Below are positions 1-34,021 of a stretch of DNA of 34,021 bases, one piece after another; positions within the stretch are counted from its first letter, which is position 1, and each line of letters begins with the position of its first letter. A model generated the notes under the pieces. It saw nothing but the letters and a program-made list of their open reading frames with translations, made no database searches and was not told where the DNA came from. The translations under genes were made by a program, and so were the position numbers. The stretch comes from a virus, in IMG/VR virus record IMGVR_UViG_3300035206_000294, positions 1 through 34,021 of that record; one strand, 5' to 3'.

Positions 1-6659: not shown

Positions 6660-8114
6660 ATGGCTACAGCAAAATTAATCATTCGCGATGAGGTTAATAT
6701 TAAGTTGGATCAAATAGATCCAATGACTCGTCGTAAAATGTCTGCCGCTCTTAAATTTATGTTACCATATGCCTACCATATGCCTGCGTATAAGTTAGGA
6801 CGATGGGATGGTATGATTAGATTTTGCGATGTAGGTGGCAGAACTTATTTAAATTTGTTGGATACATTGCTACCAATAATCCAAAATGCAGGCTATGATA
6901 TTGATATTGAGGATCATAGGCAGACTTGGAACCTAAAGTTTGATGAAATAGACGAAAATTATTTAAGTGATATTAACTGGCCAAAAAAACATACGCACGA
7001 AGGGCAACCTATTGTACTGCGTGATTATCAGGTAGAGGCTATTAATAATTTTTTAAATCACTTGCAAAGTTTACAAGAGATTGCAACAGCCGCAGGTAAA
7101 ACAATTATTACCGCTACGTTAAGTAAGTTATGTGAGCAGTATGGTAGGACGATTGTTATAGTACCTAATAAGAGTTTAGTAACGCAAACAGAAGAAGACT
7201 ATCGAAATATAGGATTGGATGTTGGCGTGTTTTATGGTGACCGAAAGGATTATGGACACCAACATACCATTTGTACTTGGCAATCATTGAATGTGCTATT
7301 AAAAAAGAGCAAACGAAAAGAAGCAGACATTGATATAGAACAATTTATAGATGATGTTATTTGTATTATGGTTGATGAGGTGCATCAAGCAAAAGCAGAT
7401 GTGCTAAAAGAATTGCTCACTGGTGTATTTGCTAATGTACCGGTACGATGGGGATTGACAGGAACAATACCAAAAGCAGAATATGAATTTATAAGTCTTA
7501 AAGCAAGTCTCGGTGAAGTTATTAATCGTATAAGTGCACACTCGTTGCAAGAGCAAGGTGTGTTAAGTAATTGTGAAGTTAAAGTTTTGCAATTAAAAGA
7601 TGATGTAGAGTATCCAAATTACCCGAGCGAGTTAAAGTATTTGTCAACAGATGCTAATAGAATAGATTATTTGGCAAGTGTAATACAGGATATAGCAAGC
7701 ACAGGCAATACACTTGTATTAATAGATAGAATTAAAACAGGTGAGATGCTTTTGGAACGAGTTCCGGATGCTATATTTGTAAGAGGTGCTACAAAAAATG
7801 AAGAGCGTAGAGAACATTATGATGAAGTGGCAACAAGTAATGATAGTTTAATTGTAGCAACATATGGTGTAGCATCAGTTGGTATTAATATTCCCCGCAT
7901 TTTTAATCTTGTATTAATTGAGCCAGGTAAAAGTTTTGTAAGGGTAATACAGAGTATTGGACGAGGAATTCGTAAAGCACACGATAAAGACTTTGTTCAA
8001 ATATGGGATATTACTAGTAATTGTAAATATAGTAAACGGCATTTAACAACACGAAAAAAATATTATCGTGAAGCCAAGTATGATTTTCATATTGAGAAAG
8101 TTTCTTATAAATAA
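6660..8114 (+). CDS. uvsW: UvsW-like superfamily 2 DNA helicase
   Basis: UvsW unwinds R-loops and branched recombination intermediates and helps switch replication from origin-dependent to recombination-dependent mode. The 484-aa protein matches T4-like UvsW in size. An N-terminal domain (1-100) carries the conserved MPAYKLGRWDG segment; the helicase core has Q-motif-like LRDYQ (120-124), motif I ATAAGKT (142-148), motif II DEVH (239-242), motif III LTGT (266-269) and motif VI QSIGRGIRK (about 430). ATG is 6 nt after the -10 element, so translation is probably leaderless. Confidence 0.93.
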   Translation: MATAKLIIRDEVNIKLDQIDPMTRRKMSAALKFMLPYAYHMPAYKLGRWDGMIRFCDVGGRTYLNLLDTLLPIIQNAGYDIDIEDHRQTWNLKFDEIDENYLSDINWPKKHTHEGQPIVLRDYQVEAINNFLNHLQSLQEIATAAGKTIITATLSKLCEQYGRTIVIVPNKSLVTQTEEDYRNIGLDVGVFYGDRKDYGHQHTICTWQSLNVLLKKSKRKEADIDIEQFIDDVICIMVDEVHQAKADVLKELLTGVFANVPVRWGLTGTIPKAEYEFISLKASLGEVINRISAHSLQEQGVLSNCEVKVLQLKDDVEYPNYPSELKYLSTDANRIDYLASVIQDIASTGNTLVLIDRIKTGEMLLERVPDAIFVRGATKNEERREHYDEVATSNDSLIVATYGVASVGINIPRIFNLVLIEPGKSFVRVIQSIGRGIRKAHDKDFVQIWDITSNCKYSKRHLTTRKKYYREAKYDFHIEKVSYK

Positions 8115-8115
8115 G

Positions 8116-8144
8116 TTGCAATTTGTTTTATGTTGTTGTATAAT
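8116..8144 (+). promoter_or_regulatory. Sigma70-type promoter
   Basis: TTGCAA 8116-8121, 17 bp, TATAAT 8139-8144. Predicted start about 8151, a 10-nt leader that begins with AAGG. A TATAAATA late-like box also lies at 8106-8113, inside the end of uvsW. Confidence 0.65.
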
Positions 8145-8160
8145 AATAAAAAGGTTATAA

Positions 8161-8664
8161 ATGCAAATATTAACAATAGACAACGAAGCATATAGTTTAA
8201 ATAATTTACCAGATGAAATTGACGATGTTAGATATTGTGTATTAGATACAACTGATCCAACATTTATTGATTATTATTTTTTACCATTAATTTTTTTAGA
8301 AAGCTTTAGTTCTCCGGCAGTTGTATTACAAGTAGGAGAATACCAAATACAAATGCCATTAGATTGGAGTGTATTAGTAGGAGAACCAAGTCAGGGAGAT
8401 ATGGAAATTATACCTTTGGCTAATTTAAATGATCGAGGTTTTGAAACCTTATTATATAATCCATTAAAAGGGTATATGCCTACGTGGGCACCAATACAAA
8501 TAATAAATGTGTTTGTAGAGGTTAAATGGTTTTTTCCTAAATTAAAGTTTGGGCATATATTAACAATGCCTATTGAAAATAAAAGCAATCCGTTATGTGG
8601 TTATTTTGTAAAAGAGACAAATAAAATACCTGATGTAATTGATATTGGCGATATTATTTTATGA
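8161..8664 (+). CDS. Conserved marine phage protein of unknown function
   Basis: 167 aa, mixed beta-rich, soluble. Landmarks are LESFSSPAVVLQVGEYQIQM (about 48-67), PLDWSVLVGE, NDRGFETLLYNPLKGYMPTW and VKWFFPKL. I recall similar sequences in marine T4-like phages without assigned function. First gene of a four-gene overlapping block (stop overlaps the next start, ATGA at 8661-8664) that ends in a mini-DnaE homologue, so a replication or transcription role is possible but unproven. Confidence 0.75.
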   Translation: MQILTIDNEAYSLNNLPDEIDDVRYCVLDTTDPTFIDYYFLPLIFLESFSSPAVVLQVGEYQIQMPLDWSVLVGEPSQGDMEIIPLANLNDRGFETLLYNPLKGYMPTWAPIQIINVFVEVKWFFPKLKFGHILTMPIENKSNPLCGYFVKETNKIPDVIDIGDIIL

Positions 8665-9146
8665 AAGTTGATATGTTCAAAGAGATTCTTCCTGCAATAG
8701 GCAAGAAGGATAGAAGTTTTTATAATAATCTTCCAGTAGAATCTAAAAAAAGTAGCACTATGAATTTTTGGATGATACATCGCTGGGCAACTTGCCCAAT
8801 TAAAAATAAAGAACATTATATTTTATTTGTAAATGAACTATGTAATCGTAATTATAGTGAAATTAGTACTCATCCAGAATTGCAATGGTTATTGTTAAGT
8901 GCTATTGGGTTAGGTAATGAGAAATATTTTCGTCAATGGGTTGGTACACCAAATAGCAGAATAAAAGAAAGTAAAATAGATACATTTTTGTTAGCTGTAT
9001 ATCCAACTATTAGTGATGACGAATTAAATTTATTAAAGGAAATGAACACAGAAGATGACTTCCAAAATCTTGCAAAAGAAATGGGATACAACGACAAGCA
9101 AATTTCTGATATCTTTGATGGAAAATCTAGAAATAAAAAGACCTGA
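8661..9146 (+). CDS. Conserved phage protein, possibly gp62-like clamp-loader small subunit
   Basis: 161 aa, helical. The layout, with an early F-M-I-x-R-type segment (FWMIHRWATCP, about 35-45), HPELQWLLLSAIG (about 71-83), a basic RQWVGTPNSRIKESK patch and a terminal LLKEMNTEDDFQNLAKEMGY helix, is reminiscent of small clamp-loader subunits of T4-like marine phages. No catalytic motif is expected in that family, so the evidence is weak. It overlaps the gene before by 4 nt and the gene after by 29 nt. The large clamp-loader subunit gp44 and the clamp gp45 are not in the window. Confidence 0.4.
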   Translation: MKVDMFKEILPAIGKKDRSFYNNLPVESKKSSTMNFWMIHRWATCPIKNKEHYILFVNELCNRNYSEISTHPELQWLLLSAIGLGNEKYFRQWVGTPNSRIKESKIDTFLLAVYPTISDDELNLLKEMNTEDDFQNLAKEMGYNDKQISDIFDGKSRNKKT

Positions 9147-9825
9147 AGGGTTTAAATGTAAATTTTGTAATAGAGATTATAAAAGTGTTAAAACATTAAG
9201 TGCACATATTTGTGAGCAAAAGAGACGACATCTCGCTCAAAACGAAAAACAGGTGCAACTTGGTTTTAGAGCGTTTCAACGATTTTATGAATTAAACTCA
9301 ACTGCAATTAAACCTAAGATTAAAACATTTGACGAATTTCGCCAATCACAGTTTTATCTTGGGTTTGTTAAGTTTGGTAAATTTGCAAAAGATGTAAATT
9401 GCTTACAGCATGAAGATTTCGTAGATTGGTTAGTTAGGCATGATTTAAAATTAGATGATTGGATTAAAGATGGTGCATATGAATTGTTTGTTAGGGATTA
9501 TACAAATAGTGAATCAGCCAATGAAGCATTAGAACGAAGTGTTAAGTTTATGCGACGTTGGCAAGAAAAGGAAAAGAAAGATTGGGTATTATTTTTTAAA
9601 GAAGTTAGTCCTAATATTTTTACATATTGGATTAGAACAGGGCGCATTTCACCATGGGTAGTTTTTAATTGTCAATCTGGACAAACAGCATTGAATAATT
9701 TAAGTGATGAACAAATGGCGTTAGTGGCAGATGCATTGGATCCAAAATTTTGGTATGGAAAATTTGAGAATAATCAGAATGAGGTTACGTTTGTTAAATC
9801 AATTTTGTTAGATGCCGGCTTATGA
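9118..9825 (+). CDS. C2H2 zinc-finger-like phage protein
   Basis: 235 aa from ATG at 9118. A longer frame opens at 9055, but that start would overlap the upstream gene by 92 nt and adds unconserved residues, so 9118 is preferred. An N-terminal finger FKCKFCNRDYKSVKTLSAH has C14 and C17, with H30 and H38 (or C32) as likely remaining ligands. The rest is helical with conserved-looking GRISPWVVFNCQSG (about 176-189). Probably a nucleic-acid-binding accessory factor of replication or late transcription; a family of this kind recurs in marine T4-like phages, function unknown. The stop overlaps the next start (ATGA, 9822-9825). Confidence 0.72.
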   Translation: MENLEIKRPEGFKCKFCNRDYKSVKTLSAHICEQKRRHLAQNEKQVQLGFRAFQRFYELNSTAIKPKIKTFDEFRQSQFYLGFVKFGKFAKDVNCLQHEDFVDWLVRHDLKLDDWIKDGAYELFVRDYTNSESANEALERSVKFMRRWQEKEKKDWVLFFKEVSPNIFTYWIRTGRISPWVVFNCQSGQTALNNLSDEQMALVADALDPKFWYGKFENNQNEVTFVKSILLDAGL

Positions 9826-10382
9826 AATTACCAGATATTGATATTGATTTAAAAAATAGAGAAGAGATTTTATCTGCTTTAAAACATATACCTGCGAGTA
9901 TCGATGGCAAAAAGAAACATAATACTGGTGTGTATTTTAATGATATTCCAATTAATCCATTTACTAATGTTTCAAGTATAAATTATAAAGATGCTGAATT
10001 GCGTAATTATTTTAAATTAGATTTATTAAATGTTAGTGTATATGAAAAAGTCAATAGCAATGAACATTTAGAAAAGTTAGTGCAACAGGAACCTGTTTGG
10101 GAATTATTAGAATATAAAGAAATAGTAGAGAAGTTATTTCATATACATAATCATTATGATATTGTAAAACAGTTAAAGCCAAAAAGTATAGAGCAATTGG
10201 CGGCAGTATTAGCAGTTATTCGTCCAGCAAAGAGACATTTATTAAATAAAGACTGGAATATAATTAATAAAGAAGTTTGGCTTAAAGTAGATGATGGGTA
10301 TTCTTTTAAAAAGTCTCACGCAATTGCATATGCAATTGCTATTGTAGTACAATTAAATTCAATTGTTGAAGATGCTAATTAG
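9822..10382 (+). CDS. Miniature DnaE-like protein (family C DNA polymerase core remnant)
   Basis: 186 aa. Collinear with parts of bacterial Pol III alpha: LPDIDIDLKNREEIL (3-17) matches DnaE PDFDVDF with the two catalytic Asp (D5, D7); KKHNTGVYFNDIPINP (31-46) matches the H-x-GVV segment; YFKLDLLNV (63-71) matches KFDFLGL with the third catalytic Asp (D67); IEQLAAVLAVIRP (123-135) matches the FEDLVALVALFRP segment; YSFKKSHAIAYAIAIVVQLN (160-179) matches the fingers YGFNKSHSAAYA helix. PHP, thumb, most of the fingers, clamp-binding and OB regions are missing. Whether it polymerises, or binds template or nucleotide as an accessory protein, is unknown. Its 3' end overlaps the convergent gene by 8 nt. 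Confidence 0.75.
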   Translation: MKLPDIDIDLKNREEILSALKHIPASIDGKKKHNTGVYFNDIPINPFTNVSSINYKDAELRNYFKLDLLNVSVYEKVNSNEHLEKLVQQEPVWELLEYKEIVEKLFHIHNHYDIVKQLKPKSIEQLAAVLAVIRPAKRHLLNKDWNIINKEVWLKVDDGYSFKKSHAIAYAIAIVVQLNSIVEDAN

Positions 10383-10755
10383 TTTTATTAATTTTTCGCA
10401 CTAGTTGTACAGTTCTGCGTTTGGCTCTTTTGCGTATAATGTTATGGAGACTTGTAATTGGGCCAAATAAGAATTCGACATCTTTACTAATAAAATTTCT
10501 TAAGCAATATCGAAATTGTTCTGTTTCTTGTGGTAAGAATAAATTAATTGGAGTTATACGATTACTTTCCCACCACCATGTGTCACCAAGTGTAAGAAAT
10601 TTTTCTTTATCATGACCTAGCACGGTGTCATAGCAATATATACTTGTTATTTGTGTGTTATGGTTTTGTATGATGCCGACAATTTCTTGCCCAGAATATT
10701 TTATACCAGTTAGGAATGGATATTTTTCAGTGATATGCTTGATGTCATCTGTCAT
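10375..10755 (-). CDS. Conserved phage protein of unknown function, lone minus-strand gene
   Basis: 126 aa from ATG at 10755. A beta-rich N-terminal half (ITSIYCYDTVLG) is followed by GDTWWWESNRITPINLFLPQ (about 57-76), FRYCLRNFISKDVEFLFGP and a very basic end (RKRAKRRTVQLVRKINK). I recall similar sequences in marine T4-like phages, unassigned. It converges on the mini-DnaE gene with overlapping 3' ends and diverges from the virion-type gene at 10798. The W/R-rich motif and basic tail suggest nucleic-acid or ribosome contact, only as inference. Confidence 0.72.
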   Translation of the reverse strand: MTDDIKHITEKYPFLTGIKYSGQEIVGIIQNHNTQITSIYCYDTVLGHDKEKFLTLGDTWWWESNRITPINLFLPQETEQFRYCLRNFISKDVEFLFGPITSLHNIIRKRAKRRTVQLVRKINKTN

Positions 10756-10772
10756 TACTATTGTACTTATCT

Positions 10773-10780
10773 AATAAATA
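10773..10780 (+). promoter_or_regulatory. T4-type late promoter box
   Basis: AATAAATA, 17 nt before the ATG at 10798; predicted start about 10786, giving a 12-nt leader without a clear ribosome-binding site. Confidence 0.55.
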
Positions 10781-10797
10781 TAATAGAGTAATAAACA

Positions 10798-11586
10798 ATG
10801 GCTACAAGTAATCTCTATCTTTATAAACCAATATATGAGTTAACGATACTTGATAATGGCCAAAGAATGGAAGGGCCTATGTATAATAATACAGTTAAAA
10901 TTCATAAAGGAATAGATGATAAAATTACATTTAATGTATATGATGAAAATCGGCGACTTGCATCTATTAGTCATTTGACATTGGCGGTTAATATTATTGA
11001 TGCTAATACTGGTGCATTAGTTTTAACAAAAACACCAGTTGTAAGAGAAGGGGTAACAGGTACATTGGATGTTATCTTTAGTTGGGGTGATACTGCTAAT
11101 CTTGATGCTGGGTTATACGAGTTTAGTATAACAACAACTAGTGTAGATGGTGAGACGGGTACATTGTATACAGATTTGTCACAAAAAGCTATCGGTACAA
11201 TTGAAATCCTTGATAATATTTTGCCAAGTCCTTCGACTACATTAAGTGTGTCGTCATTTACAGTAAATGGTGGACGATACGAAAGCGATCCTGTAAGTGC
11301 TTCACCTGGTAGAAATTATCAAACTTCATTACATACTTGTGCAGTTTATGCTACAACATATACTGGAAAGTTTTATGTCGAAGGCAGTCATGATTTAACT
11401 TCGCCAACAAATTGGTTTGTTATTGATTTACATCCTACAAATAGTCTTTTGGATTGGAATGTATATACAGCAAAATCAGGTATAGATCCGTTTAATTTTA
11501 ATATTACAACAAATTGGTTTAGATTTGTTCATATTCCTGATGGTGCTAATGTTGGTACACTTGACAAAGTTCTAATTAGAAGTTAA
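10798..11586 (+). CDS. Probable virion structural protein, beta-rich
   Basis: 262 aa, Thr/Ser/Asn-rich, no Cys cluster, no membrane segment. The N-terminal half reads like an immunoglobulin-like or baseplate/neck beta domain (DDKITFNVYDENRRLASISH...; LDAGLYEFSITTTSVDGETG), and the C-terminal half like a second beta-sandwich (GKFYVEGSHDLTSPTNWFVI...). Late promoter box upstream fits a virion role. Exact part (neck, tail or fibre accessory) cannot be assigned. Its last codons contain the -35 element of the primase promoter. Confidence 0.65.
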   Translation: MATSNLYLYKPIYELTILDNGQRMEGPMYNNTVKIHKGIDDKITFNVYDENRRLASISHLTLAVNIIDANTGALVLTKTPVVREGVTGTLDVIFSWGDTANLDAGLYEFSITTTSVDGETGTLYTDLSQKAIGTIEILDNILPSPSTTLSVSSFTVNGGRYESDPVSASPGRNYQTSLHTCAVYATTYTGKFYVEGSHDLTSPTNWFVIDLHPTNSLLDWNVYTAKSGIDPFNFNITTNWFRFVHIPDGANVGTLDKVLIRS

Positions 11587-11589
11587 AAT
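11561..11589 (+). promoter_or_regulatory. Sigma70-type promoter inside the preceding gene, predicted leaderless
   Basis: TTGACA 11561-11566, 17 bp, TAAAAT 11584-11589, then 6 nt to the GTG at 11596. It would allow the primase-helicase operon to be made independently of the upstream late gene. Confidence 0.75.
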
Positions 11590-11595
11590 ATATTA

Positions 11596-12585
11596 GTGCT
11601 TATTGATAAGTTAAAATCTTTAATTCTATTCCGTCTTCCTGGCAGGAAAGCAAGCCCTGGTGGTTGGATGTCTTTAAATTGTCCAATGTGTATTAGTATG
11701 GGCGAAGCAAGACCAGATAAACGCAAACGAGGCGGTTTTAATTTTACAACAACAAATGTAATTTCGTATCATTGTTTTAATTGTGGTTATACGACAGGCT
11801 GGCATGCAGGAAGTGTATTAGGATATAAGTTTATTAATTTGTTATCTGGAATTAATATCGAAGATAGTGTAATTAATAAATTAAAAATAGAAAGTTTAAA
11901 GGAAAAAGATCAAGATATAATTGTTGAACCTGCTAAAGAAATAAATTTAGATTGGCCAAGTGTTAACTTGCCAGATAAGTCTATTCCTATATCAGATGAA
12001 GTAGATAAAAAAGTTTTAGCATATTTACAATCTCGCGGTAAAGGCATTTATGAGAATTGGGATTTTTATTGGTCACCAGATACATATATGGATTTCAATA
12101 GGCGCATTATTATACCTTGCTATTTTAAAAATAAAATAGTAGGTTGGGTATCACGGCATATTAAACCAAATAAAGATACAGCACCAAAGTATTTTGTTAA
12201 AATTCAACAAGATTATTTGTTTAATATAGATCAACTATATACAAAAGAAAGAAAATATGTTATATTAGTTGAAGGACCATTTGATGCAATAGGTATTGAT
12301 GGTGTTGGTTTGTTAGGATCAGAAGTAACAGAAAAACAAGCAGAGTTTTTAAATAGTTTTGGTAAAAAAGTTGTATTAGTTCCTGACAGAGACAAAGCAG
12401 GAAAAAAATTAATAACAAGTGCAATTAAATATGGTTGGGCAGTTAGTTTTCCTGATTGGGAAAAAAATGTTAAGGATGTTGCTGATGCAGTTAAAAAATA
12501 TGGAAGATTGTTTACATTGAGAAGTATTATGGATGGAATTGAGGAAAACTCAATAAAAATAAATGTTTTAAAGAGGCAAATATAA
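11596..12585 (+). CDS. 61: gp61-like DNA primase
   Basis: Makes RNA primers for lagging-strand synthesis together with the gp41 helicase. 329 aa. An N-terminal zinc ribbon has C29-x2-C32 and C60-x2-C63 (CPMC, CFNC). The TOPRIM-type catalytic core has VEGPFDA (225-231, catalytic Glu226) and PDRDKAG (D264, D266). GTG start chosen because it keeps the full zinc domain and lies exactly 6 nt after a -10 box; no Shine-Dalgarno is visible, implying leaderless translation. It overlaps the next gene by one base (ATAATG). Confidence 0.9.
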   Translation: MLIDKLKSLILFRLPGRKASPGGWMSLNCPMCISMGEARPDKRKRGGFNFTTTNVISYHCFNCGYTTGWHAGSVLGYKFINLLSGINIEDSVINKLKIESLKEKDQDIIVEPAKEINLDWPSVNLPDKSIPISDEVDKKVLAYLQSRGKGIYENWDFYWSPDTYMDFNRRIIIPCYFKNKIVGWVSRHIKPNKDTAPKYFVKIQQDYLFNIDQLYTKERKYVILVEGPFDAIGIDGVGLLGSEVTEKQAEFLNSFGKKVVLVPDRDKAGKKLITSAIKYGWAVSFPDWEKNVKDVADAVKKYGRLFTLRSIMDGIEENSIKINVLKRQI

Positions 12586-12965
12586 TGGGACATATAGGAG
12601 ATTTATTTAAAAAAGTTGATGATTTGCAAAAGCAAATAGATGTTATAAAAGAACAGAACGATAAGTTTCAAGATATAATAGATCAAGCAGGCGGAGTGCT
12701 TGATGATGATTTAGGAACAGGTAGTATTGATACTACAACGGGCGATGCTAAAAAAGATGATGTATCTGGAAATACACCAGCATCAAGTCCATCACCGGGG
12801 TGTGGAATGAAATTAAATTATAAAGAACAAACAGTATTAAAGTCAATAACAACGCAATTGCGTACTAAACGGATAATGACTATTAAGTTATTAAATTATG
12901 TAAATAGGATGTTAAAAACTGATCCTCATTTTGTTCACCAGGTGAACAACGAGAAAACATCATAA
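12585..12965 (+). CDS. Unknown protein between primase and helicase
   Basis: 126 aa in three parts: an N-terminal coiled-coil (about 6-34, KKVDDLQKQIDVIKEQNDKF), a low-complexity acidic/Thr/Ser/Pro linker (about 37-70), and a C-terminal basic helical domain (about 75-120, NYKEQTVLKSITTQLRTKR). Not recognised. Its stop overlaps the helicase start, so it is translationally coupled to both replication genes and could be a primosome linker or loader; this is inference from context only. Confidence 0.72.
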   Translation: MGHIGDLFKKVDDLQKQIDVIKEQNDKFQDIIDQAGGVLDDDLGTGSIDTTTGDAKKDDVSGNTPASSPSPGCGMKLNYKEQTVLKSITTQLRTKRIMTIKLLNYVNRMLKTDPHFVHQVNNEKTS

Positions 12966-14347
12966 TGCCAAAAGAGTTTACAGAAGATCTACAAAAACTG
13001 TTTTTGGGTTTTTTAGTAAGTGATAAAGATTTGTATGTACGTATACAAAGTTTAGTTGTACCAACATATTTTAATAATAAGTTTCGGCCAGCGGTTGCGT
13101 TAATAAATGAACACTCGGAAAAGTATAATAGTTTACCAACTATTGATCAAATTAAAGCAAAGACTGGTATAGAAGTTGAACTAGATAGTGAAGTAACGAT
13201 TCGTCATAAAGAATGGTTTCTGGATGAATTTCAAGACTTTGCAAAATTTAAAGCATTAGAACAGGCAATTTTAGCAAGTGCTGATGATATTGAAAAGGGT
13301 GAATATTATTCAGTTGAGAAACGAGTCAAAGAAGCAAGTGATGTGGGTTTAACAAAAAGTTTAGGTACAGATTATTTTGAAGATCCTGTAAAACGTTTAA
13401 AGTCATTAAAAGATAATAACGGGCAAGTAAGTACAGGTTGGACAGCAATTGATAAAAAATTGTTTGGTGGTTTTAATAAAGGTGAATTATCAATTTTTGC
13501 AGGTGGTAGTGGTACAGGTAAGAGTTTGTTTTTACAAAATCTTGCATTAAATTGGGTATCGTTAGGTTTAAATGTAATATATTTTACTTTTGAATTAAGT
13601 GAAGAATTAGTTGCAATGCGAATAGATAGCATGGCAACAGGAATGTCCAGTAGAAGTTTATTTAAAAATTTAGAAGATGTAGAATTAAAAGTTAAATTAC
13701 TTTCTAAACAAGCAGGTGCAATGCAAATAGCATATTTGCCAAGTGGTGTCAATGCTGGACAAATTAAATCATATCTTAAGGAATATGAGATACAATCGGG
13801 TAAACAGCCACAGGCAATTTTAATTGATTATTTAGACTTAATGATGCCAAATGATAGGCGTGTAAGTCCTAGTGATTTGTTTGTTAAAGACAAATATGTT
13901 GCAGAAGAATTGCGTAATTTAGCAGTTGAGTTAGATACATTATTAGTAACTGCGTCACAGTTAAATAGGACAGCAGTTGAAGAAATAGAATTTGATCATA
14001 GTCATATTGCAGGTGGATTAAGTAAAGTGCAGACAGCAGATAATGTTATGGGTATATTTACAAGTGCACCGATGCGAGAGCGAGGTAGGTATCAAATTCA
14101 ATTTATGAAAACTCGTAGTAGTAGTGGGGTTGGCCAACGGGTTGATTTGCAATTTGATATAGATAGTTTAAGAATTAGTGATTTGCCAGAAGGTGAAGAA
14201 GAGCAACCATCAGAAGCTTTATATAGTAATGTTGTTAGAACAAGTTCAGTAACAGATGATAAAGAAAATGAAAAAGGGCAAACAACTGAAGTTAAAGCAT
14301 CTAATTTAAGAAAGATGATTGCAAATATGAACAAATTGGATCGTTAA
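12965..14347 (+). CDS. 41: gp41-like replicative DNA helicase (DnaB family)
   Basis: Hexameric 5'-3' helicase of the replication fork, partner of the primase. 460 aa: a helical N-terminal domain (1-130), then a RecA-like core with Walker A GGSGTGKS (180-187), H1a-type catalytic Glu in YFTFELSEE (E210), Walker B LIDYLDL (286-292) and the DnaB-type VTASQLNR motif (328-335). The acidic, flexible C-terminus (about 415-460) fits gp41-type partner binding. Third gene of the overlapping primase-linker-helicase operon. Confidence 0.93.
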   Translation: MPKEFTEDLQKLFLGFLVSDKDLYVRIQSLVVPTYFNNKFRPAVALINEHSEKYNSLPTIDQIKAKTGIEVELDSEVTIRHKEWFLDEFQDFAKFKALEQAILASADDIEKGEYYSVEKRVKEASDVGLTKSLGTDYFEDPVKRLKSLKDNNGQVSTGWTAIDKKLFGGFNKGELSIFAGGSGTGKSLFLQNLALNWVSLGLNVIYFTFELSEELVAMRIDSMATGMSSRSLFKNLEDVELKVKLLSKQAGAMQIAYLPSGVNAGQIKSYLKEYEIQSGKQPQAILIDYLDLMMPNDRRVSPSDLFVKDKYVAEELRNLAVELDTLLVTASQLNRTAVEEIEFDHSHIAGGLSKVQTADNVMGIFTSAPMRERGRYQIQFMKTRSSSGVGQRVDLQFDIDSLRISDLPEGEEEQPSEALYSNVVRTSSVTDDKENEKGQTTEVKASNLRKMIANMNKLDR

Positions 14348-14362
14348 AAAGAACTTTAAATA

Positions 14363-14370
14363 GATAAATA
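14363..14370 (+). promoter_or_regulatory. T4-type late promoter box
   Basis: GATAAATA followed by TAAGT; predicted start about 14376, 15-nt leader before the ATG at 14391. Confidence 0.5.
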
Positions 14371-14390
14371 TAAGTTGTACGGATTTTGTT

Positions 14391-14666
14391 ATGAAAATTA
14401 AAAGCATATTGAATGAAATTGAAGATATCCTCCCTAAAAGGGATAAAGAATTAATTGTTGAAAATAGAGCAAGCCATGTTATTGTCAGTGCTAATAATAT
14501 TATGCATTTATTAGAGGGTAATTATGATGCTGACACAGCAGGTAAATTACAAAAGAAATTTTTAAATGCAATTCGTACAGGAAAAATAGAAAAATTTAGT
14601 AATGCCTTGAAGCGAGTTAACGATGCAAATCAACGAATTGATTCTAAACATAAAACAGAAGCGTAA
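14391..14666 (+). CDS. Small helical protein with capsid-targeting-like N-terminus
   Basis: 91 aa, charged and helical. Starts MKIKSILNEIEDI, one of several products in this region with an M-[KR]-[IL]-x-x-[IL] start. No family recognised. Overlaps the next gene by 44 nt, an unusually long overlap. Late box upstream suggests a virion or assembly function. Confidence 0.65.
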   Translation: MKIKSILNEIEDILPKRDKELIVENRASHVIVSANNIMHLLEGNYDADTAGKLQKKFLNAIRTGKIEKFSNALKRVNDANQRIDSKHKTEA

Positions 14667-15969
14667 ATTCCGCGGCCCTCGAATTTCCCGTAAGCGACAA
14701 GTAGGTTTCCATAAACTTGCTGATGTTCGTAGAGCAATTCAGGATGATGTTGAAATAGACGAAGGTGCAAACACTCATTTAACTCATTTTGAAGATAAAG
14801 TTTTTCATGGTGGGTATGAAGGTGCCGAAGAAGCCTTAAATATTGGAATAGCTCTTTTGGACATGTTAGAAGGGCATACAAAGTCACCAATAAATATAAC
14901 AACAAAATGGGATGGCTCCCCTGCTATTTTTGCAGGTAGAGATGCTACAACTGGCAAGTTTATAATGGGAGACAAAGGTATTTTTGCAAAAACTGGTGCT
15001 CGCATTATGGATACGCCAGATGCAATTGATGCTAATAAGCAAGGTGACGAAAAAAGTAATTTGCGTATTAAATTAAAAGAAGTTTTAACAGAATTACCTA
15101 AAGTTTTTCCACCTAATTTTAAAGGATTATTACAAGGTGATTTACTTTTTTATTCAGGGAATAAAGAAAAAGCGTTATTGGATGACGAAGAGGCTATATT
15201 TTTTACGCCAAATACGTTAACGTATGCAGTTCCACTGAATAGCGATATAGGCAAAAAGATAGATAATGCTAAAATAGGCATTGTGTTTCATACTAGTTAT
15301 CCAGACTGGCCTGCAAGCAATGATGCTAAATTTGGTGCTGGTATTGAAGATTTAAATCATGTAGATAGTGTTTGGCTCAGTGATGCTAATATAAAAGATG
15401 TTAGTGGACAAGTAACATTGACAATAGAAGAAACAACTCAAATACGTAAAGCATTAAATGAAGCAAAGAAAGATTTAATAGCAACCGGTAAGAAGTTTTT
15501 TAATTTTTTAGATACAGATGCATTTGGTAAAGAATTTGGTAAGCAATTAGAAGCCACAATTAATGCAAGTGTCCGGCAAGGCGCTATTCCTGATAATGCC
15601 GAGCAATTTGCTTCAAGTTTTATTAATCGATTCGAAGAAGGAATAGAAAAATTAATTGCAAACTATAAAAAAGAAGATGCAATTAATAGAAAAAGTCAAG
15701 AATTAGAGGCAGGTTTAAAGTTTTTTGATGCAAATAAAGACAGTTTTTTGCATATATATGAATTGTGGTTTAGGTTGTATAGCATTAAAGAGATATTTGC
15801 TAAGAAATTGCACGGCATTAGAGCGATGGAAACGTTTGAAGAGATGCCCGATGGAACATTTGAAGTTCGCGACCCGGAAGGATTTGTAGCAGTTGATCAC
15901 GTAGGTAATGCTATAAAAATTGTTGACAGATTAGGGTTTAGTGCCGCAAACTTCCAAAAGGAATATTAA
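14623..15969 (+). CDS. Ligase-like nucleotidyltransferase (KxDG family), marine T4-like phage type
   Basis: 448 aa. Motif I TKWDGSPAIF has candidate nucleotide-accepting K95 (KxDG). Then KGLLQGDLLFYSG (167-179) resembles motif III, with Asp173 where ligases have Glu; FFTPNTLTYAVPL and GIVFHTSY resemble IIIa; EGFVA (419-423) resembles motif IV and IKIVDR (431-436) motif V. Motif order fits the covalent nucleotidyltransferase superfamily (RNA/DNA ligases, capping enzymes). Between IIIa and IV lies a helical insert of about 150 aa. The substrate (RNA end, DNA nick or protein) is unknown. Start overlaps the 91-aa gene by 44 nt; no better start is visible. Late-region placement is odd for a repair enzyme. 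Confidence 0.65.
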   Translation: MQINELILNIKQKRKFRGPRISRKRQVGFHKLADVRRAIQDDVEIDEGANTHLTHFEDKVFHGGYEGAEEALNIGIALLDMLEGHTKSPINITTKWDGSPAIFAGRDATTGKFIMGDKGIFAKTGARIMDTPDAIDANKQGDEKSNLRIKLKEVLTELPKVFPPNFKGLLQGDLLFYSGNKEKALLDDEEAIFFTPNTLTYAVPLNSDIGKKIDNAKIGIVFHTSYPDWPASNDAKFGAGIEDLNHVDSVWLSDANIKDVSGQVTLTIEETTQIRKALNEAKKDLIATGKKFFNFLDTDAFGKEFGKQLEATINASVRQGAIPDNAEQFASSFINRFEEGIEKLIANYKKEDAINRKSQELEAGLKFFDANKDSFLHIYELWFRLYSIKEIFAKKLHGIRAMETFEEMPDGTFEVRDPEGFVAVDHVGNAIKIVDRLGFSAANFQKEY

Positions 15970-15975
15970 TAAATA
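15968..15975 (+). promoter_or_regulatory. T4-type late promoter box, predicted leaderless
   Basis: AATAAATA, then 5 nt (GTATT) to the ATG at 15981. It overlaps the stop codon of the gene before. The predicted transcript begins on the A of ATG. Confidence 0.7.
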
Positions 15976-15980
15976 GTATT

Positions 15981-16787
15981 ATGGAATTAGAATTTATAAA
16001 TGATCTGTGTGAAAGTAGATTAATTAGGAATAAAAAATATATAAGTCGTTATACGGCTAAGGATGCCGCTGACTTGGTATTTTTATATGCATGTATGTTG
16101 AATATTCTTAAGAATGAGTTTAAATATGCGCCAGTAGCATCTCAATATGCTAAAAAGACATTAATGTATAATAATTTTAATATTTTTCGTCTAAATGGTA
16201 CCGACATGTATATATTATTAACAGGATTGATTGGTACTGATGATACAAATGAATTGTTTGCAGACAAAGAAGCAAGCACGTTATTTTTAGCAGATTTGCG
16301 TGTAAATGAACCGCAATTAAAGGAATGGTTGCGTTTAAGTGCCAAAGGTATAGCACGAAAGGATATAGATTCGCAATTTTTATATAGATTAGAAAAACAG
16401 TTAAAAGTTGACAATTCTCAATATAAGTCTGTTCGTCGTCTTGCATCTGATTGGGTAAATTTAAAACATGGGCAAAAGACATTAGTTATAACACGAATTA
16501 TACAAGCATTAAGAGCAAGAGCAGTCCGGTCTGAACTTATGCCAGTTATGATGAGATTGGCAAAAGAAAAGAAATATGTATCTGTAAAACCTGTAAAAGA
16601 TATGGAAAAAGCACAACCAGCAAATACAAAAGGGGGTATGTCTTCCCGTTCTAAAATTGCTATGGGTATAGGTCTTACTGGTGCAGCTACGTATGGTGCG
16701 TATCGTCTTGCTAAACATCTTACTGGTAAAACAGGCACAAAACGAAGTTGGCGCGATAATGTTGGACGCGGCCATCAGTCAAAATAA
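15981..16787 (+). CDS. Conserved marine T4-like phage protein, probably virion-associated
   Basis: 268 aa. Helical domain (1-200) with conserved-looking NGTDMYILLTGLIG (about 74-87) and DNSQYKSVRRLASDW (about 138-152). After a linker comes a Gly/Ala-rich hydrophobic stretch MGIGLTGAATYGAYRLAKHL (about 232-251), possibly a membrane-active segment, and a basic tail. I recall homologues in cyanophage-like genomes with no function given. The AAGGA sequence upstream is about 20 nt away, too far to serve; translation is probably leaderless. Confidence 0.72.
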   Translation: MELEFINDLCESRLIRNKKYISRYTAKDAADLVFLYACMLNILKNEFKYAPVASQYAKKTLMYNNFNIFRLNGTDMYILLTGLIGTDDTNELFADKEASTLFLADLRVNEPQLKEWLRLSAKGIARKDIDSQFLYRLEKQLKVDNSQYKSVRRLASDWVNLKHGQKTLVITRIIQALRARAVRSELMPVMMRLAKEKKYVSVKPVKDMEKAQPANTKGGMSSRSKIAMGIGLTGAATYGAYRLAKHLTGKTGTKRSWRDNVGRGHQSK

Positions 16788-16823
16788 TTTAATTAACCAT
16801 TATGTTTAAAAATGGTTTCAAAA

Positions 16824-16831
16824 GATAAATA
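16824..16831 (+). promoter_or_regulatory. T4-type late promoter box
   Basis: GATAAATA; predicted start about 16837, leader about 46 nt. Confidence 0.6.
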
Positions 16832-16838
16832 AACATAA

Positions 16839-16857
16839 GCATCGATATTAACGATGC
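16839..16857 (+). promoter_or_regulatory. 5'-proximal hairpin in the leader of the 89-aa protein
   Basis: GCATCG (16839-16844), loop ATATTAA, CGATGC (16852-16857). It begins about 2 nt after the start predicted from the late box, mirroring the gp32 leader. Confidence 0.5.
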
Positions 16858-16882
16858 AAAAGAAAATAAAGGAGAAATTCCA

Positions 16883-17152
16883 ATGGTAGCAAAAGTAAAC
16901 GGCGCAATCGCAGCTGGTCAATTTCTAGGACATGATGTAGATCACTGGTCCTCAACAGGTGTTGATCTAACAGTTGCGGCTAACGCACAAGCATTTATCG
17001 ATGCAGTAGAAACAAAAGCAAGTGTAGTACTAATTGGTGTATTAGCAGATGCAGCTGGTAACACACGGTTTGCAGTAGAGTCACCAAGTGCATGGGATGC
17101 GGCAGGTTTGTCGACAGCCACAGGCGCAACAGTAACGGCTTTCGTATACTAA
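16883..17152 (+). CDS. Small, probably abundant virion-type protein
   Basis: 89 aa, Ala/Val/Thr-rich (MVAKVNGAIAAGQFLGHDVD...), compact and without Cys. Features of strong expression: late box, leader hairpin, AAGGAG Shine-Dalgarno (16871-16876), GC-richer codons than neighbours and a strong terminator directly after. No family recognised; size and composition would suit a small capsid decoration or internal protein, which is inference. Confidence 0.72.
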   Translation: MVAKVNGAIAAGQFLGHDVDHWSSTGVDLTVAANAQAFIDAVETKASVVLIGVLADAAGNTRFAVESPSAWDAAGLSTATGATVTAFVY

Positions 17153-17175
17153 GATTCGATTATAACCAAATTAAG

Positions 17176-17200
17176 AACCCCCTCGCAGAGGGGGTTTTTT
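17176..17200 (+). terminator. Intrinsic terminator
   Basis: AACCCCCTC (17176-17184), GCA loop, GAGGGGGTT (17188-17196), running into T6 (17195-17200). Confidence 0.92.
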
Positions 17201-17206
17201 ATTCTC

Positions 17207-17214
17207 ACTAAATA
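17207..17214 (+). promoter_or_regulatory. T4-type late promoter box, predicted leaderless
   Basis: ACTAAATA, then TTTTT (5 nt) to the ATG at 17220. Confidence 0.65.
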
Positions 17215-17219
17215 TTTTT

Positions 17220-17606
17220 ATGCATGAGTTTAACCCAGATACTGCAACTTGGTTTACTGTTTATACTTTAATTGATATTACACATTCTTCAAGACGCAAA
17301 GATGTATCTCAGAAAAATTGGGATATGATTATTAACTGTTTAAGTATGGTTTGTCAACCTTTGGGTTCTCATATACCTATAAAAAAGAAACGTAAGTTAA
17401 CAAAGTTTAAATTTGGTTCTGAATATAAAAATAAAATAAGAAATGTTTGGACTTGGTCATTTGCAGTTGAGCAACAGGGTATAATTACAATTGAAAAATT
17501 AGTTGAAGATTTAAATGGAATACCCGTTTCAGATAGGTTAGAATATGTTGAAACAAAAGACTCAAAAATCAAAAACACTTATTTTTCTATAAAGGAAATG
17601 GAATAA
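17220..17606 (+). CDS. Conserved marine T4-like phage protein, unknown function
   Basis: 128 aa. Features NPDTATWFTVYTLIDITHSS (about 5-24), QKNWDMIINCLSMVCQPLGS and KFKFGSEYKNKIRNVWTWSF (about 63-82). The pattern matches a family I recall from cyanophage-like genomes with no assigned function. No catalytic motif. Monocistronic late unit between a terminator and the next late box, without a Shine-Dalgarno. Confidence 0.72.
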   Translation: MHEFNPDTATWFTVYTLIDITHSSRRKDVSQKNWDMIINCLSMVCQPLGSHIPIKKKRKLTKFKFGSEYKNKIRNVWTWSFAVEQQGIITIEKLVEDLNGIPVSDRLEYVETKDSKIKNTYFSIKEME

Positions 17607-17609
17607 ATA
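17602..17609 (+). promoter_or_regulatory. T4-type late promoter box, predicted leaderless
   Basis: AATAAATA overlapping the preceding stop codon, then CTATT (5 nt) to the ATG at 17615. Confidence 0.7.
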
Positions 17610-17614
17610 CTATT

Positions 17615-17881
17615 ATGGCAAGATCAGACGTAAAAAAATTATATGTACATGCAGGCGACACGTATGATGTTGAGACGGAAAGTCTCGAAGCACACGTGGC
17701 TATTTGTAGTGAGCGATATTTTGCTATTCATCAACATTTACAAGAATCTGAAAGTAGATTATCACAAAAAATTGAAACAAACTCAGCTCAAATTTCTCGA
17801 ATAGAGAAAATAGTAATTTGGAGCATGGGTGCAATTTTTGTAACCCTCCTTGGTAGTATCCTCGCAGTAATTTTAAGATAA
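17615..17881 (+). CDS. Tail-anchored coiled-coil membrane protein, XhlA-like
   Basis: 88 aa: a soluble start with KLYVHAGDTYDVETESLEAH (about 8-27), a coiled-coil (about 40-66, QESESRLSQKIETNSAQISR), then one C-terminal membrane helix (about 67-87, IVIWSMGAIFVTLLGSILAV). This layout resembles the XhlA haemolysin/holin-associated family; in marine T4-like phages similar proteins lack a proven role. Lysis function is possible. Leaderless late expression predicted. Confidence 0.6.
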   Translation: MARSDVKKLYVHAGDTYDVETESLEAHVAICSERYFAIHQHLQESESRLSQKIETNSAQISRIEKIVIWSMGAIFVTLLGSILAVILR

Positions 17882-17898
17882 TTTAAAAACTCATTTGG

Positions 17899-17906
17899 TA
17901 TAAATA
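17899..17906 (+). promoter_or_regulatory. T4-type late promoter (perfect TATAAATA), predicted leaderless
   Basis: TATAAATA, then TAAGT (5 nt) to the ATG at 17912; identical to the T4 late consensus. Confidence 0.8.
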
Positions 17907-17911
17907 TAAGT

Positions 17912-18250
17912 ATGAATCTGGGTGAATTAATAGGCGAAGATCCTGTACTTGAAGCACGGCGTGTTTGGGCACGTCGTGGTAATAAAGTTGTGCAAAAGTT
18001 TCGTTGCACATCTGGGTGGCGCAAAGGAAGATTGGTATCAACTCCGGCTAGTTGTTCAAAACCATTGGATATTAAAAAGAGATTTAGTATTAAAAAAACA
18101 AGAGCGAGGCTTGGTCCTCGTATTGTTCGAAAAACGAAGCGGGCAAAAAGATTTAATCCAATAACAAAGAGAATAACACAATTAAATAAACCTCTTCGTC
18201 CAAAAACAAAATCTGGTGGTTCTACTAAATGGTGGCAACGGAGTAATTAA
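17912..18250 (+). CDS. Very basic small protein, likely nucleic-acid-binding virion protein
   Basis: 112 aa, rich in Lys and Arg through nearly the whole length. Segments RVWARRGNKVVQKFRCTSGW (about 17-36), GRLVSTPASCSKPLDIKKR and ARLGPRIVRKTKRAKRFNPI (about 75-94) resemble a conserved family in marine T4-like phages, unassigned. Two Cys (in FRCTSGW and PASCSKP) might bind metal. Charge and late expression suggest it binds packaged DNA or condenses it; that is inference. N-terminus MNLGELIG is similar to the neighbours' starts. Confidence 0.72.
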   Translation: MNLGELIGEDPVLEARRVWARRGNKVVQKFRCTSGWRKGRLVSTPASCSKPLDIKKRFSIKKTRARLGPRIVRKTKRAKRFNPITKRITQLNKPLRPKTKSGGSTKWWQRSN

Positions 18251-18252
18251 TT

Positions 18253-18810
18253 ATGCGAATAGATGAAATTACTGGTGTATTAAATGCATTAACATCAATT
18301 GCTAATAAAGCCAAAAAGCCTGGCCAGGTATCATCGGATATAGGTCGAATTATGAGTCCACGGACAGGAACTAGTAATGCAGTTGGTAGTAAGAATACTC
18401 CATCGCCGTCGATAACTAATAAAATTGGTGCTGGTAGTCCGCCAAAGACAGGCACTAATGTATTAAAAAAAGCCGCCAATACTGGATTTCAGTCAGCAAT
18501 TAAATCAACAGCTACAAGTATGGGCGCCGATGATAATAGTAATGATTCTCCGACAACTGATACAACACCAGGCACAACAGGTACAACAGGTACACAATCC
18601 GCACAAGATATGCAAAATTCACCAGAAGCAACATTGGATGTAATAAATGGTGAGGAAGTACCAGAGATAACATTACCAGATATGAAAGTTAATATACAAC
18701 CAGGTAGTAAAAATATTGAATTAGTATCTAAAGATAAAAAAACTAAAATAGAATTACCACAAAAAGATCTACTTGCTAGAATGCAAGAGTTAGCAGGGAA
18801 TAAACCATGA
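18253..18810 (+). CDS. Low-complexity late protein with capsid-targeting-like N-terminus
   Basis: 185 aa: start MRIDEITGVLNAL, then a disordered Ser/Thr/Gly/Pro region (about 20-125, including TTGTTGTQ runs), then a short folded end (about 135-185) finishing LARMQELAGNKP. The last motif is similar to LQRLMKLAGL in the 337-aa protein at 19760. CGGAG lies 10 nt before the ATG; stop overlaps the next start (ATGA). Probable internal head protein, by inference. Confidence 0.62.
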   Translation: MRIDEITGVLNALTSIANKAKKPGQVSSDIGRIMSPRTGTSNAVGSKNTPSPSITNKIGAGSPPKTGTNVLKKAANTGFQSAIKSTATSMGADDNSNDSPTTDTTPGTTGTTGTQSAQDMQNSPEATLDVINGEEVPEITLPDMKVNIQPGSKNIELVSKDKKTKIELPQKDLLARMQELAGNKP

Positions 18811-19760
18811 AACTTAAAGAAATAGGAGTGTCAGTATTAGAAACAACTTCAGCAGGTAGTATTGCCGCTGTTGCTTCGAATCTTTTTGCTACTCCAATTA
18901 AACGCACTAAAAAGAAGAAGGATAAGAATCCTAGCATATATGATAGTGCTAATCCAAAATATAAAAATACACAGGTTAAAGGTAAAGATCCAGTACCTTC
19001 AAAGTCTAAGCCAACCTCAGGACACCAATCACCGCATCCTTTTAGAGGTAAGTTAGTCGGTGAAGGTGATATGGAAGCAGATCGAGAAGCAGGTATTAAA
19101 TGGGTTGACAATCCAGATTGGGAACGATTGCATAATATGGATTTGGATATGGTTAAGGATTTTCTTGGGCATAAAGAAAGTGTTTCAGAACAACCAGCTG
19201 CTCCAATGGATCCACAAGTTGCACAAAAAGCTACTTCGTTAAAAACTGTTGCTGGTGGTACTGCAAGCGGCGCTATGGTAGCCAAAGGATTAGATAAAAT
19301 TGGTCAAGGTGGAACAATGCCACCTGCTTTAGTAAAAGCAATAGCACCATATGCACGAGCGATCCAAAAGATGTTATCAGACCCGCAATTATTTTCTAGA
19401 TTTAAAGCACTAATGAAATTAGCTAATAAGGCAGATACCGGTGCATCAGCAGATGCCGCAGTAGGAAGAAAATTAGGTGAATCATTAACTAGACAACATT
19501 TTCAAATGTTTGCTAATCTGCTTCGGGATATAGAAGATCGCGATAAACGAGAAGATCATGCTGAATTTTTAATTAGAGCGTTTAAGCAAGATAATGAACG
19601 GTTTGATGTACAAAGATTTCTTAAAGCTGCTGATTTAGTTACAGAAAAAGCACCACCTGGTAGAGAAAAGCAAGTAAAAGCATTAAAGAAAAAATTTAAA
19701 GGTGATAAATCCGCACCGTACGCAATTGCATGGGCGCAACACAATAAGGGGAAAAAGTAA
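18807..19760 (+). CDS. Late protein with capsid-targeting-like N-terminus and 'PYAIAWAQHNK' C-terminal motif
   Basis: 317 aa. Start MKLKEIGVSVLETTSAGSIA is followed by a Lys-rich disordered region (30-90), a helical domain (about 110-270) and the end VKALKKKFKGDKSAPYAIAW (about 291-310) plus AQHNKGKK. I recall both the ETTSAGSIA start and the APYAIAWxxxNK end as recurring modules in marine phage virion proteins of unknown role. VLE before TTSA could be a prohead-protease-type cleavage site, by analogy with T4 gp21. Overlaps both neighbours by 4 nt and 1 nt. Confidence 0.65.
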   Translation: MKLKEIGVSVLETTSAGSIAAVASNLFATPIKRTKKKKDKNPSIYDSANPKYKNTQVKGKDPVPSKSKPTSGHQSPHPFRGKLVGEGDMEADREAGIKWVDNPDWERLHNMDLDMVKDFLGHKESVSEQPAAPMDPQVAQKATSLKTVAGGTASGAMVAKGLDKIGQGGTMPPALVKAIAPYARAIQKMLSDPQLFSRFKALMKLANKADTGASADAAVGRKLGESLTRQHFQMFANLLRDIEDRDKREDHAEFLIRAFKQDNERFDVQRFLKAADLVTEKAPPGREKQVKALKKKFKGDKSAPYAIAWAQHNKGKK

Positions 19761-20773
19761 TGGCAGTAAAAACATACATGGATCTAATCGATGAAATGAA
19801 AGCACTAGCCGATAAGATTAATAAACATTATGATAGTGTAACACTTGAAACAGAAATTCCAATTGAAGATGAGAAAACTCGAATCTTGCGCGAAGCAGGT
19901 ATTATAGAGGATGACAATGAGACACCAGAGGATGAATCGCCAGTGGCCGAAGAGACAGAAGCACAGTCTGATGAAGAGGAAACCATTGAGGAAGTTGAAT
20001 CAGCGGAAGAATACGAAAAGGACAGGATAAGAGAACAACTGGATATTGTTGGCGTCGAAAATGACGAGCATATTAATGTAGTTGGTACAGGCCGCCGCGG
20101 CGAGATTAAAGCAAGATATGATGATCTTGTACGTATTTTTGGAGAGCCTACAAAGTCTAAAGAAAGAGGCGACCAAATGGATAAGACTAATGCTGAATGG
20201 TATTTAGAATTTGAAGTGCGAGATGAGGATGATCCAGAAGATACTGATTATATAGTTGCAACTATCTATGATTGGAAATATCCAGAATTACCACTTGATA
20301 AAGTACAATGGAATATCGGCGGTAAAACTTGGAAGTCATATGAAGCAGTTACTGATTATATAGATAATCATGGTGCTACTACTGAAAGTGATGAAGGTCC
20401 AGAGTTGCAACGATTAATGAAATTAGCAGGTTTATCAGTAGAAGAGGCTATGATATCCGGTGATTGGGAAAAATTGGGTATAACAAATGACGATCTGGAA
20501 CCAGATGATGCTTTTGGTGGAGGAGCATGGTCAGTTGGCCTTGGCGGCCCGAATTCGAAATTCTATTGGTTCAAAGAACAAGATACAGGCACTCATTTTG
20601 CTACAGTCGTTGATATAGGTAATGGTACTTGGAAAATTGAAGATGCCGACGGTAATGTGGTTACGGACGCGGCATTAAAATCATGGGACAATGTAGAAAG
20701 AATTGTTGGAAGAATGTTCTTAGGTCCAAGAACCGCGCATGATGAAACTCCATCGGCTGAAGAATATAGGTAG
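19760..20773 (+). CDS. Acidic late protein with a conserved phage domain
   Basis: 337 aa, strongly acidic (about 45-85 is mostly Glu/Asp). A conserved module at about 95-195 (HINVVGTGRRGEIKARYDDL ... WNIGGKTWKSYEAVTDYI) belongs to a family I recall in many phages without known function. GPELQRLMKLAGLSVEEA follows (about 213-230), then a Gly/Trp-rich beta segment to the end. Acidic composition next to several basic late proteins suggests a scaffold or counter-charge role, as inference only. Coupled to the upstream gene (TAATG). Confidence 0.65.
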   Translation: MAVKTYMDLIDEMKALADKINKHYDSVTLETEIPIEDEKTRILREAGIIEDDNETPEDESPVAEETEAQSDEEETIEEVESAEEYEKDRIREQLDIVGVENDEHINVVGTGRRGEIKARYDDLVRIFGEPTKSKERGDQMDKTNAEWYLEFEVRDEDDPEDTDYIVATIYDWKYPELPLDKVQWNIGGKTWKSYEAVTDYIDNHGATTESDEGPELQRLMKLAGLSVEEAMISGDWEKLGITNDDLEPDDAFGGGAWSVGLGGPNSKFYWFKEQDTGTHFATVVDIGNGTWKIEDADGNVVTDAALKSWDNVERIVGRMFLGPRTAHDETPSAEEYR

Positions 20774-20782
20774 AGATATATT

Positions 20783-20989
20783 ATGAGACTTGCTGAGTTA
20801 TTAGGTAATTTACATACCTATATTAGTAATGAAGAACATAAAGTTCTTGAAATGGTCAAGGACTCGAGTATATCTTATTGTGATAATTTTAATGAAAGAG
20901 ATTTTGAATTAGCCACTGGTCTTGTTAAGCGTGGCGTGTTAACCCGGTCTAAAGACTCTAAGGGATTGTTTTTTAATATAGTTAAATAA
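20783..20989 (+). CDS. Small protein, winged-helix-like, unknown function
   Basis: 68 aa, start MRLAELLGNLHTYIS (capsid-targeting-like). The remainder, with SYCDNFNERDFELATGLVKR then GVLTRSKDSKGLFFNI, has the helix-helix-strand-strand order of a small winged-helix domain, which is a visual guess. Its terminal GTT-AAA-TAA forms the late box of the next gene. Confidence 0.6.
   Translation: MRLAELLGNLHTYISNEEHKVLEMVKDSSISYCDNFNERDFELATGLVKRGVLTRSKDSKGLFFNIVK
20981..20988 (+). promoter_or_regulatory. T4-type late promoter box, predicted leaderless
   Basis: GTTAAATA embedded in the last codons and stop of the preceding gene, then ATTTT (5 nt) to the ATG at 20994. Confidence 0.6.
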
Positions 20990-20993
20990 TTTT

Positions 20994-21449
20994 ATGAGAC
21001 AACATGTGTTAAAGAAGCTAAATGCTTTGGTAAAAAGTATTGCTGATAAAAGTTCAGTGGAAAATAAACCCATTGTTCATAAAGGTGGTATAATTGCCAA
21101 CGAATGGGAAGTCAAAAAAATAAAAAAGAATGATTATTGTATTATTTGTAAAAAAACTAATACTGTTTTAATTAAGGATATTGAATTATATGAAGTGGCT
21201 TATAATATTGCATATTTAATTAATAAAGGATATACTCTTTCGTCAAGTAATATTACAGAAATTTTAAAACATCATGGTACTTTTTCTACAAAGTTTTATG
21301 AAGCAATTTTTTGTAAACAAAAACGAAATGATTATGCTAAACAATCTGATTGGTTAAAATATGATGTAATGGATGCAAAATATAAACAAGCTCGGATGAT
21401 AGCTATAGAGGCAAAAAAGAAACTTCGTAAATCATATCAGAATAGATAA
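20994..21449 (+). CDS. Basic late protein of unknown function
   Basis: 151 aa, basic and Lys-rich. N-terminal beta part includes YCIICKK (two Cys) and IANEWEVKKIKKND; the rest is helical with a basic end (IEAKKKLRKSYQ). I recall similar proteins in marine T4-like phages, unassigned. No Shine-Dalgarno; the start lies 5 nt after a TAAATA box. DNA or virion interior binding is possible. Confidence 0.65.
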   Translation: MRQHVLKKLNALVKSIADKSSVENKPIVHKGGIIANEWEVKKIKKNDYCIICKKTNTVLIKDIELYEVAYNIAYLINKGYTLSSSNITEILKHHGTFSTKFYEAIFCKQKRNDYAKQSDWLKYDVMDAKYKQARMIAIEAKKKLRKSYQNR

Positions 21450-21452
21450 ATA
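21445..21452 (+). promoter_or_regulatory. T4-type late promoter box
   Basis: GATAAATA; predicted start about 21458, 25-nt leader with AAGGA/GGGG before the ATG at 21483. Confidence 0.55.
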
Positions 21453-21482
21453 TGTTTATTAAGGAATATACGGGGAATAATA

Positions 21483-22190
21483 ATGTTTTTAAATGATTTA
21501 TCAAACAAAACCAGGCGGTTTAACAAAGTTAATCGCTGGCTTAATAAAGAATTTGGTGTTAGTGTAAACGAAAATTCTACAATTGATCAATTATCAAATG
21601 CAAAAGTAAATTTAGAAAACCATAAGCAAAAGTTATCAGAAAGTTCACAATTTAATGAAGGTCATAAAGACAAGCATTATATGAAAACTGTTCTTATGCT
21701 TGAAGCAGTAGATATGCTACTATCAAATGGTACCTCTATTGTTGCATCACCAGTTTCAATGGTTGCTGAGCAAACAGACGAAATGGAAAATGCTCAAATT
21801 TTACTTGCCGCACAAGATATGGTTGATAAACTAGCAGGAATGGCAGAAGATATTGCTGAGCTTCAAACAAAGGCATTGATGCCTTTAGTTGACGAAATTA
21901 AATATAATGTTGGGCAACAGCAAGCAAGTTCATTTAATGAGACAGCAAAGTCACAATTGCAGTCTGCGTTAGATGCTATTGTTAGTGTTAAAGATGCTAT
22001 GGGAGACCAAGTACTTGCATTACAAGGTGGACAGTTACCAGCAACTGACATGGAAGAACCTATGCCAGAGATACCAGGTGAGATGCCAGGTGAAGAAATG
22101 CCACCAATCGAAGATACAGAAGATATGATGGGTGGTGCAGATGAAGTAGCAGGCCCAGCAGATTCACCATTAGGTAGAGAAGAGAAGTAA
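21483..22190 (+). CDS. Helical, acidic-tailed late protein (possible head core or scaffold protein)
   Basis: 235 aa: a basic N-terminal 25 residues, a long helical part (30-185, with DMVDKLAGMAEDIAELQTKA near 110-130), then a Pro/Glu/Met-rich tail (about 188-235, with repeated PGEMPGEEMPPIEDTED-like units). No family assigned. Helical length plus a disordered acidic tail fits scaffold-like or internal-head proteins. The stop overlaps the next start (TAATG). Confidence 0.62.
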   Translation: MFLNDLSNKTRRFNKVNRWLNKEFGVSVNENSTIDQLSNAKVNLENHKQKLSESSQFNEGHKDKHYMKTVLMLEAVDMLLSNGTSIVASPVSMVAEQTDEMENAQILLAAQDMVDKLAGMAEDIAELQTKALMPLVDEIKYNVGQQQASSFNETAKSQLQSALDAIVSVKDAMGDQVLALQGGQLPATDMEEPMPEIPGEMPGEEMPPIEDTEDMMGGADEVAGPADSPLGREEK

Positions 22191-22534
22191 TGAAACTTGC
22201 CGAGATATTTTTCGGTGAAGTACAATCAGTCGATCAATTAGGTGATGCGGTTGTTAATTTCCTATTCTATTTAAGGGAGCAGGGAGTAACAAAAATAAAA
22301 ACAGAAGAACTTATACCAATGTTAAAACAAGAAGGTATAAATGATTTTGATGAAGGAGACGAGGATTCGGTTAAATCTTTGGTAGATCTGTTAAATGAAG
22401 AACTACCAGAATTAATAGCAAGTGCTACAATAGATGAAATATCATTTAAAAACACTATGCCCGATGCAATGTCAAGCAGTGATGCTGACAATGCAGTAGT
22501 ACAAGCCGCTGATAGAGCAAATCCTCTTACATAG
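22190..22534 (+). CDS. Small acidic late protein with capsid-targeting-like N-terminus
   Basis: 114 aa. Start MKLAEIFFGEVQSV, helical core (20-75: VNFLFYLREQGVTKIKTEEL ... SVKSLVDLLNEELPELI), and an end with DEISFKNTMPDAMSSS. Not recognised. Coupled to the 235-aa gene before it, so probably works with it. Confidence 0.62.
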   Translation: MKLAEIFFGEVQSVDQLGDAVVNFLFYLREQGVTKIKTEELIPMLKQEGINDFDEGDEDSVKSLVDLLNEELPELIASATIDEISFKNTMPDAMSSSDADNAVVQAADRANPLT

Positions 22535-22545
22535 GAAGAAAATAA

Positions 22546-23160
22546 ATGTCAATAATGATTAGTGCCGCAGATGCGAAATTACAAGCACAAGGAAACTTGG
22601 TTATACTCCAGGAGGTCCGCGCAATTGAAGAAGCAATTTTAACTGCGGTTGGCAGTAATTTGTTATATGCTACAGTATCTGATGGTACTACAATGACAAT
22701 GAGTACTCCGGCTATTTCAGTTACAGCAACAGTTAATAATCCAACAACAACAGCTAATCAGACTTTTACAATTAATAGTACCCCTGTAACATCGAGTGGT
22801 ACAACAATTAATTCAATGGTAGATGATATTAACACTTTAGTAATGACTGGTATTACTGCAAGTAAAACAGCTGTTGCCGGCGCTTTAAAAATTTCAAGTG
22901 ATAATAATAATTTTACATTAATAATTGCAGCTGGATCTGGTACACTATTAGGTGATTTAGGTCTTACAGCCGCAACAACAACTGCTACCGCAGTTAGTAA
23001 AGATTATTATAATGTTTGGCAGAATACTGCTACAAATACTACATATACACAACAAATGTCTGAAGTAGTTCAATATTTTACAGATAAAGGTTATACTATT
23101 GTTAGGCAAAAAAATGCTGATACAACGAATACTACTTTTAAATGGTATGTAACCTGGTAA
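22546..23160 (+). CDS. Thr/Ala-rich virion-type protein with flagellin/hook-like repeat region
   Basis: 204 aa. A helical start (1-40) resembles small phage structural proteins; residues about 68-145 (TFTINSTPVTSSGTTINSMV ... ITASKTAVAGALKISS ... LLGDLGLTAAT) follow a pattern seen in flagellar hook, FliD and some tail proteins. The C-terminal part (YFTDKGYTIVRQKN) is alpha/beta and could continue the N-terminal fold, so the Thr-rich region looks like an insertion. AGGAAG site before the ATG. Role in virion surface is inference. Confidence 0.6.
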   Translation: MSIMISAADAKLQAQGNLVILQEVRAIEEAILTAVGSNLLYATVSDGTTMTMSTPAISVTATVNNPTTTANQTFTINSTPVTSSGTTINSMVDDINTLVMTGITASKTAVAGALKISSDNNNFTLIIAAGSGTLLGDLGLTAATTTATAVSKDYYNVWQNTATNTTYTQQMSEVVQYFTDKGYTIVRQKNADTTNTTFKWYVTW

Positions 23161-23165
23161 AACAA

Positions 23166-23195
23166 TTGACAACATTGATTGTCTTGTAGTATAAT
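23166..23195 (+). promoter_or_regulatory. Sigma70-type promoter, predicted leaderless
   Basis: TTGACA 23166-23171, 18 bp, TATAAT 23190-23195, then 6 nt to the ATG at 23202. Confidence 0.75.
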
Positions 23196-23201
23196 ATATT
23201 A

Positions 23202-23882
23202 ATGTCTTTAATAAACAAGATATACGAATATCCCATTCTAAAAAGAACCGAAGTCAACGGCCAGAGATTATATGATACTGGAAGTGCAAAAGTACCTTCC
23301 GTAACTACTATTCTTGGTCGTATGAAAGACATGACTGGAATTAATAAATGGCGAGATAGGGTAGGGCATGAAGAGGCACAACGTATTTTAACAGAAGCTG
23401 CAAATTTAGGTACAGCAACACATAAGCATTTAGAAAATCATGTTTTGGGTATAGAACGCCCACAGGGTACAAATTTAATTAGGCAAATAGCATCAAAGTT
23501 AGCAGATATAGTTATTGATGAAGGCCTTGTTAATATAAATGAAGTTTGGGGTTTAGAAGCATCATTATATTCTCCTGAGCTTTATGCAGGTACTACAGAT
23601 TGTGTAGGACTTTGGAAAGATAAACCTGCAATTATAGATTTTAAAACATCTCGCTCAGTAAAGAAACGTGAATGGATAGATGACTATTTTTTACAAGGTG
23701 TTGCATATGCAATGGCACACAATGAATTGTTTGATACAACAATTGAAACAGTTGTTATTATGATGGTTACGCACGATGGGAAGTATTTAGAATTTCCTAT
23801 TACAGACGATGAATTTAATAAGTATACAGAGAAATGGCTTGATAAACTAAAAGAGTATTACCAGGTTTATGATAAATACTAA
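23202..23882 (+). CDS. PD-(D/E)XK nuclease (RecB/Cas4-like exonuclease)
   Basis: 226 aa, the size of single-domain phage exonucleases. Motifs: GTATHKHLE (70-78, metal-binding His74), WGLEASLYS (E119), AGTTDCVGLW (Asp133), AIIDFKTSR (catalytic Asp146 and Lys148) and the Q-x3-Y of LQGVAYA (Q165, Y169). Such enzymes digest DNA ends in recombination or host DNA breakdown. It has a consensus promoter although it lies between late genes, so early or middle expression is expected. Predicted leaderless start. Confidence 0.87.
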   Translation: MSLINKIYEYPILKRTEVNGQRLYDTGSAKVPSVTTILGRMKDMTGINKWRDRVGHEEAQRILTEAANLGTATHKHLENHVLGIERPQGTNLIRQIASKLADIVIDEGLVNINEVWGLEASLYSPELYAGTTDCVGLWKDKPAIIDFKTSRSVKKREWIDDYFLQGVAYAMAHNELFDTTIETVVIMMVTHDGKYLEFPITDDEFNKYTEKWLDKLKEYYQVYDKY

Positions 23883-23911
23883 TATTATAAGATTTACTGG
23901 AGAAAAAATTC

Positions 23912-25726
23912 GTGGCCAAAATAACCAAAATGCAACAACGCCGTGGACTTCGTCGAAACCTCCCGTTGCCGTTGGCACCGGGTGAGTTTGGATTAGCCAC
24001 AGATTCACGGGAACTTTTTATTGGTAATGATACTACCGATTCATTGAGTGGAATACAAAATAGAACTATACAGCTTGGTTTTTTTGCTACAGGGTTTGAT
24101 TTTACTAATAGTAATTTACAAAATAACATTACAGAGTTTATAGTTAAAAGGGATATTATCACCGGGGTAACTGGTATAGGACCAACAGGATCTACAGGAT
24201 TTTCAATTTTATCTTTGCACTCAGGTTTAAGTGCAACCGCAAATCATGCTAGTGGGGTTAAATTAAAAGGCGGCATTAATGATCAGTCATTAACAGTCTA
24301 CAAATATTCGCCAGCAACTTCGTCACATGCTAAATTGCTTCCAGGTGATCCAGATGGTACACCAGTAACAATTAATGATTATAAGTTAATTGGAGGTGTA
24401 GGTACATTAGGAATACAATTTACTAAAGCCTTAGTTGCCACTGATAAAGTTTATGTTGTTCATTTGAGAAAAACAGATTTGGAAACATATCTTATAAATG
24501 CATTTAATGCAAGTTATGATACACCAGCAGGCGGCGGTAATCCTCTTACTAGTTTAACACAAAAAATAGATCTTAGCCAATTGTATTTCGATGAGTCAAC
24601 CGGTGAAGGTTTTATTGGTTGGAATGATGCACAAATTCCAAAAGCAGATAACAGCACTAATGTTCCTAATGCTGGTGTTGCTACAAGTGTTACTAATATG
24701 TCAGTTAAAGAATGGTTTGAAGGCAGAACTGTGGCGCCGACTTATATCGGATATCTTAATCACTCTGGAGCGGCCGCCGAACCACATTTAAATAGTGCAA
24801 TTAGTGGGTTAGGTAATGCGTATTGGGGTAATGGTGATGGAACTACAACTAATATTAGTAATGATGGCGGCAGAGGTATAGCAAAGTTTGGGCAAGACGC
24901 TGAAACAACGGTTCCAACGTACAGTATGAATGAAGATTTGGCATTTACAACTCGGAGTCATATTGGTGCTAAAAATTTATCAAGATTTTTAAATCATAGT
25001 TGGTTAGCTGAAGGTTCAGATCCAACAAGGCAGTTATCACATCTTCGTTCAAATATTAGAGTTGTAACTGATGAGAATGTTGGTGATGTATTTTCAAACC
25101 TAACAATTGGTAATCCTTCGACACGTACGGCCAGTGATACTATTTCACCAGGTAGTTCTTCTACTAATCCAGTACAAGGTAACCAGAATTATCGAGCAGT
25201 GGGTTCAGTATATACTACTACACAAGCATTAGTAGGTGTTGTTAGATATAATTTAACAACTATTTCTAATTTAGAAATTGATTATAGTATTAAATTCACA
25301 GATAGTGTAGGTTCACCTACTTATCATGTAGTTCGAACTGGTAGAGCATCAGTTAGTTTTCCATTACTTGCTGATGGTACAAATGTAAAAGGACATGGTG
25401 CAATATTAGATCAATGGAATGAAATTGATATAATATCAGCAACTGGCGCTGTACCGTTTAGTGCAATACAAACATTTGCATTTGCAGTTGCAGTTGCCAA
25501 GCGAGTAACATCAAAAGGCGATCCGGTACTTGAACAAAATTATGCTGATTCTGTAGCAAATACAGGCGGTACAGGAACTGCCGCATACACTACAAAATAT
25601 GGTGAAGCACATGGTAGTGCGTCATATGTAGATGTAGATAATCCAACAAAGTATTTTGGATTCTTACTATATCAAAATAAACGTGGTGTAGATGGTACAA
25701 TAGAGTTTATACAACGCCGATTTTAG
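23912..25726 (+). CDS. Tail fibre/adhesin-type structural protein with Mtd-like N-terminus
   Basis: 604 aa from a GTG start with CTGGAGAA just upstream. Residues about 4-40 (KMQQRRGLRR...LAPGEFGLATDSRELFIGND) match the N-terminal domain of the major tropism determinant and related fibre proteins. The rest is Gly/Ser/Thr-rich and beta-like with no enzymatic motif. It likely belongs to the tail or baseplate adhesion apparatus. No late box found immediately upstream; it may be cotranscribed with the nuclease or use a distal promoter. Confidence 0.75.
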   Translation: MAKITKMQQRRGLRRNLPLPLAPGEFGLATDSRELFIGNDTTDSLSGIQNRTIQLGFFATGFDFTNSNLQNNITEFIVKRDIITGVTGIGPTGSTGFSILSLHSGLSATANHASGVKLKGGINDQSLTVYKYSPATSSHAKLLPGDPDGTPVTINDYKLIGGVGTLGIQFTKALVATDKVYVVHLRKTDLETYLINAFNASYDTPAGGGNPLTSLTQKIDLSQLYFDESTGEGFIGWNDAQIPKADNSTNVPNAGVATSVTNMSVKEWFEGRTVAPTYIGYLNHSGAAAEPHLNSAISGLGNAYWGNGDGTTTNISNDGGRGIAKFGQDAETTVPTYSMNEDLAFTTRSHIGAKNLSRFLNHSWLAEGSDPTRQLSHLRSNIRVVTDENVGDVFSNLTIGNPSTRTASDTISPGSSSTNPVQGNQNYRAVGSVYTTTQALVGVVRYNLTTISNLEIDYSIKFTDSVGSPTYHVVRTGRASVSFPLLADGTNVKGHGAILDQWNEIDIISATGAVPFSAIQTFAFAVAVAKRVTSKGDPVLEQNYADSVANTGGTGTAAYTTKYGEAHGSASYVDVDNPTKYFGFLLYQNKRGVDGTIEFIQRRF

Positions 25727-25728
25727 AC

Positions 25729-25757
25729 TTGACAAAGTAGTATTTTTTTGTTATTAT
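25729..25757 (+). promoter_or_regulatory. Sigma70-type promoter, predicted leaderless
   Basis: TTGACA 25729-25734, 17 bp, TATTAT 25752-25757, then 6 nt to the ATG at 25764. It begins 2 nt after the preceding stop codon. Confidence 0.75.
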
Positions 25758-25763
25758 AGTTCT

Positions 25764-26171
25764 ATGTCTAAAGAAATTGATTTAAACAAATACAAACATT
25801 TTGTAGATAGTGTTACCTCTAAAGAATCTAAAGATTCATCGGCACTGGTTACACGTTGGAGTGAACTTAATAAGTTTGTTCAGACACCTCGTTTATTAAC
25901 TGCAAGTATGGGATTAAGTTCTGAAACTGGCGAGTTTAATGAGATTGTAAAAAAATGTATATTTCAAGGTAAGCCAGCAGATGCTGACAATATACATCAT
26001 ATGAAACGAGAGTTAGGTGATATAATATGGTATTGGGCACAGGCATGTTTGGCCTTGCGTTTAGACCCAAATGATGTTATAATAGAAAATGTAGAAAAAT
26101 TAAAAAGTAGGTATCCTGGCGGTGAATTTGATACTTCTAGATCTGAAAATAGAGAAGAAGGTGATGTGTAG
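25764..26171 (+). CDS. mazG: MazG-like nucleotide pyrophosphohydrolase
   Basis: 135 aa, single MazG-type helical domain. Metal-binding motifs: E54-x2-E57 (SSETGEFNE) and E83-x2-D86 (RELGD), followed by the usual helix ending LKSRYPGGEF. Family members hydrolyse (d)NTPs; marine phage MazG proteins are common auxiliary genes proposed to affect host nucleotide or alarmone pools, though the exact substrate is debated. First gene of a unit with the SET protein, whose GTG start directly follows/overlaps the stop. Confidence 0.87.
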   Translation: MSKEIDLNKYKHFVDSVTSKESKDSSALVTRWSELNKFVQTPRLLTASMGLSSETGEFNEIVKKCIFQGKPADADNIHHMKRELGDIIWYWAQACLALRLDPNDVIIENVEKLKSRYPGGEFDTSRSENREEGDV

Positions 26172-26491
26172 TGTATAGGCCGCTACCCGATGGTATCACA
26201 ATAGGTAAAAGTGGTATCGATGGATTAGGTGTAGTTGCAACAAAGGCATTTAAAGCAGATACTGTATTAGGAATAGTACATGTTGCTAATAAGAATTTTC
26301 CACACGGGTATATAAGAACAGCGTTAGGAGCATTTTATAATCATTCTGATGATCCTAATTGTGTTGTGCTTAATGGTTACTGGCATCAAATACCAGTGAA
26401 GTATTTGGTAACAAAAAAAGATATTAAAAAAGATGAAGAATTAACAGCCAAGTATAGTTTGTATGTTGTTGAAGAAGATCAATGGGAATAA
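26171..26491 (+). CDS. Minimal SET-domain protein (putative protein-lysine methyltransferase)
   Basis: 106 aa from a GTG start overlapping the mazG stop. SET signatures in order: GLGVVATKAF (18-27, SAM-side G-x-G), YNHSDDPNC (56-64, the NHS-x-x-PN pseudoknot motif) and DEELTAKYSLY (88-98, with Tyr95/Tyr98 as catalytic-type tyrosines). Length is near the minimum for the fold; pre- and post-SET zinc regions are absent. The substrate is unknown: host or phage ribosomal proteins, EF-Tu (known to be Lys-methylated in bacteria) or virion proteins are candidates. Next gene starts within or just after its end. Confidence 0.85.
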   Translation: MYRPLPDGITIGKSGIDGLGVVATKAFKADTVLGIVHVANKNFPHGYIRTALGAFYNHSDDPNCVVLNGYWHQIPVKYLVTKKDIKKDEELTAKYSLYVVEEDQWE

Positions 26492-26493
26492 AA

Positions 26494-26808
26494 ATGTTAA
26501 AAACAAATAAATTTAAAAATGGTGATATTATTAGTGCTAAACTAATCTCAGGTGAAGAAATTGTTGCAAAGTTAGGTGAAGAAACTGATACAACATATGA
26601 ATTTGATAGACCAGTTTCTTTATCAATTGGGCCACAAGGCGCGGCACTGACACCTTATATGATAACAGCATCTGCCGAAAATTTAATTATAGTTGTTGAT
26701 AAAAATAAAGTTATTGCAGTTGCCGAAGCACAAAAAGAAGTTTGTACTGAATATACAAAAGCAACAACCGGCCTTGTAACGCCGGCCGCAGGAAAAATTG
26801 TTACATAG
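26494..26808 (+). CDS. Small beta-barrel-like protein (Sm-like fold possible)
   Basis: 104 aa from ATG at 26494; an in-frame ATG at 26482 would overlap the SET gene by 10 nt, so either may be used. Sequence NGDIISAKLISGEEIVAKLG followed by Y-E-F-D-R-P-V-S-L and TPYMITASAENLIIVVDKNK has the strand-turn pattern of small Sm-like barrels, ending in helix (ASAEAQKEV-type) and tail. I recall related marine phage proteins, unassigned. RNA binding is a guess from fold. Confidence 0.6.
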   Translation: MLKTNKFKNGDIISAKLISGEEIVAKLGEETDTTYEFDRPVSLSIGPQGAALTPYMITASAENLIIVVDKNKVIAVAEAQKEVCTEYTKATTGLVTPAAGKIVT

Positions 26809-26819
26809 GAGATAAATTA

Positions 26820-28523
26820 ATGGTAGGAATAAAAATAGGTGATAAATTAATTATTAGTATTCCGTTGCAGTTTGATGTTATTGCCCGAAATCATCGAGTA
26901 ATAACTGATGGATTTACTAATTATAGCGGACCCAATCCACATGCTGATCCAGGCGATATTGCAAGTACAATGAGTATCCCAGATGAACTTATTGCACTGA
27001 TGAAACAACAACAAACCGAAGCAATGGGTTTATTAGGAAGTGTAATTCCTGAAACTGCATGGGATAAGCATTTCAGGCTTTTTCCTGAAATTCCATGGGA
27101 TGAGCGATTCGATTATCACGAGTTCGATGATGATGATCACATGATTGGAACGATGCAAACATATGACCCACAAACAAATGAGTGGGTAGACCCACCCGAA
27201 GAGACATCGTTGCAAAGTCTAATGGATGAATCAAGCGAGGCACTTTCTGGTTCAGTTGGTTCTATGCAAGGACTTATTAGTAAATGTACAGAACTCGCTG
27301 ATTACATCAATGAGACAGCATTGCTACTATTAGGTGCTGTTGCCGGTGGTGCTGACTTTGCTACCGCCCAAGCTGCGATGGCTGCTCACCCCCATCCAAT
27401 GCCAGAACCACCAGCTAGCGCTGATGCCCTGTTCGAAGTAGAACAGGCGGCACAACAGTTACAAAAGTTTTCAGATATAGCAAAAGGAATAAAAGGATCA
27501 ACAGGTGAAGTTGGTAATGTTGTATCACAAATAACAGACATAGCGAAAAATGCTACTATGTTGGCGGCAATGGGTTCTCTCTCAGAAGGAATTGCAAAAG
27601 CAGCTGGAATGCCTGCTCCGCCAAGTATGAATGTAGCATTTGAAAGTTTAACTACTGGTCATGTTGGCAACGCAATGCATATTATGAATGCTGGTATGTC
27701 AGTGGTTAATGGGATTGCCTCAAAGGAAGTATATGAAGGACAGTTAGATGATATAAATGATTTAGTTTGGCAAGGAGGGTTTGGAGAATCAGGATTTGAA
27801 TTACCGTTCGCTGGTATAACAGTACCATTGCCTACTTGGGAAAACACTATTCCTTGTGGTGGAGAAACGACGGGGCAATTTCCCTTAGGCGGATCAATTG
27901 GTAGTATGATGGAAATGGCAAAAGAGAGAATGCTAGGAAAATTAGCAGAATGTAATTCTGCAATAACAGCTGCAATGCAACCTCTTACTGAATTAGGTGC
28001 GGCCGCCGCTATGATACAACAATTAGGAAGTTTACCCGATGCATTGCGGAGAAATTTAAGTGATGAGATGATGAATTTAGCAATACAGGCATCTAATAAT
28101 ATGTATCCTGGCATATCGTTAACTGTACCTCCAATGCCAGAACCATTAACTAATATAAATTGTGATCCAGCTGAAATATTTGAAACTGCCCACGGAGGCA
28201 GCCATTCAGGTACTGGTGGTTCTGTACTTGACTTTGCCGCTAACATTGGCTCAACTATAATGTCAGCAGGGCACGGAACAGTTTGGAAGCCAGTATCAGA
28301 AAAGGATGGTAATCTGGCTGTATTACTACCACGAAAATTTGGTCAAGCAACTGTTACAGTAGGTGGCGATGTTGGTGTATTTGTAGGATTTACAAATGGC
28401 AATCGCGGAACATACCGCTTTCCAAAACCGGGTGCTGGGTATGGACCGTCGACTAGTGTTTCAATTGCCGGAACCACTACTAAGATAGTGACTGTTCCTG
28501 ATCCTGATACTCGCAAAGGGTAA
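26820..28523 (+). CDS. Large structural protein, probably tail/baseplate-associated
   Basis: 567 aa, GC-richer than neighbours. Regions: N-terminal beta part (1-50), acidic stretch with FDYHEFDDDDHMIG (about 97-110), a long Ala/Met/Gly-rich helical part (130-440), and a C-terminal domain (about 480-567) with GTVWKPVSEKDGNLAVLLPR then FVGFTNGNRGTYRFPKPG and a short strand. That end domain resembles a carbohydrate- or wall-associated NGNR-type module I recall from phage proteins. No lysozyme or peptidase catalytic residues recognised. AGGAG site before the ATG. Confidence 0.62.
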   Translation: MVGIKIGDKLIISIPLQFDVIARNHRVITDGFTNYSGPNPHADPGDIASTMSIPDELIALMKQQQTEAMGLLGSVIPETAWDKHFRLFPEIPWDERFDYHEFDDDDHMIGTMQTYDPQTNEWVDPPEETSLQSLMDESSEALSGSVGSMQGLISKCTELADYINETALLLLGAVAGGADFATAQAAMAAHPHPMPEPPASADALFEVEQAAQQLQKFSDIAKGIKGSTGEVGNVVSQITDIAKNATMLAAMGSLSEGIAKAAGMPAPPSMNVAFESLTTGHVGNAMHIMNAGMSVVNGIASKEVYEGQLDDINDLVWQGGFGESGFELPFAGITVPLPTWENTIPCGGETTGQFPLGGSIGSMMEMAKERMLGKLAECNSAITAAMQPLTELGAAAAMIQQLGSLPDALRRNLSDEMMNLAIQASNNMYPGISLTVPPMPEPLTNINCDPAEIFETAHGGSHSGTGGSVLDFAANIGSTIMSAGHGTVWKPVSEKDGNLAVLLPRKFGQATVTVGGDVGVFVGFTNGNRGTYRFPKPGAGYGPSTSVSIAGTTTKIVTVPDPDTRKG

Positions 28524-28526
28524 CGT

Positions 28527-28859
28527 GTGTTTATTTGGATTTTTATAGTTAAAGCGGTTTTAACCGGCATAATAGGAGCATCATTTTATGTTTGGTTTAA
28601 AACTACACGAATGGGTGTCTGGTTTAACAAAAAACTAGATGCTTTAATGACTCGTGTTGTAAAAAGATGTGATGTAGAAGTACTTAAAAAACAAGAGAAA
28701 CAAATTAAGAAAATACCAGATATTCTTCTTGAACGTTTAAATACAATAGACCAGCAATTAGAAAGTATGAATAAACGAATGGTAAAGATTGAAGAAGAAC
28801 GAAATCTTGAAAAAGAATTATGGCATAAGATTAGAGCAAATCCGCCAAGGAAACATTAA
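28527..28859 (+). CDS. Membrane-anchored coiled-coil protein
   Basis: 110 aa from a GTG start, 3 nt after the preceding stop. One N-terminal membrane helix (about 3-24, WIFIVKAVLTGIIGASFYVW), then basic and coiled-coil cytoplasmic part (50-100). Layout (N-terminal signal anchor plus coiled coil) could suit a spanin- or lysis-related protein, but no lipobox or partner is seen. Coupled to the next gene (TAATG). Confidence 0.6.
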   Translation: MFIWIFIVKAVLTGIIGASFYVWFKTTRMGVWFNKKLDALMTRVVKRCDVEVLKKQEKQIKKIPDILLERLNTIDQQLESMNKRMVKIEEERNLEKELWHKIRANPPRKH

Positions 28860-29209
28860 TGACAATAGCAACGGATGTTAATGTAAGAGCATTTTTAAAA
28901 GATATTAGTGATTATCAGCTAATTCAAGTTATTGCTAAGGCTGAGAAATGGCCAGATGAAAAAGTATATAAAACAGCACATGCTGAGGTGCATGTTGAAG
29001 GCGATCCATGGGATAAGTTTAGTATGAGTAGTAAACTCCCTTATCCAGTAAGAGAAGAACTTGTACGAGCATTTCAAATTCATATGGATGCCGGAACTTT
29101 AAAATTACCTAAACCTAGTGATGAGTTTGGTTCAAGTTATGCACGTGATATCGGTAAATGGTTTATGATTGGCTGGGTAATTTATTTTATTATACTTATA
29201 TTCTTTTAA
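28859..29209 (+). CDS. Small protein with C-terminal membrane helix
   Basis: 116 aa. A soluble domain (1-90: VRAFLKDISDYQLIQVIAKA ... PYPVREELVRAFQIHMDAG) is followed by a C-terminal membrane helix (about 96-116, KWFMIGWVIYFIILIFF). Paired with the N-terminally anchored protein before it. Unknown family. Confidence 0.65.
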   Translation: MTIATDVNVRAFLKDISDYQLIQVIAKAEKWPDEKVYKTAHAEVHVEGDPWDKFSMSSKLPYPVREELVRAFQIHMDAGTLKLPKPSDEFGSSYARDIGKWFMIGWVIYFIILIFF

Positions 29210-29211
29210 GG

Positions 29212-29244
29212 TTGACATAATTGTATTTTCGTTTATTATAAATA
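29212..29244 (+). promoter_or_regulatory. Overlapping sigma70-type promoter and late box
   Basis: TTGACA 29212-29217, 16 bp, TATTAT 29234-29239; a perfect late box TATAAATA at 29237-29244 overlaps the -10. Predicted start about 29246-29250, leader about 25 nt with AAGGGG before the ATG at 29275. The pair would permit both early and late expression. Confidence 0.65.
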
Positions 29245-29274
29245 GTATTGTAATTATTTTAAAGGGGTTATAAA

Positions 29275-29373
29275 ATGAAAAGATTTTTTATGGAGGTGCA
29301 AGATGACGTACCTCCGGAACAAAGTAAATGGTTTACCGACCCCAGCGAAAAAAGTATTATCATATATGTTTAA
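29275..29373 (+). CDS. Short upstream ORF (32 aa) overlapping the next small gene
   Basis: ATG with AAGGGG site upstream; product MKRFFMEVQDDVPPEQSKW plus 13 residues, soluble. It overlaps the 47-aa membrane protein ORF at 29303 in another frame for 71 nt. Either a real small protein or a leader that controls its neighbour by opening the hairpin at 29292-29315. Confidence 0.45.
   Translation: MKRFFMEVQDDVPPEQSKWFTDPSEKSIIIYV
29292..29315 (+). promoter_or_regulatory. Hairpin sequestering a Shine-Dalgarno
   Basis: GGAGGTGC (29292-29299) pairs with GTACCTCC (29308-29315, one G-T pair), loop AAGATGAC. The stem contains the GGAGG site and the loop contains the ATG (29303) of the membrane-protein ORF. 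Confidence 0.6.
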
Positions 29374-29446
29374 AGCGTATATAGGCTGGAGTATTTGTGC
29401 AGATTTGCTTATACTTGGCGGTATAATATATTTGATTTTTTTTTAA
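29303..29446 (+). CDS. Small single-helix membrane protein
   Basis: 47 aa: basic N-terminal half (MTYLRNKVNGLPTPAKKVLS) and a C-terminal membrane helix (about 27-47, IGWSICADLLILGGIIYLIF). A perfect GGAGG lies 6 nt before the ATG, but inside a hairpin, which argues for translational control. Holin or antiholin-type roles are possible; no family recognised. Confidence 0.62.
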   Translation: MTYLRNKVNGLPTPAKKVLSYMFKAYIGWSICADLLILGGIIYLIFF

Positions 29447-29510
29447 TGTAGATAATTTGATATTTGCTAATTGCACACGCTAAACACACATACACACAAG
29501 GAGAAATATA

Positions 29511-29804
29511 ATGAGCAATACAAAAAAATCATTAGAAACACCATGGCAGGCTTTTACAGAAGCTGCCAAACTACCACAAGTAACCATTAACAAAAATGGT
29601 TATGAAATCAGAACAGAGTTACTTGGCATGGCTAAGGAGTTTGTAACCAATGATTATTACGCAAAGTGGGGACAATTCGAAACTTCTATTAAAAAGGAAC
29701 ACGACGAATTAGTGACAAAAGTTGAAATGCCACAAGTTCCTGGCGTCGAACAAATCATGGAAACAGCACAAAAATTCTACGATTTTGTAAATCAGAAGAA
29801 ATAA
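29511..29804 (+). CDS. Small soluble protein, probably abundant, unknown function
   Basis: 97 aa, charged and helical (SLETPWQAFTEAAKLPQVTI ... VEQIMETAQKFYDFVNQKK). Strong AAGGAG site (29499-29504) after an unstructured CACACA-rich leader; codons are GC-richer than in neighbours. Layout (helix bundle with Phe/Ala repeats) is faintly phasin-like, but no firm family. Followed by a structured RNA candidate. Confidence 0.68.
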   Translation: MSNTKKSLETPWQAFTEAAKLPQVTINKNGYEIRTELLGMAKEFVTNDYYAKWGQFETSIKKEHDELVTKVEMPQVPGVEQIMETAQKFYDFVNQKK

Positions 29805-29825
29805 TAGGGGCTTCGTGCTCGGGTA

Positions 29826-29899
29826 GGGGGATAGGACATATCGCCCAGAGGATCAATTAAATTTAGCCTGGTGAGGCATATTTAGTCCATCCCCCGCCA
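29826..29899 (+). ncRNA. Candidate structured RNA with tRNA-acceptor-like end
   Basis: GGGGGAT (29826-29832) pairs fully with ATCCCCC (29889-29895); after a bulged A, GGAC (29834-29837) pairs with GTCC (29885-29888); then ATAT (29838-29841) with ATAT (29878-29881), and GCC (29843-29845) with GGC (29875-29877). About 18 bp in total with an apical loop of about 29 nt that can form CAG/CTG. The 3' end reads G-CCA directly after the 7-bp helix, as in tRNA. No T-loop (TTCRA), D-loop GG or anticodon arm exists, so it is not a normal tRNA. It could also be a long 3'-UTR hairpin or weak terminator (T5 at 29901-29905). No ORF lies in it. Confidence 0.5.
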
Positions 29900-29905
29900 A
29901 TTTTT

Positions 29906-29913
29906 GATAAATA
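29906..29913 (+). promoter_or_regulatory. T4-type late promoter box
   Basis: GATAAATA, then TTACT (5 nt) to the ATG of a 9-codon leader ORF at 29919. Confidence 0.65.
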
Positions 29914-29918
29914 TTACT

Positions 29919-29948
29919 ATGGAAGACGGTTTCCATAGGAGATTATAA
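29919..29948 (+). CDS. Possible 9-aa leader peptide, leaderless start
   Basis: ATG at the predicted late start, product MEDGFHRRL. Its TAA shares an A with the next ATG (TAATG at 29946-29950), and the AGGAG site of the next gene lies inside it, so translation of the two would be coupled. Confidence 0.4.
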   Translation: MEDGFHRRL

Positions 29949-30079
29949 TGAGCGATAAGCAAAAGAAAATTGCCTGGGTAGCTGCCACAGTAATAGTAGT
30001 AGGTTTCTTAGGCGATCATTTTGGTTTTTGGGAAATGACTGCATGGATCAACCCAGCCGGCGGCCCTGACAGCCGATAA
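29948..30079 (+). CDS. Small membrane protein
   Basis: 43 aa: a basic start (MSDKQKK), a hydrophobic helix (about 8-22, IAWVAATVIVVGFLG), then a short Trp/Gly/Pro-rich tail (HFGFWEMTAWINPAGGPDSR). ATAGGAG lies 6-7 nt before the ATG. Unknown family. Monocistronic, between a late box and a palindrome plus terminator. Confidence 0.65.
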   Translation: MSDKQKKIAWVAATVIVVGFLGDHFGFWEMTAWINPAGGPDSR

Positions 30080-30080
30080 A

Positions 30081-30094
30081 ACAGTATATACTGT
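30081..30094 (+). repeat. 14-bp perfect palindrome
   Basis: ACAGTATATACTGT directly after a stop codon and 7 nt before a terminator stem. Too AT-rich and loopless to be a good hairpin; the shape is that of a dimeric-repressor operator, but no promoter overlaps it. Confidence 0.5.
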
Positions 30095-30100
30095 TCATGG

Positions 30101-30131
30101 ATAAATGGGCCGAGAGGCCCATTTATTTTAT
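30101..30131 (+). terminator. Intrinsic terminator
   Basis: ATAAATGGGCC (30101-30111), GAGA tetraloop, GGCCCATTTAT (30116-30126), then TTTATT. The stem is perfect over 11 bp. Confidence 0.88.
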
Positions 30132-30134
30132 TAG

Positions 30135-30142
30135 AGTAAATA
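30135..30142 (+). promoter_or_regulatory. T4-type late promoter box, nearly leaderless
   Basis: AGTAAATA, then 6 nt to the ATG at 30149; the predicted leader is about 0-1 nt. Confidence 0.6.
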
Positions 30143-30148
30143 TTAAAA

Positions 30149-30478
30149 ATGACATGTGAACTTTGCAAATTACATACGATTTTAAAGGTATACGATGATT
30201 CAGATCCACGATGGATTATAATGGATTGTATGTCATGTTTAATTCCAATGATAGTGTGGTACGGACATACAATGGCTATTCCACCAAGAGACAGAGTAGA
30301 AATGGAAATAGCATTAAGGGAAGTTGGCGATCGCGAATTTGGTAAAGGTAATTATTTTATTGATGATGAACAAAGAACTATTCCGGATCATTTACATTGG
30401 CATGCTCGACCAAATGATTGGGTACCAAATTTGGAATGGATTGAAAAAATTCGTAAAGAACGTTCACCGTATATGTAA
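30149..30478 (+). CDS. HIT-like (histidine triad) small protein with CxxC pairs
   Basis: 109 aa. C3-x2-C6 (MTCELC) and C27-x2-C30 (DCMSC) frame a beta segment; H40 (YGHTM) is at the position of the HIT 'H-x-P' strand; HLHWHARP (81-88) gives H81-x-H83-x-H85, the histidine triad. HIT enzymes cleave nucleotide-phosphate bonds, often nucleotidylated substrates. Proteins with an N-terminal CELC and a terminal HxHxHxRP form a small HIT-related group I recall from microbes and phages; activity unproven. It leads a cluster with the radical SAM gene 5 nt downstream. Confidence 0.65.
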   Translation: MTCELCKLHTILKVYDDSDPRWIIMDCMSCLIPMIVWYGHTMAIPPRDRVEMEIALREVGDREFGKGNYFIDDEQRTIPDHLHWHARPNDWVPNLEWIEKIRKERSPYM

Positions 30479-30483
30479 GTATT

Positions 30484-31683
30484 ATGAGTAAAGTTTATAA
30501 CAGGAAGGATTTTTTGAAACATAAAAATTTTTGTTTATATCCATTTACACAATTATATTGTTTGTCAACACCTGATGGCTTTCGTGTTAAGCCTTGTTGT
30601 GAAACACTAGAAAAAGATGAAATATATGCTAAAACAATAAGCAGTATTAAGAATCATGATTTTTTAAAAGATCTTAGAAAACACTTTATAGATGACAAAC
30701 CACTTCCTGAAATGTGTTGTCGTTGTATAGAAGATGAAACAGCATCAGATGGTAAAAGTAGTCGCAGGCTTGATAGATTATCATCTAATATGGATTTTAC
30801 ATTTGAAGTAAACGAAGATGGTGAATTATTAAGTGAAGTGCAAGATCTTGATTTACGACCAAGTAATACTTGTAATCTAAAATGTATAATGTGCAATCCT
30901 TGGGATTCATCAAAGTGGGGAGAGGATATTGATATATACGGCGATGTGTTTTTAAAATTATCAAAACAGGATGATTTAGAAGACCTTAAAAAAGAGATTA
31001 ATAAAGCAAAACAATATACTGATTGGAATGAGTTGTTAGGCCTTGTTGGTTATTTAAAAAGAATTTTTATTGCAGGCGGCGAGCCTTTCTATATGAAAAA
31101 TGCATTGGCATTTTTACAAACATTAGTAGATTTAGAAGTAGCATCAGATATTATTTTAGAAATAACAACTAATGCTGTCAGTATTAATAATGCATTAATT
31201 TCTTTGTTAGAACAGTTTAAGGAAGTTAATATTACTATTAGTATCGATGGTGTTGAAGATGTAAATTATATTATTAGATACCCAACCGAATGGAGTACAT
31301 TTTGTTTAAATATTAATTTGTTATATAATAAATTTCCTAATCATATACATTTTAATAATACAGTCTCAGCATTGAACTTATTAGACACACTTAATATAGT
31401 AGATTTTACAAATAAATATATAGGAACCGGTATAATATTAGGAAGATGTGTAGAACCTGAATTATTAGATGTTAATAGTTTGAAACCAGAGGTTATTAAT
31501 AAGTTTAGAGGATTATTAAAATATGGTTCAATTAGTAACAAGCAACATAATTGGTATACTCTTTTAATAGATGATTACAAATACAATGAAGAAAATAATA
31601 ATAAAATGAAAACGTTTTTAGCAAAGTTAGATAAAAAGAGAAATACAAATTCAAAAGATATTTTACCATGGTGTTGGGTATGA
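30484..31683 (+). CDS. Radical SAM protein with N-terminal SPASM/twitch-like Cys cluster (complete)
   Basis: 399 aa. N-terminal Cys region FCLYPF...C38C39...C78C79xC81 precedes the core. Core motif NTCNLKCIMCN has C130-x3-C134-x2-C137; AGGEPF (197-202) is the SAM-binding motif; ITTNA and ISIDGV (about 250) are barrel strands. The C-terminal 100 residues are helical and end with PWCWV. Paralogous in layout to the genes at 1-948 and 33290. Starts 5 nt after the HIT-like gene and ends in ATGA overlap with the next. Likely modifies a peptide, protein or nucleotide; no obvious small Cys/repeat precursor peptide was found next to it. Confidence 0.88.
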   Translation: MSKVYNRKDFLKHKNFCLYPFTQLYCLSTPDGFRVKPCCETLEKDEIYAKTISSIKNHDFLKDLRKHFIDDKPLPEMCCRCIEDETASDGKSSRRLDRLSSNMDFTFEVNEDGELLSEVQDLDLRPSNTCNLKCIMCNPWDSSKWGEDIDIYGDVFLKLSKQDDLEDLKKEINKAKQYTDWNELLGLVGYLKRIFIAGGEPFYMKNALAFLQTLVDLEVASDIILEITTNAVSINNALISLLEQFKEVNITISIDGVEDVNYIIRYPTEWSTFCLNINLLYNKFPNHIHFNNTVSALNLLDTLNIVDFTNKYIGTGIILGRCVEPELLDVNSLKPEVINKFRGLLKYGSISNKQHNWYTLLIDDYKYNEENNNKMKTFLAKLDKKRNTNSKDILPWCWV

Positions 31684-31991
31684 AGGGTAAGCATTTTATT
31701 ATATTTGTACATGTATATAGGCCCGGTGAAGGTGCAAGAACCGAATCAAAGGATTTTGGGTTAGATGGTAAATGGAATATGCAGGAAGAAATTTATTTTC
31801 TTGATAAAGTATCAGATAAGTTTTTAACAAGGGCTACTGCAATATTAGATTATGATAATAATAAAATTATCAAAACCCGTATAGAAGGGTTAACACCTGA
31901 GAAAATGCTTTCTCATGTGCAAGAAAAATATCCAAAGCAATTTTTACAGTTTATGAAAGTGATTAGCCAAGATAAAAAAGACGGCGGTTGA
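31680..31991 (+). CDS. Small conserved phage protein of unknown function
   Basis: 103 aa from the ATG at 31680 that overlaps the preceding stop (ATGA); a start at 31668 in the same frame would add only MVLG. Segments KHFIIFVHVYRPGEGARTES (about 4-23) and DYDNNKIIKTRIEGLTPEKM are beta then helix; no catalytic motif. Its last codons overlap the -35 box of the tuf promoter. Translation coupled to the radical SAM enzyme, so it could be its partner or substrate; inference. Confidence 0.7.
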   Translation: MKGKHFIIFVHVYRPGEGARTESKDFGLDGKWNMQEEIYFLDKVSDKFLTRATAILDYDNNKIIKTRIEGLTPEKMLSHVQEKYPKQFLQFMKVISQDKKDGG

Positions 31992-32028
31992 CAATTACTT
32001 TAATATATATTATAATATTTGGTAAATA
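31988..32028 (+). promoter_or_regulatory. Consensus sigma70 promoter plus late box for tuf
   Basis: TTGACA 31988-31993, 17 bp, TATAAT 32011-32016, a perfect consensus; then late box GGTAAATA 32021-32028. Predicted starts about 32023 and 32034; leaders about 52 and 41 nt. EF-Tu can be made through the whole infection. Confidence 0.8.
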
Positions 32029-32038
32029 ATATCATTGT

Positions 32039-32054
32039 GTCTTCAAGTGGAGAC
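32039..32054 (+). promoter_or_regulatory. Hairpin in the tuf leader
   Basis: GTCTTC (32039-32044), AAGT loop, GGAGAC (32049-32054), 6 bp with one T-G pair. It hides a GGAG sequence about 20 nt before the ATG and lies 5 nt after the late-promoter start. Confidence 0.45.
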
Positions 32055-32074
32055 TTTAAATATAGAGATATAAA

Positions 32075-33265
32075 ATGGCAAAAGATAAATTTGAAAGAAC
32101 AAAACCGCATGTTAACGTAGGTACAATCGGTCATGTTGACCATGGTAAAACTACACTAACAGCGGCAATTACAAAAGTGTTGGGCGAAAAATTTGGTGGT
32201 GATGCAAAAGCATTTGACGAAATTGATAACGCTCCTGAAGAACGTGAACGGGGTATTACTATTGCAACTGCTCATGTAGAGTATGAAACAGCTGGCCGCC
32301 ACTATGCTCACGTTGACTGTCCAGGACACGCAGACTATGTAAAGAATATGATTACTGGTGCCGCCCAGATGGATGGTGCTATTTTGGTTGTGTCTGCCGC
32401 AGACGGCCCAATGCCGCAAACAAGAGAACACATCTTACTTGCACGGCAAGTTGGTGTTCCGTATATGATTGTTTTTATGAACAAAGCAGACATGGTTGAT
32501 GATGATGAATTAATAGAACTTGTCGAAATGGAAATTAGAGAACTTCTTGACAGCTATGAGTTCCCAGGTGATGACACACCAATTATTATTGGTTCAGCAT
32601 TACAAGCATTAGAAGGCGAAGAAACAGAGCACGGTACAGAATCAATTTATAGACTTGCAGAAGCATTAGATTCTTACATTCCAGAACCAGAACGGGCAGT
32701 TGATGGCGACTTCTTGTTGCCAATTGAGGATGTGTTCTCAATTGCTGGACGAGGAACAGTTGTTACTGGACGAGTAGAACGTGGTATAGTTAAAGTTGGC
32801 GAAGATGTAGAAATTGTCGGTGTTAAGGATACTGTAAAAACAGTTTGTACTGGAGTTGAGATGTTTCGCAAACTACTTGATGAAGGTAGAGCAGGTGATA
32901 ACATTGGTGCTCTTTTACGTGGTACAAAACGCGAAGATGTAGAGCGCGGCCAAGTATTAGCAAAACCCGGTTCGATTAAACCACATACAAAGTTTGAAGC
33001 AGAAGTTTATGTGTTAGCCAAAGAGGAAGGTGGTAGACATACACCGTTTTTCCAAGGATACCGCCCGCAGTTTTATTTCCGTACAACGGATATCACTGGA
33101 CAATGTGAACTTGCTGAAGGTGTTGATATGGTAATGCCTGGTGATAATGTAAATCTTACAGCAACATTGATTAACCCAATTGCTATGGAAGAAGGTTTGC
33201 GTTTCGCTATTAGGGAAGGTGGCAGAACCGTTGGTGCTGGTGTAGTTGCAAAAATTATTGAGTAA
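32075..33265 (+). CDS. tuf: Translation elongation factor EF-Tu
   Basis: 396 aa, full length (E. coli 394). EF-Tu carries aminoacyl-tRNA to the ribosome with GTP. All G motifs are present: GHVDHGKT (19-26), switch I RGITI (59-63), DCPGH with catalytic His85 (81-85), NKAD (136-139), GSAL (173-176). Domain 2 ([20 protein letters not shown]) and domain 3 ([20 protein letters not shown]) are intact, so it should be functional. The Gly60-Ile61 bond cut by the Lit protease in E. coli EF-Tu is unchanged, as is the C-terminal [10 protein letters not shown] Thr targeted by Doc-type kinases. The 178-195 loop is 3 residues longer than E. coli. Codons are GC-richer than neighbours. Flanked by phage genes, not by str-operon genes. 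Confidence 0.96.
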
Positions 33266-33276
33266 TGTTTTTAACG

Positions 33277-33284
33277 GGTAAATA
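33277..33284 (+). promoter_or_regulatory. T4-type late promoter box, predicted leaderless
   Basis: GGTAAATA, then CTAGT (5 nt) to the ATG at 33290. Confidence 0.65.
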
Positions 33285-33289
33285 CTAGT

Positions 33290-34021
33290 ATGGTAGCTCG
33301 CCCGTCGGATAATAATAAAACAACAAATCGTTCACCAATGGCCGTTTCGCCTACATTCTGTGCGTTTCCTTTTGCACATTTAGTTATACATAATAATGGA
33401 ACATATGGTCCATGTTGTGGTGCATCGGAATTTTTTTATATAAATGAAAATAATAAAGTTGGATCAGCTAACATGTTTGAACCGATGTTTCTTGACGGGG
33501 ATATTAAACCATATTGGTTAGGTATTGAGGAAGCATTTAATAGCGAGCCGATGGAACATATTCGTCAAGAGTTGTTAAAAGGTAATAAACCGTCTGCATG
33601 TGAATCATGCTGGAAGCAAGAAAAATATAAAGAAATTCGTAGTAAAAGACAAGCAAATAACGAACTTTATTTTGCTTTGTTCCCAGCGTTTGAAAATATA
33701 TTTGATTATAATGCAACAGAATTATCTACAAATCCATATGTTAGATCGTTAGATTTAAAATTTTCTAACAAATGTAATTTACATTGTTTAATGTGTCATG
33801 CAGGCAATAGTGATATGTGGCTACCATTAGATAAAAAGATAAATCAATATTTAATTAAGCATAATCTAAAAAGGGGCGTTATTTCACCTGATATCCATGA
33901 CATGGCTTTGGATATAGAGTTATATCATAGTACAGATCATATTATTGTAGATGTAGATGATTTTCATAAAAACATAAGTGATTTTCCTCAAGAAAGATAT
34001 GAGGAAATCAAATCGTTAATA
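33290..34021 (+). CDS. Radical SAM protein with N-terminal SPASM/twitch-like Cys cluster (partial, runs off right edge)
   Basis: Open frame of 244 codons from ATG at 33290 to the window end. N-terminal Cys region: FCAFPF (C24), YGPCCG (C42, C43), ACESC (C104, C107) followed by EIRSKR. Core motif FSNKCNLHCLMCH has C162-x3-C166-x2-C169. Same architecture as the genes at 1-948 and 30484, with sequence clearly diverged. The ATG is 5 nt after a late box, with no Shine-Dalgarno. The remaining barrel, including the GGEP motif, lies outside the window. Confidence 0.87.
   Translation, partial: MVARPSDNNKTTNRSPMAVSPTFCAFPFAHLVIHNNGTYGPCCGASEFFYINENNKVGSANMFEPMFLDGDIKPYWLGIEEAFNSEPMEHIRQELLKGNKPSACESCWKQEKYKEIRSKRQANNELYFALFPAFENIFDYNATELSTNPYVRSLDLKFSNKCNLHCLMCHAGNSDMWLPLDKKINQYLIKHNLKRGVISPDIHDMALDIELYHSTDHIIVDVDDFHKNISDFPQERYEEIKSLI

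Follow-up and report, generated by a model that had tools for sequence, protein, structure and literature searches.

Late-type and sigma-70 promoters at fixed distances from start codons in a T4-superfamily phage fragment: evidence for probable leaderless mRNAs

In a 34-kb virus fragment (the whole stretch of 34,021 nt that was analysed, hereafter the window) and in several of its relatives, we find that promoters of two classes lie at fixed distances from start codons. The analyses below show that the spacings are fixed, exceed chance expectation and are conserved in relatives, that Shine-Dalgarno (SD) sequences are absent at these starts, and that virion functions and gp55 homologs accompany them in relatives. 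The constant distance between promoter and start codon makes it probable that many messages have the AUG at their very 5' end and lack a ribosome-binding leader, and leaderless mRNAs made from both gp55-type and sigma-70 promoters are very likely the best explanation of the data. The start of the RNA at the A or G of the start codon, the initiation of ribosomes on a 5'-terminal AUG and the purpose of the arrangement are all inferred; no 5'-end data for these phages were found in the literature accessible to us.

Gene content and relatives of the window

The window encodes an SSB, DNA helicases, a piece of a DnaE-like polymerase, a primase and a DnaB-like helicase, and had no megablast match among named phages. 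Its closest named relatives are the jumbo phages PA5oct and kin (57% for the polymerase piece and 52% for DnaB), Atu_ph07 and Phosso, followed by Vibrio phage 2.275.O, RaK2, 121Q, XacN1 and SCTP-2, while contigs G001 and G002 display a DNA identity to the window of ~71-78% across most of the region. As part of the overall best explanation, the window very likely belongs to a large T4-superfamily phage from the PA5oct / Atu_ph07 / RaK2 neighbourhood. The gene order virion structural - primase - DnaB-like helicase (10798-14347) is the same in PA5oct, and the first two genes of this order have fused promoters there.

TAAATA boxes at a fixed distance from ATG in the window

A preliminary description, made from the sequence alone, had reported seven ATGs preceded by TAAATA and exactly 5 nt, as well as one, at 30149, with 6 nt, and had held that identical spacing at so many starts was very unlikely to arise by chance. 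Both claims held, and all eight sites, which lie on the + strand, were as described (Table 1). When ATGs downstream of the 39 copies of TAAATA on the + strand were counted at gaps of 0-30 nt between box and start codon, gap 5 scored 7 and every other gap scored 3 or fewer, and no TAAATA on the reverse strand of the window had an ATG at gap 5. Dinucleotide shuffles of the whole window gave a mean of 1.1 gap-5 sites and a maximum of 6, with none of 2000 reaching the observed 7. A raw enrichment of hexamers before all ATGs, whose signal came mainly from conserved coding sequence near the helicase, was dropped in favour of gene starts called with a simple first-ATG caller. At these called starts a gap-5 box was present in 5 of 47, compared to 0.12 expected, and 0 of 500 per-gene shuffles reached the count.

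Chance is the simplest rival explanation, TAAATA being common in AT-rich DNA. In its favour are the 39 copies on the + strand, and the site at 20994, and possibly that at 29919, may indeed be chance. Against it stand both sets of shuffles and the recurrence of the peak in other genomes described below; for the sites taken together chance is refuted, and we regard it as all but excluded.

Table 1. Promoters fused to start codons in the window (N5, N6 and the like give the number of nucleotides between elements)
Site	Positions	Strand	Remarks
Late-type box TAAATA (15970-15975), N5, ATG 15981 (268-aa gene)	15970-15983	+	G001 and G002 share the spacing and the protein's N-terminus
Intrinsic terminator (17179-17194) plus T-run, TAAATA (17209-17214), N5, ATG 17220	17179-17222	+	
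TAAATA, N5, ATG 17615 (88-aa gene)	17604-17617	+	N5 in G001
TATAAATA-type box (core 17901-17906), N5, ATG 17912 (112-aa gene)	17901-17914	+	N5 kept in G001 and G002
TAAATA, N5, ATG 20994	20983-20996	+	Weak case; box overlaps stop codon of upstream gene
TAAATA (29908-29913), N5, ATG 29919, then AGGAG, ATG 29948	29908-29950	+	
TAAATA (30137-30142), N6, ATG 30149 (109-aa gene)	30137-30151	+	Right behind terminator-like hairpin
TAAATA, N5, ATG 33290 (SPASM-domain gene)	33279-33292	+	Gene continues beyond window
Sigma-70-like TTGACA-N16-TATTAT-N6-ATG 4648 (71-aa ORF)	4614-4650	+	Behind terminator-like hairpin; overlapping TATAAT is an N3 alternative
Sigma-70-like TTGACT-N17-TAAAAT-N6-ATG 6660 (DNA helicase)	6625-6662	+	Right behind terminator-like hairpin
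Sigma-70 promoter TTGACA-N17-TAAAAT-N6-GTG 11596 (primase)	11561-11598	+	
Sigma-70 promoter TTGACA-N18-TATAAT-N6-ATG 23202 (exonuclease)	23166-23204	+	N6 likewise in G001, G002, L095, L055 and L014
Sigma-70-like TTGACA-N17-TATTAT-N6-ATG 25764 (135-aa gene)	25729-25766	+	

Conservation and reliability of individual late-type sites

At 15981 and 17912 the box and its spacing were retained in both G001 and G002 despite diverged flanks, while at 17220 and 17615 they were retained in G001, together with the terminator in the case of 17220. The G002 ortholog of 17220 has a gap of 8 or 11, and in that of 17615 an extended, AGGAG-bearing leader stands in place of the N5 box, from which we conclude that a gene can switch between fused and leadered forms. 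A terminator ends 19-24 nt upstream of five fused ATGs, including 17220 and 30149, and the box sits in the gap that remains, leaving no room for a leader, or, at 17220 specifically, for an SD leader.

Two of the eight sites in the original list are doubtful. The weakest is 20994, because its box overlaps the stop codon upstream, lies at gap 7 in G001 and is missing from G002. The other, ATG 29919, opens a 9-codon mini-ORF (MEDGFHRRL) whose TAA stop overlaps ATG 29948, the start of a 43-codon ORF with an upstream AGGAG that lies inside the mini-ORF; this unit is therefore probably SD-led. A hairpin in the region 29908-30079 spans the 9-codon ORF, with the late-type box before it, and may mark a leader peptide or reinitiation unit.

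A second rival explanation accepts the promoters as real, but places the true coding start at a later, SD-preceded ATG or GTG, so that the ATG at +1 is incidental. Site 29919 is probably such a case, and the long SD leader of the 17615 ortholog in G002 also speaks in its favour. Against it, the proteins starting at 15981, 17220, 17912 and 23202 align to those of relatives from residue 1 onward, and gap 5 is tied to those ATG and GTG codons that open long ORFs. We consider this rival very unlikely.

Spacing in related loci and control phages

The preliminary description had proposed that a sharp peak at 5 nt in related genomes would support its claim. This held, with peaks at 5 or 5-6 nt in many relatives and in two cultured phages. 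Across 78 related loci TAAATA peaked at gap 5 (50) and gap 6 (23) over a background of ~6, and the control hexamers TTAATA and TAATTA displayed no comparable gap-5 peak in these loci. Such counts are not independent events, because the sequences are related; the 57 gap-5/6 sites in loci L003-80 represent 26 protein clusters. Using first-ATG starts, the gap-5 peak was observed in the window, in contigs G001, G002, G004, G005 and G008, and in the cultured phages HTVC008M (Pelagibacter) and XacN1 (Xanthomonas); for each of them, none of 500 shuffles matched the observed count. P-SSM2 exhibited a weak gap-5 excess of 4 sites, a number reached by 1 of 500 shuffles. SCTP-2 had 7 sites at gap 5, a spike seen without a shuffle comparison. 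The peak was absent from the gene starts of T4, Syn9, KVP40, RaK2, S-PM2, PA5oct and Atu_ph07, and most phages without it showed an ordinary leadered hump at ~20-32 nt.

In the pooled positive genomes (2301 starts), 82 boxes lay at gap 5, 32 at gap 6 and only 1-6 at each of gaps 9-16, followed by a second hump at ~17-33 nt that carries SD sites. SD4 preceded 2-3% of starts at gaps 5-6, compared to 39-53% of those at gaps 15-35 and 30% of genes lacking a box. The claim that the fused starts in the window lack a usable SD held as absence of an SD, but this absence is partly automatic, since the box occupies the SD position. The low SD frequency at gaps 5-6 is likewise in part the result of construction, whereas the valley at 9-16 and the second hump are not.

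The two cultured phages each hold a set of sites. HTVC008M (L172-L179) has 10 gap-5 late-type boxes, at genes that include the DNA end protector, head closure, tail tube and baseplate wedge protein. Both fused classes are found in XacN1 (L124-L143), with 7 + 5 late-type sites at gaps 5-6 and nine sigma-70-type TATAAT at gaps 6-7, besides leadered ones; its terminal repeats double-count one late-type and two sigma-70-type sites.

The TAAATA box resembles a T4-type late promoter

The fused boxes are TATAAATA-like with a TAAATA core, and neither T at -13 nor A at -12 is strictly required; a relaxed -13 is known from other T4-like phages (PMC1524935). No enrichment of a -35 element was detected at the fused TAAATA boxes, where the distribution of -35 mismatches was that of other TAAATA, as expected of T4-type late promoters (structure: PMC2988020). 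The published geometry of T4 late promoters is -13 to -6 (PMC1524935), and the T4 start position, box+6, coincides at gap 5 with the A of ATG. Among leadered boxes the purine preference at box+6 was 0.72, matching the 0.76 of T4-type controls, with 0.50-0.60 at adjacent positions (0.51-0.53 for the leadered boxes). This supports the preliminary inference that T4 geometry would place the transcript start on the A of ATG, in the absence of mapped 5' ends. Start codons at gap 5 comprised 99 ATG, 12 GTG, 2 TTG and 3 CTG, a composition that fits a purine transcription start. Some sites have gap 6 in place of 5, which would mean a 1-nt leader.

The late-type genes with fused boxes in relatives encode the terminase large subunit, tail tube, tape measure, DNA end protector, head closure, baseplate wedge, virion structural proteins and endolysin, and matches to gp55-family sigma factors were found in G004, PA5oct, XacN1, HTVC008M and others. 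The late assignment depends on these two findings in relatives, as gp55 is absent from the 34-kb window; the window's own late-type fused genes had no family match for function. The preliminary term 'late promoters' held only in part: 'late' fits the virion genes and gp55 homologs of relatives, but does not cover the sigma-70 promoters, which have the fused design as well. Members of the virion-structural ortholog family represented at 10798 were fused in 20 of 56 cases and leadered in 29 of 56, a mosaic like that of the 17220 and 17615 orthologs.

A second fused class consists of sigma-70 promoters

Five sigma-70 promoters of the form TTGACA-N16-18-TATAAT-like-N6-ATG/GTG, which share the fused geometry, had been missed by the preliminary description (Table 1). 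In relatives TATAAT peaks at gap 6-7, with a TTGACA-like -35 ~17 nt farther upstream. When a -35 was required, 4 of the 47 first-ATG starts in the window had such a promoter at gap 6, compared to 0.02 expected, and none had one at any other gap below 28; the GTG-started primase falls outside this count, and adding it gives five. In loci L003-80 the count of fused sigma-70 promoters was 70, compared to 0.6 expected.

Of 66 primase orthologs, 41 had a promoter at N6-7 of ATG or GTG, the arrangement being kept at protein identities as low as ~35%, and fused sigma-70 promoters preceded 16 of 85 DnaB and 7 of 18 exonuclease orthologs. The negative-control genes had none (0 of 14 orthologs for SSB and 0 of 30 for orf14623). 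PA5oct carries three orthologous fused sites (TATAAATACGTGTATG, TATAATGTGCGCGTG and TATAATACAGGCTATG), with motifs that start at its positions 144972, 145878 and 158229, despite which it displayed no genome-wide excess. Fusion is not universal, since two more strong sigma-70 matches in the window, at 29212 and 31988, have no start nearby.

The second class bears on a third rival explanation, according to which TAAATA at -11 to -6 is not a promoter but an A/U-rich translation-initiation element, bound by S1 or the ribosome, with transcripts originating farther upstream. In its favour, the box overlaps the place expected of an SD and the genomes are AT-rich. Against it, the TAAATA boxes of SD-led genes make up a distinct hump 17-33 nt before the start, a pattern shared with T4, the TTAATA and TAATTA controls lack a comparable peak, several sites lie directly behind terminators, TTG starts are nearly missing at gap 5 (2), and complete TTGACA/TATAAT promoters form a parallel peak at the geometry expected for sigma-70. 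We judge this rival very unlikely compared with fused promoters.

Proposed explanation and known systems

Under the fused-promoter explanation, two promoter classes are each joined to the start codon, and transcription would start with the initial A or G of that codon. The first would be a gp55-type late box, TAAATA, at -11 to -6 without a -35, and the second a promoter for host sigma-70, TTGACA-N16-18-TATAAT-like, exactly 6 nt from the start codon. Translation of the gene at the head of each unit would use a leaderless mRNA, and that of the other genes ordinary SD sites. RNA reading through from upstream would lack a usable start or SD at these ATGs, and each head gene would therefore be made only when its own promoter fires, which we infer to be the likely purpose. 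A bolder reading, toward which we remain slightly more sceptical than persuaded, is that promoter-start fusion is the principal arrangement for head genes in this group of phages, for both the sigma-70 and gp55 classes, gates translation against read-through RNA, and has repeatedly been gained and lost as one gene moved between leaderless and SD-leadered forms.

The late class resembles T4 late promoters (gp55/gp33/gp45) in its TAAATA core, lack of a -35 and purine at box+6, as well as in the virion genes and gp55-family sigma found in relatives. It differs in that the T4 box lies mostly ~21-29 nt upstream of SD-led starts, never at gap 5 among the T4 gene starts tested, and in that positions -13/-12 are relaxed in the window's phage group. 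In the jumbo phages CBB and GAP32 structural genes are preceded by an ATAAATA late motif, and a gp55-like sigma is present in CBB, where gp33 and gp45 were undetected (PMC5259590). The motif is of the same type and likewise lies upstream of structural genes, but no fixed spacing to start codons or leaderless mRNA is reported in the relevant sections of that paper, and the relative RaK2 lacks the gap-5 peak. Cyanophages have NATAAATA (PMC2984593). The late initiation motif of phiKZ (T-3ATG+1, PMC7598289) also overlaps an ATG-like sequence, but phiKZ uses a multisubunit phage RNAP, starts at the G of the motif and has no TATA-type box at a fixed distance.

Leaderless mRNAs of bacteria and phages have been reviewed (PMC9031893). 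The lambda cI message made from PRM is an example. Such messages reportedly withstand kasugamycin (PMC5230787). Known leaderless messages share the 5'-terminal AUG, the absence of an SD and a promoter -10 located ~6 nt before the start; in the window's group, by contrast, the arrangement recurs over genes and genomes of a lytic T4-type phage and involves two promoter classes, one with a phage sigma. Leaderless mRNA went unmentioned in the searched text of the T4 late review (PMC2988020) and of the T4 post-transcriptional review, and we found no prior report of it in T4-like or jumbo phages in the open-licence literature, the only kind that could be searched. Nor did we find the fused sigma-70 class reported within that literature.

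If this explanation is true, a branch in which both promoter classes are fused to the start codon would provide a natural experiment for studying how lytic phages use leaderless translation, set against T4 late transcription, the textbook system, in which late genes are read from SD-bearing leaders. Fusion makes predictions precise to a single base for phages that can be cultured (XacN1, HTVC008M and the three sites in PA5oct), and the annotation of start sites would improve. Earlier methods failed to find pelagimyophage late promoters (PMC7029224), which fused boxes could explain; those of HTVC008M were possibly missed because they touch the start codon.

Other observations

Phage-encoded bS21 was considered as a correlate of leaderless use and was rejected, as the two showed no correlation: bS21 is present in HTVC008M and contig G003, also in PA5oct, Atu_ph07, Phosso, SCTP-2 and Vibrio phage 2.275.O, and absent in XacN1. 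Toward the end of the window (30484-34021), two radical-SAM/SPASM-type genes (30484 and 33290) lie on either side of a 396-aa gene (32075), the first ~150 residues of which match the translation elongation factor family phrog_6880, an unusual neighbourhood for a phage.
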